NCBI GenBank assembly: GCA_003140075.1
Contig: PLIO01000070.1
Span: 77,363-141,362, forward strand
Source of the DNA: Acidobacteriaceae bacterium
GTDB taxonomy: Bacteria > Acidobacteriota > Terriglobia > Terriglobales > Acidobacteriaceae
Direction: 5' to 3'
DNA: 64,000 nucleotides
A model generated the notes under the pieces. It was not told the DNA's origin and ran no database searches. It saw only the letters and a program-made list of their open reading frames with translations. The position numbers and the translations under genes are program-made. Of this stretch, positions 1 to 64,000 are shown piece by piece. Numbering within the stretch: the stretch's first letter is position 1; every line of letters begins with the position of its first letter.

Positions 1-6
1 GCGGAT

Positions 7-795
7 TTGGCGGGCATCTACGCCATCGCCGTGCGTCTGGTGGGATCGGCCGTCATGCTGTCGGATTCCTTCCTGGTACCCGTTCTTTCCGGGGGAGCGA
101 TGGTTTACGCATCCGGGGCACAGGAAGAGATGCGGAAGCTGATTACCAAGTCGTTCAAAATCACCTTGGGATTGTGCCTCTTCCCGCTGGCCTTCATCGC
201 GTTTTTTGGGCCCACCATGATTTTTGCCTGGACGGGACAGACGGCGTCGTCGCTGCGGGTCGCACTCTGGCTGGTCTGCGCGGCGGGCTTCTTTCAGGCC
301 TTTTCCGTGCTGGGACTGGTGCTGTACCGGGTGTCTGGAAACGCGCTTCTGGACAATATCCGGCAGGCTCTGCGCATTGCCTGTTTGCTGGCGATTGCGG
401 CCTTTGCGCGACACTTGGGCTTCTATGGCGTGCTGGCCGGACTGGCCCTGACCGAATTCGCCGGCATGATCTTCATGGTTTACGCGATCACGAAAACTTT
501 CCACTCGTTTCATCCCCGATCTTTGCTGCCCGATGCCGTGAAGCTGACGCTGGCTTCTGCGGCCGTTCTGGCGGCCGGCGCGATCGCCACCCGGATACCG
601 CTGCCGCCGATTGTGGGTGGCCGCTGGCTGGCGGTTTTGGATCTGGCAAAAGTCTCGCTGGCCTGTCTGCTGGCCACCTGGCCGGCGCTGGTGCTGACCA
701 AATCCGTAACCGGAGCCGAGAGCAAGGCGCTGATCAGCATTGTTCGTCCGCGACGGGCACCCACCGAACTGCCCTGCGCCGAGAGCGTCACCTAG
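7..795 (+). CDS. Polysaccharide/oligosaccharide flippase (MATE/Wzx-like), probably C-terminal part running in from the left edge
   Basis: Multi-TM hydrophobic ORF in frame near the window edge, followed by sugar-modifying enzymes. Confidence 0.6.
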   Translation: MAGIYAIAVRLVGSAVMLSDSFLVPVLSGGAMVYASGAQEEMRKLITKSFKITLGLCLFPLAFIAFFGPTMIFAWTGQTASSLRVALWLVCAAGFFQAFSVLGLVLYRVSGNALLDNIRQALRIACLLAIAAFARHLGFYGVLAGLALTEFAGMIFMVYAITKTFHSFHPRSLLPDAVKLTLASAAVLAAGAIATRIPLPPIVGGRWLAVLDLAKVSLACLLATWPALVLTKSVTGAESKALISIVRPRRAPTELPCAESVT

Positions 796-800
796 CCGAC

Positions 801-1475
801 ATGAGTACAACCGAGGAAAATGGTTTTGTGGGGGGAAGCAGGCTGGCCGCGTTGCTGGGAATTGGAACCAAGCTGCACGGCATCTGGCTGCGGCACACAT
901 ATCCTTTTGCGGAATTCGGCAACCGGGTTCGCGTGCATTCCTCGTGCGACATTCGGCGACCTGCGGCGCCCGAGATTCGATTGGGCGACGGCGTCTACCT
1001 GGGTCCGGGGGTGTGGATCGACGTCGCTCCGGGCTCGCTCGACCGGGAGCCGAAAGTCGTTCTGGGAAAGGGATGCGCGATTGGAAGGCGTTCCACGATC
1101 TCGGCCCGGAATCAAGTCATCCTGGAAGCGGATGTACTGCTAGCGCCCTCGGTCCTGATCATGGACCACAACCATGAGTTCTCGAACCTCGGGAATCCAG
1201 CGCATGTGCCTAGCGCCGGCAGCGGCGGGCGGGTTTTTATCGGGCGCAACTGCTGGCTGGGAATTGGCGCCGTAGTCGCATGCAGTTCCGGAGAGCTGAA
1301 TCTGGGACGCAACAGCGTTGTCGGCGCCAACGCGGTGGTGACGCAAAGTTTTCCCCCTTTCAGCGTGATCGCCGGAAACCCGGCAAAACTTATCAAGACG
1401 TATGACGAACCAAGCGGAAAGTGGGTGAGACCGGTGGACGAAAAAATGCGTGAAACAGCGGGGCAACGAGTATGA
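801..1475 (+). CDS. Left-handed beta-helix acyltransferase (LbH/WbbJ-like)
   Basis: Hexapeptide-repeat pattern (GDGVYLGPGVWID, GRNCWLGIGAVV, GRNSVVGANAVVTQSFPPFSVIAGNPAK). The ORF from 174 is longer, but the domain begins at ATG 801 (MSTTEENG). Confidence 0.85.
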   Translation: MSTTEENGFVGGSRLAALLGIGTKLHGIWLRHTYPFAEFGNRVRVHSSCDIRRPAAPEIRLGDGVYLGPGVWIDVAPGSLDREPKVVLGKGCAIGRRSTISARNQVILEADVLLAPSVLIMDHNHEFSNLGNPAHVPSAGSGGRVFIGRNCWLGIGAVVACSSGELNLGRNSVVGANAVVTQSFPPFSVIAGNPAKLIKTYDEPSGKWVRPVDEKMRETAGQRV

Positions 1476-2467
1476 GCATCGCGCTTGAGACCATGAGCGA
1501 AATTCAACCAGTGGCGGCCGAGGCCGCAGACTCCGGTCAACAGCCCGGAACCTGCCTGATCTGCGGCGGGGATCGGCTGACCGAACTGCTGGTTGCGCCC
1601 GACCGCTTTCATTTGCGCAAGCAACGGTATCGCCTGGTGCGCTGCGAGTCCTGCAGCGGGGTCTGGCTGGCGAGCCCGCCGCAGCCCGAGGAGATGGGGG
1701 ACCACTACACCGATGACTACCACAACGCCATCGTCATGGCGGGGGAAGGGTCCGCTGCCAGCCGCTGGAAAGACCAGGTGGAGATGATTGCGCAGAACAA
1801 GTCCGGCGGGGCGCTGCTGGACATAGGCTGCAGCTCCGGCGGTTTCCTGAGCACGGTGAAAGCATCCGCGTGGAAGCTCTACGGCATCGAGATGGAGGAA
1901 ACGACGGCGCAGCGCGCGCGGGCGGCTACCGGGGCGGAAGTTTTTGTAGGAGATGCGATTGAGGCACCGTTCCTGCCGGCCAGCTTCGACGTGATTACCT
2001 GCTTCGATGTTCTCGAGCATGTGTATTCGCCGCGCCAGTTCCTCACCAAAGTTCAGGAGTGGCTGAAGCCGGGCGGCATCTTCTACGCCATGATGCCCAA
2101 CATCGATTCCTGGGAAGCTCGCGTCTTTGGGAGCCATTGGTTTGGCCTGGAGCTGCCGCGGCATCTGGGACATTTTTCGCCGCGCTCACTCCGCTATCTC
2201 ATGAGCGAGCTGGGATTCGAGGAAGTATGCGTGAAGACCCCGCCCGTCTCCTATATCGAGCGCAGCGCAGGATACGTCGGTTCCACCGTGGTCGAGAAAC
2301 TCGGTTTCTCGCCGACGCCGCAGGCAAAACCCAAGCCGCGAGGCCTGATTGAGAGGATGGTTCGCAAGGGGCTGCGCCTGACCGTGATCCAACCGCTGGC
2401 GCGGATCGCCTCCGTCGCCGGCGCAGGGCCATGCCTGGAAGTGGTTTTCAGGAAGGCAACGCGCTGA
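1472..2467 (+). CDS. Class I SAM-dependent methyltransferase with N-terminal zinc-ribbon-like CxxC pairs
   Basis: CLICGG...CESCSGVW; LLDIGCSSGGFL SAM motif; FDVITCFDVLEHV. Confidence 0.85.
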   Translation: MSIALETMSEIQPVAAEAADSGQQPGTCLICGGDRLTELLVAPDRFHLRKQRYRLVRCESCSGVWLASPPQPEEMGDHYTDDYHNAIVMAGEGSAASRWKDQVEMIAQNKSGGALLDIGCSSGGFLSTVKASAWKLYGIEMEETTAQRARAATGAEVFVGDAIEAPFLPASFDVITCFDVLEHVYSPRQFLTKVQEWLKPGGIFYAMMPNIDSWEARVFGSHWFGLELPRHLGHFSPRSLRYLMSELGFEEVCVKTPPVSYIERSAGYVGSTVVEKLGFSPTPQAKPKPRGLIERMVRKGLRLTVIQPLARIASVAGAGPCLEVVFRKATR

Positions 2468-2532
2468 CAACGCTCGCGGCTTCGGCGCCGCGTCGCAGAG
2501 AACCTGGAGCCAGCAACCAAAATAAAGGATCA

Positions 2533-3195
2533 ATGAGCCCATCGACCTACATTCCTCGCGAAGATCCACTTTCGTGGATCGTCCGCATTGCCAACAAGTT
2601 TCGCAGCCTCTGGATGCAGCGGACCTACCCGTTCATTTCCGTGGGCGGCGACTTCTGCGTGCATTACTCGTGTGATCTGAAACGGTCGATCGCTCCCTAT
2701 ATCAAGATCGGTGATTCGGTTTTGCTCGACCGGGACGTGTGGGTCAACATTCCCGTGGCCCCGGAGAGCGATGAGCCGGTGATTCAATTCGACGAAGGCT
2801 GCAAGGTGGGAAGGCGTTGCGTGATTTCGGCGAGAAACCGGATCCACTTCGAGCGCAATGTTATTTTCGCCCCTTCGGTCCTGGTGATGGACCACAACCA
2901 CGCTTTTGAGGACGTGAAGGTTCCAATCAAGGACCAGGGGGTCACAAATGGCGGGACCATACGAATCGAGGAAGGCTGCTGGATAGGTTTTGGAGCGGCT
3001 ATTGTCTGTGGCAAGGGCGAACTGGTGATTGGTAGCAATTCCGTGATTGGCGCCAACGCCGTCGTGAGCCGCAGTATACCTCCGAACTCGGTGGTGACGG
3101 GCAACCCGGCGCGGGTGGTCAAGCAATTTGATCCCGCCAAGGGAGAGTGGGTGCTGGGATCGCGCGCGCTCGCCCAGGCAACCTCGGTCCCGTGA
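2533..3195 (+). CDS. Second left-handed beta-helix acyltransferase, paralog of 801-1475
   Basis: Hexapeptide repeats ending GANAVVSRSIPPNSVVTGNPARVVK; shares ARN-hx-APSVL-MDHNH with the 801-1475 product. Confidence 0.85.
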   Translation: MSPSTYIPREDPLSWIVRIANKFRSLWMQRTYPFISVGGDFCVHYSCDLKRSIAPYIKIGDSVLLDRDVWVNIPVAPESDEPVIQFDEGCKVGRRCVISARNRIHFERNVIFAPSVLVMDHNHAFEDVKVPIKDQGVTNGGTIRIEEGCWIGFGAAIVCGKGELVIGSNSVIGANAVVSRSIPPNSVVTGNPARVVKQFDPAKGEWVLGSRALAQATSVP

Positions 3196-4058
3196 GCGAC
3201 TCTGATTTCCGTAATATGATTTCGGTAATCATTCCCGCGCACAACGAGAGTTCGGTCATCGCTCGGACCTTGAAAGCGATCACCCAGGGCGCCGAACCCG
3301 GCGAACTGGACGTGATCGTGGTATGCAACGGATGCGCCGACGATACGGCCGCAGTGGCGCGCCGGGTGGCGCCAGCGGTGCGAGTGCTGGAAACCGATGT
3401 CGCGAGCAAGACGCACGCTCTCAATCTGGGCGACGAAGCCGCAAGAGGTTTCCCGCGCGTCTATGCGGATGCGGACGTAGTCATCAGCGTGGAAACGATT
3501 CGGAGCTTGGCGCGCCGCCTGGAGCGCGGAGACGTGCTGGCCGCCGCTCCCACGCCGAACTTCGATCTTTCGGGTTGCTCCTGGCCGGTGCGCGCCTGCT
3601 ATGAGATCCGTTCGCTTCTGCCTTCCGCGCAGGAAGGAATCGGCGGCTCCGGCGTATACGCCTTGTCTGAAGCCGGCCGCCGGCGTTTTCGCGAGTTCCC
3701 CGCGCTGACAGCCGACGATGGTTATGTGCGCATTCAGTTTCAACCGGAGGAGCGGGAAACTGTGCGCTCCGCCAGTTCCATAGTGTTTCCGCCGCGTACG
3801 GTTAAGAATCTGATTGCAACCAAGACCCGGGCTCATTATGGCTCGTTCGAGTTGGCCAGCCTGTTTCCCCGCCTCTGGCAAAATCGCGGCGAGAGCAATA
3901 ACAAGTCGCTGATGAATTTGTTCAAGAACCCGCGGCTGTGGATCAAGTTAGCGGTCTACTGCGTCGTGACGGCCATCGCAAAACGCCGCGCCGCAAATCA
4001 CCTGCGCGGGGCGGTGGCGGGATGGGAGCGGGACAATACCTCCCGCGCTATTGCCTAA
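3192..4058 (+). CDS. Glycosyltransferase family 2
   Basis: SVIIPAHNESSVIARTL N-terminus and YADADVV motif. Start is either GTG 3192 (overlapping the previous stop) or ATG 3216. Confidence 0.8.
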   Translation: MSDSDFRNMISVIIPAHNESSVIARTLKAITQGAEPGELDVIVVCNGCADDTAAVARRVAPAVRVLETDVASKTHALNLGDEAARGFPRVYADADVVISVETIRSLARRLERGDVLAAAPTPNFDLSGCSWPVRACYEIRSLLPSAQEGIGGSGVYALSEAGRRRFREFPALTADDGYVRIQFQPEERETVRSASSIVFPPRTVKNLIATKTRAHYGSFELASLFPRLWQNRGESNNKSLMNLFKNPRLWIKLAVYCVVTAIAKRRAANHLRGAVAGWERDNTSRAIA

Positions 4059-4095
4059 GCGCCAGATTCTCTTACACCTCTAAGTTCCGCGACAG

Positions 4096-4794
4096 ATGAA
4101 TAAAACGATGGCAACAGCCCTGGCGGCCACGATTGGACTGGTGGGCTCGGCGGCTTACTTCTCACCCTGGTTCTGGCGGCACTATCGCATGAGCCGGCTA
4201 CGAAGAGAAGTAGTCAAGAAACGGGCGCTCGCTCTGACCTATGACGACGGTCCCAGCACTGCGATCACCCCGCAGCTCCTCGATCTGCTCCGGACCCGCG
4301 AAGCGCGGGCTACGTTTTTCATGTTGGGCCGGCACGCACAGCAACATGGGCACATTGTCGACCGCGTGATAGAGGAAGGTCACGACGTCGGTTGCCATTC
4401 CGATCAGCACCTTAATGCCTGGAGAACGTTGCCCTGGGAAGCCGTCGCCGACATCGACGCTGGATACGAACGGCTTTCCCGCTGGATTCAGCCGGATTCC
4501 ATGTTCCGTCCGCCGTACGGGAAGATGACGCTCCCCACCTACTGGTCGATCCGCCGCCGTAACGCTCCAGTGTGGTGGTGGACCATCGATTCGGGAGACA
4601 CCGACAACACTCTGCCCGATCCCAGCCACGTGGCCGAGAGGCTGCGCAGAGAAGGTGGAGGCATCGTCCTGATGCACGACTTGGACCGCACGCAACCGCG
4701 AAATGAGTTTGTCCTCGAAGTGACTGCGGCGCTTCTTGACGTTGCCCAACAGGAATCATTCCAGGTCATGCCGCTGAGCGAGATATGCCAGTGA
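4096..4794 (+). CDS. Polysaccharide deacetylase (NodB/CE4 family)
   Basis: ALTYDDGPS, ATFFMLGRHA, GCHSDQH, FRPPYGK motifs. Confidence 0.92.
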   Translation: MNKTMATALAATIGLVGSAAYFSPWFWRHYRMSRLRREVVKKRALALTYDDGPSTAITPQLLDLLRTREARATFFMLGRHAQQHGHIVDRVIEEGHDVGCHSDQHLNAWRTLPWEAVADIDAGYERLSRWIQPDSMFRPPYGKMTLPTYWSIRRRNAPVWWWTIDSGDTDNTLPDPSHVAERLRREGGGIVLMHDLDRTQPRNEFVLEVTAALLDVAQQESFQVMPLSEICQ

Positions 4795-5255
4795 AGAAAA
4801 CTCAGCATCGCGAAAAAGTATTGGCAGTCGCCTCCAGCGGGGGCCATTGGGTCCAATTGCGGCGCGTGGTTCCGGCATTCGCGGCTTCCGAGGTTATTTA
4901 CGTGACGGTGCTCGAATCCTATCGCTCGCAGGTGCCCGAAAACAGGTTTTATCGCGTGAACGACGCCACCCGCTGGAACAAGCTGGGATTGGTCCTGCTG
5001 GCGCTCAGCCTGGCCTGGATCATCCTGAAGGAAAGGCCCTCGGTGGTCGTGTCGACGGGTGCAGCGCCGGGATACTTTGCCATGTTGCTGGGGCGCTGGT
5101 TCGGAGCTAAAACGATTTGGATCGACAGCATGGCCAACATCGAGGACCTCTCGATGTCGGGAGCGCGCGCTGGCCGCTTCGCGGACCTGTGGCTCACGCA
5201 GTGGCCACACCTGGCCAAGGCAGAAGGCCCCTACTACGGAGGGTCGGTCCTGTGA
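4785..5255 (+). CDS. PssD/Alg14-like glycosyltransferase subunit
   Basis: AVASSGGHWVQL N-terminus, VVSTGAAPG; immediately followed by an Alg13-like partner. Confidence 0.85.
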   Translation: MPVKKTQHREKVLAVASSGGHWVQLRRVVPAFAASEVIYVTVLESYRSQVPENRFYRVNDATRWNKLGLVLLALSLAWIILKERPSVVVSTGAAPGYFAMLLGRWFGAKTIWIDSMANIEDLSMSGARAGRFADLWLTQWPHLAKAEGPYYGGSVL

Positions 5256-5830
5256 TCTTTGTTACCGTGGGTTCGCAGGAGCCGTTCGATCGTCTGATCC
5301 GTGCCGTGGATGAATGGGCGCGATTGCGCGCCCGGTGCGATGTGTTCGCTCAGATCGCGAGCTCGGAGCTTCGTCCGCAGCACATCGAGTTCACGCAATT
5401 TCTCGAGCCCTCGGAGTTCAAGCGGATCATGCAGGAGACCCGTGTCATCGTGGCACACGCGGGTATGGGGTCGATTATTTCGGCGCTCGAACTGGGAAAG
5501 CCCATGGTCGTGATGCCGCGGCGCGCGAGCTTTCGCGAAACCCGCAATGACCATCAGGTCGCGACGGCCGAGCGTTTCGGTACGCAAGGCAGGATCATCG
5601 TGGCCAACGACGAACAAGACTTGCCGGAAAAGCTCGACCACGCCCTCACTCTGGGCGATGGCGATCGAATTCAGGCGCAGGCTTCGCCACGTCTCATCGC
5701 CACCATTCGCGCCTTCCTCGATGGCAATCTCTCCGAGCTCGATCCCCCAATATCGAGGGGCAAAGTGGAAGCCCCGGCAGCCAAATCAGCGGCGGCATCT
5801 CTGGCCTCATTTCGGGCGGGGAAAGCATAA
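5252..5830 (+). CDS. PssE/Alg13-like glycosyltransferase catalytic subunit (GT28 C-terminal type)
   Basis: GTG start 5252 overlaps the upstream stop; IFVTVGSQEPFDRLI, VIVAHAGMGSIISALELGKPMVVMPR. Confidence 0.85.
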   Translation: MIFVTVGSQEPFDRLIRAVDEWARLRARCDVFAQIASSELRPQHIEFTQFLEPSEFKRIMQETRVIVAHAGMGSIISALELGKPMVVMPRRASFRETRNDHQVATAERFGTQGRIIVANDEQDLPEKLDHALTLGDGDRIQAQASPRLIATIRAFLDGNLSELDPPISRGKVEAPAAKSAAASLASFRAGKA

Positions 5831-6013
5831 ACTATGCGCGGCATCGCGATTCCGGGGATGGCCACGGCGTGCTGAAAGAAAATTCGTAGTCGGATTGATC
5901 TCACCATCCTTCGCATCGAACGTTTTTGTCCGATAAGCAATTCATTTCCGTACTACAATCATCGGCTGAAGACACCGACTGCAAAAATGAACTGAGGCTC
6001 CACGATTCGAACT

Positions 6014-6271
6014 ATGCAAACTACCGATATCGAACGCGAAATTCGTACCTTTCTGGTGGAGACTTTTCTGTTCGGCCGCGACGAAGAACTGCGCGACGAT
6101 TCACCGCTCATGGACAAAGTGATCGACTCCCATGGCGTCGTCGAACTGGTCGTTTTTCTGCAGGAGCGCTTCGCCATCCGGGTGGAGGATGAAGAGGTGA
6201 CGAACGACAACCTCGACTCGGTAAACAAGGCTGTCGCTTACGTCACGAGAAAGCTCGCTGGCAAAGCCTGA
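6014..6271 (+). CDS. Stand-alone acyl carrier protein
   Basis: About 85 aa acidic protein with DSHGVVELV around a retained Ser (phosphopantetheine site). Confidence 0.8.
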   Translation: MQTTDIEREIRTFLVETFLFGRDEELRDDSPLMDKVIDSHGVVELVVFLQERFAIRVEDEEVTNDNLDSVNKAVAYVTRKLAGKA

Positions 6272-6534
6272 GCGGAGCTGCGCTGGCGTCTCCGGTGCCA
6301 ATTCCCTCGGGAAGTTACCCGGTGGTCGCGCCACTTCCGGCTATGTTATTCATAATGCATCGGTTATGCGACTTCTAATACAGTCTGCGAGCGGCGCAAT
6401 TTCGGTGCGTTGAAGGCACAGACCGTGATATGATTTTGCAACATTCCTTCCCCGTATTGGTTCCCCCGAAGGCTTAATCGAGGCCGTTTTGTCGGCTTCC
6501 TAACCTAGACACTCCAGTGGGTTATTAAAAAACT

Positions 6535-7815
6535 ATGCTTGAAACTGCGATCATTGGCGCGGGTCCCTATGGACTCTCAATCGCTGCGCACTTCCGAAGT
6601 CGCGGCATCTCCTTCCGTATTTTTGGCCGCCTGATGGACAGCTGGCGAAGGCACATGCCCAAGGAGATGTGCCTCAAGTCGGACGGCTTCGCCTCCAACA
6701 TCTACGATCCGGATGGCGACTTTCCGCTGAGCCATTTCTGCGCGGAGCGGGGCATTGAATATTCCGACGCTGGCATCCCCGTACGCCTCGACACATTCAG
6801 TGCCTACGGTCTGGCGTTTAAGGAACGGAAGGTGCCCGAGCTGGAAGACAAGCTGGTCACCAGCCTGGATCGTGTGCCGGGCGGGTTTCGTCTGGGACTC
6901 GACAACGGCGAAACCGTGACCGCCCGCAAGGTCGTGCTCGCGGTCGGAATCACCCACTTCGAACACGTGCCCGCGGACCTGGCAAACCTGCCGCCGGAGT
7001 TTCTCTCGCACAGCTTTCGCCATCACGACCTGGAACCGTTCCGCGACCGCAACGTGGTGGTGATCGGTGGCGGTTCTTCGGCAACCGACCTGGCTGGTTT
7101 GCTGCGCGAGGCTGGCGCCGATGTGCAACTGGTTTCCCGCCGGACGGAGTTGAAATTCCACGGCGCGCCGACGGGCAAGAAGCCTTCGTGGTGGCAGAAA
7201 ATCAAGCGTCCGAAGTCGGGGATTGGCCCCGGCTGGCGCCTGCGCTTCTTTGCCAACTCACCCATGGTGTTTCATTTCCTGCCCGAGAGCTTGCGGCTGG
7301 AAGCCGTGCGCAGAGTACTGGGCCCATCCGGCGGGTGGTTCGCCAAGGAAAAAGTGATCGGGAAGGTACCGTTGCTTCTGGGATACACGCTCAAGGGAGC
7401 CGAGGTACGCGACGGCCGCGTGCGGCTTCAGCTTCGCGCGGCTGACGGGACCGAGCGTGAAGTGGTGACCGAGCACGTCATCGCCGCGACCGGCTACAAA
7501 GTGGATATGGATCGCCTGAAGTTCGTCAGTCCGGAGATTCGCTCCACGCTCAAGCTGGTCAACGGCGCGCCTGTGCTCTCGACCGGCTTCGAATCGTCGA
7601 TTCCCGGACTATATTTTGCCGGGATCACCGCCGCTAATAGCTTTGGGCCGGTAATGCGTTTCGCTTTCGGAGCCGGCTTTGCGGCCCGCACCGTGACGCG
7701 CGCGATAAAGAAGTCACTGTCGCGCGAACCGGCTTCGGCTCCGGTCCGGCACGAGCTTCACGAAGTGAAGGTGCCGGAAGCGCGCGAGAAGGCCGGCGCC
7801 GCCTCAGTATCCTAG
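6535..7815 (+). CDS. FAD/NAD(P)-dependent oxidoreductase (flavin monooxygenase / N-hydroxylase-like)
   Basis: AIIGAGPYGLSIAAH FAD motif, VVVIGGGSSATDLA NAD(P) motif, AATGYK. Confidence 0.85.
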   Translation: MLETAIIGAGPYGLSIAAHFRSRGISFRIFGRLMDSWRRHMPKEMCLKSDGFASNIYDPDGDFPLSHFCAERGIEYSDAGIPVRLDTFSAYGLAFKERKVPELEDKLVTSLDRVPGGFRLGLDNGETVTARKVVLAVGITHFEHVPADLANLPPEFLSHSFRHHDLEPFRDRNVVVIGGGSSATDLAGLLREAGADVQLVSRRTELKFHGAPTGKKPSWWQKIKRPKSGIGPGWRLRFFANSPMVFHFLPESLRLEAVRRVLGPSGGWFAKEKVIGKVPLLLGYTLKGAEVRDGRVRLQLRAADGTEREVVTEHVIAATGYKVDMDRLKFVSPEIRSTLKLVNGAPVLSTGFESSIPGLYFAGITAANSFGPVMRFAFGAGFAARTVTRAIKKSLSREPASAPVRHELHEVKVPEAREKAGAASVS

Positions 7816-7838
7816 GAGCTAGCCCAATCGCACAAAAC

Positions 7839-7866
7839 TTGGACGCATGAAGCTGGACGCATGAAG
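7839..7866 (+). repeat. 14-bp tandem duplication covering the metY start codon
   Basis: TTGGACGCATGAAG followed by CTGGACGCATGAAG. Confidence 0.9.
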
Positions 7867-9138
7867 AGAGAGACCATCGCCATTCACGCCGGCTACGACG
7901 GCGACTCCGCAACCAAGGCCGTGGCGGTTCCCATCTATCAGACCGTGGCGTTTGAGTTCGATAGCGCGGAACATGGCGCGGCCTTATTCAATCTGGAAGT
8001 CCAGGGGAACATCTACACCCGGATCGGCAACCCCACCAATACGGTTCTGGAAAAACGCGTGGCGGCGCTCGAAGGCGGAGTGGATGCGCTCAGCGTAAGT
8101 TCCGGAATGGCCGCCATCGAGTACTCGCTGATCAACATTGCCGAATCCGGCAACAACGTCATTTCCACTCCGCAGCTCTACGGCGCTACCTACACTTTGC
8201 TGGCGCACATCTTTCCCAAGCGTGGAATTGAGGGACGATTCGCAAAGACGGACCATCCCGACGACATTGAGAAGCTGATCGACAAAGACACACGAGCCGT
8301 TTATTGCGAGAGCGTCGGCAATCCCGCCGGCAACGTCGCCGATATCGAGGGCCTGGCCCGGGTCGCGCATAAACACGGCGTTCCTCTGGTCGTCGACAAC
8401 ACGGTCGCGACGCCGATTCTGTTGCGGCCGATCGAATACGGCGCCGACGTGGTGGTGCATTCCATGACGAAATTCATGGGAGGACACGGCACAACGCTGG
8501 GCGGAATGATTGTGGATAGCGGAAAGTTTCCCTGGCGGCAATATCCCGAAAAGTTTTACATGCTGAACCAGCCGGAGATCGCCTATCACGGCGTGGTGTA
8601 CGTCGACCACTTTGGCGACGCCGCTTATGTCGCGCGTTGCCGCACGGTTTGCCAGCGCAACACGGGCGCAACATTATCTCCCTTCAACGGCTTTCTGCTG
8701 CTGCAGGGAGTGGAGACCATGGCCTTGCGCGTCGAGCGTCACGTGGAGAACGCCCGCAAAGTTGCGGAATTTCTGCGCGGCCATCGCATGGTCGAGTGGG
8801 TCAATTACGCCGGATTCCCCGACAACCCGCTGTATCCCATGGCGCAACGGTATCTGGGCTCGCAGCGCTGCTCTCTGCTGACCTTTGGAGTGAAAGGCGG
8901 CTTCGCGGCAGGAACGAAGTGTTTCAACGCTCTGAGCCTGTTCAAACGAATGGTCAACATGGGCGACGCCAAGTCGCTGGCGTGTCATCCCGCATCCACC
9001 ACCCACCGGCAGCTGACGCCGGAAGAACAACTGAAAGTCGGAGTGAGCCCGGAGATGATTCGGCTGAGCGTGGGCATCGAGCACATCGACGACATTCTTG
9101 CAGACCTCTCCCAGGCGTTAGACAAAGCAACAACATGA
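7861..9138 (+). CDS. metY: O-acetylhomoserine sulfhydrylase / Cys-Met metabolism PLP enzyme
   Basis: PLP motif SMTKFMGGHGTTLGG, VDNTVATP, SLFKRMVNMGDAKSLACHPASTTH. Confidence 0.9.
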   Translation: MKRETIAIHAGYDGDSATKAVAVPIYQTVAFEFDSAEHGAALFNLEVQGNIYTRIGNPTNTVLEKRVAALEGGVDALSVSSGMAAIEYSLINIAESGNNVISTPQLYGATYTLLAHIFPKRGIEGRFAKTDHPDDIEKLIDKDTRAVYCESVGNPAGNVADIEGLARVAHKHGVPLVVDNTVATPILLRPIEYGADVVVHSMTKFMGGHGTTLGGMIVDSGKFPWRQYPEKFYMLNQPEIAYHGVVYVDHFGDAAYVARCRTVCQRNTGATLSPFNGFLLLQGVETMALRVERHVENARKVAEFLRGHRMVEWVNYAGFPDNPLYPMAQRYLGSQRCSLLTFGVKGGFAAGTKCFNALSLFKRMVNMGDAKSLACHPASTTHRQLTPEEQLKVGVSPEMIRLSVGIEHIDDILADLSQALDKATT

Positions 9139-9193
9139 GATTCGCGAACATCACCGCGAACATCGCCGCGATTATCGATTTAGGAGGTGCGTC

Positions 9194-10267
9194 ATGGCGC
9201 TCTTAATGGATGGAGGCCGGATTCCGCCGCGCTGGCTGGAGAAGAAGCCGGTGCGTCCCGCGAGGTCGCAGGACCGCTACGACTCCGGGGCGGAGTGCGT
9301 CGAGATTGCCCTCATCAACAACATGCCGGACGCGGCTCTGGAAGATACCGAGATGCAGTTCATGGAACTGCTCGACGCAGCTTCCGGCGAGATTCCCGTG
9401 CGGCTGAAGCTTTACTCGCTGCCCAACGTTCCCCGCAGCGACCGGGGGCAGCAGCATTTGGGCAGTTTCTACCTCGAGGTCGACCGCCTTTGGGACAGCC
9501 AGTGCGACGCCGTGATTATGACGGGCACCGAACCTCGCCAGCCCGATTTGCGGCAGGAGCCATACTGGCCGGCTCTGACCGATGTTCTCGACTGGGCCGA
9601 GGGCAATACGGCTTCGACGATTCTGTCATGTTTGGCGGCGCACGCCAGCGTTCTCCACAGCGACGGCATTCCGCGGCACCCCCTCCCCGACAAACAATTC
9701 GGCGTATTTGAGTCGCAGAGAGTTCTTGACCACGAACTCACTCGGCATGCCGGGCGGCCGATGGGGTTTCCGCATTCGCGATGGAACGAGGTCCGCGAAG
9801 ACGCGCTGCTTTCTTGTGGCTATGATGTTCTGACCAAATCGTCGCAAGCCGGCGTCGATTTATTTGTGAAGCAAAAAAAGAAGAGCCTGTTCGTGTATTT
9901 CCAGGGTCATCCCGAGTACGGAGTGCGGACTCTGTTGAAGGAATATCGCAGAGACATAAAAAGATTTCTCCGGCGGGAGCGGGAAACCTATCCCACGATG
10001 CCGCAGGGGTACTTCGACGCCGCAGCAACCCAACTTCTCATCGAGTTCCAGGAAACTGCCGGTGCTCACCGCCGGGAAGAACAACTCGTATTCTTCCCCG
10101 AGGCCGTTGTGGCCGGGTCATTGCAAAACACGTGGCAATCGTCGGCGACATGCGTGTACCGCAACTGGCTGCAGTATGTTTTGACGAAGAAGGCGGAGAC
10201 TTCGGTATTTGCGGCAATGGCGGCATCCTACGCCAGAGTCCCGCGCAAACGCTCGGCGGTTTCGTAG
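9194..10267 (+). CDS. metA: Homoserine O-acyltransferase, MetA family
   Basis: IALINNMPDAALEDTEMQF, ILSCLAAHA catalytic Cys region, YFQGHPEY (His-x-Glu). Confidence 0.85.
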   Translation: MALLMDGGRIPPRWLEKKPVRPARSQDRYDSGAECVEIALINNMPDAALEDTEMQFMELLDAASGEIPVRLKLYSLPNVPRSDRGQQHLGSFYLEVDRLWDSQCDAVIMTGTEPRQPDLRQEPYWPALTDVLDWAEGNTASTILSCLAAHASVLHSDGIPRHPLPDKQFGVFESQRVLDHELTRHAGRPMGFPHSRWNEVREDALLSCGYDVLTKSSQAGVDLFVKQKKKSLFVYFQGHPEYGVRTLLKEYRRDIKRFLRRERETYPTMPQGYFDAAATQLLIEFQETAGAHRREEQLVFFPEAVVAGSLQNTWQSSATCVYRNWLQYVLTKKAETSVFAAMAASYARVPRKRSAVS

Positions 10268-10305
10268 TCGAAGCACGATTCACGCCCCACGCCCCACCAC
10301 AAGAA

Positions 10306-11898
10306 ATGATCTCTTCCGCACCCAGCGTTGAAAGTCAGGCATCCGAAATCCTGAAGACGCTTCCCGCCCGCATCAGCGACATCGTCGCTCCGTGGGCCGA
10401 GAGGTCGCCCGATCGCCCTGCTTTGGTCGAGACGTCCGGGATGTGGACCTATCGGCAATTGTCAGCGGCAGTCTCTAAAACTCAGGCATGGCTTGGCAAG
10501 TTGGGTGTCCGTCCCGGCGATCGCGTGATGATCGTGGGGGAGAATTGCCGCGAGTTCGTAGCAACTCTGTTGGCCTCGGCTGCCGTCGACGCATGGCCCG
10601 TGCTGGTGAATGCGCGCCTGTCTGCGCGCGAGATCGACCAGATCCGGGATCACTGCGGCGCTCGCCGCGTGTTCTACACCACGAGCGTGTCGCCGCACGC
10701 AATAGACCACGCCAAGCGCCACAGCGCGGCGCTTGAAGAAGTCGAAGGCCTGGGGTCGATCGGCATCGGGGCTTCGAACAACAGCGTTGCGCCGGAGCCG
10801 ATAAACAATAATGAAGATGCGGACATTGCCGACCGCGTCGCGGCCCTGATCTACACTTCCGGCACCACCGGTCTTCCCAAGGGCGTCATGCTGAGCCATC
10901 GCAACCTGCTATTTCTCGCGGCGGGAGCGGCAAAGATTCGATCGCTGACGCCGGACGACCGGCTGTACGGCATTCTGCCGATGTCTCATGCGGTAGGCCT
11001 CTCCGTGGTTTTGCTGGGTTCGTTGCTTAGCGGCGCATCGCTTTACCTGTCGCCGCGCTTCGATCCCATGACCGCTCGCGTGACGATCGAAAAAGAGCGA
11101 ATGACCGTGTTGCTGGGCGCTCCGGCTACGTTTACCCAATTTCTGCAATACGCAAAGTTGCGAGGCATCGCATCGCTGAGGTTTCCCGACCTCCGAATCA
11201 TTTCTTCCTCCGGAGCACAGCTCCATCCTTCCACCAAGTCAGCCATCGAGAAACTTTTCGGCATGCCGCTGCACAACGGGTATGGCGTGACCGAATGCTC
11301 TCCCACGATCGCGCAGACCAGAGTTGAATCTCCCCGTAGCGATACTTCGATCGGACCGCCGTTCCCGGGGGTTGAAATCAAATTAGTTGGCCGGGATCGG
11401 ATGCCGGTGGCCGAGGGAGAAGCCGGCGAACTATGGGTGCGCGGACCCAACATCATGAAGGGTTATTATCGCGCTCCTGAAGAGACCGCCTCCGCTGTCG
11501 ATGCGGAAGGCTGGTTTAACACGCGCGACCTGGCCCGGCTGGAAGACAGAAATCTTTTCATCGTGGGACGAACAAAAGATCTGATCGTTCACCATGGCTT
11601 CAACGTCTACCCCGCCGAAGTCGAGGCGGTGCTGAATGCTCACCCTGCGGTCGTGCAGTCCGCGGTGATTGGCCGCTCGGTCGAAGGAGACGAGGAAGTT
11701 GTCGCCTTCGTTCAGCCCGTGCCGGACTTGCCTTTGACGGTCGCGGACCTTGCGGAATATGCCGCGCAGCATCTTGCTTCGTACAAACGCCCGGCGCAAA
11801 TTCTTCTGGTTCCTACCATGCCGCTAACTCCGACCGGAAAAGCCGTCAAGGCTGAGCTCGCCAAGATGGTCGAACATCCCGCCGCGTTGACCCGGTAA
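10306..11898 (+). CDS. AMP-dependent synthetase/ligase (acyl-CoA or acyl-ACP ligase)
   Basis: LIYTSGTTGLPKGVMLSH, NGYGVTECSP, GWFNTRDLAR, LTPTGKAVK. Confidence 0.92.
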   Translation: MISSAPSVESQASEILKTLPARISDIVAPWAERSPDRPALVETSGMWTYRQLSAAVSKTQAWLGKLGVRPGDRVMIVGENCREFVATLLASAAVDAWPVLVNARLSAREIDQIRDHCGARRVFYTTSVSPHAIDHAKRHSAALEEVEGLGSIGIGASNNSVAPEPINNNEDADIADRVAALIYTSGTTGLPKGVMLSHRNLLFLAAGAAKIRSLTPDDRLYGILPMSHAVGLSVVLLGSLLSGASLYLSPRFDPMTARVTIEKERMTVLLGAPATFTQFLQYAKLRGIASLRFPDLRIISSSGAQLHPSTKSAIEKLFGMPLHNGYGVTECSPTIAQTRVESPRSDTSIGPPFPGVEIKLVGRDRMPVAEGEAGELWVRGPNIMKGYYRAPEETASAVDAEGWFNTRDLARLEDRNLFIVGRTKDLIVHHGFNVYPAEVEAVLNAHPAVVQSAVIGRSVEGDEEVVAFVQPVPDLPLTVADLAEYAAQHLASYKRPAQILLVPTMPLTPTGKAVKAELAKMVEHPAALTR

Positions 11899-11907
11899 AC
11901 TACCTAC

Positions 11908-12010
11908 CTAAAGCGACACTTCGATCAGGCTCGGATCCTCGCTTTCCAATCCTTCCCGCAAGTCCTTCGCAAATCTTTCAAACGAAATCACGCGCGCCCC
12001 TGGCACGCCC
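11908..12010 (-). pseudogene. C-terminal relic of an acetolactate-synthase-like TPP enzyme gene
   Basis: Minus-strand reading GVPGARVISFERFAKDLREGLESEDPSLIEVSL* aligns with the C-terminus of the 16040-17587 product (GVPGARVNSLDEFAKALRDGFASEGPALIEVPL*); similarity stops abruptly upstream. Confidence 0.8.
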
Positions 12011-12047
12011 GTACTATTTTCTGGGAGCTATAGCAAAAAATGCGCCA

Positions 12048-12824
12048 CTAGCCCGCAGAGTGGGGCCCTGCCAGGAAGCCGCCGTCGAGAACCAGGGACT
12101 GCCCCGTCATGAAAGAGGCGCGGTCCGAGCACATCCATAACACGGCCTCGGCGATTTCCGCCGGTCTTCCCAAACGGCCGACGGGATGGAGACCAACAAC
12201 GGATTTACAGACCGCCGGAGCGCCGAAGAGACGCTCGCCCATCGGCGTTTCGATCACGCCGGGACACACCGCGTTGATCCGAATCCCGCTCTTGGCGTTT
12301 TCCAGCGCGGCGGTTTTCGTCAACCCGATCACTCCATGTTTGCTCGCGCTGTACGCTCCTGCCCCAACCGACCCGATCAAGCCCGTAACGGACGCCATGT
12401 TCACGATGGCTCCGCCGCCACCCTGCTTGATCATCCGCCGAATTTCGTACTTCAGGCAGAGCCATACGCCCTTGAGATTGATGGCGATGGTGCGATCCCA
12501 GTCTTCTTCGGATTGTCTGACGATTGGGACCCAAGCACCTTCGGTCCCCGCGTTATTGAAGGCGATATCCAAGCGGCCAAATTTCTCGACCGTCTTCTGG
12601 ATGAGCGCATCGACTTCGGAGCCTTTCGACACATCGGTTTTCACAAACAGGCTATCGCCGCCTTCCGCACGGATCAGTTCGATGGTCTCCTGACCCTCGG
12701 CTTCGCGCCGGCCTGCAACCACTACCTTGGCTCCCGCCTTAGCGAAAAGTAACGCGGTGTGCCGGCCAATCCCGGACGTGCCGCCCGTCACGAGCCCAAC
12801 TTTTCCTTCCAACTCCCTGGTCAT
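12048..12824 (-). CDS. SDR-family NAD(P)-dependent oxidoreductase
   Basis: TGGTSGIGRHTALLFAKAGAKVVVAGR, NNAGTEG, YSASKHGV. Confidence 0.92.
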   Translation of the reverse strand: MTRELEGKVGLVTGGTSGIGRHTALLFAKAGAKVVVAGRREAEGQETIELIRAEGGDSLFVKTDVSKGSEVDALIQKTVEKFGRLDIAFNNAGTEGAWVPIVRQSEEDWDRTIAINLKGVWLCLKYEIRRMIKQGGGGAIVNMASVTGLIGSVGAGAYSASKHGVIGLTKTAALENAKSGIRINAVCPGVIETPMGERLFGAPAVCKSVVGLHPVGRLGRPAEIAEAVLWMCSDRASFMTGQSLVLDGGFLAGPHSAG

Positions 12825-12987
12825 AGTTCTCCTGCGCGCATCGGACCTCTCAAGATAGAACCGAGAGTGTAGGCTGGGCGCGAAGCTTCCGTCAAACGAG
12901 ATATGTTCAAATACATTCGTTGAGCGTCCCTGGGAGCGTCGAGCCTGTTTTTCGAGTGGCGGATATGGAATTCTAAGGAGAATCAGG

Positions 12988-13458
12988 ATGAAAACTGCAA
13001 TTCTAACGACGGGCGAACTTGTTGGCACTTGGAAGCTGGTGTCCGCCTCGAGCACATCGTCATCGGGAGATCGAGACGAAACTCCCTATGGTCCCACGCC
13101 TGTAGGTCTTCTCACCTATACGGAGGATGGCAGAGTAAGCGCCATGATCAGTCACGGGGGGCGAAAACCGCTCTCTGTCGGTGGAGGATCGCTGGAGGAA
13201 CAGTCCGAAGCGTTTAAAACATTTCTTGCCTATGGGGGACGGTACACACTCAGCGGTGACAAGGTGACGCATCACGTCGAAATCGCCTCGATCCAGAACT
13301 ACGTAGATAGGGACCTGGTCCGCAACGTCAAATTCCAGGGTGATCAAATCACGTTGGTTACCCCACCAACGCGAGTGAACGGAAAAATCCAGACGGTCGA
13401 ATTGATTTGGCAGCGTCTAGCGGCCCGGCTCCTGAAACGCGCTTTCTCACCGTGCTAA
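12988..13458 (+). CDS. Lipocalin-like domain protein
   Basis: LVGTWKLVSA...YGPTPVGLLTYTEDGRVSAMI. Confidence 0.75.
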   Translation: MKTAILTTGELVGTWKLVSASSTSSSGDRDETPYGPTPVGLLTYTEDGRVSAMISHGGRKPLSVGGGSLEEQSEAFKTFLAYGGRYTLSGDKVTHHVEIASIQNYVDRDLVRNVKFQGDQITLVTPPTRVNGKIQTVELIWQRLAARLLKRAFSPC

Positions 13459-13529
13459 GCTCGACATCAGTAAGGTAGCGGCTTCTGTGTGACTGGAATT
13501 TCTGATTTCGCCAACAGGGAAGGTTGTCC

Positions 13530-14750
13530 ATGGTTGACGCTCCGGGCAGAAAAGTAGTTTTCAGCGACGAGGTTCTGCAGGATCCGTATCCCACGTACGC
13601 CCGCTTGCACGAAGAAGGTCCGCTGCATTTCTTGGATGTCGGCAAATGGGCGGTATGGTCGATTTTCAGTCACGCCGAGTGCTCCTCGATCGCGAAAGAC
13701 CCCCGGTTATCGGCAAAACGCGCGCAGCAGATGTTATTGCCGCTGCCCATCAGCCGCCAGGCTGAGTTCAGCGAACTCGCGCGCATGCTGGGCTTGTGGC
13801 TGATTTTCATGGACGCGCCGCAACACACGCGGTTACGCAAACTCCTCAACAAAGGATTTTCGCCGGCGGCGATTGAAGGCTTGCGCCCGCGAGTCGAAGC
13901 CATGGTTGACCTGATGCTGAAGCCGCTGCAGCGTGGTTCGGAAGCTGACCTCATGAGCGAATTCGCAAACCCCATGCCGGTGCGCATCATTCTGGAAATG
14001 CTGGGAATACCGCAGGAGTTGCGCGACATGTTCGTTAATTGGTCGCGGGACATCGCGGTGTTTCGGGGCAGTCCGGATCGCACGGTGGAGCAGGCGCAAG
14101 CGGCGCAAGATGCGCTCATTGGGTTAACCGATTTTTTTCGCAAGACCGTGGCGGAACGAAGGCGCAATAAAGGGAACGACCTGATCAGCCTTCTCATCGA
14201 CATCGAGGATGAAGGCGAAGTGCTGACCGAAGAGGAGTTATACGCGCAGTGTATCGCGCTGCTTTTCGCCGGGCACGAGACCACTCGAAACCTGATCGGC
14301 AACGGAATGTACACGCTCCTGAAGCACCCGGAAGAAACTGCGGAATTACGGGAAAAACCGGAGATGATCCGCACCGCCGTGGAGGAGCTGTTGCGTTACG
14401 AAAGTCCCGTGCAATTAACGGCGCGCGTGCTCAAGGAAGAGATCGAGGTTTGCGGCCGGCGCATACCGAAGAAGTGGTCGATCCTGTGCATGCTTGGTGC
14501 GGCGAACCGTGATCCAAAAAAATTCAAGGATCCCAATCGGTTAGACCTGAAAAGGCTGAACAACGAACACCTGGCTTTCAGCGCGGGCCCGCATTTTTGT
14601 ATTGGAGCGCAGCTCGCGCGGTTGGAGGGGCAGATCGCGCTCTTGAATCTGGTGCAGCGCTTCCCGGCGATGAAGCTGGCCGGCCCGCGGCCGGAGTGGG
14701 CTTCTACATTTGGATTCAGGGGCCTGAAAAGTCTTCCCGTGATTCTGTGA
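13530..14750 (+). CDS. Cytochrome P450
   Basis: AGHETTRN I-helix, ExxR (EELLRYESP), FSAGPHFCIGAQLARLE heme-binding loop. Confidence 0.95.
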   Translation: MVDAPGRKVVFSDEVLQDPYPTYARLHEEGPLHFLDVGKWAVWSIFSHAECSSIAKDPRLSAKRAQQMLLPLPISRQAEFSELARMLGLWLIFMDAPQHTRLRKLLNKGFSPAAIEGLRPRVEAMVDLMLKPLQRGSEADLMSEFANPMPVRIILEMLGIPQELRDMFVNWSRDIAVFRGSPDRTVEQAQAAQDALIGLTDFFRKTVAERRRNKGNDLISLLIDIEDEGEVLTEEELYAQCIALLFAGHETTRNLIGNGMYTLLKHPEETAELREKPEMIRTAVEELLRYESPVQLTARVLKEEIEVCGRRIPKKWSILCMLGAANRDPKKFKDPNRLDLKRLNNEHLAFSAGPHFCIGAQLARLEGQIALLNLVQRFPAMKLAGPRPEWASTFGFRGLKSLPVIL

Positions 14751-14827
14751 AAAGCCTTTGTTCCAGCGGTTCGCGAAAGAGCTTCTCGGCATGATCACCG
14801 CCGTGCAGTGTTAGTGTTTTATCAGCC

Positions 14828-16030
14828 ATGAAGATCATGACGGTGGTAGGGGCTAGGCCGAATTTTATGAAGGCCGCCCCGGTTGTGTTCGCGATCCACG
14901 ATCACAACTCCGGAGTTGCGACTCAATCTCCGGACGACGCTTCCGGAATAATCAAGCATGTGCTTGTCCACACCGGGCAACATTACGATGAAGCCTTGTC
15001 GGGATCGTTCTTCTTGGATCTCGGCCTTCCCCGCCCTGATGTCCATCTGGAGGTCGGCTCCGGGTCGCACGCCGTGCAGACGGCGGAGATCATGCGGCGA
15101 TTCGAGGAAGTTCTTCTTGCGGAAAAGCCTGATGTGGTTGTCGTTTTCGGAGATGTGAACTCCACCGTCGCGTGCGCCCTCGTGGCCTCGAAGATCGCGC
15201 TGGACGCAAGCGGAACGCGTCCCTTGATCGCCCACATTGAAGCCGGACTGCGCTCCTTCGACGCTTCGATGCCGGAAGAGATTAATCGCGTCATCACGGA
15301 TCATCTCTCCGATCTGCTATTTATAACCGAAGAAAGCGGGATCCAGAATCTGTGCCGGGAGGGAATCGCGCCGGAAAAGATTCATTTCGTGGGCAACACG
15401 ATGATTGACTCGCTTCTGGCTTCGGTGGAAAAAGCCGAAAAATCTGCCGTTCTCGATCGATTCGGCCTCCGAAGTAGTTCCGATGCATCCCCAGGCAATA
15501 TTCGCCGCTACGCTCTTCTGACTTTGCACCGGCCATCGAACGTGGACAAGCAAAAAACTTTTCTAAATATTCTGGAGGGGCTGGAGGAACTGGCGAGTTC
15601 CTATCCCATTCTTTTTTCCGCACACCCAAGGACGCGGAAGCGGATCGCGGAATTCGGCCTGGAGCGTTTCTTTCGGGCGAGCAGCGAAGCGGGGATTCGC
15701 CTGCTCGATCCTCTGGGATACCTCGACTTTCTCTGCCTAATGAAACACGCTGCGCTCGTGGTCACGGACTCGGGGGGAATTCAGGAAGAGACCACATGTC
15801 TGGGCGTGCCGTGCGTTACCGTCCGCGAGAACACCGAAAGGCCGGTAACCGTAACGTCTGGCACCAACATCATCGCCGGGACTAGCCAGGAAAAAATCCG
15901 GAGAGCGGTGAAAGAACAGTTGAGTCAGCGTAAACAGGCGCGGAGCCCGGAGAAATGGGACGGTAAGGCTGCAGGCCGCATCGTAGAGGCGATTGTGCGC
16001 GAGTTCGCGCAAAGGAAAATAGATCTCTGA
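14828..16030 (+). CDS. wecB: UDP-N-acetylglucosamine 2-epimerase (non-hydrolysing)
   Basis: VVGARPNFMKAAPV, HTGQHYD, HIEAGLRS, VTDSGGIQEE. Confidence 0.93.
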   Translation: MKIMTVVGARPNFMKAAPVVFAIHDHNSGVATQSPDDASGIIKHVLVHTGQHYDEALSGSFFLDLGLPRPDVHLEVGSGSHAVQTAEIMRRFEEVLLAEKPDVVVVFGDVNSTVACALVASKIALDASGTRPLIAHIEAGLRSFDASMPEEINRVITDHLSDLLFITEESGIQNLCREGIAPEKIHFVGNTMIDSLLASVEKAEKSAVLDRFGLRSSSDASPGNIRRYALLTLHRPSNVDKQKTFLNILEGLEELASSYPILFSAHPRTRKRIAEFGLERFFRASSEAGIRLLDPLGYLDFLCLMKHAALVVTDSGGIQEETTCLGVPCVTVRENTERPVTVTSGTNIIAGTSQEKIRRAVKEQLSQRKQARSPEKWDGKAAGRIVEAIVREFAQRKIDL

Positions 16031-16039
16031 CGGGCTTTG

Positions 16040-17587
16040 TTACAGCGGCACTTCGATCAGCGCCGGCCCTTCGCTGGCAAAACCATCCCGCAGAGCCTTG
16101 GCAAATTCGTCCAGCGAATTGACCCGGGCGCCGGGCACTCCCATGCCCTTCGCCAAGTGCACCCAATCGAGGTTCGGCCGGCCGATCTCGAACATGTCCA
16201 ACGCACGACGCCCCGGATCGCCCACACCCAGGTACGAAAACTCCCGCTTGAGCACCGCATAAGAACGATTGGCAAAAACCACCGTCGTGACCTTGAGCCC
16301 TTCGCGGGCCATGGTCCACAGGGCTTGTAGTGTGTACATGCCGCTCCCGTCGGCACTCAGGCATAGCACCCGGCGGTCCGGGCGTGCCACTGCCGCGCCC
16401 GCCGCCAGCGGCAAAGCAATCCCAATCGAGCCTCCGGTGTTGCCCAGCCAGTCGTGGGGCGGAGCGCCTCTGGTCGCTGCCATCATGCCTCGTCCTGAGG
16501 TCATGGATTCGTCCACCACGATGGCGTTCTCCGGCAGGAGTGCGCCCACCGCGGCGGCAAGGCCCGCCAATGTAATCTCGCCGCTCGGCACATGTGGTCG
16601 TTCTATCTTCTGCTCGACAAGGTGTGTTCGATGCGGCGACGACAACGCTACCCAGAGCGCTTCGAGCGCACCGATATAATCCTCGCCGGGACTGGCCAGC
16701 GTGTAGATATCGCATTCCGCTGACGTGAAAGCACTGTCCTTCCCCGGATAAGCGAAATATGCCATCGGAGGGTGCTCGCCCACCAGGATGAGCTGGCGAA
16801 ATTCCTTCAACTGCTCAACCGCCTGCTCCAGGACGTACTGGACGCGTTCGACTTGAGCGACGCCGACGCCGCGCTCCACACGCACGACGGGGTAAGGAGC
16901 AAGGAGCTTAGCGCCGGTCGCGGATGCGATGCTGCCCGCGACGGTTAGACCTTTGCCGTAGAGTACATTCCCGGTCATGAGAATCGCCGTTCGCAATCCC
17001 GACCGGAGCATGGCTGCCGCACGCTCGATGGTTGCGGCGGCAGGCAAGGGAGGCTTTGGTAAAGCGGGGAGCGTAGCGATTGTTCCTCCCTCGGTCCAGG
17101 CAACATCGGCAGGCACGATCAGCGTAGCAATCTGGCCGGGAGCGGTGCGCGCTACGACGATCGCATCGGCTGCGTCGCGGCCCAACTCGGATGCTGAAGC
17201 AGATGTTCGCAACCACTTGGAATGCGGGCGCGCGATGGCCTCGATGTCTGAAGTTAGCGGTGTGTCGTGATGCAGGTGATACGTGGCATGCTGGCCCACA
17301 AGGCTGACTATGGGAACCTGCGCCCGGCTGGCATTGTGCAGATTCGCCAGCCCATTGCCGAGGCCGGGACCGAGATGCAGCAGGGTACATGCCGGCTTCT
17401 CAGCCATGCGCGCATAGCCGTCCGCCGCTCCAGTCACAACCCCTTCGAAGAGGCCAAGCACGCAGCGCATTGCTGGCGTTCGATCGAGCGCAGCGACCAG
17501 ATGAATCTCCGAAGTTCCGGGGTTGGTGAAGCAGACTTCAACGCCTCCGGCAATCAGCGTGCGAATTAAGCTTTCCGCCCCGTTCAT
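16040..17587 (-). CDS. Acetolactate synthase large subunit-like TPP-dependent enzyme
   Basis: CFTNPGTSEIHLVAALD, GPGLGNGLANLHNA, LSADGSGMYTLQALW. Confidence 0.88.
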   Translation of the reverse strand: MNGAESLIRTLIAGGVEVCFTNPGTSEIHLVAALDRTPAMRCVLGLFEGVVTGAADGYARMAEKPACTLLHLGPGLGNGLANLHNASRAQVPIVSLVGQHATYHLHHDTPLTSDIEAIARPHSKWLRTSASASELGRDAADAIVVARTAPGQIATLIVPADVAWTEGGTIATLPALPKPPLPAAATIERAAAMLRSGLRTAILMTGNVLYGKGLTVAGSIASATGAKLLAPYPVVRVERGVGVAQVERVQYVLEQAVEQLKEFRQLILVGEHPPMAYFAYPGKDSAFTSAECDIYTLASPGEDYIGALEALWVALSSPHRTHLVEQKIERPHVPSGEITLAGLAAAVGALLPENAIVVDESMTSGRGMMAATRGAPPHDWLGNTGGSIGIALPLAAGAAVARPDRRVLCLSADGSGMYTLQALWTMAREGLKVTTVVFANRSYAVLKREFSYLGVGDPGRRALDMFEIGRPNLDWVHLAKGMGVPGARVNSLDEFAKALRDGFASEGPALIEVPL

Positions 17588-18642
17588 GGTCGATCTTTCC
17601 TGTCGGCTTCTTCCACGTAGTGAGTAAGCACCGCGGCAAGACTCTTGAAGTGCGTGCCAACCATTCCGAGATGATCGCCGGGGACAGTTTCGATCTCAAG
17701 TTCAGTTGCCAGCCTTTTCCAAATCGCGGTTGGATCGTTTGGCAAATACGAGTTCGCCTCCGGCCTCACAAAGTTTATCTTGCCTCGATAAACCGTGGGC
17801 CGATAGCGTTCCAGAGCCACGAAATCACTTTCTCTAACGCGCGATGTAGTCTGGGCGAACGATAGGCAACGCGTTTCTGGAGGAAGCGCGTGGCCCTTGT
17901 GAACTCCGGCGATGTGCAAACGACGTTCAACTCCGTCAACGAGGTATGAGAATGCGCGCCGGATGGGCATTTGCTTCATGTTGGAGACATGACCTGACAT
18001 CTTTTTCGCAAACAGCCACAGTCTTTGGGCTGGTGGGAAGTAGCGGGGATGCGGGTAAGTATCGATCAACACCAGCAGGGCCACACTCTTCCCGGCATCG
18101 GACAAGCGCTGCGCCATTTCCAAGGCTATCAGCCCACCGAATGAGTAACCGATCAGAATGCACGAACTATCGGGCTGCAATTCTTTGAGCGCATCAAGAT
18201 AGAACACGGCCATATCTTCGATACGTTCGAGCGGTTCCTCCATTCCGTCGACGCCCTTGGCTTGAATGCCATAGATCGGGTGGCCAGTGCGAATGTGCTT
18301 GGCGAGTTCGGAGAAACTCGCACGGCCACCCAGCCCATGTGTAATGAGAACAGGCGGCGTCTGGCTGCCCGCCTTTAATTGGACAAGAGGCGAGAACCGC
18401 GGGAGGGCAGGCTGCTCTAACAGGGAAGCAAGCGCCGCGATCGTAGGAGCGTAACAGATTGTAGCGCTCGGAAGTTTCCGGCCCCACATCCGCTCGATCT
18501 CGGCAAATATGCTGTCCGCTAACGGATCATTGCCGCCCAGATCAAAAAAACTCTCCTCGGGGTCGATGGGGGAGCGTTGCAGAACGCGCTGCCAAATCTG
18601 CGTGAGAGCGTCGACCGTCGCGGCGGTTGGCTTATCGTTCAC
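17584..18642 (-). CDS. Carrier domain-thioesterase didomain protein with a degenerate carrier motif
   Basis: EESFFDLGGNDPLADSIF carrier-like motif, then HGLGGRASFSELAKHI and GYSFGGLIALEMAQRL alpha/beta-hydrolase thioesterase. GTG start; 4-bp overlap (ATGA) with the downstream TPP gene. Confidence 0.85.
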   Translation of the reverse strand: MNDKPTAATVDALTQIWQRVLQRSPIDPEESFFDLGGNDPLADSIFAEIERMWGRKLPSATICYAPTIAALASLLEQPALPRFSPLVQLKAGSQTPPVLITHGLGGRASFSELAKHIRTGHPIYGIQAKGVDGMEEPLERIEDMAVFYLDALKELQPDSSCILIGYSFGGLIALEMAQRLSDAGKSVALLVLIDTYPHPRYFPPAQRLWLFAKKMSGHVSNMKQMPIRRAFSYLVDGVERRLHIAGVHKGHALPPETRCLSFAQTTSRVRESDFVALERYRPTVYRGKINFVRPEANSYLPNDPTAIWKRLATELEIETVPGDHLGMVGTHFKSLAAVLTHYVEEADRKDRP

Positions 18643-18678
18643 CGTACACTCTCACCGTACACCCGCACCGCACACCCG
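18640..18678. repeat. Three 13-bp imperfect tandem units at the carrier-thioesterase start codon
   Basis: CACCGTACACTCT / CACCGTACACCCG / CACCGCACACCCG. Confidence 0.85.
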
Positions 18679-18701
18679 CACATTGACCAAGACTCCGCCG
18701 A

Positions 18702-19577
18702 TCATGAATGCGCGAACGCCCAGTAGAGCTCTCGAGCCTTGGTATAGATCGGACCGAATGGCAGCGAACGGTCGCCGATCCGCGTCACCGGCACCACTTT
18801 CGAGTAGTTTCCCGTGGCGAAAATCTCATCTGCCTTCTCAAAGTCCGCGTAGGTGAGAGTTTTCTCCACCACAGTCACGCCCGCTTTCTGTAGCAGTCCG
18901 ATCACCCTTTGCCGGGTGATGCCAGCGAGAAACGTTCCATTCGGAATTGGTGTGAGAACGACGCCATCCTTTGCCATGAAAACGTTCGAGGTAGCCAGTT
19001 CGGCGACGTTGCCCAGCATGTCGCAGACAATCGCATTGTCGAAGCCCCGGGCGTGCGCTTCGAAAAGTGCGCGCGAGTTGTTCGGATAAAGGCATCCCGC
19101 CTTGGAATCGACTGGCATCGTCTCAATGGTAGGCCGGCGAAAGGGAGACACCGTAACCGAAAAGCCTTTCGGCGTGCGCATCGGCGCTTCGTAGATGGAG
19201 AGACACCATCGGGTGGACTCGGGGTCGTGCGCCTGAACCCACGGACCTTCATTCTCCGCCCAGTACATGGGCCGAATGTAGAGCGCAGCATCTTTGTCGA
19301 AGCGCGCTACGCCCTCGCGCGCCAGCCTGATCCACTCTTCGGTCGACACCGTGGGTTTGAGGAAGAGCTTCTTTGCGGAGTCGTTTACGCGTGCGCAATG
19401 GAGATCAAGATCGGGTGTGACGCCTTCAAACGCACGCGCGCCATCGAAGACAATTGAGCAAAGCCACGCGGCGTGGGTGCGCGGACCCATAATCGGCACG
19501 TTGCCTTCGTGCCAGGCCCCCTCGAAATATGTCCAGGTCTTGGTCCAACCGGTTCCGAGTGTCACTTCCGTCTCCAC
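18702..19577 (-). CDS. Class IV (branched-chain type) aminotransferase
   Basis: SIVFDGARAFEGVTPDLDLHCAR, NNSRALFEAHARGFDNAIVCDMLGNVAELATSNVFM. Confidence 0.88.
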   Translation of the reverse strand: METEVTLGTGWTKTWTYFEGAWHEGNVPIMGPRTHAAWLCSIVFDGARAFEGVTPDLDLHCARVNDSAKKLFLKPTVSTEEWIRLAREGVARFDKDAALYIRPMYWAENEGPWVQAHDPESTRWCLSIYEAPMRTPKGFSVTVSPFRRPTIETMPVDSKAGCLYPNNSRALFEAHARGFDNAIVCDMLGNVAELATSNVFMAKDGVVLTPIPNGTFLAGITRQRVIGLLQKAGVTVVEKTLTYADFEKADEIFATGNYSKVVPVTRIGDRSLPFGPIYTKARELYWAFAHS

Positions 19578-19641
19578 TGCCTGTTCTTCGTAAGCTACGC
19601 CACCCGAATTTAGGGCGTCAATAACTCACGCGGTCCGGTAC

Positions 19642-21099
19642 TCATTTCGCACGGCTTGCATAACCGAAGATGGACTTCAGCTCGAGGAATTCTTCCAGCC
19701 CAGCCTCGCCCCACTCGCGGCCGTTGCCTGACTGTTTGTAGCCGCCAAAGCAACCGGCGAAGTCGACCCGCGCGTTATTGATGTGTACGTTGCCCGAACG
19801 AATTCGCTTGGCAACCCGCCGCGCGTGTTCGAGGTCTGCCGAACTCACAAAGCCTGACAAACCATAAGGCGTGTCATTCGCAATTCGGACTGCGTCGTCT
19901 TCATCTTCGTAGGGAATCATGCAAAGGACCGGGCCGAATATCTCTTCGCGCGCGACGGTCATCTCGTTGCTGACATCGGCAAACACGGTCGGCTTGACGA
20001 AGTAGCCTTTGTCTTTATTTATACCCTCGGGATTTATGCCCTCGGGACGTCCGGGACCGCCGGCGATCAAGTTTGCGCCCACTTCGATGCCCTGGGCGAT
20101 TAAGCGCTGCACTTTTTCGAACTGAGCTTTGCTGGCGAGCGGGCCCATGTGCGTGGCTTCTGCAGACGGTTCGCCGACCTGGGTAGCATCCGCGGTTTTC
20201 TTCGCTGCTGCGATCGCCTGTGCCATCTTCGACCTCGGAACCAGCATGCGCGTGGGAGCGTTGCAGGATTGACCGGTATTGCGAAAACACGCTTGCACGC
20301 CTTCCTTGACCGCTCCATCGAGATCGGCATCGTCCAAAATAATGTGGGCCGACTTGCCGCCGAGCTCCTGTGTAACCCGCTTAACCGTAGGGGCGGCGGC
20401 TAAAGCAACGGCGATTCCTGCCCGCGTGGATCCAGTGAAGGAAACCATGGCTACATCGGGATGCGAAGAAATCGCTCTACCGACCGTGGGCCCATCGCCA
20501 TTTACTAAGTTAAAAATACCGGGCGGAGTTCCCGCTTCGTGGAGAATCTCCGCAAATAAATATGCCGAGAGAGGCGCAATCTCGCTGGGCTTGAGGACCA
20601 TGGTGCACCCGGCGGCGAGAGCCGGCGCGACCTTGGCGACAACCTGGTTCATCGGCCAGTTCCAGGGTGTAATGAGCCCGCAAACTCCAATCGGTTCTTT
20701 TCGCATCAGCGTCGAGCCCTTGAGATCTTCGAACTTGAACTGCTCCAGAACTTTCACAATCTCAAACAAATGCCCCAGACCAGCCGGAGTTTGTGCCGCT
20801 CGTGCGAGAGAAATGGGACATCCCATCTCCTGCGAAATAGTTTCGGCCATGGCTTCAGACTTGGCCTTGTAGATCTCGATGATCCGCCGCAGAAGCGCCA
20901 ACCGCTCCTCAACAGTGGCTTCCGAGTACGACTCGAAGGCGCTCTTGGCTGCGGCCACGGCTTTATCGACGTCGGAAGAGCTGCCGAGCGAGATCGTTGC
21001 GATGGGTTGCTCGTTTGCGGGATTGATGACTTCGAAGTCGTGAGCTTTGCTCGGACTGACCCATTTCCCATCGATGTAAAACTGCCGGCAATCCTTCAT
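19642..21099 (-). CDS. NAD(P)-dependent aldehyde dehydrogenase
   Basis: TPWNWPMNQVVAKVAPALAAGCTMVLKPSE, FTGSTRAG, ELGGKSAHIILDDAD, GQSCNAPTR. Confidence 0.93.
   Translation of the reverse strand: MKDCRQFYIDGKWVSPSKAHDFEVINPANEQPIATISLGSSSDVDKAVAAAKSAFESYSEATVEERLALLRRIIEIYKAKSEAMAETISQEMGCPISLARAAQTPAGLGHLFEIVKVLEQFKFEDLKGSTLMRKEPIGVCGLITPWNWPMNQVVAKVAPALAAGCTMVLKPSEIAPLSAYLFAEILHEAGTPPGIFNLVNGDGPTVGRAISSHPDVAMVSFTGSTRAGIAVALAAAPTVKRVTQELGGKSAHIILDDADLDGAVKEGVQACFRNTGQSCNAPTRMLVPRSKMAQAIAAAKKTADATQVGEPSAEATHMGPLASKAQFEKVQRLIAQGIEVGANLIAGGPGRPEGINPEGINKDKGYFVKPTVFADVSNEMTVAREEIFGPVLCMIPYEDEDDAVRIANDTPYGLSGFVSSADLEHARRVAKRIRSGNVHINNARVDFAGCFGGYKQSGNGREWGEAGLEEFLELKSIFGYASRAK
20017..20046. repeat. 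15-bp in-frame tandem duplication within the aldehyde dehydrogenase gene
   Basis: ATTTATACCCTCGGG / ATTTATGCCCTCGGG, encoding PEGIN-PEGIN. Confidence 0.9.
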
Positions 21100-21234
21100 T
21101 CATGCTCCAATCGGCAACACCAGGTAAGCACAAAGGTGTTCACCCTTCATGTTACCGCGAGTTTGCGTGGAGCTTTCCAAAGTCTTGGCACCAAGGTTTT
21201 TCTTGAAGGAAGCTGATGGTGTTAAGGTGAAACC

Positions 21235-22218
21235 GTGCGCCCGCTGGCGCTTCGCACTACGCGGGCGAATGGGTGCATTTTGCAGGACACGACGAACCGA
21301 GCATCGACTTCCAAATTGTCGCCACTTCTAGTTTTTTCAATGCTGGGAGCGATTTCTCTGGCGATCTGGTGGGGTTCGCTCTTGTCTACGTTTGCTCTGG
21401 CTCTGAGCGACGAGCAATTCACCCACGTCCTGCTGATTGTGCCTATCAGCGCGGCCTTGATCATCCTGGATTGGCGCTCGCCCGAACCCTCCACCGGATC
21501 GGCCGTGAGGATTGGTTCAGCATTGCTGGCCGTCGCCGCTTTGCTGACCTGCGTTGTGAGATTGAAAGTGGCCGCGCTGGTCCCCGATTGTCAGCTTGCG
21601 GTGAACATGCTGGCGTTGGTGCTGTGGTGGATCGCGGCTTTTGTCTTTTGTTTCGGCACCGGTGCGTTCCGGCGCGCGCTCTTTCCTCTTTGCTTCCTAT
21701 TCTGGCTGGTGCCTTTCCCAGATTTCGTTTTGGCTCCCGTCATTAGTTGGCTGCAGCAAGGCTCTGCCGCTTCTGCCCATATACTTTTCGCGGCGGTGGG
21801 TGTTCCCGTGGCACAACATGGGATGCTGTTGCATATTCCAGGTCTGACGCTCGAGGTTGCGCCGGAGTGCAGCAGCATCCGTTCGAGCTTGATATTGATG
21901 GTCACGACCATGGTTCTTGCGCAGCTTCTCCTGCGCTCACCCTGGCGAAAGGCCTTGATCATCGCTGTGGCCATCCCTCTTTCTGTCGCCAAGAACGGGC
22001 TTCGCATATTTGCCCTCGGAATGCTCGCAACCCGCGCGAGCCCGAGCTTTCTGACGGGGAGACTCCATCGCCAGGGCGGGATCATCTTCTTTCTCATCGC
22101 TCTGGCTGCGGTATTCCTGCTTATTTGGATTTTGCGCCGGGGTGAATCGGAAAAGCCAAGACTCGCGTCGGGAGATGCGGTTCGAAAACAGACCGAACTT
22201 AAGGTCGATTCAACTTAG
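21235..22218 (+). CDS. Exosortase/archaeosortase family protein
   Basis: Multi-TM protein with PECSSIRSSLILM (Cys-containing exosortase motif) and AKNGLRIFALGML; exact start uncertain. Confidence 0.85.
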   Translation: MRPLALRTTRANGCILQDTTNRASTSKLSPLLVFSMLGAISLAIWWGSLLSTFALALSDEQFTHVLLIVPISAALIILDWRSPEPSTGSAVRIGSALLAVAALLTCVVRLKVAALVPDCQLAVNMLALVLWWIAAFVFCFGTGAFRRALFPLCFLFWLVPFPDFVLAPVISWLQQGSAASAHILFAAVGVPVAQHGMLLHIPGLTLEVAPECSSIRSSLILMVTTMVLAQLLLRSPWRKALIIAVAIPLSVAKNGLRIFALGMLATRASPSFLTGRLHRQGGIIFFLIALAAVFLLIWILRRGESEKPRLASGDAVRKQTELKVDST

Positions 22219-22730
22219 CGATGGGCAAGGTCAAACGTCACGGCTGCTGCGGAGGAGCTGATGTTCAGCATGGAGATATACCGTTCCATCTTGTGATGGC
22301 CGGTCTTGTGGAAGAAGTAGCTGAGCCCGACCACGCCAGCCGTCTCGCCAGCGAAGTTCACGGCAAGCCCCGCGGTGCTGCCGCTGAACACACGCGTCAC
22401 AGGGTTCAGTTCCTGGCCGCCGCCGTGCAGATTGTCCTTGGTCACAACGAAATCGGCGGCGCTGAACGCGGCGTTTGTCGCAAACAGAATGCTATTTTCA
22501 CGATCCCAGAATCGATGGCTCGGCGCCTCGGGAAGTCTGGTGGGTTGAACCGAGCTCACCATCGGGGCAGGTTCCATAGCCGCGGGTTGGAGCAAAGCGG
22601 CAGAGACCTCCTGGGACAGCACCGGCCGGCACAAACCCAGCACTGCCAACAAGATTGCTGCCCTGTAGCGAACGATCCCGCGAAGCCATTTTGTCTGCAT
22701 AAACTTTAGTGAGTGCCGAGCATCGGCCAC
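22215..22730 (-). CDS. Hypothetical membrane-associated protein
   Basis: N-terminal signal/TM-like segment (RAAILLAVLGLCRPVLS); start may be ATG at 22700 (MQTKWLRG). Confidence 0.6.
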   Translation of the reverse strand: MADARHSLKFMQTKWLRGIVRYRAAILLAVLGLCRPVLSQEVSAALLQPAAMEPAPMVSSVQPTRLPEAPSHRFWDRENSILFATNAAFSAADFVVTKDNLHGGGQELNPVTRVFSGSTAGLAVNFAGETAGVVGLSYFFHKTGHHKMERYISMLNISSSAAAVTFDLAHR

Positions 22731-22731
22731 C

Positions 22732-22741
22732 TGTACTAGTA
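22732..22741. repeat. 10-bp perfect palindrome GTACTAGTAC
   Basis: Read directly just upstream of the minus-strand gene ending at 22215. Confidence 0.6.
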
Positions 22742-22819
22742 CTAACGCAAGTGCCTAGCCACCGAGAATGGCTCCTAAGTGCCAGTAAGATGTTTGGAAT
22801 GATTACTTTAGGTGTGACT

Positions 22820-22862
22820 GGAGTGACTAAAGTCACTCCCCGTATGCAAGAGCTTGCATACG
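22820..22862. repeat. Two adjacent perfect inverted repeats: GGAGTGACT-AA-AGTCACTCC and CGTATGCAAG-AG-CTTGCATACG
   Basis: Read directly at 22820-22839 and 22841-22862, in the divergent intergenic region between 22730 (-) and 22992 (+). Confidence 0.9.
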
Positions 22863-22991
22863 CGCGAGCGTTTCTCTCGTTGGACCGACGTTGAAGGTTG
22901 ATGTGAGCTAGGAAGCCGTCGCCCTCAGCGTCAAGCAGCTTGTGAGTCCGGTAGAATGCTCCGTTCTTGCGGATGAGGCGTCCGGAGGTTC

Positions 22992-23510
22992 ATGATCCGC
23001 AACGTGGGAGCGAGACAACAGGTGAGAAGCTTATCGATCTTCGTCAAACTGACACCAGCGGTTCTGGGAGTAGTCGCGTTCGTGACCTTGAGTTGCACGC
23101 CGCGGAACGAGAGCCAAACCAGGCACACACCGAGTCCCGGCGATGGAAAGGCGCCACAGTCGGCCGAAATCCCGATGTGCAGCGGAGCTCCCGCCGCTTC
23201 GTCTGACGGGCACACGCCTTCGCAGGTCAATCCGCATCCGCACTCCGTGACGCTCTCGTGGAATGCGGCCATTCCCGCGACCAGGTCACCGCTGGATGCG
23301 ATCAAGGGTTACTACGTGTATCGCAGTCTCGCGTCTCATCGATACCGCGAGAGAGATAGAATCAGCGATTCAATCGTTCTGGGCACCCGATGTATCGATA
23401 CCGCTGTCGAGCCCCGAAAGACGTACTTCTACGTCGTCAAGGCAGTTACGACAGGCGGAAAGCAGAGCAAATCGTCACTCGAGATTAAGGCAGCGGTTCC
23501 CTTTCCCTGA
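22992..23510 (+). CDS. Putative secreted protein/lipoprotein with a fibronectin type III-like domain
   Basis: Hydrophobic N-terminus ending in FVTLSCTPR; Fn3-like SVTLSWNAA...KGYYVYRS...YFYVVKAVTTGGKQSKSS. Confidence 0.65.
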   Translation: MIRNVGARQQVRSLSIFVKLTPAVLGVVAFVTLSCTPRNESQTRHTPSPGDGKAPQSAEIPMCSGAPAASSDGHTPSQVNPHPHSVTLSWNAAIPATRSPLDAIKGYYVYRSLASHRYRERDRISDSIVLGTRCIDTAVEPRKTYFYVVKAVTTGGKQSKSSLEIKAAVPFP

Positions 23511-23551
23511 CGCGCATCGAGCGCGGTCGTGATCATAGGAGAAATAGCCTT

Positions 23552-24826
23552 CTACGGGACCACCGCTTGCACTGGCGTCGAGCGAGTGCTCTCCTGTCCA
23601 CTGGAGTTCACCGAAGTGGCAGCATAGTAATAAGTCTGCCCGGAGACGACCGTGCTATCGGTATAGGCAGTATTGGACTCCAGGATGGGATTTATTTTGG
23701 CATACGTGCCGTTCGTGCTCGCGCTCCGATAAACGTTGTAGCCCACTGCATCCGCGCTGGAATTCCAGAAGAGGTTGACGCTGTAGGCAGTCACGGTACC
23801 GGTGCCATTCAGCGATTCAACCGCTTGGGAGTTGGATGCATTGCTGCCGAACGTGAGAGCGCCAGACACCGTACCGCTGCTTTGTGGCGTGAAGGCTACA
23901 TTGAATGACATGCTCTGCCCCGTGGCGATCGTCAACGGGAAAGAGGCTCCATTCAAGACAAATTGCGAACTGCTGCTGCTGGCAGAGGATACCGTCACAG
24001 TTGCACCCACTGCGCTCATCGTCATTGGTTCAGTCTGTGTTGTTCCAACCGGCACGTTGCCGAAACTCAGCGGCGCCGGAGCTATGGTTAGCTGACCCGT
24101 CGTCGTTCCCGTGCCGGAAAGAGGGACGGTTAGCGCGGGACTAACCACAAGCAGGCTCCCCCCGACTGTGCCGGATGATTGCGGGTTGAACGTGACATTG
24201 AATGTGGCGCTTTGCCCGGCAGCCAAAGTCAGAGGTAGATTAGGCCCGCTCATTGAGAATCCGCTACCAGTTGTCGTAACCGCCAACAGGGTCACCTTCC
24301 AGGAACGGTCGTTCGTGAGCACCACGGGCACAGTGGCACTGCTCCCTACCGCCACCTGGCCAAACGAAGCACTCGATGGCGTGGCGGTCACGGACTCGCT
24401 ACTCACGCCCGCGCCCTCAGCGTCAAGCGTTAAGGTGGAGTTGGACGCATCGCTGGAGAACTTGATCGTTCCCTGCGTCCACCCGTTCGCCGAGGGAGTG
24501 AAGCTCACACTCACCCCGACGCTTTGCCCCGCTGCTAACGAAAGGGGGAGGCTCAGCTGGGGCGCCGTGAACTCTCTGTTGCTGATCGTGACTTCCGAGA
24601 TCGTGACACTCGTCTGCCCTGTATTCGTCACGGTCGCCATCAAGGTCTCGCTCTGACCCGTGATGATGTCGCCAAATTGAAGGCCCGTGGGATTGCAAGT
24701 GAGTTGTCGGGTGGCTGCACCGGCACTCACCGACGCTATGCCAAACAGCAGGATTGCCAAACCGATGGTTGGAAAATGGATTGCGGGGACGGAGAAAGAC
24801 TGGATGATGGACTGGGGGAGTCGCAT
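23552..24826 (-). CDS. Secreted choice-of-anchor D (ASH-like) repeat protein with C-terminal Fn3 domain
   Basis: Repeated blocks of the form LSFGNVPVGTTQT...VTFNPQSSGT(V)SGxL; C-terminal SVNLFWNSSADAVGYNVYRS...YYYAATSVNSSGQES. Confidence 0.85.
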   Translation of the reverse strand: MRLPQSIIQSFSVPAIHFPTIGLAILLFGIASVSAGAATRQLTCNPTGLQFGDIITGQSETLMATVTNTGQTSVTISEVTISNREFTAPQLSLPLSLAAGQSVGVSVSFTPSANGWTQGTIKFSSDASNSTLTLDAEGAGVSSESVTATPSSASFGQVAVGSSATVPVVLTNDRSWKVTLLAVTTTGSGFSMSGPNLPLTLAAGQSATFNVTFNPQSSGTVGGSLLVVSPALTVPLSGTGTTTGQLTIAPAPLSFGNVPVGTTQTEPMTMSAVGATVTVSSASSSSSQFVLNGASFPLTIATGQSMSFNVAFTPQSSGTVSGALTFGSNASNSQAVESLNGTGTVTAYSVNLFWNSSADAVGYNVYRSASTNGTYAKINPILESNTAYTDSTVVSGQTYYYAATSVNSSGQESTRSTPVQAVVP

Positions 24827-25238
24827 GCATCCAGTATGGGAACCCGTCACTGCGCCGAGTAGATTCCGGCAGTACATGAACCGCATTGGCCGGTAGGCCA
24901 ACAGGTCCAAATCGGAACTGATTGCCCATTAAGGGGCCCAAACTCGAATAGAAAATCGGAAGGGCATGAAGTGGTAGATGGGCACGTCCTCGGCAACTGC
25001 CAACTGAACGGAATTATGATTTGCATGAGCGCCGGCCGTTCACAGTATTCGACTCGAACGACGCTTCGCTGCCAGCACGCTCACGGAGCATCAGGGAAGG
25101 CCACTCATTGTTTGGACAGGGAGCGCCCAAATGCCTAATACCACTTGAGTATCGGAGTGAAACGAAAAAGGTAGGAATGCGCCGGTAGAACTGAATGCTG
25201 GGAGCGCGTGTACAATCCCTCAGCATCGGGAATGCTCA

Positions 25239-25592
25239 ATGAACCCTCCCACGCAGCGTAGCTCGCGGAACTTGCCCGATCGGGCAGAATGGGATCGGAT
25301 TGCCACCAGTGCACAATTTCAAGACTTGTTGGCCAGGAAAAAAGCATTCATTCTTCCAGCCCTTCTGTTTTTTCTCGTGTACTACCTGCTTCTTCCTATT
25401 CTGGTCGGGTGCGCACCAATACTGATGTCTAATCGAGTGCTCGGAACCGTGACTCTGGCGTACCTATTCGCGCTCTCCCAATTCGCCGTGGGGTGGGCGA
25501 TTGCCGGGTTATACCTAAGGGCTTCTACGAAGTTCGACAAGCTCATCGAGGATCTCCTTGCGCGGGCGAATGGTTCCGAAGGAGGGAGGTGA
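25239..25592 (+). CDS. DUF485 family membrane protein
   Basis: Two-TM short protein (FQDLLARKKAFILPALLFFLVYYLLLPIL) directly upstream of an ActP-like symporter. Confidence 0.85.
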   Translation: MNPPTQRSSRNLPDRAEWDRIATSAQFQDLLARKKAFILPALLFFLVYYLLLPILVGCAPILMSNRVLGTVTLAYLFALSQFAVGWAIAGLYLRASTKFDKLIEDLLARANGSEGGR

Positions 25593-27209
25593 GTGTCGAT
25601 TGCCCTGGTTGTTTTCCTCGCATTCATCGCAGGTACTCTCGGAATCACATATTGGGCTGCGAAGCGCTCCCGCGGAGCTAGCGCGTATTTCGCCGCCGGT
25701 CGTGGCATCACAGCCTGGCAAAATGGATTTGCAGTAGCGGGTGATTTCATGAGTGCGGCGTCATTTCTCGGGATTGTCGGTCTGATTGCACTGCAGGGGT
25801 TCGACGGATTTTTGTATGCGGTTGGCGGCTTTGCCGCTTTCGTGACGATCCTCCTGTTGGTCGCGGAACCACTTCGCAACACCGGGAAATACACCATGGG
25901 AGATGTGTTGGCCTACCGCCTGCGGCCACGGCCAGTGCGGGCGCTGGCTGCTCTCAGCACACTGGCGACGATTCTGTTTTACATGATTGCGCAAATGGTT
26001 GGTGCGGGAGCGCTGGTGGCGCTGCTTCTGGCGAATTCCGGCATCAGCTACAACATGGCGGTAACCGGAGTGGGCATCCTGATGATGGTATACGTGGTTT
26101 TCGGCGGCATGTTGGCGACCACGTGGGTGCAGATCGTCAAAGCTATGCTGTTATCGACGTGCGCCTTCGCTCTGACCATCTTGGTGTTGGGACATTTTCA
26201 TTTTGATCTCGGCGAGTTCTTTGCCGCGGCCAGCCGGGTCGCATACCATCAGAAAGATCAACTGGTTGTCCGAGACTTCCTACAACCCGGTTTGCACTAC
26301 AAGCCGCCCTATGGGCCGCTCGATTTGATCTCCCTAGGGCTGGTATTCGCTGTCGGAACAGCGGGGCTTCCGCACATTCTGGTGAAGTTCTACACCGTGC
26401 CTGACGCGCAAACAGCACGCAAGAGCGTAGTGTGGGCCATGATTCTGATCGGCAGCTTTTATGTAATGACCTCCGTGCTCGGCCTCGGCGCGGCCGCCAT
26501 CGTGGGCCCAGACTATATTGTCACTCACGGTGGAACCAACATGAGTGGTCCGCTGTTGGCACAAGCTCTGGCGGGTGACGTTTTTCTGGCTCTGGTGTCG
26601 GCCGTTGCTTTCGCCACGATTCTTGCCGTTGTGGCGGGCTTGACGATCAGCGCATCCACTTCCTTCGCTCACGATTTCTGGATCAATGTGATCCACCATG
26701 GAGTGGAGCGGAGGTCCGGCGAAACGGTCCTGATGGCGCGGGTTTCGGCGCTGGCGGTTGGAGCGGTTGCAATTATGATCGCGATTGCATTGGGACCGGC
26801 GTCCAATGCCGGGATTCTCGCAACCCTCGGCATGGCGGTGGCCGCCTCCGCGAACTTTCCCGTCGTTGTGCTCTCGATCTTCTGGCGTCGCTTCAATACC
26901 GCGGGGGCCATCGCCGGTTTGTCGGTTGGCCTGCTGGCCTCGATCGGGCTCATCCTGGCGAGTCCGAACTTCATGGGCATCGATCCACTCAACGCAACCG
27001 GGACCGTACACCACCTGATTCAAGCGAAGGCGTGGTTTCCATTGGAGAACGTAGGCATCGTGAGCGTGCCGCTCGGTTTTTTGGCGGCGATTGTAGGCAC
27101 TCTGCTCAGCGATGAACCCAGTTCCGAAGCGAAGTTCAACGAGTTCATGGTCCGCGCGAACACGGGGCTGGGAGCGGAAGAAGCCGCGGCAAAAACCACC
27201 GTGAGCTGA
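25593..27209 (+). CDS. actP: Cation/acetate symporter-like sodium:solute symporter
   Basis: SSS-family topology, YFAAGRGITAWQNGFAVAGDFMSAASFLG, partner DUF485; GTG start. Confidence 0.88.
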   Translation: MSIALVVFLAFIAGTLGITYWAAKRSRGASAYFAAGRGITAWQNGFAVAGDFMSAASFLGIVGLIALQGFDGFLYAVGGFAAFVTILLLVAEPLRNTGKYTMGDVLAYRLRPRPVRALAALSTLATILFYMIAQMVGAGALVALLLANSGISYNMAVTGVGILMMVYVVFGGMLATTWVQIVKAMLLSTCAFALTILVLGHFHFDLGEFFAAASRVAYHQKDQLVVRDFLQPGLHYKPPYGPLDLISLGLVFAVGTAGLPHILVKFYTVPDAQTARKSVVWAMILIGSFYVMTSVLGLGAAAIVGPDYIVTHGGTNMSGPLLAQALAGDVFLALVSAVAFATILAVVAGLTISASTSFAHDFWINVIHHGVERRSGETVLMARVSALAVGAVAIMIAIALGPASNAGILATLGMAVAASANFPVVVLSIFWRRFNTAGAIAGLSVGLLASIGLILASPNFMGIDPLNATGTVHHLIQAKAWFPLENVGIVSVPLGFLAAIVGTLLSDEPSSEAKFNEFMVRANTGLGAEEAAAKTTVS

Positions 27210-27225
27210 ATCTGGTCTCGATTCT

Positions 27226-28842
27226 TCAGCGATAGTGTGGCGGATTGACGGAGCGATCCATACCCATGCATTTCTCTCCGCCGGGTGCGACGTTGACACT
27301 GATCAGATGTGGGCGCTTCGACGAGAACGCTTGTTTCAACGCGGGTTCGAGATCTTCGGGCCGGTCCACTTCCTGCGCGGTTACCCCATAGCCCTGAGCT
27401 ATTTTAACCACGTCGATGCCGGGCAAGTCCATCCCCGCAACGTTACGCCCCACCTGAGTAAAATCGCAAAAGGCCTTCAACGCAGAGTAGTCCGCATTTC
27501 GCAGCACGATGATCACAACGGGGAGGTTGTGCTGAGCGGCACTCCAGAGAGTTTGGATCGAATATTGAATCGAGCCATCTCCAATCGGACACACGACTCG
27601 CCGGTCGGGATGTGCCATCTGGAGCCCAACGGCCGCGGGTAAGCCAAACCCCAAGATGCCGTTCGGCACAGAGTAGAAAGAGCCGGGTTCGTCCAGCATG
27701 AGATGGCGGTCGAGATCTCCTTTTGAAGACGGACACTCTTCGGAAATGATTACACTGCTCGGCATCACTCTATTCAGAATCTCGAACAAATAAGCGGGTG
27801 TCATGGGATATTCAGGTTTCGCTTCTGCCGGATCAACTCGTCGCGGTGTAACTCTCGGTTCTTTCCTTTTGGCATGAGTGCGAAGGTATTTGGCCGCAGC
27901 AGAAATGTTGCCGACAATGCTGTTTCCGATCAATGCCGCGGCAGCTTCGTTCGGCGAGTTCGTGATTTGAAAAAGCCTGGTTCCGGGTTGGATTGCATTG
28001 CCCGGCACATATGCGTAGTAAAGAAAAACCGGCGCGCCCAAGACTACAACCGTGTCGTATTTGGCGAGCTGATCTGCAAGTGGTTGTTGAGCGGGCAGCA
28101 AGCCTCCGCGAAACAGCCGATGCGTTCGCGGGAAGGTCCAGCGCGGAGGGATTGGCTGTTGATAGACATCGGCATTGAGGTGCTCGGCGAGTGCGATGAC
28201 GTCGTGCCACGCCCGGTCTTCCTCAATCTGAGAACCGGCGACGATTGCGGGCTTGCGACTCAAGTTAAGCGCGCGAACCACTTCGTCCAACGCCGCGGGA
28301 TCGGGCAACACAGTGTGATTTACTTCGCGGGCAACGACGGACTGGCATTCGTGAGTCCAGTCGTCCATAGGAATCGAAAGGAACACCGGTCCCATGGGCG
28401 GTTGCATGGCAAGGTAATAAGCTCGCGCAATCGCTGCCGGAACGTCCTCTGCGCGAAGCGGTTCGTAGGCCCATTTCACATAGGGTTTCACCACCTCCAC
28501 CGCGCGGCTCACCAGAAACGGTTCTGCCAGGACTTGGCGGCGATCTTGTTGCCCCGTAGTCACTACGAGAGGGGCGTGGCAGTAAAAGGCATCGATCAGT
28601 GCAGAAAGTCCGTTGCCGGCGCTGGCGATGGAGTGCAAATTTACAAACGTGGCGTTTCCCCGGGCCATCGCATAACCGAGCGCCATCCCCGCCGCGGAAC
28701 GTTCGTGCAATGCCAGCACGTATCGAAAATCGGACGGCAGGTCGCGCAGAAAAGGTAACTCCGTCGATCCCGGGTTCCCAAAGATGACGGTCATTCCCAA
28801 GTCGCGCAGGAGTTGATATGTGACTTCTCGTACTGTGCTCAT
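27226..28842 (-). CDS. Benzoylformate decarboxylase-like TPP enzyme
   Basis: VIFGNPGSTELPFLRDLP, LHERSAAGMALGYAMA, IGDGSIQYSIQTLWSAAQHNLPV. Confidence 0.85.
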   Translation of the reverse strand: MSTVREVTYQLLRDLGMTVIFGNPGSTELPFLRDLPSDFRYVLALHERSAAGMALGYAMARGNATFVNLHSIASAGNGLSALIDAFYCHAPLVVTTGQQDRRQVLAEPFLVSRAVEVVKPYVKWAYEPLRAEDVPAAIARAYYLAMQPPMGPVFLSIPMDDWTHECQSVVAREVNHTVLPDPAALDEVVRALNLSRKPAIVAGSQIEEDRAWHDVIALAEHLNADVYQQPIPPRWTFPRTHRLFRGGLLPAQQPLADQLAKYDTVVVLGAPVFLYYAYVPGNAIQPGTRLFQITNSPNEAAAALIGNSIVGNISAAAKYLRTHAKRKEPRVTPRRVDPAEAKPEYPMTPAYLFEILNRVMPSSVIISEECPSSKGDLDRHLMLDEPGSFYSVPNGILGFGLPAAVGLQMAHPDRRVVCPIGDGSIQYSIQTLWSAAQHNLPVVIIVLRNADYSALKAFCDFTQVGRNVAGMDLPGIDVVKIAQGYGVTAQEVDRPEDLEPALKQAFSSKRPHLISVNVAPGGEKCMGMDRSVNPPHYR

Positions 28843-29039
28843 GCTGTGCTCACTGTCACGTCTCAATTCGACAGACGACGAATCTGGGATGCGGAAGTTA
28901 TATCACTTCGCGCGAAAGCAGAGTCAAACCCCCATCGCAACTCGACGGTTGAACTGATCTTCCGCAGGATGGTATTGTCACTCACTCTCGCGATTCGAAG
29001 AGTTGAAAGATCCCTTGAGAAAACCGGGGTTGAACCAGC

Positions 29040-29969
29040 ATGGCTGTGAAGGTTTGCATTGTCGGATGCGGCGCGCTGGGCAGCGTGTTTGCCGCACATC
29101 TGGCACGCGTCGACGACGTCGAGGTTCACGTTTATGACGTCTCCGAAGCACATACGCACGCGATCACTGAGCGTGGCTTACAGATCAGCGGCGCTGTCGA
29201 ATTCACCGCCAAGGTCCACGCTACATCCCACCCTCGCGAGATTCCGCCTTGTGAGTTCGGCATTTTTGCGACCAAGAGTTTGCACACGCGCGCCGCTCTC
29301 GAGCAGACGGCGCACATTTTCGGAACTTCCGGCGCAGTGTGTTCGGTGCAGAACGGCCTGGGCAACGAAGAAATTATTGCCGAACATGTGAAGCACGTAA
29401 TCCGCGGCGCGACAACCATGGCCGCACACCTCATCGGGCCGGGCCATGCGGGGTTTGAATTCTACAGCGACCTCTGGATTGGGCCCTTCGAGCCCACGGG
29501 CACTTCTTACGCATGCGTCGAGCAGTTGGCGGGACTGCTGAATCGCGCCGGACTGCACGTGGTTGCGCTGCAGGACGCGCGGGGCGCGCAGTGGACCAAG
29601 CTGATTTTCAACGCCGCAGTCAATCCGGTGGATGCACTCACTCTGCTCCACCATGGCGCCGCCACGCGTTTCCCGCCCACGGGGTCGCTCTACGAAGCCT
29701 TGTTGCAGGAAGGAGAATCCGTGGCCGAAGCTCTCGGCATTGCATTGCCATGGGATGCGCGGCAGATGATCGCCGAGGGCGCTAACGCCACTCAGAAGAG
29801 AAATGTGAGCATGTTGTTGGATGTGCTGGCCAAGCGGCCGACCGAAATCGATTTTCTGAATGGCGCCATCGCAGACTGGGGAGAAAAGCTGGGCGTCCCG
29901 GTTCCGCTGAACCGTGCGATCTGGCAATTGGTCAAGGGACTGGAACACTCGTGGACTGGTCCTTCGTGA
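29040..29969 (+). CDS. 2-dehydropantoate 2-reductase family (ApbA/PanE)
   Basis: VCIVGCGALGSVFAAHLAR, SVQNGLGNEE, KLIFNAAVNPVDALT. Confidence 0.9.
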   Translation: MAVKVCIVGCGALGSVFAAHLARVDDVEVHVYDVSEAHTHAITERGLQISGAVEFTAKVHATSHPREIPPCEFGIFATKSLHTRAALEQTAHIFGTSGAVCSVQNGLGNEEIIAEHVKHVIRGATTMAAHLIGPGHAGFEFYSDLWIGPFEPTGTSYACVEQLAGLLNRAGLHVVALQDARGAQWTKLIFNAAVNPVDALTLLHHGAATRFPPTGSLYEALLQEGESVAEALGIALPWDARQMIAEGANATQKRNVSMLLDVLAKRPTEIDFLNGAIADWGEKLGVPVPLNRAIWQLVKGLEHSWTGPS

Positions 29970-30080
29970 ATATGTCGGAGGAATCCCGATCGAGCGGCCG
30001 CGCACATCGCGCTCAGAACAACACATAGCGCTGCAGAACAACTAAACCTGTGATATTTTCATTGTCCTCGGGGAGGGATC

Positions 30081-30575
30081 ATGGCGATTACCGATACGAA
30101 AGCAAGTCTCGATTCGGTTGTGCGCGAATATGCGTTTCCGGACGTTCATATTGGCTCGAGCGAAGACGAATCTCCTTGGGTGCCCTTCAAGGAGAATTCG
30201 TTTATCCGGCACCTTGCGTTCGACGTGCGCAGCAACATGTACGCCAACGTTTTGTGGGTGACCAAGGGCGGAATGCTGGGCCGGCACCGCCATCGCGGAA
30301 GGGTCTTCGGCTATACCGTCGAAGGCAGTTGGCGATATCTGGAGTATGACTGGATCGCGCGACCCGGCAGCTATGTGCAGGAGAGCCCCGGCGTCACTCA
30401 TACACTAGTCTCCGATGAGGGCATGAAAACGATCTTCTGGCTCAATGGCTCGCTGGAGTTCTACGACGATGGCGAGAACCTGCTCGAGACACTGGATGTC
30501 TTTTGGTTCATCGATCACTATTTGAGTTATTGCCGCGAGCGCGGCATCAAGGTTAACAGGAAGCTGTTCGTGTAA
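30081..30575 (+). CDS. Cupin-type protein resembling the 2,4'-dihydroxyacetophenone dioxygenase family
   Basis: GGMLGRHRHRGRVFGYTVEGSWRYLEYDWIARPGSYVQESPGVTHTL. Confidence 0.75.
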   Translation: MAITDTKASLDSVVREYAFPDVHIGSSEDESPWVPFKENSFIRHLAFDVRSNMYANVLWVTKGGMLGRHRHRGRVFGYTVEGSWRYLEYDWIARPGSYVQESPGVTHTLVSDEGMKTIFWLNGSLEFYDDGENLLETLDVFWFIDHYLSYCRERGIKVNRKLFV

Positions 30576-30605
30576 GAACCGAAGCTTCCAATCAGCGGTC
30601 AACCG

Positions 30606-31769
30606 TTATCGAATTCTTGTCCCATCAACCTTCACCCGGAAGAGCACGTACGGCTTTTGGCGCAGATCCTGACCGTTGTGGAAGGCGGCTTGCCGTTCGA
30701 CTTGGTTCGCCGTGAAATAGAGGTAACCATCCGCGGCCAGCGACAATGTATCCGGCCAGAGCACGCGCCGATCGTGCACCAGCGTTTCGATTTCGCTATT
30801 CAAGTTTCGCCGTCGAATGGCGTTGTGTTCGTAGTCGCTGAGATAGACTCGCCCCTGCGCATCGGATTCAAGACCGTCACCCGCTCCTCCCTTTTCGCCG
30901 AGATCCTTCACGGTCGCGGCGACTTCAGCGTCGGACCTATTCTGGTCCGTAAGCGCGTCCACGCTCACCCTGTAGAGATGCCGGCTGGTGAGGGGGCAGT
31001 AGTAGAGAATTTTTCCATCCGGGCTGATGGCAATTCCATCGGAGCCAACCGAGAACCTCGCCGGCGGCTGTCCCGGAAGTCGCATCTGCAGGATCTCTCC
31101 TTCGACCACAGGAACAAACTCTGGATCAGGTTTCGTCGATGAATGGTCGTTCAGACGGCGCCAGCTTTTACCCGTGGCCAGATCTACCACGATGATGCCG
31201 TTCGGTCCACTCGAAGTCGAATCGGTAATGAATGCCATGCCTTCGACGCCGCGGTGTAAGTCGAACCTGACGTCATTCAAATAAGTTGTGGTCAGAGCAA
31301 TATCTGTGGGGAAAATAATTTTCTTGACGACTTTGTCGCTATTGAGATCCACGGCGATCAACTTCGGACCACCCAAGCTGGTCGGTCCGAATCCAATACT
31401 CCCGGTGTCGAGAATCCACAACCGATTTCCAGTTGGGTCCACCACCACACTCTGCACCGAGACTAATTTGTCGGCCTGATTGTCGCCGCTCTTGTAGCCA
31501 TTGATGTCTGCGTTGGGGTAGGGGAAGGTCTTGCCGTGTTTCACTTCTGCCACGGTGTATTCGACGTTGTCTCCCCACTTCGGAAAGTTCACGAAGATTC
31601 GCCCATTGTTCGCAACCGTGACACCGGTCGGCATCGCGCCGCTAAAAGTCGCGACCACTTCCAGTTTGCCGATAGAGCGATCCGTCGCCAGTTCCTGAGA
31701 CTGAATCACTCCAGAGAGAGCGCAGAAAAGAAGCAAAGACGCAAATTGCATCGCTGTTTGTGGTGGCAT
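30606..31769 (-). CDS. Major royal jelly / yellow-like beta-propeller protein, secreted
   Basis: Signal-like N-terminus; GRIFVNFPKW, LWILDTGSIG, YFTANQVERQAAFHNGQD. Confidence 0.78.
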   Translation of the reverse strand: MPPQTAMQFASLLLFCALSGVIQSQELATDRSIGKLEVVATFSGAMPTGVTVANNGRIFVNFPKWGDNVEYTVAEVKHGKTFPYPNADINGYKSGDNQADKLVSVQSVVVDPTGNRLWILDTGSIGFGPTSLGGPKLIAVDLNSDKVVKKIIFPTDIALTTTYLNDVRFDLHRGVEGMAFITDSTSSGPNGIIVVDLATGKSWRRLNDHSSTKPDPEFVPVVEGEILQMRLPGQPPARFSVGSDGIAISPDGKILYYCPLTSRHLYRVSVDALTDQNRSDAEVAATVKDLGEKGGAGDGLESDAQGRVYLSDYEHNAIRRRNLNSEIETLVHDRRVLWPDTLSLAADGYLYFTANQVERQAAFHNGQDLRQKPYVLFRVKVDGTRIR

Positions 31770-31846
31770 GGCAGAAGACTAGCAAGAAATGACTTCGGTG
31801 TGTAGCCAACCGGACTCGGAAACGCCATTTGCTATCATGCAACCCC

Positions 31847-33082
31847 ATGGGCTCTACGAGGCGTTACGAGAATACGCTGGTCGGAATTCTTTTCTTTACC
31901 TGGGGCACAGTTTTCCTCGACCGGATGTCGCCACTCTATCTGGCGCCATATTTCGCTCCGGAATTCCGTCTCGGCAATGCACAAATCGGAACCCTTGCTT
32001 CGGTGCTGGCGGTCACGTGGGCAGCGTCGACATTTTTTTTTGGCGCTCTGTCCGATCGTCTGGGCCGCAAACCGGTGCTGGTCCCCGCCGTATTCGTGTT
32101 CTCGATATTGTCCTGGATGACGGGCCTGGCTCACAGCTACCATCAACTGCTCTTGATCCGCGCGCTGATGGGCATTGCGGAAGGACCGACTTGGTCCATC
32201 ATGACGGCTCTGATTGAGGAATCCTCGTCGGTCAAACGACGCGGACGAAACATAGGCCTGGTGGTCAGTGCCGCGGCGCTGGTAGGCCTGGCGGCAGCGC
32301 CGGTATTGACGACGCAAGTGGCGGCGCGCTGGGGTTGGCGGTCGGCTTTTCTTGTTGCAGGCATTCCGGGGTTGCTGGCCGGTTTCTTGATTTGGAAGTT
32401 TGTGAAAGAGCCAGACGCCGGGACAAACCACGCAAAGCCCTCGATGCTCGAATATTTTTCCATTCTGCGCTATCGCAACATCTGGCTGTGTTGCCTGGGC
32501 GCGACGGGGTTCATGTCCTGGCTGTTTGCGCTGAGTGTATTCGCGCCGCTGTACATCACGGAGGTGGCGCATGAACCGGCGACGACGGCCGGGTTCTTGC
32601 TGGGCGCGAGCGGATTGGGCAGCTTCTTTCTCGGCTTTCTTCTTCCTTCGCTCTCTGACCGAATGGGGCGCAAGCCTGTCCTATTGCTAATGGCAATGCT
32701 CTCCGCAGTTGTGCCGCTCGCGTTTCTTGTTCCGGTTTTGTACGTGTATCCCCTGCTGCTGGCGGCGATAGTTTTCGTCGCCAACACCGGTCAGGGCATA
32801 GCAAGCCTGATCATGGTGCTGGTTCCCACCGAGAGTGTGCCGTCGCAGTTCCGGGCTACATCGATCGGCCTCACGACTCTGGTGGGGGAAATCATGGGTG
32901 CCACCGGCGCACCGATTCTGGCTGGCACGCTGGCAGAAAAACACGGCCTCGGTTTGACCATGTGGTTGGCGGCAGGGGGCAGTGCGGTGCTGTTTCTCGC
33001 AGCGCTGTTCCTGCAGGAACCTCGCCTCGACCCAAGCAGCGTTCTACCTACTTCGTCTGCGGGTGGAGTTAGTCAGCAGTGA
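31847..33082 (+). CDS. MFS transporter
   Basis: 12-TM-like hydrophobicity, GALSDRLGRKPVL and SLSDRMGRKPVL loop motifs. Confidence 0.9.
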   Translation: MGSTRRYENTLVGILFFTWGTVFLDRMSPLYLAPYFAPEFRLGNAQIGTLASVLAVTWAASTFFFGALSDRLGRKPVLVPAVFVFSILSWMTGLAHSYHQLLLIRALMGIAEGPTWSIMTALIEESSSVKRRGRNIGLVVSAAALVGLAAAPVLTTQVAARWGWRSAFLVAGIPGLLAGFLIWKFVKEPDAGTNHAKPSMLEYFSILRYRNIWLCCLGATGFMSWLFALSVFAPLYITEVAHEPATTAGFLLGASGLGSFFLGFLLPSLSDRMGRKPVLLLMAMLSAVVPLAFLVPVLYVYPLLLAAIVFVANTGQGIASLIMVLVPTESVPSQFRATSIGLTTLVGEIMGATGAPILAGTLAEKHGLGLTMWLAAGGSAVLFLAALFLQEPRLDPSSVLPTSSAGGVSQQ

Positions 33083-33697
33083 CAAGCTGCGGGCTCGATC
33101 TAGGCGATGTTTCCGATTGCCGGGCGCCCTAGGATCCTGCGGGCGGTATCAAGGAGAGAGACTACCGCAGTCGACTGTTCGTTTTTCCGCCATGCCATGT
33201 AAAGCTCGATCTTCGCCTCAGGTTCATTCAGTCGCACGGAAACCAGATCTATGCCAGAGACCGAACGATTAACGACCGCGCCCACTCCCAGGAATATCCC
33301 TTTGCCCGATCCAATCATAATGGCACCAGCTTCTTCATGGGGTTCAACATGCCGGGCCATCAGGTGCGACGTCAATCCCTGCTTACTGTATAAAGCCATG
33401 ATCTTGTCGTAAAGCCCGGTGGAGAAGCTGCGGTTGAAAATGATCAAGGGTTCGTCTGCAATCTCTTCCAATCGGAGAAATCTGCGTTTCGAGAGGTGGT
33501 GTGTTCTCGGCAGGACGACAACAAATTCTTCTTCGAAGAGCAACTCGCAGTCCAGGTTGACTTGGTCGACGGGAGGCCGCAAAAAGCCAATGTCAATTTC
33601 GCCCTTGCGCAGCGCCTCATTCTGAAAGCTGGAGAAGACATCCCTGCACTCGACGTCGATTGCGGGAAGCTGCGTGCGGTGCTCGAATACTACCTTG

Positions 33698-33705
33698 CTA
33701 ATTAG
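33698..33705. repeat. Target-site duplication, left copy: CTAATTAG
   Basis: Identical 8-mer at 36484-36491 flanking the element. Confidence 0.93.
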
Positions 33706-33769
33706 GGCAAGAATATACTTGCCTCGCCCATGGCAAGTCTATACCATACTCCCATGAAGTCAAGCCGGA

Positions 33770-35281
33770 GTGCTCCCCGTGTCTAGAGGCGAGAAATTCC
33801 TTTGGGGGGCCGATTTCATGATTGGCGGAATCGGTTGGTTCTTCGGCGGACCCTATGCGGGATTGGCGTGCTTCGCAATCGGAGCTTTGCTTATATTTTT
33901 CGGATTGACCGAGAACGCCCGCCCCCGATGGAGGCGAGTAATGTTCGAGACGGTAGAGAAGATTCACAGAGCCTTGGGAATCGAATCGACATGGGCGTTT
34001 GTGCTGATAATCGCTTTTGGCGCAGCTCTGATTTTCGGCACCGTGGGTGGGGCGATAGCATGGATCGTAGATGCTGGCTACAAACATTCCTCTGAATACA
34101 AGGCGGATCATCCAGACCCAAAACAGCAGACCGCGACGGCGACAAATAATTCGGCACCCCAGAGTGTCGCGGTCCCGCAGAGCACATCCATCCAAGGGGC
34201 GCAGAGCGCAAGAACGACAACAATGCCGAAATCCGGCTCAGTAAAAACCTCAGCCCAAAAAGAAGGGAATACGCAAAAACGGCAATCTTCCAAGACGCCG
34301 GACACCGGACCTGATATGAAGATGCTGGCTGACGTGATGGCTGGCAAACCTGTACCCGCTTCGTCCCCACCATCCAAGGCTAAAGCTCCAGTTCCAGCAG
34401 GTCTACCTCCGCCCGGAACATACCGTTGCCCCGACGGGAAGTTGGTGCCTGAGCATCATGCAGAGCAGTGTGGGGCGAGCAATATAGTCATGCGATACAA
34501 CACCTTTGATGGCGGCCCAAGCAACGGAAATCCAGCTGGCGGAATTTCTCCCGTAGGCGATGGGAGCCAGACTGATTGTGCACTCAGGAATAGCGCCATA
34601 ACCAACAACGTCTATCGAAATGGCGTAGTGCCTGATTTATCGAGTCAGTGTGATTCTCAATTCAGCAATAACCTTACCGAGGGGCAGCCACAGGGTAAGG
34701 ATCGTCCCCAACTAAAAATCGGAGGCAAGGAGAACGACATAGGGCATAACACATTTCCAGAAATGAATGTAACAACTACGGATACGTCCGAAAGGAACAA
34801 ACTGCACGACAACTTATTTCAAGCCACCAACGCACCACAGAATGCGACAGGCGCTAAGAATGGAAAAGGCGCAGATTTGGGTGCCATTAATAAGGCGCAG
34901 ACGCAGAACCGATATCCCGGAGCCTACCCGGATGTGCCGTGGCCTGTTGCCAAGACCGTCTTGCATGGAACGCCTTCCAGCGTGGCGGATCAGTTAGCAG
35001 CATTTATCGACGATGCACACAAGATCGTTGCTATTTTCATTAAAGATGACAACTCGCAATCGCTCGCCGAAAGCGAAAAAGCATGGGAAGCAGAAGCGCA
35101 ATCGATAATAGCCACGAACTTGGGGAAGCAGTTTGCTCAGGAGTTCGACGAGGCAGCGTCAACAAGCACCACATACCCGCCGGGTCATAATGCGAGGGGT
35201 GGCAGCATCTGCAATCTGATCGATGCCAAAGTTTCTGTTCTGTCTACATTCGTGAATCAGTTGAGGGCGGCGACTCACTAA
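33770..35281 (+). CDS. Transposon passenger: hypothetical protein with two N-terminal TM segments, a low-complexity linker and an Asn/Gly-rich region
   Basis: FMIGGIGWFFGGPYAGLACFAIGALLIFF and WAFVLIIAFGAALIFGTVGGAIAWIV are TM-like; then PAGLPPPGTYRCPDGKLVPEHHAEQCGASNIVMRYNTFDGG... and AITNNVYRNGVVPDLSSQCDSQFSNN. GTG start 33770 or 33779. Confidence 0.75.
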   Translation: MLPVSRGEKFLWGADFMIGGIGWFFGGPYAGLACFAIGALLIFFGLTENARPRWRRVMFETVEKIHRALGIESTWAFVLIIAFGAALIFGTVGGAIAWIVDAGYKHSSEYKADHPDPKQQTATATNNSAPQSVAVPQSTSIQGAQSARTTTMPKSGSVKTSAQKEGNTQKRQSSKTPDTGPDMKMLADVMAGKPVPASSPPSKAKAPVPAGLPPPGTYRCPDGKLVPEHHAEQCGASNIVMRYNTFDGGPSNGNPAGGISPVGDGSQTDCALRNSAITNNVYRNGVVPDLSSQCDSQFSNNLTEGQPQGKDRPQLKIGGKENDIGHNTFPEMNVTTTDTSERNKLHDNLFQATNAPQNATGAKNGKGADLGAINKAQTQNRYPGAYPDVPWPVAKTVLHGTPSSVADQLAAFIDDAHKIVAIFIKDDNSQSLAESEKAWEAEAQSIIATNLGKQFAQEFDEAASTSTTYPPGHNARGGSICNLIDAKVSVLSTFVNQLRAATH

Positions 35282-35433
35282 TGCCAAATAACACTCAAGA
35301 AACATCGGAGTTTCAGAAGTTTGATGCCGTCATGCGCAAGATTCTCTCAGTCTCCAAAGAGGAACTGCAAAAGCGCGAGAAGGCATGGAAGCGCAAGCGC
35401 GAACGAGCAAAGAAAAAGCGGGCGACTTCTTAG
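35281..35433 (+). CDS. Transposon passenger: 50-aa highly basic small protein
   Basis: ATG abuts the end of the previous ORF (TAATG); MPNNTQETSEFQKFDAVMRKILSVSKEELQKREKAWKRKRERAKKKRATS*. Not in the supplied ORF track (below its length cut-off). Confidence 0.7.
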   Translation: MPNNTQETSEFQKFDAVMRKILSVSKEELQKREKAWKRKRERAKKKRATS

Positions 35434-35438
35434 CCCGC
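35409..35438 (-). terminator. Rho-independent terminator-like hairpin for the transposase gene
   Basis: Minus-strand GCGGGC-taagaagtc-GCCCGC followed by TTTTTCTTT, about 50 nt after the transposase stop. Confidence 0.7.
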
Positions 35439-35485
35439 TGTCCTCGACCTTGCCGCCGAGCGGCCCGTGTCTGGGTAGTCCTTGC

Positions 35486-36421
35486 TCAATTTGGTTTGCC
35501 GGTTAATTGAGCGAACGTGATGCGCTTGCCGACAATCTGGCGAACGGCTATATCGAAGCGGCCAGCATCGTCGATGTCCTTGCGGTTGTTGAATCGGAAC
35601 ATCTGTTCGTCGAGGTAACGGTGAAGATGAAACGGCTCTACCGAAACATACGTGCCAGAGATGCCGCGCTTCAGGAGACTCCAGAAGTTCTCCAAGCCGT
35701 TCGTGTGTACGCGGCCATCTACGTACTGAGTCGCGTGGTCAACGACTTGATGCGCGTAGTCCGCTGCCAGTCCATCGTAGGACATGAGAGCATCGCTGTA
35801 GAGAGCCGCGCCAGCAGTTACATGCTTGCGTACTTCCTCTTGCAAAACAGTTTTGCGACGGCTAGGAACCACGGCAGCCCGAACCTTTCCCCCGCGCTCA
35901 AGAATGCCCATAACGGCAGTCTTGTCCTTGGTGCCAGTTCCAGTAATCCGGCGCTTGCGCTCCGAGACGTGCATATTTCGCGCCTTGCCGCCGATGAAAG
36001 TTTCATCAACTTCGACTTCGCCGCCGAGTTTGGAACCAAAGAAATCGTCCTGCATCGCAAGGCGAATGCGTTGGAGCATAAACCATGCAGACTTCTGGGT
36101 AACGCGAACGTCCCGCGCAATCTCGTAACTGCTGACGCCGTTCTTGCAATTCGTGAGCATCCAAGTTGCGGTAAGCCACTTGTCCAACGAAATTGGCGAA
36201 TCCTCGTAGATCGTTCCAACCTTGACAGAGAACTCCCGTTTCGGGTGATGGCTACCACACTTCCAAGTGCGGCGCTTTGCGTTAAAGCTAACCTTGGTAG
36301 CTCCGCAACCGGGACAAACCACGCCGTTCGGCCAGCGACGAACAGCAATGTAGTCGATGCAGTTGTCAGAATTCGAGAAGTAAACAATCGCTTCTTGAAG
36401 GCTCTTTGGTTCTTGGTTCAT
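35486..36421 (-). CDS. IS1595 family (ISXO2-like) transposase
   Basis: N-terminal zinc-ribbon (VVCPGCGATK...WKCGSHH), EVDETFIGGKARN, LYSDALMSYDGL, HTNGLENFWSLLKRGISGTYVSV. Confidence 0.93.
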   Translation of the reverse strand: MNQEPKSLQEAIVYFSNSDNCIDYIAVRRWPNGVVCPGCGATKVSFNAKRRTWKCGSHHPKREFSVKVGTIYEDSPISLDKWLTATWMLTNCKNGVSSYEIARDVRVTQKSAWFMLQRIRLAMQDDFFGSKLGGEVEVDETFIGGKARNMHVSERKRRITGTGTKDKTAVMGILERGGKVRAAVVPSRRKTVLQEEVRKHVTAGAALYSDALMSYDGLAADYAHQVVDHATQYVDGRVHTNGLENFWSLLKRGISGTYVSVEPFHLHRYLDEQMFRFNNRKDIDDAGRFDIAVRQIVGKRITFAQLTGKPN

Positions 36422-36483
36422 CTTCGTTCTCCAGTAACGAAAATGTATCAAAAACCAGTGGGCGAGTCAAGTAAATTATTGCC

Positions 36484-36491
36484 CTAATTAG
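36484..36491. repeat. Target-site duplication, right copy: CTAATTAG
   Basis: Identical to 33698-33705. Confidence 0.93.
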
Positions 36492-36875
36492 GCCGCCCAA
36501 ACCGGATGCGATGCCAATCCTGACAATCCCGGACTCTCCTTTTTGGGCGTGGCGAGCAGCCTCCATCGCATGTCCGGCCTGCAAGACGAGCTTTCTCGCT
36601 TCACCGAGAAATACCTGACCTGCCTTGGTGAGCGCAACGCGCCTCTTATCTCGCATAAAGAGCGTGACGCCCAGAGCTTCCTCTAATTGACGGATCTGAC
36701 GGCTCAGCGGCGGTTGCGCGATGTGCAGTTGTTGCGCTGCCTTGCTGAAGTTGAGATATTCGGCAACCGCGATGAAGTACCGAACGTGACGGAGTTCCAC
36801 GGGTCGAAGCTCCTTCCTCGCGAATGAGCAGATGCAGCCTCGGAACCACGGCCTTTAAGGGCTTGAACAATCGGT

Positions 36876-37778
36876 CTAGGCAACGTTCCTGTGTGCCGAG
36901 TCCCGGAAGATGCGGCGTGCAACATCGAGGAAAGAGAACACAGCCGTCGATTTCTCGTTTTTCCGCCACGCCAGGTGGAGCTCGATCTTTGCTTCAGGTT
37001 CATTCAGCCGCACAGAAACCAAATCGCGCGAACGATGGGGAATTGCGCCCGCTCCCAAAAGAATCGCTTTTCCCGATGCCACCATAGCTGCGCCTTCTTC
37101 ATTGGACTCAACGTGGGTAACCGTCAAGTGAGAGGTCAAACCCTGCTTGCTGTACAAACTCAGGATCTTTTCGTAAAGCCAACTGGAAAAGCTGCGGTCG
37201 AAAATGATCAAGGGTTCGTCCGCAACGTCTTTTAACCTTACAAACTTGCGTTTCGCCAAGTGGTGCGTCCTGGGCAGGACGACGACAAACTCTTCCTCGA
37301 AGAGTAGTTCGCAGTCCAAGTGGACCTGATCGATGGGGGGGCGGAACAAGCCGATGTCGATTTCGTTCTTCCGCAGAGCCTCATTCTGCAGGCTGGAGCA
37401 GATGTCCATACATTCAACGTCGACGTTGGGAAACCGTTTATTGTGCTCGCGCACCGCGTTGCCGATGATTCCGCCTAAACGGGAAGGGACGCCAATCCTT
37501 ACGATTGCGGATTCTGCTTTCTGGGCCTGACGAGCCGCCTCCATCGCATGTCCGGCTTGCACAATGAGCTTTCTGGCCTCCTCGAGAAAGACTTGTCCCT
37601 CCTTGGTCAGGGCGACGCGCCGCTTGTTCCGCAAAAAAAGTGCAACTCCGAGATCCTCCTCGAGCTGGCGGATCTGGCGACTCAGAGGCGGCTGCGCGAT
37701 GTGCAGCAGTTGCGCCGCCTTGCTGAAGTTAAGGCATTCCGCAACGGCAATAAAGTATCGAACGTGACGAAGTTCCAC
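36876..37778 (-). CDS. LysR-family transcriptional regulator (intact paralog)
   Basis: VELRHVRYFIAVAECLNFSKAAQLLHIAQPPLSRQIRQLEEDLGVALFLRNKRRVALT HTH; GTG start. Confidence 0.92.
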   Translation of the reverse strand: MELRHVRYFIAVAECLNFSKAAQLLHIAQPPLSRQIRQLEEDLGVALFLRNKRRVALTKEGQVFLEEARKLIVQAGHAMEAARQAQKAESAIVRIGVPSRLGGIIGNAVREHNKRFPNVDVECMDICSSLQNEALRKNEIDIGLFRPPIDQVHLDCELLFEEEFVVVLPRTHHLAKRKFVRLKDVADEPLIIFDRSFSSWLYEKILSLYSKQGLTSHLTVTHVESNEEGAAMVASGKAILLGAGAIPHRSRDLVSVRLNEPEAKIELHLAWRKNEKSTAVFSFLDVARRIFRDSAHRNVA

Positions 37779-37791
37779 GGGGTCGTATTCT

Positions 37792-37806
37792 ATACCCCTT
37801 AGGTAT
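37792..37806. promoter_or_regulatory. LysR-type box ATAC-CCCTTAG-GTAT
   Basis: Perfect ATAC-N7-GTAT within TATACC-N5-GGTATA, 14 bp upstream of the LysR start codon. Confidence 0.75.
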
Positions 37807-37916
37807 ACTTTCGAAATCTTTCCTCCACCACGAATATTGAGTGTGCCCGATACAGAGACAATGGGCATCTGACCCCGATGTCTTTTCCATGGAGGTATCC
37901 CCTCATTTTCGAGTCC

Positions 37917-37931
37917 ATACCCAAAAGGTAT
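37917..37931. promoter_or_regulatory. LysR-type box ATAC-CCAAAAG-GTAT
   Basis: Perfect ATAC-N7-GTAT within CATACC-N5-GGTATG, between LysR (-) and the TonB receptor (+). Confidence 0.75.
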
Positions 37932-38071
37932 GACCATCCGACCAAACATGTATTGGACAGTTTCCTGGTTTCAAACGATGCTCTCGAAAAACCAAGTGCG
38001 CTCGCGAGGAACCTGCCTAGCCGGTTGGTAACCGGCGAGCGCTTTGCGCTACGTGAGGGAGAAAGAAAGCT

Positions 38072-41000
38072 ATGAGACTACGTTCCATGTTGAACGTTTG
38101 GTTAGTGGCCGTGGCAGCCGTTGGTCTGACTCCTCACATGCTCGGACAGGCGACAGTCAGCTTTGCGCAGCTAAATGGAACTGTCCAGGACGCAAATGGC
38201 AGGGTTGTGGTTAGCGCCGCTGTGGTCTTGCGCGAGCTAAGCACAAACCATTCTTACAACGCCACTGCTAACACGTCGGGCTATTACTTTATTCCAAATC
38301 TTCCCCCCGGGCAGTACGAGCTTACGGTGCAATACTCCGGTTTTGCGAAATACGTGGAAACCGGGATTCCGCTGACTGTGGGGCAGACGGCGACTGTTAA
38401 CGTTACTTTGAAGGTAGCGACTGCCGGTGAGTCGATCACGGTCAGCACCGAAGCCCCGGCCGTCGAACCCAGCCGCACCGAGATTAGCCAGGTCATCGAC
38501 ACCCATGAGATCCAGTCGTTGCCCACGTCGACCCGCCAGTTCGTCGACTTTGCCCTGTTGACGCCCGGGGTCGCGACCGGAAGGACCAGCCTGCAATCTA
38601 CTTTCACCGAGCCGGACGTTACCAGGATTTCGTTCGGCGGGATGCGCGACCTGAGTAATGCGGTGACCGTCGACGGCGCCGACTACATCGACGAAGGCAC
38701 CGGCTCGCAGCGCGCTACTCCTTCACAGGAGGCGGTCAGCGAATTTCGTGTGGTCAACAATAGCTTCGGAACTGAGTACGGCCGCGCTCTCGGCGGCATC
38801 GTCAACGTAGTTACCAAGACCGGTACGAACGATTTGCACGGGTCGGTCTATGGATACGTCAACAACCAGGGCGCTGATTCAAAAGGGCTCCTCACCCAAG
38901 CGGCCTACGACCAATATCGCCGAAACCAGTTTGGAGCCACTCTAGGCGGCCCGATCCGCAAGGATAAGACCTTCTTCTTCACGAATTACGAGGGACAGAG
39001 GCTCGGGCAATCGCCCACGTATCCCGCTACCCTTATCGGCAATCTAAGCACAATCCAGGCCGTAAAGACTTCTCTTGGACTTGCGCCTGAGAACCTCAGC
39101 ACTCTCAAGACGCTCAACAACGACAACGGGTTTGTGCGGTTGGATCACCAATTCAATGCCAACAACCGCCTGTCCATTCACTATGGAATCGTGGATGCGC
39201 GCGATCTGAATGTACTGGTCGGCGATACTCTCGATGGCGGCGGAATCGGCGCGCCCAGCGACGGACACGACGCCTTCCTGCGCGACCAGTCCCTGGTGGG
39301 ATCGATCAACTCCGTGTTGAAGCCTGATTTGGTGAACACGTTCCTCGTCCAGTACGCCAGGCGTCAGTACAATTTCCCGGCAGTCACGGGACAACCCAAT
39401 CTCGACGTGCCTAACACCCTCTCCTTCGGACATAATTTCGGCACGTTTGATGCCCTGGACGAAAGCCGGCAGCAGATCTCCGACAGTTTGGCATGGATCA
39501 AAGGCACCCACTACTGGAAGTTTGGCGTGGATTCGAATTTCATCCAGAATTTCGTGATTTGGCCCGGCTTCACTCCCATGCGGATCGTTCTGCCGAACAT
39601 CAACTGCATGGTGGATTTTGCCAACTTTGAAAATCCCAACCCCACGCTGGCGAATCAAATTCCGTCGGTTCCGGCGGATGGACCGTGCCCAACTGCATCG
39701 ATCACGCCCCCCGACTTCGGGCTTCCGCCCGCTGGTACAGTCGGGGGTAATCCGAACGATCCTCTCAACGGGGTGCCCATCGTGTTTTGGGGAGCTCCGG
39801 TTGGAACCGGACCGATCGTGCAGGGCAGCCTTCCGCCGCCTGTCCCCACCACTTGGCAGAATGCCTACGTCAATCCCCAGGACTACGATGTCAACCTGCA
39901 TCACAATTACTTTGGAGCTTACTTTCAGGATCAGTGGCGCATCAATCCCGAGTTCACCTTGAATTACGGCTTGCGCTGGGACGTGGAGACGGGTTTATCG
40001 CAGATCGTTAACCCGGATCACCGCAGCTTCCAGCCTCGGATCGGTTTTGCTTATTCGCCTACCAAACACACCGTCATTCGAAGCGGCTTCGGCATTTTCG
40101 ACGATCACTACAACATGACGTTCTTCTTTGTGACTTACCCGCAGCGTGAGGTTGTGATTCCCAATGCACCGCAGCCCTGGGTGAGGCAAGGAAACTCAAC
40201 CGCCACGTGGGTGCTCAACCAGTTGAGTTTCGACGCTCCCAACGTTGGCAACATCGTGGGCGGCGTCCCAACGCCTCTTCCCTATCCGGATGGATCGACG
40301 GTGCCCACCCCGGCGCAGGCGGCGGCGGCTATGGTATTGACGGGGCAGGCTCCGCCTAACTTCAGCACCGGCCCCGGTCCCGGACAAAGTTCGACCCTTC
40401 CCCCAGGCGGGTCGTTTGTCACCAACAGCGGCGGCGGCTTTGATCGCAATACGCGAACCGCGTACTCGGAGCAAGCCAGCCTGCAGCTCGATCAGGAGGT
40501 TGGGAAGGGGATGGTTTTAAGTGTAGGGTACCTATTCTTGCGGGCACACAAGCAGGTACGTCCGGAAAACTTGAATGTTTGCCCGTCCGCCGGGCTTACC
40601 AACTCAGCTACCACCTGTGCGCCCGCAGAGGACATTCCGGGTCCTCCCATCACGCCAACGGGACCGTTCCCAAACAACGAAATGCTTGACGGCAAGCCCG
40701 CATTCAGCGGCGTCCTCTATAACAACGCCGGCCTGATGTATTACCTGGACGGTTCCGGAAATGCCGAATACAACGGCGCTACGTTTGCGGTCACCGACCG
40801 GCTGGGCCAGTACTTGCGCTTCAGCGCGAACTACACCTTCTCCCATACTCAGGACGATGGAACCTTCACCACTTTCGTTAGCACTCCTGAGAGTCTGTAC
40901 AACCGAAATCTGGAACGGGCCGACTCGGTGCAGGATGTCCGCCATCGTTTTGTCGCCAACTTTACTGCCGACACGCCCAAGCACAGCTCTACTGTGTTAC

Positions 41001-41518
41001 GGAACTTGGAGTTCAGCAGCATCATTACGCTGCAATCGCCCCGGCCGTTCACCATGTTCGTGGGAAACGACGTTAACGGCGACACCAACCCGGTCACCGA
41101 TCGCGTAGGATGGTCGCCGCGTAACGCCTACCGGGGCGACGATCTTTACGCCTTCGATCTTCGCCTTTCGCGAACCTTTTACTTCCACGAACACCTGGGG
41201 CTGAACCTCGCCATCGATGGGTTCAATGTGTTCAACCGGCAAAACATCAATGAGGTAACCTCGGTCTACGGCGGGGGCACGCCGGATTTCTGCGGCGGAA
41301 CAACTCCCTATAACGGGCCAGTACCCCAGCACTACAACGATGCTCCCTCGCTCGCAATCCAGCGGGGTGAGGTAACCTGTTTGGGGCAGAGCGGAATCGG
41401 CGGCCTTGGCACACTTTCCTCGATGAGTATTGCTCCAGCGCCGAACCCGCTTTTCGGGACGCCAAGGACCATGTTCAATCCGCGGCAACTTCAAATATCG
41501 GCTAAGTTCACGTTCTAG
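38072..41518 (+). CDS. TonB-dependent receptor, Oar-like, with N-terminal carboxypeptidase-regulatory-like domain
   Basis: LNGTVQDANGRVVVSAAVVLRELSTNHSYNATANTSGYYFIPNLPPGQYELTV; EYGRALGGIVNVVTKTGTNDLHGSVY; beta-barrel ending KFTF. Confidence 0.93.
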   Translation: MRLRSMLNVWLVAVAAVGLTPHMLGQATVSFAQLNGTVQDANGRVVVSAAVVLRELSTNHSYNATANTSGYYFIPNLPPGQYELTVQYSGFAKYVETGIPLTVGQTATVNVTLKVATAGESITVSTEAPAVEPSRTEISQVIDTHEIQSLPTSTRQFVDFALLTPGVATGRTSLQSTFTEPDVTRISFGGMRDLSNAVTVDGADYIDEGTGSQRATPSQEAVSEFRVVNNSFGTEYGRALGGIVNVVTKTGTNDLHGSVYGYVNNQGADSKGLLTQAAYDQYRRNQFGATLGGPIRKDKTFFFTNYEGQRLGQSPTYPATLIGNLSTIQAVKTSLGLAPENLSTLKTLNNDNGFVRLDHQFNANNRLSIHYGIVDARDLNVLVGDTLDGGGIGAPSDGHDAFLRDQSLVGSINSVLKPDLVNTFLVQYARRQYNFPAVTGQPNLDVPNTLSFGHNFGTFDALDESRQQISDSLAWIKGTHYWKFGVDSNFIQNFVIWPGFTPMRIVLPNINCMVDFANFENPNPTLANQIPSVPADGPCPTASITPPDFGLPPAGTVGGNPNDPLNGVPIVFWGAPVGTGPIVQGSLPPPVPTTWQNAYVNPQDYDVNLHHNYFGAYFQDQWRINPEFTLNYGLRWDVETGLSQIVNPDHRSFQPRIGFAYSPTKHTVIRSGFGIFDDHYNMTFFFVTYPQREVVIPNAPQPWVRQGNSTATWVLNQLSFDAPNVGNIVGGVPTPLPYPDGSTVPTPAQAAAAMVLTGQAPPNFSTGPGPGQSSTLPPGGSFVTNSGGGFDRNTRTAYSEQASLQLDQEVGKGMVLSVGYLFLRAHKQVRPENLNVCPSAGLTNSATTCAPAEDIPGPPITPTGPFPNNEMLDGKPAFSGVLYNNAGLMYYLDGSGNAEYNGATFAVTDRLGQYLRFSANYTFSHTQDDGTFTTFVSTPESLYNRNLERADSVQDVRHRFVANFTADTPKHSSTVLRNLEFSSIITLQSPRPFTMFVGNDVNGDTNPVTDRVGWSPRNAYRGDDLYAFDLRLSRTFYFHEHLGLNLAIDGFNVFNRQNINEVTSVYGGGTPDFCGGTTPYNGPVPQHYNDAPSLAIQRGEVTCLGQSGIGGLGTLSSMSIAPAPNPLFGTPRTMFNPRQLQISAKFTF

Positions 41519-41768
41519 GATGATCCTGTATTTGGACCGGGACGAAGCGCACAGTGAAAAACGAAGTCGCGCAATGAGGCGACACGGTCAGAGATCTTTT
41601 CCGGCACTTGAGAAGCCGACTTTGCTCCCCGCTTGCTCCCCAGAGCACCCGAGCACCGCGAAACCGCAGCTGTCGAATGGGTTCGGTGAGCTAAGAGGCG
41701 CGTAAATGTAGGTGACTGAAGCGCTAAGAGCACTCATTCAAACGTGGTAAACTGTACCTCGGCACGCC

Positions 41769-41862
<94 letters not shown>

Positions 41863-41889
41863 GTTACCACAATCCCAACCACTTAGCAT

Positions 41890-42149
41890 CTACTGAACCG
41901 TGGAAGGCTCCACGGGCAAATTGCTTTCTAGTGTCCCAGCGGTGTCCGATTGAATCTCTCCACCGTCTACGATGTGGTTTTCTAGCTTCGTCGTCGCCTT
42001 GCGAACATCGTCGGCTGCAGTTTTGATGTAGTCCGTCGCCGTGGTGCTCACGTTTGCATGTCTCAGGATTCGCTGAATCACCATGGCAGGCACTCCGAGG
42101 CGGTACAGATCGCTTCCCAACCCGCGCCGCGCTGCGTGCCAACCGTGCT
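41890..42149 (-). pseudogene. C-terminal remnant of a tyrosine recombinase/integrase
   Basis: HGWHAARRGLGSDLYRLGVPAMVIQRILRHANVSTTATDYIKTAADDVRKATTKLE retains HxxR, the later His and the nucleophilic Tyr context; in-frame TAG directly upstream, no N-terminal half. Confidence 0.85.
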
Positions 42150-42177
42150 ACTCTGGCAGCATACTGTGAGGATCGGA

Positions 42178-42629
42178 TGACTTTCGTACGCTTCTGTGCG
42201 AGATTCTCAGCTACGTCTGCCCGTTATGGAATAGGCAAGGTATTGAGCGCGCAGCTGCTACGCTCGTTGAGCGTCGCTATGGCGGGATTGATGTCGGTCG
42301 GCTGCGGCTCGGGCCATGCAATCCTTGAGATCAGCGCTCCCTCTAGCGCGGTAGCACGCTCACCCTTCACCATTACGGTTACTGCAGTGGATAACGGAAG
42401 CCGGGACACGATTATCAACAGCCCCATACGCTTCACCAGTTCCGATAGCGCGGCCGTCCTTCCACCCATTTACGAATTCACCGCGGCCGATGCAGGTTCC
42501 CATACCTTCACTAACGGTGTGACCTTGATGACTCCCGGAAGTCAAAGCATCACGGCGACCGCGCCCAACGCAACTCCGATCACGGGAACCGCCACGGTCA
42601 TGGTCTCTGTGGCGACCACCGACCGGTAA
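42178..42629 (+). CDS. Putative lipoprotein with bacterial Ig-like domain
   Basis: LSVAMAGLMSVGCGSG lipobox-like, followed by a beta-rich ISAPSSAVARSPFTITVTAVDNG... segment. Confidence 0.6.
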
Positions 42630-42658
42630 CGCAAGGTTACACTCGCCCTCAAATCAGG

Positions 42659-43762
42659 TCATGGCGAGCGGTCTCGTTGACGCTTTCCCACTCGGACGTC
42701 GATTCCAACCAGGGGTCCGTAAACATTGATCCCATAATTGGGAAAACCCGGCTGGGACAGATAAAGATTTGATATGTGCATCCAATTCAGACCAGCCGAA
42801 ATGGAATACCGAGGGCTGAAGTTATATCGCACACCGCTGCCCATGTTGAGCGTGAACGTAAAGTTCTGTCCCTGCGAATATTGGACGCCTAGGGGTCCCT
42901 TCGCATCGATATCCCCAAGGCCCATGCGCCAGTCCCAATAGGGTGCGACCTTCCAACGACGCGGGACAAAATTTCGTCGAATGCCCATGATGTACGCGAA
43001 ATAGCGTGTTTCGGGTCCCCTCGGAATCGCGGTGACGGACCCGCTGAACGTAAGATCCCAATTCCCGCGCAGAATCCCCGGACCTTTTACTTTGCCCGTC
43101 TGCCATCGTAGAGAAGCAATGATGGGCACCAGGGTGTACTTAAGCGGCGTTTGGTTATAGCCATCGCCCAAAAAAACGTCGAAAACAAAAGGGATATTGA
43201 TGGGAAGCCATCCGAGGTCCAAGCCGAACTCAAATTTGTTCTTGTAATAGATGCTCTGGTTGAAATCAACCGGTGCAGGAGGGGGTACTACTTCGCCGGA
43301 CGGAGGCTTTGAACCTTCGCCCGGCGTATCGCTTTTTGCCGGTGGTGCCGATTGAGGGTCGCCTGACTGGGAAACGAGTTCGGTGGCGGACCAACAGGAG
43401 GCGCACCTCTGCGCAGGGGCGCATAACTTGAGGTAGCTGGTGGAAGGGCGTAAGCGCGGGAATTCGATAGGAGGCTCGGTTGCCGGGTTGGCTCCGTCCA
43501 CTGCCTGTGCCTTCGGTGTCGCCCGGGCGTCGAAAACGACTCCGACCTCAGGATTGCCAGGATCGTAGTCGTCTCGCTGTTCCGCTGTCCTGCTGCGTTC
43601 TTGAGAGCCAGAAACCGGGCACTGGCCGGACCGGGCCTGCAGCGGGGCTCGTAGCGCCAGCATAGCCATCAGAACCGCTCCCACTGTCGGTCGGAGGGCA
43701 ATGCAGAAGAATCTGTTCCGCGGATTCACACGCTCGCCGCAATCGGTGCGAGCGGGAAGCAT
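42659..43762 (-). CDS. Acyloxyacyl hydrolase / PagL-like lipid A 3-O-deacylase family protein
   Basis: C-terminal small beta-barrel with GLNWMHISNLYLSQPGFPNYGINVYGPLVGIDVRV (His-x-Ser context). The upstream ORF extension to 44053 does not look coding. Confidence 0.65.
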   Translation of the reverse strand: MLPARTDCGERVNPRNRFFCIALRPTVGAVLMAMLALRAPLQARSGQCPVSGSQERSRTAEQRDDYDPGNPEVGVVFDARATPKAQAVDGANPATEPPIEFPRLRPSTSYLKLCAPAQRCASCWSATELVSQSGDPQSAPPAKSDTPGEGSKPPSGEVVPPPAPVDFNQSIYYKNKFEFGLDLGWLPINIPFVFDVFLGDGYNQTPLKYTLVPIIASLRWQTGKVKGPGILRGNWDLTFSGSVTAIPRGPETRYFAYIMGIRRNFVPRRWKVAPYWDWRMGLGDIDAKGPLGVQYSQGQNFTFTLNMGSGVRYNFSPRYSISAGLNWMHISNLYLSQPGFPNYGINVYGPLVGIDVRVGKRQRDRSP

Positions 43763-44204
43763 CTTTGCATGATGGTCCGACACTGGGAGCTTCCTTGCGG
43801 TCGCTGGCTCACGAATCACATCGCAAATGCCGGGCTGCGAAACCTCTTGTCTCGACTTGAATCCATCACGAACTCTGGGCTCATACACCTCCTTAAGAAA
43901 GAAAGCCGAGCCTGATCTCACACGGAGAACGAGCAGATCTTTTGCAAAAGAAACGCGCAGGGTCAAGCGTGCAAAGCCCGTAGAAATCTGCGGAGCTTTG
44001 AGCTTCTGGGTTTGCATTTCCATCGAAGCCGCGGGGAAGATACAGGAGGACAAACGAGACGAGGTGGAGCGCGAGGGGAAATCAAGCGGGCAGTGCGAGG
44101 AAAACGAGGACAGGAAACCGAAGGGATGAAAACCCGCTACCTAGGACGTTGTAGATGGCGTGGCACGCTCGATCCCGCCGAAATCGAAAGTTGCCGTTGT
44201 TCCA

Positions 44205-46034
44205 TCAAGCGCTGGCAGCTTTAGTCGTGGAGTACTCGTCTGTCCCGTCTTCGTAAAGGCCAAGTCTTGTAAGCCGCAGCTCGCTGCCCTGGCAAAATGC
44301 CTGAACATCAACGCCGGGCAACAGGGTCTGCTCACAATCCGGCAGTACCACTTCGAAAACACCGTGCCGTTTGGACAACCACTCCAAGTCGTCCAAGCGA
44401 CCGAGGACTGGCCGGCCAAACACGTAACGGCAGAGGTCGGCACCTCCATTGGTATCAATGAAGCCAGCACACTCGATGCTTTGGTCACGCAAAAAGCGAA
44501 GCGCCAGTTCCGCGTGGGCCGACGTGCCCAGAATAAATACTCGTCGCTGCGCCGGTGCTTCCCCGCGGCACGTGTAGATCGTGTCCCTAAAGAGCGCAAA
44601 CGACCGCCGGATACCAAGCAACAACACCCAGGTGATCAAGGCATCGAGGAGAAATACGGCACGCGAAAAACCATTGAATCGGTACAATCCCGTCAACGCG
44701 AGCACTGACATCAACTCACCGATGAGCATTGCTGAGCCGATGCGGTAGATATCGCTGATGGATCCCCGCCACCAGGAGTGCCGAAAGGCTCGGCATATCC
44801 ACAGGCTGAGAAGTTTGATCGCTACAACGATCGGCACGGAGCGCAGCAGCAGGGCCTTGTCGCCGACAGGAATTTGGCCGCCAAAGCGCAGAGCATAGGA
44901 GAGATAGTAGGAGAGCACCATCGCCACCGGGTCCAGCAGGAAGACCAGCATGTCGCGCGATAGCAGGCGACTGGAGAGAGGGGCAGTCGCATTCGACGCG
45001 CGCGCGTCGTGTCGGACCTCGTCCTGAAAGAGATGGACCCCAAACAGCAGCAAGAAAAAGAACCAAAAGCCGATCAAGCCGGGGGCTCCAGCAGATGACG
45101 AATGCCGAGTGAGCAGAGCAACCGCTCCCGATCCCGCCGAAAGAACGTACAGCAACAAAACGGCCCGTCGTTCGTCCAATCCCAGGCGGACCAGGCGGTG
45201 CGAGCTGTGGTCCGTGCCGCCTTGGGAGATCGCTTGTCCGCGCAAACGCCGAGTTACCGACACGAACAGAGTATCGAAAATGGGGATGGCCAGAACTGTG
45301 ACCGGTGCGAGAACAAAGGCCGGAACTCCGGCGACGTGAGTCACTTCAAGAAGAGAAGTCGCACCCAGCAGGAACCCGATGAACAGGCTGCCGGAATCGC
45401 CCATGAAGATCCGCGCCGGACTGAAATTGAACACAAGAAAACCAGCAATCGCCCCCGCAGCCAGCGCAACAATTACAGCTTGGTCACGGTATCCGCCGCC
45501 GATATAAAAGACGGCCAGATATCCGGCTGAGATCAAAGCGATGCCAGCCGACAGGCCGTCCATGTTGTCGAGCAGGTTGAATGCGTTCGTAATTCCCACC
45601 AACCAAAGTACCGAGACAACAATATTGACGGTCAGGCTCCCACGCAGTGGATATACGACGCCGACCGAGATCAGGAGCCCGGCCGCCAGCAGCTGCGCGG
45701 CAAACTTCCGGACGGGCGCCAGACGATAAACATCGTCGACCAGGCCAAGAACAAACATCAACGACGCGATGCCGATCAGCCGCCACAGCAAGTAGTTCGA
45801 CCATGGGATCAATGCAATACTCAGCGCACTGAATCCGGCGAAGAGTGGCACTCCCCCAAAGAAGGCTGGCGTGCCCTTGTGCCACCGATCAGGCCGCGGC
45901 TTGGCCACCCAACCGCGCTTCCGGCATACCCGAATCGTGAGTACAACGAACACAGCCGTCACGACGAAGGCGGACAGAAACGCAAGCACCGCCGAGCCGA
46001 CGATTCCCAATTGAAAACTCTGTAAGAAGCGCAT
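44205..46034 (-). CDS. GT4/WecA-like polyprenyl-phosphate glycosylphosphotransferase fused to a membrane-Rossmann (CoA-binding-like) module
   Basis: LVDDVYRL, NAFNLLDNMDGLSAGI, FNFSPARIFMGDSGSL (WecA/MraY motifs); C-terminal TM block then RRVFILGTSAHAELALRFLRD...GFIDTNGG. Confidence 0.85.
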   Translation of the reverse strand: MRFLQSFQLGIVGSAVLAFLSAFVVTAVFVVLTIRVCRKRGWVAKPRPDRWHKGTPAFFGGVPLFAGFSALSIALIPWSNYLLWRLIGIASLMFVLGLVDDVYRLAPVRKFAAQLLAAGLLISVGVVYPLRGSLTVNIVVSVLWLVGITNAFNLLDNMDGLSAGIALISAGYLAVFYIGGGYRDQAVIVALAAGAIAGFLVFNFSPARIFMGDSGSLFIGFLLGATSLLEVTHVAGVPAFVLAPVTVLAIPIFDTLFVSVTRRLRGQAISQGGTDHSSHRLVRLGLDERRAVLLLYVLSAGSGAVALLTRHSSSAGAPGLIGFWFFFLLLFGVHLFQDEVRHDARASNATAPLSSRLLSRDMLVFLLDPVAMVLSYYLSYALRFGGQIPVGDKALLLRSVPIVVAIKLLSLWICRAFRHSWWRGSISDIYRIGSAMLIGELMSVLALTGLYRFNGFSRAVFLLDALITWVLLLGIRRSFALFRDTIYTCRGEAPAQRRVFILGTSAHAELALRFLRDQSIECAGFIDTNGGADLCRYVFGRPVLGRLDDLEWLSKRHGVFEVVLPDCEQTLLPGVDVQAFCQGSELRLTRLGLYEDGTDEYSTTKAASA

Positions 46035-46055
46035 CGAGCGCGTGGTCCTTCGGAA

Positions 46056-47084
46056 CTAATCTGCCTGCGCGAGGGTCGCGGCAAGGTTCACGGCAACGCT
46101 CGCGTCTTCTGTTTCGCGCAGGTTTGGCTGGATGAGACTGTCAGTGACGGCTTGCACAATTTCGCGGAGACTCTTGGTAGGTGAGTACCCAATCGCGGTA
46201 CGAATTCGGCTTAAGTCCGGAACGCGGCGGGACATGTCTTCAAAATCCTTGCCGTACGCCTCTTCATACGAGAGGTGCCGGATCGGCGAACTCGACCCGG
46301 TTTCTTCCTTAACGACGGCAGCGAGTTCGTTAATCGTGACCTCTTGGTCCGATCCGATATTAAAGATCGAGCCCACCGCGCCATCGTGAGTGCTCAGTTT
46401 GATAAGCGCCTGGACAACGTCACCGACCCATCCAAAACAGCGGGACTGCGTCCCATCTCCGTAGATCGTGATAGGACTTCCAGCGAGTGCTTGGCTGACG
46501 AACCGGGGCAAAACCATCCCGTAGGTTCCGGTTTGGCGCGGGCCTACCGTATTGAACAGACGAACCAGCACCACGGGTACGCCGTGCTCGCGGTGATAGG
46601 CAATCGCGAGAAACTCGTCGATGGCTTTCGAACAGGCGTAACTCCAGCGACCTCGCACTGGCGGTCCAATCACAAGATCGTCATCTTCATGGAAAGGAAT
46701 CTTTGTCGCTTTGCCATAAACTTCAGAGGTGGAAGTAATCAATACCTTCTTTTTCTTTTTCTTTGCGGCCTCCAGCACGAGTTCAGTGGCGCGAATGTTG
46801 GTGTGCAAGGTGCGCACCGGAGAATCCACGACCAAACGAACACCAACTGCAGCGGCCAGGTGGTAGACGATGTCGCATTCGTCGATCAACTCGGCGAGCA
46901 CGGCGCGGTGCATGACGGAATCGATTACATACACGAATCTCCTCTCACGCTTCAGGTGTTGGATGTTCAGGATCGATCCGGTCGATAGATCGTCCAGAAC
47001 CGTCACGTTGTTTCCCTGTCGAAGCAGCGCCTCAGCCAGATGAGAACCGACGAACCCGGCGCCACCCGTAATCAGAACGTGCAT
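46056..47084 (-). CDS. NAD-dependent epimerase/dehydratase (extended SDR)
   Basis: VLITGGAGFVGSHLAEALL, HLAAAVGV, YACSKAIDEFLA. Confidence 0.93.
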   Translation of the reverse strand: MHVLITGGAGFVGSHLAEALLRQGNNVTVLDDLSTGSILNIQHLKRERRFVYVIDSVMHRAVLAELIDECDIVYHLAAAVGVRLVVDSPVRTLHTNIRATELVLEAAKKKKKKVLITSTSEVYGKATKIPFHEDDDLVIGPPVRGRWSYACSKAIDEFLAIAYHREHGVPVVLVRLFNTVGPRQTGTYGMVLPRFVSQALAGSPITIYGDGTQSRCFGWVGDVVQALIKLSTHDGAVGSIFNIGSDQEVTINELAAVVKEETGSSSPIRHLSYEEAYGKDFEDMSRRVPDLSRIRTAIGYSPTKSLREIVQAVTDSLIQPNLRETEDASVAVNLAATLAQAD

Positions 47085-47185
47085 GGAAAACCTCCTCTCA
47101 AATTAGAAAACTTACAACCCGATCAAGATTTACATTCCGGAGAGCTGATTTGGGGAAGCCGGCGCTTCCCCGCGATAAACGTTCG

Positions 47186-48472
47186 TCAGGACAATTCCTT
47201 TTGGACAGGTGAACAGCCGGGGCCTTCGAGACAATCGCCGGAGGCGGGAAGCTGCGCTTCCAGCGGAAGGTTCCTCTTCGACCGAGCCAGCGAAAGGTAG
47301 AGGGACTCCAAATCGTCCGCCAAACGCTGACTGGAGAAACGAGCCTTCACAAATGTCCGTCCCACCTGGCCCATCGCCCGGCGCATCTCGGGATTCTCCA
47401 TCAGATACGCCACCGCATGAGCGAGCACCTTGGAGTCTCGTGGCGCGAGAATGCCGTTATTGAACACTTCGAAGCCGCCTTGCCGGGTCGCAGCGCCGAC
47501 CATGAGGTCGCGCACTCCTCCTACGTCGGCCGCTACGAATGCCTTGCCTGACGCCATCGCTTCCAGCAATGCGACCGGAGTTCCTTCGTTAATCGAGGTC
47601 AAGACGATCAGGTCAAGATCGGCGTAGATGCGGTCCAGGTGTTGCTGCCATCCAGTTAAGCTGACCGCGTGGCCGAGCCGCGCAACGTCAACCTGCTCTT
47701 CACAGCGCCTTCGGAGTTCGCCATCTCCGACAAGAGCAAAGCGGACATTTCGAGAGTCACAGACCAAGTGGCTGGCGCAGCTCAAGAACAGATCCGGGTC
47801 CTTGATTGTGGTGAGTCGGCCCACCCATCCCACTAGAAAGGTCTCCGCATTACAATGGAGCGAGCTGCGCAGAGTGCCGACACGTCTATTGACTCCAAGA
47901 AAAGGCTCGAGATCGAATCCGAGTGGAATCACCGATATCTTTTCAGCCGGCGCTATCCGGTAGACTTCGGCCAATTCCTGCTTCTGCGATTCGCTGACTG
48001 CAACAATGCGGTCGGTGTGGCACGCCAGAAAACGCTCAATGGCCAAGAAGATTCGAGTGACGAAGGGAGAGAAATATCCTCGGAACACATGTCCGTGAAA
48101 GGTGTGCACCCGGACAGGAACTCCGGTTGCCATAGCCGCTAATCGGCCGAGCGTGCCCGCCTTGGCGGTGTGAGTATGGAGGACAACCGGTTTTTCCCGA
48201 TGGAGGATTCGAACCAATTGCCAGAGAGTCGTCAAGTCTTTGTACCAGGAGATCCTGCGGGACATCGTTCCAATCTTCATTGGCACAACATCCTTTTGCA
48301 GGGCGAGGTATTCCATACTGCCCTCAGTGGCCGGTACCTCACCCGTCAGCAAGAGCGTCCGGTACCCTTTTTGGCGGAAAGCATCGGTCATCAGGATCGC
48401 CTGAATCGCCGGCCCACCAATGTTCAGACGGGCAATGACTCTCGCAATCGTGAAGTTGTGTCCGGAATTCAC
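47186..48472 (-). CDS. Glycosyltransferase family 4
   Basis: RVHTFHGHVFRGYF, VGWVGRLTTIKDPDLFL, LTSINEGTPVALLEAMASGKAFVAADVGG. Confidence 0.9.
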   Translation of the reverse strand: MNSGHNFTIARVIARLNIGGPAIQAILMTDAFRQKGYRTLLLTGEVPATEGSMEYLALQKDVVPMKIGTMSRRISWYKDLTTLWQLVRILHREKPVVLHTHTAKAGTLGRLAAMATGVPVRVHTFHGHVFRGYFSPFVTRIFLAIERFLACHTDRIVAVSESQKQELAEVYRIAPAEKISVIPLGFDLEPFLGVNRRVGTLRSSLHCNAETFLVGWVGRLTTIKDPDLFLSCASHLVCDSRNVRFALVGDGELRRRCEEQVDVARLGHAVSLTGWQQHLDRIYADLDLIVLTSINEGTPVALLEAMASGKAFVAADVGGVRDLMVGAATRQGGFEVFNNGILAPRDSKVLAHAVAYLMENPEMRRAMGQVGRTFVKARFSSQRLADDLESLYLSLARSKRNLPLEAQLPASGDCLEGPGCSPVQKELS

Positions 48473-48547
48473 TGTGCTCTTAGGCTTGCACTTCAGAGTT
48501 CGACGATGCTCGTTTGGCGTGCGTGACTTCGACTGACAAACTGTCTT

Positions 48548-50533
48548 TCAGGCCGTTGCCAGGCTGGAAGGCCGAAGTTGCCGGTCCGACTGATGCTCCA
48601 GCCAACTCTGGAACATGAGGATGTCCCATAAGTGGTACTGCCAGGCTCCGCGACCTTGGAGGTGTGCGTCCCACTTTCGTCGAACGACCGCGGAATCGAA
48701 GAATCCTTCCTGCTGCAGCCGCCTCGGGTCCAGCAAAGCTTCAGCCCAATCACGCATCGATGTGCGAAGCCATGAATCGAGCGGGATGCCAAATCCCATC
48801 TTTGATCGCTCCGTCAACTGTGAGGGGACGTAACGCCGCAGCAACTGGCGAAGAATCCATTTTCCATGGTGTGGCCTGACCTTCATTTCGAGGGGCAGTC
48901 GCCAGGCAAACTCCACAACGCGATGATCTAGGTAGGGGATTCGGCTTTCTAAGCCGAATGCCATGCTCGCCCGGTCAAGTTTCGCCAAGATATCGTTTGG
49001 CAAATAGGTGATGGTGTCGAGATACATTGCCTGAAGTGCAAAGTCTGGCAGTGTGAGCCATTCTTGTTTGCTAAAGTGGGGCGACGAATCCAAGACCGTT
49101 TCCCGAACCACCCGCTCCGAAGGAAGCCAATGCGAGGCCATCTTCATATACAGGTCTTTGCGATCCAGAGAAGACAACAAGCGTGCCAACTGGTGCAGTT
49201 TGTAGCCAGGACTGCGCTGTCGAAAGCTGGCGGGGAGGATCGGGCGCAAAACGCCAAAAATCGCCTCCCAATTCTGCGGTTCGACCCCGGTGATTGCAGC
49301 CGCTGTCAGCTGCCGCAACGTGCGTGGAGTGAGCCTGAGCGAGTTCCACAAACGGCCGCCCCAAGTGTACCGGTTGTATCCTCCGAACACTTCGTCGCCG
49401 CCATCGCCCGAAAGGCTTACAGTCACATGCTGCCGGACGAGCTGAGAGATCAACAAGGTGGGAAGCTGGGAGGAATCAGCAAATGGCTCGTCATACACTT
49501 CGGGCAAGCAGCTGACCAACCCGATCGCTTCCGCCGGACTAACATACAACTCCGTGTGCTCGGTTCCCAGGTATCGTGCTACTGCCCGCGCTTCCGGTGC
49601 CTCGTCGTAAGACGCATCCTGGAATCCAATCGTGAACGTGCGGATCGGAGAGCTACTCTGCGCCTGCATAAGTGCGACAACCAGTGAAGAATCGATTCCG
49701 CCGGACAGAAATGCACCGAGGGGTACATCCGCGTGCATGCGCAGCCGGACAGCATCGCGCAAAAGCCAATCAAGCTCCGCCACCGCGTCCTTCTCCGAAC
49801 CTCGGAACGGGTGCGATGCAGCATCTTCCACGCACGCCAGCACCGACCAGAACGCGCTGATCCGGGTTTCGCCGCATTTATAGCGAAGCATCGTTCCGGG
49901 AAGCAGCTTGTGGATGCCACGGTAGATGGAATCGGGAGCCGGGATACAGTTGAACTGCAGGTACCGAACCAAAGAATCGCGGTCGATTTCTGCATCGAAG
50001 GCCGGGTGCTCACGGAACGCCTTGAGCTCGGAGGCAAAAAGAAACACGCCGCCGGCCGTACCATAATAAAGAGGCTTTTCGCCTAGTCGGTCTCGCGCCA
50101 GTAACAGCGTACGCTCGTGACGGTCCCACAATGCGAATGCGAACATTCCGTTCATTCGCTTTAGCGACGACTCGACTCCCCATTCCTCGAAGGCGGCGAG
50201 CATCACTTCGGTATCGGAATGGCCGCGAAACCCGAGGCCGGGATTGGCCCTCTGTAAGTCCTGCCGGACTTGCTCGTAATTGTAGATCTCGCCGTTGTAC
50301 GAAATCACAAACCGGCCGGCCGGGGAGACCATGGGCTGGTGGCCGGCAGAGGAAAGATCCAAAATCGAGAGACGGCGGTGACCGAGAGCGACGCCGGTCT
50401 CGGGGTCGGCCCAGACGCCGTGACCATCGGGGCCGCGGTGCGACAGCGCATCGGCCATCCGAGCAGCGATGAACTCCAAGCCATCGCGATTCGTTCTTCC
50501 TGCTGAATCGACGCACCCCGCGATGCCGCACAC
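48548..50533 (-). CDS. asnB: Asparagine synthase (glutamine-hydrolysing) family amidotransferase
   Basis: MCGIAGCVDSAG, SHRGPDGHG, GAFLSGGIDSSLVVALM, SLSGDGGDEVFGGYNRY. Confidence 0.93.
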   Translation of the reverse strand: MCGIAGCVDSAGRTNRDGLEFIAARMADALSHRGPDGHGVWADPETGVALGHRRLSILDLSSAGHQPMVSPAGRFVISYNGEIYNYEQVRQDLQRANPGLGFRGHSDTEVMLAAFEEWGVESSLKRMNGMFAFALWDRHERTLLLARDRLGEKPLYYGTAGGVFLFASELKAFREHPAFDAEIDRDSLVRYLQFNCIPAPDSIYRGIHKLLPGTMLRYKCGETRISAFWSVLACVEDAASHPFRGSEKDAVAELDWLLRDAVRLRMHADVPLGAFLSGGIDSSLVVALMQAQSSSPIRTFTIGFQDASYDEAPEARAVARYLGTEHTELYVSPAEAIGLVSCLPEVYDEPFADSSQLPTLLISQLVRQHVTVSLSGDGGDEVFGGYNRYTWGGRLWNSLRLTPRTLRQLTAAAITGVEPQNWEAIFGVLRPILPASFRQRSPGYKLHQLARLLSSLDRKDLYMKMASHWLPSERVVRETVLDSSPHFSKQEWLTLPDFALQAMYLDTITYLPNDILAKLDRASMAFGLESRIPYLDHRVVEFAWRLPLEMKVRPHHGKWILRQLLRRYVPSQLTERSKMGFGIPLDSWLRTSMRDWAEALLDPRRLQQEGFFDSAVVRRKWDAHLQGRGAWQYHLWDILMFQSWLEHQSDRQLRPSSLATA

Positions 50534-51531
50534 TAGCTTGTTTCTCCCTTAACGGATACAACTGCATTCACGTTCTCGACAAGAATCAAGTCTTCGGTGA
50601 ACCCATCCAACACACCTCGCCACAAACTTCGCAGCCGGGTGAATTTGAGATCTCGCACCAGCACAACCAATCCGAATTCCAAGAGCGCGCGATAAACGAC
50701 CGCAGCATAAAAGAGCGGCCGGTTGCGTGAGCGTCGTACGGCAAGAATCAGGTTTCGAAAGCTGTAGTAAGTTCTCCAGGCTGGCTTGTCGATGGTCTTT
50801 GCCAGCCACCTTTGCTTGTACTCGTAGTTATCGCAGTAAATGGCATCGCTGACGATTACCTGGCGGTAGCCGAGATCCGAGAGTCGCCATCCGTATTCCA
50901 GGTCTTCCCAACCCATCCACATTGCGGGCCAGGGGAGAACCCCCCGCTTCACAGGATCTGTGGAATAAAGAGCACCGTTGCTGCTGCTCCAGAACACGTC
51001 AATCAGGCGATCTGGCGGTGGCGATGCAACGAGTATCGCTGGAAGCGGCAGTTCGCGCGTTCCGGTGAGATTAAAACGCTTGGCCGTGGTCAAATAACCC
51101 AGCGGATACGCCACACCGAGATTCTCGAGGAACCTGGCAGCGTCGAGCAGTGCCCGAATGACTTGAGGATCAAAGTTCCCGTCGTGGTTGAGTGCGTAGG
51201 CGTAGTCTGCGCCGCCTTCAGCTGCGATCCGCAACCGCTCGCACAGGTTCGCGCCCGAACCCAAATTCCGATCGTAGGATCTGTAGAGTACGTGGTGCCA
51301 TCCGCGATCCGCGAGAATCGACGGAATCGTACCTGTGCCGCGGGAGTCCACTACGAGGATGCGTTCAAAAATATCCTGACCGGATGATTGCACCTGATCC
51401 AGAATGCGCATGACGTCGGCGTCGTTTTGGTAAGAAGAGATGACCAGCCAGACTCTGGAGGACTGCATTTCAGAACATGGCAGCATCTCTCCCGCGTTAT
51501 CAGTTCTCGTTGAAGACACTTTAGAGGTCAA
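50533..51531 (-). CDS. Glycosyltransferase family 2
   Basis: ILVVDSRGTG, YALNHDGNFDPQVIRALL, MWMGWEDLEYGWRL. Confidence 0.8.
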   Translation of the reverse strand: MTSKVSSTRTDNAGEMLPCSEMQSSRVWLVISSYQNDADVMRILDQVQSSGQDIFERILVVDSRGTGTIPSILADRGWHHVLYRSYDRNLGSGANLCERLRIAAEGGADYAYALNHDGNFDPQVIRALLDAARFLENLGVAYPLGYLTTAKRFNLTGTRELPLPAILVASPPPDRLIDVFWSSSNGALYSTDPVKRGVLPWPAMWMGWEDLEYGWRLSDLGYRQVIVSDAIYCDNYEYKQRWLAKTIDKPAWRTYYSFRNLILAVRRSRNRPLFYAAVVYRALLEFGLVVLVRDLKFTRLRSLWRGVLDGFTEDLILVENVNAVVSVKGETS

Positions 51532-52458
51532 CTATTGCGACAGACAGCGCCCCGAAGAAAACAAATCGTCAAAGCTAAGGTGTGAACACGGCATTGTCTG
51601 ATTGGGTTCGCACAGGAAAGGAGCCTTCTTCCGCCACTCGGCATCGGCCTTTAAAATATTGGGATTCTTTGTCTGAGTCCGGTCGACAGTTGGGCTGAGT
51701 GTCTGGGCCAGCACAATGATGTGATATGGACGCTCCACAGCGACATTCAACACGTCCATGCCAGCATAATCGAACATGTGGACCAGAAGGTCCGGGCTGA
51801 ATACATGATGATGCATTGCGCGAACCGACGCGTTCATCAGACAACGCTCTCGGAACTGCTCCATCATGCCAGCTCCAGGATCCAAGGCGAGATCGTGAAG
51901 CTCTAAGACTTCCGGCAGATGCGTCAGGTCGGCTTCCGTCACGTTTCTTCGATAGTCCTCCTCGATATGGGAAAAGGTGGAAAATGGCCGCCGGTGGTCA
52001 AAGGTGCCGGCTTTGTGCGGCACGACCACCAGGACAGCGCCGCCTAGCCGGAGGATTCGCTTCCATTCCATGAGGGCCCGCAGCGGGTTCGCCAAGTGCT
52101 CCAAGACGTGCGAGGCCAGAACAAACTCATAGCTTTCATCCTTCAAGCCCGACGGGCTCGCTGCCTCGGCCACGACCGATTCTCTCGTAGAAGCCCAAAT
52201 TACATCTTTCGAGAAATTGCATTGGTCTACTCGCCGTGAAATTGGATAAACAGGGATAAGGCGTGTTCTAGTAAAGATCGGGCTCGGACCTCCGAATTCG
52301 ATGCCAATCCGGTCCCGAAAAAATGGCTCCATCTGCCCGAATCCAAAGCACGTTTTACTGGTGGCACGAGCGAACAGCACATGGGGTAAAGCTCGAGCCG
52401 CCCACAAATAGTAGGGGTAGCGGCTTACTGGCTGCGTGCTATTGCTGATTCTTCTCAT
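51532..52458 (-). CDS. SAM-dependent methyltransferase
   Basis: SYEFVLASHVLEHLANPLRALMEWKRILRLGGAVLVVVPHK. Confidence 0.8.
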   Translation of the reverse strand: MRRISNSTQPVSRYPYYLWAARALPHVLFARATSKTCFGFGQMEPFFRDRIGIEFGGPSPIFTRTRLIPVYPISRRVDQCNFSKDVIWASTRESVVAEAASPSGLKDESYEFVLASHVLEHLANPLRALMEWKRILRLGGAVLVVVPHKAGTFDHRRPFSTFSHIEEDYRRNVTEADLTHLPEVLELHDLALDPGAGMMEQFRERCLMNASVRAMHHHVFSPDLLVHMFDYAGMDVLNVAVERPYHIIVLAQTLSPTVDRTQTKNPNILKADAEWRKKAPFLCEPNQTMPCSHLSFDDLFSSGRCLSQ

Positions 52459-52542
52459 TTCACGATTTCACAGGATCGGCCCGCGCATGTTATTCCCACC
52501 TCCCACGTATGGCTCGCGTACAATCAAGCGGCCGGAGTCACT

Positions 52543-53361
52543 TTGGAAAAACCAAGAAATCTGGATGATGCAACCGTTGAAGGCTTCGGGAAGGAATGGA
52601 GCAAATTCACCCAGGAGCCTCTCAGCGCGGCGGAGCGAGAGCAACTCTTTGCCGAATACTTTTCGCTCATCGATTGGAGTAAGAAACCCAGAAGAGTCTT
52701 GGACATGGGGTGCGGCAGTGGGAGATGGGACGTGCTTCTTGCTCCTCTCGTGGGTGAACTTGTGGCCGCCGATGCGAGTCCCGAAGCTCTTGAGGTGGCA
52801 AAGCGTATTGTTCGTGCGCCTAATGTATCGTTCGTGGAATGCAGCCCGGAGACTCTTCCGTTTGCAGATGGACATTTTGATTTCATCTTCTCGCTCGGCG
52901 TGTTGCATCATCTGCCCGATACCGAGGCGGCGATCGAAAGTCTCGCCTGTAAGCTTACCCCTGGCGGACGGCTGCTTCTTTACCTGTACTATGCATTCGA
53001 CAATCGTCCAAGATGGTTTCGTTTCATTTGGAAGCTAACCGACTTGGTCAGACGTTGCGTCTGCAGGCTTCCTTTTTCTCTGCGGTACGCGCTGTCGCAA
53101 GTGATCGCGCTTTTTGTCTACTGGCCGCTAGCCCGCGCCGCCAAGTTTTTCCCAGTTCCTGGTTCTTGGCCGCTCAGGTTCTATGCGGATCGTAGCTTTT
53201 ACGTCATGCGCACCGACGCTTTGGATCGGTTCGGGACAAAGCTGGAAAAGCGATTCACAAAGCAGCAAATCGTCGCAATGCTAGAAGCCGCTCGGCTAGA
53301 GGACATACGGTTTTCAGACGATGCCCCGTATTGGGTGTGTGCGGCGAGCAAGCGCATGTGA
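52543..53361 (+). CDS. SAM-dependent methyltransferase
   Basis: VLDMGCGSGRWDVLLAPLVGELVAADASPEAL, FDFIFSLGVLHHLPDTEAAI; TTG start. Confidence 0.88.
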   Translation: MEKPRNLDDATVEGFGKEWSKFTQEPLSAAEREQLFAEYFSLIDWSKKPRRVLDMGCGSGRWDVLLAPLVGELVAADASPEALEVAKRIVRAPNVSFVECSPETLPFADGHFDFIFSLGVLHHLPDTEAAIESLACKLTPGGRLLLYLYYAFDNRPRWFRFIWKLTDLVRRCVCRLPFSLRYALSQVIALFVYWPLARAAKFFPVPGSWPLRFYADRSFYVMRTDALDRFGTKLEKRFTKQQIVAMLEAARLEDIRFSDDAPYWVCAASKRM

Positions 53362-53419
53362 ACCCAACGGACGATGTGACCTCGCAACCCACGATTGTGT
53401 GGTTATTGAGGGTCTGCAA

Positions 53420-53718
53420 CCCATATGGATTATTAGAAAGCGCTTCCATCTGAAAGACCCTGTGAACGACTTCGTCCCAGCGTGTGTGTTGTTCCCGGTA
53501 AAGGAGTTAGCCGAATCTGTGCTTGGAACCATGACCCATGTGTCGGCGGGTCCGCACTGGCAAGAGAGAAATGTGTCTGATGTGGCGTACAAATCACCCG
53601 CGGAACAACTGATCGAGCTTGATGCGAATGTTCCGACCGTCACGCCACCGACTTGAGCCTGAACGGCGGGAGCTAACGAGCAAAACATATAGGAGACTTC
53701 GTACATTCATTTTTCTGC
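53420..53718 (-). pseudogene. Decayed secreted protein gene: signal peptide and body in different frames
   Basis: ATG frame gives MNVRSLLYVLLV (signal-like); the adjacent frame continues LAPAVQAQVGGVTVGTFASSSISCSAGDLYATSDTF...NSFTGNNTHAGTKSFTGSF. Exact ends uncertain. Confidence 0.55.
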
Positions 53719-53723
53719 TCCAT

Positions 53724-54692
53724 TCAAGATGCTATTTGCACTCGCGCGAGCCGATTCTGTTTAAACAATGACTTTGCCAACCAAACCCAAAGCATGGTGT
53801 AGGCCTTAACAGTGTCACCGATTTCGAGGATACCGCCGCGAGAAACTGCGTAGACCATCCGTGACAAGGGTTCAATGAGCAGGGTCGCAAGGGTCACGGC
53901 CGTCGCCGACGCCCAGCCAAAATACTTGTAGCAGTAGATAATCCGGCTGCGGAGCGAATAGAAAAGCCGTAGATCTTTAGCCTGAGCGGAGCATCCTCCA
54001 CCTTTGTGATAAGCCTGAGTGGTTGTCAGGTAGTACGATTGCAATCCCGCAGCGTGAACCGAGTGGAGAAAGTCGACCTCTTCGTAGTAAACAAAGAAAC
54101 GCTCATCGAATCCGCCTACCGTTTCGAATATCGGCCGGCGCACCAGAAGAAACGCCCCCATCACGATATCGACTGGCCTGGTTTCACGGTGGTCCCAATC
54201 CCGCATGAGGTTGCCCTGAAACCGTCGCGGGAAGACGTGGCTCAACCCAAACATGTGTCCATAGAAGTGCTGCGGTTTTGGAAATCGCGAGCAGGTCAGC
54301 GCTATCTCGCCTTGATCATTCGCGAGTTGTACTCCGCAAACAGCGACCCGTGAATTCTCCTTCGACTCCAGAAAACGAACGGCTGCAGAAAGTGTCCCGC
54401 TGGTTAACACGATATCGGGATTGAGAAACAACAAATAGGAGGCTCGGCTCCGAGACCCTCCTTTATTGCACGCAGCCGCGAAACCACGGTTTGCCCCGTT
54501 CCGAATGGTGGACAGCGGAAGGCTTCCCATTTGCAGGTTGTCGGCGGAGCCATCAGACGAGCTGTTGTCGACTACAACCACGCGCGATAGTTCAAGCCCG
54601 TCAAGACTTGCGTCCCTGATGGAATCGAGACACTGCTGCAGTTGCGCACCTGCATTCCAGTTAACGATGACGATATCAAGGCTAGGAAGCAT
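53724..54692 (-). CDS. Glycosyltransferase family 2 (rhamnosyltransferase-like)
   Basis: LDIVIVNWNAGAQLQQCLDSI, VVVDNSSSDGS, GGFDERFFVYYEEVDFLHSVHAAG. Confidence 0.9.
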   Translation of the reverse strand: MLPSLDIVIVNWNAGAQLQQCLDSIRDASLDGLELSRVVVVDNSSSDGSADNLQMGSLPLSTIRNGANRGFAAACNKGGSRSRASYLLFLNPDIVLTSGTLSAAVRFLESKENSRVAVCGVQLANDQGEIALTCSRFPKPQHFYGHMFGLSHVFPRRFQGNLMRDWDHRETRPVDIVMGAFLLVRRPIFETVGGFDERFFVYYEEVDFLHSVHAAGLQSYYLTTTQAYHKGGGCSAQAKDLRLFYSLRSRIIYCYKYFGWASATAVTLATLLIEPLSRMVYAVSRGGILEIGDTVKAYTMLWVWLAKSLFKQNRLARVQIAS

Positions 54693-55932
54693 CTATCGCT
54701 CTCGGCAACCACTGTGCCTTATGCGCTTTGCGTCCGATTCTGAAGTACAGGTAGCCTAGCAACAAGTACTTAAGCCAGGATTCGAACGGAGCGAAATATT
54801 GATCCGTGAAGGTCATTACGGCTAATGGGAAGAGGCTGACAGCGTAGTAAAACAGGTATAGCGGATCACCTTTGATCGCCCTGGCGTAGCAGTACGTAGA
54901 CATTGCTCCGATCGCGCAGAACACAACGACCACTCCAACGATGCCAAAATCAATGAAGGGAGGTTGTAGCGCCGTATAGACGTTCCATGGGAAAGGAACG
55001 TTCACCTCTTCTTGAATCGGCGAGATTAGTGTGCCGCCAGTAAAACGGCGAACGACATTTACCCCTGCGACGAAGGTGTTCGTGCCGTATCGAAACGGAG
55101 GATCGGAGCGTACAACTTGATCAAATGCAGGGATGCTTCCAAGAGCGTATTGAGCTAGTGACTCCTGGACCGAAGCGCGATTATCGCGGATCGCAGAATC
55201 GAGGCTACCACCCTTTCCCAGAATCACGGCAAAGGTGGCAAATACAAACAAGAAGGCCAAGCCTGCACCAACGAACGTCTTCCAGTTCAGGCGACCCCGC
55301 ATCGACGAAATGCCCAGCAATGGGACAAAAAGCAATAAAAAAGAAGTCCGACCGGTTGCGAGAACAGCGTAGGCAGCCGAGAACGCGATTGCGCAGTAGT
55401 ATTGGAGTCGTTCCTTGCGTCCCGTACCGACCTCAATAGCCCAAAGAAACGTCGTGACGAAGCTCAGGATCGAAGCGTTTCCCAATAGGCCGTAAGGCGA
55501 AGCTCCCACGTCGGATGTCTCAATTCTCAAGGCGATCAGCCAGTTGCCGATTCCCGACTGCTGGGCGATAGCGTTTGCTTTTGCCAGCACGAAGGGGAAG
55601 AGGGCACCTGATATGAGTAAGAGAAGTAGTCGTGCGCGCGGATGATGCGGCGAGGTTAACTGAACTTCACACCGCTGGACGGGAATAGCCAGTGGTGCTG
55701 GATACAGGAGGAGAGCCAGTTCCGCACCACCAGTGAATGCCAGCACAACGGCCAAGAATATCAGTAGCGTTAGAATGCTGATGGAGTCGATGGTGATTGG
55801 GCGGAAGCAGTAAAGCGTGAGTACCCCCAACCACAGGGCGCTCGCGATAAAAGCGGGATACCGATAATCACGGAACCGGCGGTAATTGAATATGGTCAGC
55901 AGCGCCAACAGCGCTAGAATAATGATTTTCAT
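54682..55932 (-). CDS. O-antigen polymerase/Wzy-like multi-TM protein
   Basis: About 10+ hydrophobic segments, oligosaccharide-repeat polymerase-like layout between GTs and flippase. Confidence 0.7.
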   Translation of the reverse strand: MKIIILALLALLTIFNYRRFRDYRYPAFIASALWLGVLTLYCFRPITIDSISILTLLIFLAVVLAFTGGAELALLLYPAPLAIPVQRCEVQLTSPHHPRARLLLLLISGALFPFVLAKANAIAQQSGIGNWLIALRIETSDVGASPYGLLGNASILSFVTTFLWAIEVGTGRKERLQYYCAIAFSAAYAVLATGRTSFLLLFVPLLGISSMRGRLNWKTFVGAGLAFLFVFATFAVILGKGGSLDSAIRDNRASVQESLAQYALGSIPAFDQVVRSDPPFRYGTNTFVAGVNVVRRFTGGTLISPIQEEVNVPFPWNVYTALQPPFIDFGIVGVVVVFCAIGAMSTYCYARAIKGDPLYLFYYAVSLFPLAVMTFTDQYFAPFESWLKYLLLGYLYFRIGRKAHKAQWLPRAIDAS

Positions 55933-55969
55933 ATGCAGCGCCGTTCAGAAATAGGCAACCGCCGGTGGA

Positions 55970-56950
55970 TCAAGCGAAACGATCCGTTTTTCCGCGGATG
56001 CCGTCCAGAGCGCCGAGCAAACAATAAGCAAGCTTATTGAAGCGTTTCTTCTCGAAGAGACAGATCAGCAGCAGTGACTTCAGCCGCGAGCAAAGGGTCG
56101 TAAGAACCCACCTTGGTTCGCTGCCCAGATACTCCCCCGCAAGGATCAACGTATTCCGGGTCATGAAATACTGTCTCCAGGGTGAGTGATTACTGGCTCC
56201 CGTCGTCTTCCATGGCAAGCGATGTTCTATTAGGTTTCCGATGGAATGTTGCATCAATGGTTTGGAGGTCATCACGATATGGAATCCTTGCGAGCGGGCG
56301 CGGAGGCAGTATTCCAGATCGACACAATCCACAAAGAACTCTTCTCGAAATCCACCAATTTCGTGAAACGCCTGCAGTGAGACTAGACTGCCTGATGTGA
56401 TGACTGCCGTCACCTCCGCTCCCCAAGAACTGTTTCCGTCTTGGTTTGCGGCGGCTGGTTTCCCATTCACCGAGCTGGTGTAATTTGAACCGATCACCGC
56501 GAGGCTGCTCTGCTTAGGAAATGCGTGATAGGCAGCCGTGAGAGAGTCAACCAGGTCGGAAGCAACGACCGTATCCTGATCCAGGCTCAGAATCCAGCGA
56601 TACCCCTGTTGCGCAGCCCACTCTGCACCCTGGTTGAGGGCGCGGGCGACCCCTTCGTTTCTGTAGTTCAGAATTATGTGCACGTCCTGGTTGTCCACCA
56701 ATTGCTGAAGCCGGCCTACGCCTGATTCTGACCCATTATCTACAACCGCAATGTGAGCAACTTGCGGTATCACTTTCTGTGTGCGGGAGAGAAGATCGCC
56801 GTCGGGATTACGGGTGACAATCACGGCGCATATTGTCTCCCGCGCCGGTGCATTTTGATTGGCTTGAACGGAACTTGCTCTTTGCGTATTCAATTCAGTG
56901 CCAACATTGTCAGGAGTGACCGTGCCGCGATCGGTTTCAAGCATCGTCAT
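55970..56950 (-). CDS. Glycosyltransferase family 2 (rhamnosyltransferase-like)
   Basis: ICAVIVTRNPDGDL, IAVVDNGSESGV, RWILSLDQDTVVASDLV, GGFREEFFVDCVDLEYCLRAR. Confidence 0.9.
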   Translation of the reverse strand: MTMLETDRGTVTPDNVGTELNTQRASSVQANQNAPARETICAVIVTRNPDGDLLSRTQKVIPQVAHIAVVDNGSESGVGRLQQLVDNQDVHIILNYRNEGVARALNQGAEWAAQQGYRWILSLDQDTVVASDLVDSLTAAYHAFPKQSSLAVIGSNYTSSVNGKPAAANQDGNSSWGAEVTAVITSGSLVSLQAFHEIGGFREEFFVDCVDLEYCLRARSQGFHIVMTSKPLMQHSIGNLIEHRLPWKTTGASNHSPWRQYFMTRNTLILAGEYLGSEPRWVLTTLCSRLKSLLLICLFEKKRFNKLAYCLLGALDGIRGKTDRFA

Positions 56951-57003
56951 GAACTAACCCCATATCCGAAACCTAGGGACTATGCGTTCACCCGACTACG
57001 GTT

Positions 57004-58374
57004 TTAAAGAATCACAGATTCGACCGGCAAGCCGGCAACCTGGGGGGAAGGATTTCTGCCTATCCAATGAGCAAGAACGATCAGCAACCCGGCGTCGATG
57101 GACGCGCGCAGCATCCAAGCCACCGCGGCTCCAGTCACACCGTAGGTCTGAATAAGCCAATACAGGGCGACGGCATAAAAGGGAAGTTCCACCAGGTTCA
57201 ACTTCGCCGGGATGTCAGGTCGGCCCAGTCCTTGAAGAAGTGCGAATGGCAAGGCTCCGACCGCCAATGCCAATGTGCCGACCAGAAGCAACTGGGCAAT
57301 CCGATAACTGTGCATTGAGAAGTCCGGCCCCAGCCACAGCGAAAGCCCCGGTCTCGCGATCGCGATGAGCACCCCCGTGAGCGGAAGCAGGAGCGCAAGC
57401 AGGTACAAGGTCGTACTGCGATAAAGAGTTCCCAACCGATGGCGATCCTGGGCCGACGAAAGACTAAATGCAGGAAACATAACTGCAGAAACCGCGCCGG
57501 AGACAATCAACAGTTTGGTAACCACTTCGTACGGAGTCGCGTAGTAGGTAACGGCGGCCGTCGAGACTAAGGCGCCAATAACAAAGCGGTCGATGTACAG
57601 CATCAGCGGGCCAACGACATTGCTTACGGTCATCCAGCCACCCAGAGAAAAGAGCGACCCTATATGCTGGGGGCGGACCGCCAGTTCACCCGCTAATGCT
57701 GACGATACGCGGAAACAGAGAAGCAGGTGTGCCATCCATCCAGCAATTCTGCCAGCTACGAGGACGACGGTGATTGGGAAAATATGGTTTGAGAAGGGCA
57801 GCACAAGCAGAGGCCCGGCAAAGGTGAATATCCCCATCGGTGTGCGGACCAGGTTGATCAGCCCAAAGGCTTGCTGAGCCTCCAGGAAGCCGCGCAATCC
57901 TGCAGTGCTAATTACAACCGGGATCGAAACGGCGAGAGCATAGAAGGAGTACAGGGCATCACTGCGGATAGCGATTGGAATTTTCAATATCCCATAAACC
58001 AGCAAATGACTTCCCAGGGCGAATATCGCCGCACCCACCAAACCCAACGCCATCATCATGGTCTGGCTGGTCCAGAATAGCTCCGGGATCTCCTCTTGCC
58101 GGCCGCTTCCCAGCTTCTCAGACACAAGTTTTGTCAAAGCGCGACCCAAACCCAGATCAAACAATCCAGCATATCCAATGAGCGTCCAAGCGAGGGCAAT
58201 CACGCCGAAACGATCTGTGCCCAGTCTATGGATAAGGATGGGAATGGAAACGAAGGCGACCAACAACGGACTTCCCGTTCCCAACAGATTCCATATTACG
58301 TTCCTGACCAGAAGCGGCCCTTGAAGCAAGTAATGATGTTTTGTAGGACTCTCAGTCATGGGAGATGTCGGCAT
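57004..58374 (-). CDS. Oligosaccharide flippase (Wzx-like)
   Basis: RFGVIALAWTLIGYAGLFDLGLGRALTKLVSE N-terminus typical of PST flippases; 12-14 TM. Confidence 0.88.
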   Translation of the reverse strand: MPTSPMTESPTKHHYLLQGPLLVRNVIWNLLGTGSPLLVAFVSIPILIHRLGTDRFGVIALAWTLIGYAGLFDLGLGRALTKLVSEKLGSGRQEEIPELFWTSQTMMMALGLVGAAIFALGSHLLVYGILKIPIAIRSDALYSFYALAVSIPVVISTAGLRGFLEAQQAFGLINLVRTPMGIFTFAGPLLVLPFSNHIFPITVVLVAGRIAGWMAHLLLCFRVSSALAGELAVRPQHIGSLFSLGGWMTVSNVVGPLMLYIDRFVIGALVSTAAVTYYATPYEVVTKLLIVSGAVSAVMFPAFSLSSAQDRHRLGTLYRSTTLYLLALLLPLTGVLIAIARPGLSLWLGPDFSMHSYRIAQLLLVGTLALAVGALPFALLQGLGRPDIPAKLNLVELPFYAVALYWLIQTYGVTGAAVAWMLRASIDAGLLIVLAHWIGRNPSPQVAGLPVESVIL

Positions 58375-59728
58375 CTGACGCCGGGCCGCTGCCGTGCCCG
58401 TTGCGCGAGATCCAGGGAACCTTCCCTTTCAGGCTGGAGACCACTTCCAGGGCAAGAATCTTGCGCGGATCCTGGGGGTCTGAAGTGTGCCAGGTTGCCG
58501 AACCCACGACCCAGGCAATCGAGGCGCAGAAGACGAGAAAACCTCCGAGGATTGTGATGAGCAAGCGCGGCGGAGATGATTTTTTCTCCGCAACCTTCGG
58601 TCGATCCAGCACTTTGACGCTTGGAGTCTCTTTGGCCTCCTGAATTTTTGCCAGTTCATACTGCTGGGTCAGCAGTTCGTACACAGTTTCCTGAATCTTG
58701 GCGCGGCGGTAGTAATCTGCATATTTCACCCCCAGCAAGGGCAAGTTGCGCAGGCTGGGGTAGGGCATATCAATCGATCGCGCGTCCAGCGACGCCGCGG
58801 TTGCTCTGGAATCGACCAGGGGATCCGATCCAGCCGGCGTGCTTCTCGTGCCGCCCAGCTTTTCCAAGTCTCTCCGCAGTTCCCCGACCCGGGCGTCAAG
58901 GGAGCGAACCCTGGGATTACTGTCGGAATAAATCTGGCGCAAGCCTTCCAGTTCGGATTGCGCGACGATGAGTTCTCCGGCGAGAGTTCCGGCGGCCTCC
59001 AAAGCTGCTTTCCCCATGGTTTGAATGTCGACTGTGCCGCTCTGGCTGGAGAACTGGGCCAGGCCGTTGGAAGCGTCATCCAGTTCGTGTTTGGCTACTC
59101 TGAGGCGCTCTTCGAGAAACACGCGCTCACGATGTGCGGACGAGGTGGAGAGCTCGGCAATGAGAGAATTCAACTGGTCCACGTAGGCCCGCGCCAGGGC
59201 CGCGGCGCGTTCGGGGCTGCGATCCGTCACACTGATGCTGATGATGCCGCTCTTTCGGTCTTCTGAAATAATCGTGCGCTCGTCAATATTTGCGCGTGCC
59301 TCCTGCTCCAGACGCACACCGTAGACCTTTCTCAAGTCGAATTGCTCGACCAGCCGCGATTGGGCAGCGTCGCTGCGCAGGATGCCGACAAACAGCGCTC
59401 CCGTACTGTTCAAACCCAACAGGTCGGCTGCCATGGATCCCAGGCCGCCCGCGCCTTTTGCCGCCAGCGTTGCCATCATGGCGATCCCCGTAGTGGACTG
59501 AGTATCAGGCGGCATCAACTGCGCGGTTGAGGTGTAGGTCTTTGGAATCAAGAACGCGAGCAAGGCCGAGGCCGCCAGCCCAATCGCGGTGGCGCGAACC
59601 AGCAGTCGGCGATGATCCCAGAGAAGGCGCAAATGGTCAGCCTGCCAGGCGCGCCGATTCTCCAGCGAAATTTCCTGGAGTGACAACTCGTCGCGAATCG
59701 GGTTCGGTTTGGTAGCAATCAGACTCAT
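58352..59728 (-). CDS. Wzz/GNVR-type polysaccharide chain-length determinant
   Basis: N- and C-terminal TM segments, YTSTAQLMPPD, long coiled coil, DRPKVAEKKSSPPRLLITILGGFLV. Confidence 0.88.
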   Translation of the reverse strand: MSLIATKPNPIRDELSLQEISLENRRAWQADHLRLLWDHRRLLVRATAIGLAASALLAFLIPKTYTSTAQLMPPDTQSTTGIAMMATLAAKGAGGLGSMAADLLGLNSTGALFVGILRSDAAQSRLVEQFDLRKVYGVRLEQEARANIDERTIISEDRKSGIISISVTDRSPERAAALARAYVDQLNSLIAELSTSSAHRERVFLEERLRVAKHELDDASNGLAQFSSQSGTVDIQTMGKAALEAAGTLAGELIVAQSELEGLRQIYSDSNPRVRSLDARVGELRRDLEKLGGTRSTPAGSDPLVDSRATAASLDARSIDMPYPSLRNLPLLGVKYADYYRRAKIQETVYELLTQQYELAKIQEAKETPSVKVLDRPKVAEKKSSPPRLLITILGGFLVFCASIAWVVGSATWHTSDPQDPRKILALEVVSSLKGKVPWISRNGHGSGPASDADISHD

Positions 59729-59765
59729 ATCATTCGAGAAGCGTGGCCTCGCGCCTAGCTTTCTT

Positions 59766-62255
59766 TCACTTCCGCCTCTGCGGCCAATAGCTGAATTCGA
59801 GCGAGGCCGCGATATTCGATTGCGGTCCTGTCGCCAGCAGAGGAATCTGCCAGCTTTCGTATTGCAGCTTGCCCGTAAGTCGCAATCCCGACCCCAACAG
59901 AAAATCTGAATTCACCGCGACATCGTTCTGCGTCCCGCCTTGCGGGAGCCATTGCGCATCCACCTTCCGGTGGCGCAGTTCGATTCCGATTCTCTTCGTC
60001 GGGCTCAGCCAATAAGTGCTTCGGACGGATTCACCCTGTGCCGCGCGTCCCAGCCAGGTGCCCATCAGCACGCCATTGTTGGTGTATCCGTTGAGGTATT
60101 GCAAATTGTAGTAGTAGCAGCCATTGCACGTGGGGAAGTTGATTGGACTTGTGGTACCACCTTCGATTCTCAAGTCAACCTTGGGAACACTCGGAAGTTT
60201 GGCAAGATAGATGCCAGTCTGGAAGGCTGCCTTGTAGGGACGGTTTACTGGGGAAATCTCGTCTGTCTGTAACGCGTCAACATAGAAGCTGAGCCAATCG
60301 CGCATCCCTGGGATGCGATAGGTGAAATCCAGCCCTGCGTGGCCGCTGCCCAGGGATGATCCGTTCACGTGAACTGCGAATGTGCTTTCCCACAGGGTCT
60401 TAAACGTCAACGGATTTTGCGGCCCACCGTAAAGGGTTGTCTTGGACGCGCTGATTTCAAAATTCGGCGTGAGCTTCAAACTGACTTTGCCGCCGCTCAG
60501 AAATGGCTGCTGCGCGAGATTTTTCCCATACTGGCCTATGAGGGCCGGGTTGAGGGAACCTTCTAGAGCCGAGTTATCGATGAACTGCTGTCCTGCGACC
60601 TGCCCGATGAAGAACTGCATGCGAATATCACCGAAAAGTCCGAGAAAGGAAGGCAGCCGAAAAGGACTGACTCGATTGATGATGAACATCTTGTTGAGCG
60701 GCTCGGCGTTGTTGGTGAATATCATCGCGCCTTCTTCACCCGGACCCCACCACAGACTCTGTCTGCCAAACGAGAGCTGCCAGTTGGCCAGATTCATTCC
60801 GACATAAGCGTCCAGAAGCTGAAAGCGGCTGATCGCTGCGAACGGCATCGCGGGTGGGTTGGGAGGCAAATGGTCGATCTCGCTGATAAAATTCAGAGCG
60901 GCCGGAGACAACGAAGGAGCGGAGGGAGCCGATTGATACTCGCCGCGCACGTAGATCACGAACGGACCAGCCGTGGTCCATCCCGAACTGCCAACGATGC
61001 TGTTGAAGCCCTCCTGATATGGCCTTCCATAGTCGTTTAAGATCGTTTGGCCGAAATGAAAATTGTCGGTAAGCGGTTTGCCCGATATACTCGTGCCTCG
61101 TGCATAAACGGACTCAATTTGCGCGTGAACGTTGTCTCCGCTCTCGGTGGCATTGAGTTCGCTTTCAAACTCGCTAGACAGTGACCGATAAAGTTCTTGT
61201 ACTTCCAACGGCCCGTCCGCGCCGGATTGGCGTTCCGACGCTTCGCCCAACAGTCGGGCACACTCGAGGCGGGTCCAGGGACGCAACCCAAGAATCGTCG
61301 TCTTGATGTAGCCCATGGCCGCGAGTCGCTCCAGCGCCGGATAGATCCAGCTATCGAGCGGAACGTACGGCGATCCCATGAAAGAAGGGATTCGGGTTGT
61401 TGGTTCGTTCACGAATTCGCGGGGCGACTCCCATGATCCGCCGCCGAGTTCGGCATCGTGACGTCTGCTGTAAACACTTTGGGATACCAGATATCCCAGT
61501 ACGCCGCCCACGAGCACATCCGAAGGAAAGTGCTGACGCGCGCGAACCCGTGAGAAACTGACAGCCGAAGCCATCCCGTAGGCGAACAGCTTTGGCCATG
61601 TCCCTTGATACTCATGCGCAATCACGCCCGCAATCGACCAGGCGACGGCAGCATGTTCGGAGGGGAACGACGTGCCCCCCTGAAAAAATGCGCCACTGCC
61701 GTTGTCCTGATAGGGCCGCTCCCGGCGGAAGGAGTATTTCAAGGCCTCGGTTGCCAGCAGAGTGTTCACAGCCGCTTCCCCGGCCAGAAACCCGGTCTCG
61801 CGCCAGTGCTCGTTGTGCATTGGGAAGCTGAACAGATAAAGTCCGGCTCCGGCGCCAATCAGGCTTGCCACCCCATAGTTGGAAACCGTCTTGTAGTGGC
61901 TAATGGTTGCGGGATTTTGCGGGAGCGATGCGCTGTACTGGCGATCAGTCACGAAAAGACCTGCCGCGAGTCCGCCGAGCGGTACCAGCCAGGTTGCGTC
62001 CGACAAGCGAACACGCAGGGGACTGGTCCAGATTTGTTTCTGATCGTCGACAAAATCTGAGATGTGGCCTGCGAAACTCGGCGAATCGCGGGAAGTGATC
62101 GCGGGCAAACCGGCCGGGGCCATCTTCACTTCAGAAGGTGTAGACATTTGAGGAGCGATCGTTGGGAAACTGTCTGGCGGCTTCTCGCTGGTTGCGTCCT
62201 GCGCCGCGGCTTTGGGTATCGAAAACGCCAAGCCAGCCGCCAGCAACATCGCCAT
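59766..62255 (-). CDS. PAP2-family phosphatase fused to a Wzi-like capsule assembly outer-membrane domain
   Basis: N-terminal signal (MAMLLAAGLAFSIPKAAAQ); EALKYSFRRERPYQDN...SFPSEHAAVAW...RVRARQHFPSDVLVGG (PAP2 triad); C-terminal Wzi-like FGRQSLWWGPG...MKM-type barrel. ATG 62255 preferred; TTG 62276 possible. Confidence 0.85.
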   Translation of the reverse strand: MAMLLAAGLAFSIPKAAAQDATSEKPPDSFPTIAPQMSTPSEVKMAPAGLPAITSRDSPSFAGHISDFVDDQKQIWTSPLRVRLSDATWLVPLGGLAAGLFVTDRQYSASLPQNPATISHYKTVSNYGVASLIGAGAGLYLFSFPMHNEHWRETGFLAGEAAVNTLLATEALKYSFRRERPYQDNGSGAFFQGGTSFPSEHAAVAWSIAGVIAHEYQGTWPKLFAYGMASAVSFSRVRARQHFPSDVLVGGVLGYLVSQSVYSRRHDAELGGGSWESPREFVNEPTTRIPSFMGSPYVPLDSWIYPALERLAAMGYIKTTILGLRPWTRLECARLLGEASERQSGADGPLEVQELYRSLSSEFESELNATESGDNVHAQIESVYARGTSISGKPLTDNFHFGQTILNDYGRPYQEGFNSIVGSSGWTTAGPFVIYVRGEYQSAPSAPSLSPAALNFISEIDHLPPNPPAMPFAAISRFQLLDAYVGMNLANWQLSFGRQSLWWGPGEEGAMIFTNNAEPLNKMFIINRVSPFRLPSFLGLFGDIRMQFFIGQVAGQQFIDNSALEGSLNPALIGQYGKNLAQQPFLSGGKVSLKLTPNFEISASKTTLYGGPQNPLTFKTLWESTFAVHVNGSSLGSGHAGLDFTYRIPGMRDWLSFYVDALQTDEISPVNRPYKAAFQTGIYLAKLPSVPKVDLRIEGGTTSPINFPTCNGCYYYNLQYLNGYTNNGVLMGTWLGRAAQGESVRSTYWLSPTKRIGIELRHRKVDAQWLPQGGTQNDVAVNSDFLLGSGLRLTGKLQYESWQIPLLATGPQSNIAASLEFSYWPQRRK

Positions 62256-62292
62256 GAGTCTTGTCCTGATCCGCAAATCTGCAGCTCCGGTG

Positions 62293-63996
62293 TTAGGGAT
62301 GGATGTAAGCCACAGTAAGAGCCGCTGAGGACGCAACCTGCGCGGCCTGCATGAGCGTCGCCCAATTTCGCGGAGCAAGCCTGGGCGCCTTCTCTGGCAC
62401 GACAATCGAGTCTCCCGGCTTCAATACGGCGCTGAGCGGATCACCCATCCAGAACTCCGAGACATTCCTGGCGGAAAGTACGGAGCCGTCGGCCCGCACA
62501 ACGAAGATCCCGCTCCGATCCGCGATTTGAGTCAGTCCGCCGGACTGGCTCAAATACCACTTGGCACTTCTGCCCGGAATATAGCTGACCGCGGTGGGAT
62601 TGAAGACCTGGCCGCTAACGGTCACGTAGTCCGCTTTCTTGGGAATAATGAGTACGTCCCCGTCTCGCAGGGGAATATCCGACGCCGTCTTCGCCAGCCG
62701 TTTAAGGTCCGAGGGAATGTGGATCACAACGCGTCCAACCGGTGCCGTCGCCTCGAGTTGTTGGAGCGCCGTATCGGTCTGGGCGATGGCAGTGAGTTTC
62801 GCTTCTTTCTGGTCAGCATCGCCGTCCGGCATAGCCTTCAGGTAACCCTGCTCTGCTTTGAGTCGGTTTACCAATTCCAAATGGGATTTCATTTCCAGGT
62901 CTCGAACTTCCTGACGGAGCAGCACAGCTCCGTAAGGAAAGGCTTCAGCGGTGAAACCATTGCAGCGCATCAGCAGCGAGCTGAGACGCTCGTCCGGCTG
63001 AATCCCGTATGTGGCAGGATGCTGCACTTCTCCCTTCACCGTGACGGACGCTCCCAGATCGCTCCATTGCGGAATCTGCCGAATGGCCAGAACATCTCCA
63101 TTGCGCAACGTAATGTTTTCGTTGACATCACTCGACCGTGCGGCCTCCAGCTTCACCTCAAGATGTTCGCCGACGCCGTTGCCGGCCGCGAATCGCGTAA
63201 GATCGGCGCTGCCGGCAAATGCGCTTCGCTTGAGTCCGCCCGCGACCCGAATCAGGTCTTCAACCCGCATGTCGGTGGTCAGCGGATAGCGCCCAGGCTT
63301 CGCGACTTCACCTTTGATGTCGACGGTTGGAGCATCCACTTTGGCCAGGTTGCGGTGCACCAGCAGGCGATCCCGCGCCTGCAAAATGACGTCGTCCACC
63401 GGATTCCCCGCGAGGGCTTCGCGCAAATCCACACTCAAAATCCTCATGGTGCCGTCGGCTTGATTGCGGAACAACTGGGCGGAATCAAGCGCCGCATCCG
63501 GTGTAATTCCGCCGGCCAGAAAAATCGCATCGCGCAAATGAGCCTGACCGGATGTGCGATACGAACCGGGCCGATGGACCTCACCGCCCACCCACACTTC
63601 GGGCGGAGCCTCAAAATCGTAGCGGCTAAAGATTCGCACCGTGTCTAAGGGCTTCAGGGCCGGAGCTGTCGCCGGGTTTGCCAGTGCACTCGAGATGTCA
63701 AAGCTTTCGACGCTGGGATGAAAATCCGGAGGATTCAGGCGGATGATTTCCGCATAATGAGGCGCGGGTTCGGGGAGAAGATCGCCATACGATGAAATGA
63801 GGTCTGTCAATTTCATTCCCGGCTTGTAGGAATAGCGGCCCGGGCGTAAGACGTGCCCCTGAAGGTAAATGGCATCCTCGTTATATGCGGCGATCGGAAA
63901 GATGTGCACTTGATCGCCGTCGCGAATCTTGAAAGCCTGCAGCTGCTGGTTGACATCCGCAGGATCAGCGATCGAGGGCAGGTCCAGGGTCAGCAT
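62293..63996 (-). CDS. SLBB-domain polysaccharide export protein (Wza-like), 5' end probably beyond the window
   Basis: Repeated SLBB blocks (VYLQGHVLRPGRYSYKPGMKLTDLI, VWVGGEVHRPGSYRTSGQ, VDIKGEVAKPGRYPLTTDMRVEDLI, VTVSGQVFNPTAVSYIPGRS); no poly-export N-terminus seen before the edge. Confidence 0.88.
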   Translation of the reverse strand: MLTLDLPSIADPADVNQQLQAFKIRDGDQVHIFPIAAYNEDAIYLQGHVLRPGRYSYKPGMKLTDLISSYGDLLPEPAPHYAEIIRLNPPDFHPSVESFDISSALANPATAPALKPLDTVRIFSRYDFEAPPEVWVGGEVHRPGSYRTSGQAHLRDAIFLAGGITPDAALDSAQLFRNQADGTMRILSVDLREALAGNPVDDVILQARDRLLVHRNLAKVDAPTVDIKGEVAKPGRYPLTTDMRVEDLIRVAGGLKRSAFAGSADLTRFAAGNGVGEHLEVKLEAARSSDVNENITLRNGDVLAIRQIPQWSDLGASVTVKGEVQHPATYGIQPDERLSSLLMRCNGFTAEAFPYGAVLLRQEVRDLEMKSHLELVNRLKAEQGYLKAMPDGDADQKEAKLTAIAQTDTALQQLEATAPVGRVVIHIPSDLKRLAKTASDIPLRDGDVLIIPKKADYVTVSGQVFNPTAVSYIPGRSAKWYLSQSGGLTQIADRSGIFVVRADGSVLSARNVSEFWMGDPLSAVLKPGDSIVVPEKAPRLAPRNWATLMQAAQVASSAALTVAYIHP

Positions 63997-64000
63997 GGTG

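Follow-up and report, generated by a model that had tools for sequence, protein, structure and literature searches.

The lysR–Oar locus and its probable operator boxes

Within the window, the 64,000-nucleotide stretch of acidobacterial DNA analysed here, genes for a LysR-type regulator and for an Oar-like TonB-dependent receptor are divergently oriented, and the sequence between them carries two copies of a palindromic box (Table 1). The positions given to these boxes in the initial annotation are exact to the base, and the 6-bp arms described around them (TATACC..GGTATA and CATACC..GGTATG) were also found as stated. Each box contains T-N11-A inside dyad symmetry, the pattern that defines operators of LysR-type regulators (LTTRs). 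The lysR start codon is the GTG at 37776-37778, yielding a protein that begins MELRHVRYF, as its orthologs and BenM likewise begin. The start of the longest open reading frame (ATG at 37949) was rejected, since it would wrongly place both boxes within the gene. A GGTAT half-site reported between the boxes is present at 37894-37898, but it is not conserved in the nearest relatives and is therefore probably due to chance. No Rfam match to an RNA element was found across 36700-38200, and a scan of 37700-38100 found no terminator-like site.

Table 1. Positions of genes and of observed or predicted regulatory features in the window.
Feature	Position	Strand	Description
Probable third regulon site	25138-25152	+	Upstream of DUF485-like ORF and monocarboxylate symporter (25593-27209); PWM 15.6
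Benzoylformate decarboxylase-like enzyme	27226-28866	-	NCBIfam NF005485, 642 bits vs cut-off 493
MFS transporter	31829-33082	+	Best model aromatic acid/H+ symporter family, below cut-off
LysR-type regulator, 300 aa	36876-37778	-	GTG start; Pfam HTH_1 and LysR_substrate
Predicted lysR promoter	37787-37814	-	TCGAAA-16-TAGAAT; -10 ends 8 nt before GTG
Box 1	37792-37806		ATACCCCTTAGGTAT, ATACC-N5-GGTAT; in -35/-10 spacer of lysR promoter; predicted autoregulatory site
Box 2 (Site 1)	37917-37931	+	ATACCCAAAAGGTAT, ATACC-N5-GGTAT; upstream of Oar receptor, centre about -65
Site 2, probable activation site	37939-37953	+	CGAC-CAAACAT-GTAT; 3' half-site abuts -35
Predicted Oar promoter	37954-37982	+	-35 TGGACA (37954-37959), 17 nt, -10-like GATGCT (37977-37982)
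Oar-like TonB-dependent receptor, 1148 aa	38072-41518	+	Pfam CarboxypepD_reg and OMP_b-brl_4

The source genome, of 5.77 Mb, contains three copies of the tight form of the motif, ATACC-N5-GGTAT, and none of its reversed control; boxes 1 and 2, which lie 125 bp apart, are two of these copies. The third (C24:21910, L001) was set aside, being located within a coding frame with no cluster genes close by. The looser ATAC-N7-GTAT is found four times in the window, where 0.12 are expected from shuffled sequence, and 20 times genome-wide against 13 for the reversed control. A genome-wide scan had been suggested at the outset as a check. At that scale the tight form is rare and the loose one is weak evidence, so that the case for the boxes rests on comparative evidence. 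Another loose match, at 14240-14254, lies without context in a cytochrome P450 gene, has a PWM score of 11.9 and was taken as a probable chance occurrence.

A rigid module upstream of the Oar receptor

LysR orthologs were collected from Acidobacteriota assemblies (60-86% identity, plus one contig-end fragment at 99%), and neighbourhoods of 8-20 kb were compared around most of them. In all 14 loci compared in detail, a rigid module with the layout ATAC-N7-GTAT–N18–GTATTGGACA–N17–SATGCT, anchored by box 2, lies upstream of the orthologous Oar/TonB receptor. The eight ATAC/GTAT positions are invariant in 14/14 loci, and GTATTGGACA and SATGCTCT follow them almost without indels; the linker after box 2 is 18 nt in 13 loci and 19 nt in L064, and the variants seen are TTTGACA in L068 and CATTCT in L064. 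Mean pairwise identity is 100% at the box positions, 47% in the N7, 81% in the block of Site 2 and the -35, and about 30% in the flanks, which is near random and therefore indicates that the module is held by selection. In one assembly (L022, 4123-4704) the Oar ortholog is seemingly frameshifted and appears as two overlapping frames.

The Oar promoter was assigned by inspection, on the basis of gapless conservation across loci. It was missed by a consensus promoter scan of 37700-38100, and its -10-like element is a poor match to the consensus. The centres of Site 1 (37924) and Site 2 (37946) are 22 bp apart, about two helical turns, and would lie at -65 and -43 relative to a predicted transcription start site at 37989, a geometry that would suit the LTTR pattern of a recognition site near -65 and a weaker activation site near -35. 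No third conserved box was seen over the -10 in the locus alignment. The Oar gene itself is preceded by a Shine-Dalgarno-like GAGGGAG. This predicted layout resembles that of BenM/CatM operators at PbenA and PcatB in Acinetobacter baylyi, which likewise combine a perfect ATAC-N7-GTAT Site 1 with a weaker Site 2 beside the -35; PbenA has an imperfect Site 2 that is followed closely by the -35, TTGAAC (PMC6628147).

Box 1 and the predicted lysR promoter

Box 1 ends 13 nt from the lysR start codon, and it is contained in the spacer of the only promoter-like match in 37700-38100. Among 17 lysR genes, a TANAAT ending 6-10 nt upstream of the start codon is found in every case (17/17), and the 20 nt preceding the start contain nothing resembling a Shine-Dalgarno sequence in any of them; because of these two features, the lysR mRNA is probably leaderless. 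Of the 17, 11 retain a perfect box 1, separated from the start codon by 13 nt or, in a single case, by 15. The other 6 of 17 lysR promoters have no perfect box, which suggests that autoregulation is less conserved than control of Oar. The ortholog match at L037 (G069:C10:82668-83570) shows one in-frame TGA, reflecting either an error or decay.

Each box remains with its own gene where the two genes are separated. In nine loci (L018, L059, L060, L065, L066, L067, L092, L093, and L107) a benzoate-CoA ligase gene has replaced lysR as the neighbour of Oar, and the module is still found upstream of the receptor. Conversely, box 1 still precedes a lysR gene that has no Oar next to it (L019, L059, L060, L066, L067, and L071), and it is also present at an intact second lysR in L069. 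Four loci carry the two boxes side by side, at distances of 125, 128, 130, and 165 bp. Conservation across orthologous loci had been named in the initial annotation as a test of the boxes, and they prove to be conserved with their genes. Together with the linkage of box to gene after separation and the co-occurrence described below, this strongly supports the original proposal that LysR would control both its own gene and the Oar receptor.

The window also contains a second lysR paralog (33095-33629 and 36366-36800; 69-83% identical), split by about 2.9 kb of sequence that encodes a transposase of the IS1595 family (35486-36451) as well as an ORF of 503 aa with no Pfam match. This remnant has neither an operator box nor a -10, and an intact copy with a box is found in a relative (L069/L015).

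Co-occurrence of regulator and module

The distribution of the module was followed in 397 genomes of the order, using a threshold of E <= 1e-75 for LysR orthologs and defining the module by at most one mismatch and an adjacent Oar gene. A LysR ortholog is present in 14 of these genomes, 13 of which have the module, compared with 1 of the 383 genomes without LysR (Fisher p 2.4e-22, uncorrected for shared ancestry). Of the two exceptions, the genome with LysR (G372) has a module with a one-base-longer linker (L064), and the genome without it (G332) has a contig of about 3 kb carrying Oar, the module and the ligase, a contig so short that its lysR may lie outside it.

A PWM built from 25 sites was scanned over 323 kb and gave 28 sites with scores of 15.6 or more, every one of them upstream of cluster genes; the maximum in the reversed control is 12.6. 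The matrix had been trained on 25 of these 28 sites, and the remaining three are at 25138 in the window, at 3874 in L071 (between MFS and pcaH), and at 1824 in L060 (between an aldehyde dehydrogenase and a symporter). The sequence and positions of the boxes, their conservation and the co-occurrence of module and LysR are direct observations.

The regulator and its relatives

The domains of an LTTR are clearly recognized in the protein, with Pfam scores of 85.7 bits for HTH_1 and 102.3 bits for LysR_substrate, both above their cut-offs. Its closest relatives with solved structures are BenM and CatM. Identity with BenM is 34% overall and 35 of 59 residues in the DNA-binding domain, and the recognition-helix residues for reading ATAC-N7-GTAT, 28-36 (AQPPLSRQI), and R53 are identical in the two proteins. 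Membership of the BenM/CatM family is ruled out by the curated NCBIfam models, for which scores are far below cut-off (BenM 146 vs 600 bits, CatM 130 vs 580). The likeness to the BenM/CatM operator consensus drawn in the initial annotation is right, but it does not extend to the family of the protein. The top-scoring curated LTTR models are AlsR (NF045775, 225 bits vs cut-off 430) and HcaR (NF007385, 205 bits vs 356), and PcaQ (TIGR02424) reaches 100 bits vs 304; this LysR belongs to no named LTTR subfamily among the curated models. AlsR is associated with acetoin and HcaR with phenylpropionate catabolism, and the gene contexts of both differ from the one described here.

In BenM, residues R160 and Y293 of a secondary site are needed for the response to benzoate (PMC6628147). 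The positions aligned to them are both F in this LysR, which makes BenM-like sensing of benzoate at a secondary site unlikely but is compatible with the main cleft accepting a different aromatic effector.

Neighbouring genes and a further site

The site at 25138 is the next-best PWM site in the window behind boxes 1 and 2. Its box and AAAC-GAAAAAG flank (AAACGAAAAAG) recur upstream of MFS/pcaH in L016/L071 and of MCT in L060 and, with one mismatch, upstream of MCT in L061. The 25138 and L071 sites have a common 15-bp core and the conserved flank, most of which is also found in L060, and the distance from this element to a TACAAT -10 varies among loci.

Several genes around lysR are conserved members of its neighbourhood. 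The benzoylformate decarboxylase is syntenic in many lysR loci, the MFS transporter in L015/L069, L016/L071, L061, and L066, and the shared genes also include those for a ketopantoate-reductase-like enzyme, an MRJP/SMP-30-like protein and the monocarboxylate symporter, which scores just below its family cut-off. The decarboxylase, ketopantoate-reductase-like and MRJP/SMP-30-like genes (27226-31769) have no obvious boxes of their own. Elsewhere in the window, an exosortase gene (21235-22218) belongs to the EpsH family, with an XrtC-like best model that is below cut-off.

Clusters in relatives include benzoate-CoA ligase (531-558 bits vs cut-off 375), pcaH and pcaB above cut-off, and pcaG beside them, the last assigned from position and homology. 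In the source genome, pcaHG is located on a different contig from the window, which lies on contig 95, and this operon (L074) has no good box in the PWM scan, and no benzoate-CoA ligase passes the family cut-off. The link with aromatic compounds therefore rests on the decarboxylase and transporters of the window, and on the relatives. From this gene context, it is plausible that the cluster forms an aromatic-acid regulon with an aromatic effector.

A model for regulation and its alternatives

Taken with the geometry of promoters and boxes, which suggests activation of Oar and repression of lysR, these observations make it likely that the boxes are the operators of the adjacent LysR, with box 1 serving self-repression and box 2 activation of Oar with a probably aromatic effector. 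Binding by this LysR, the transcription start sites, the direction of regulation and the effector are what we infer. On box 1, LysR would repress transcription of its own gene by sitting within the spacer of a promoter that is probably leaderless. On box 2, a LysR tetramer at Site 1 (about -65) would also touch the weaker Site 2 (about -43), and effector-bound LysR could recruit RNA polymerase to the promoter of the receptor. The probable effector is an aromatic acid or a product of cleaving its ring, and the Oar receptor would supply the neighbouring catabolic cluster by taking up its substrate, either as such or as an oligomeric precursor.

It is unlikely that LysR at box 2 mainly represses Oar, with Sites 1 and 2 occluding the -35 until an effector derepresses it. 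Site 2 does abut the -35, and regulators of the BenM type also repress when no effector is present (PMC6628147), but the poor -10, the placement of the Site 1 centre at -65, as is typical for LTTR-activated promoters, and the lack of a conserved third box over the -10 in the alignment all favour activation. That the two boxes serve autoregulation only, for example through a repressor looped across 125 bp, with Oar not a target, is highly improbable. In the window both do lie between lysR and Oar, ahead of the lysR start codon; however, box 2 and the -35/-10 stay with Oar in loci where lysR is not adjacent. The four box-to-box spacings share no helical phase, and box-to-box looping was rejected on that ground.

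Another possibility, which we regard as very unlikely, is that a different LTTR binds the boxes and the adjacent LysR is incidental. The source genome encodes several further LTTRs, and T-N11-A sites are common to LTTR subgroups (PMC6449761, PMC12609908), but the module follows this particular ortholog across the 397 genomes and box 1 keeps its distance from the start codon in 11 of 17 lysR genes. In favour of functionless chance palindromes is the genome count of the loose motif, 20 against 13 for the reversed control; with the invariant promoters (14/14) and the co-occurrence, that explanation is refuted by conservation and has next to no credibility. The operators of the adjacent LysR, repressing its own gene and activating Oar, thus remain our preferred reading.

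Relation to known systems and biological significance

The locus shares a probable aromatic-catabolism setting with BenM/CatM, but it belongs to Acidobacteriota, its predicted target is an Oar/TonB receptor of the outer membrane, and it has a separate box on a probably leaderless lysR promoter. The extended consensus AkACC-N5-GGTAT serves CatR, ClcR, TfdR, and related regulators, which, as proposed here, are often divergent from their targets and control their own genes; unlike here, those targets are ring-cleavage operons in Proteobacteria rather than a TonB receptor (PMC6449761). There is a precedent in another phylum for a TonB receptor that imports an aromatic substrate for catabolism, namely DdvT of Sphingobium SYK-6, the TonB-dependent receptor for a lignin-derived dimer (PMC6874591).

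In the literature searched, no account of such an LTTR regulon in acidobacteria was found. We see about an even chance that the regulator represents a subgroup of acidobacterial LTTRs not described before, which falls outside the BenM, CatM, PcaQ, and HcaR models, has a leaderless, self-repressed gene and runs a regulon linking an Oar-type TonB receptor with aromatic (benzoylformate/benzoate/protocatechuate) catabolism. The proposed regulon is new and its kind already known: the evidence is strong, the conceptual distance modest, and the predictive value useful. It would mean that the CatR/BenM-type operator code operates beyond the BenM/CatM family and in another phylum, and it would provide a computable regulon motif for a bacterial family known mostly from metagenome assemblies. 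Acidobacterial genomes encode dozens of Oar-like TonB receptors (39 Oar-like matched stretches in the source genome), and the operator link leads to a concrete substrate prediction for one of them. If this reading is true, an orphan Oar receptor, of which soil acidobacteria have many, would gain a specific class of aromatic substrate.
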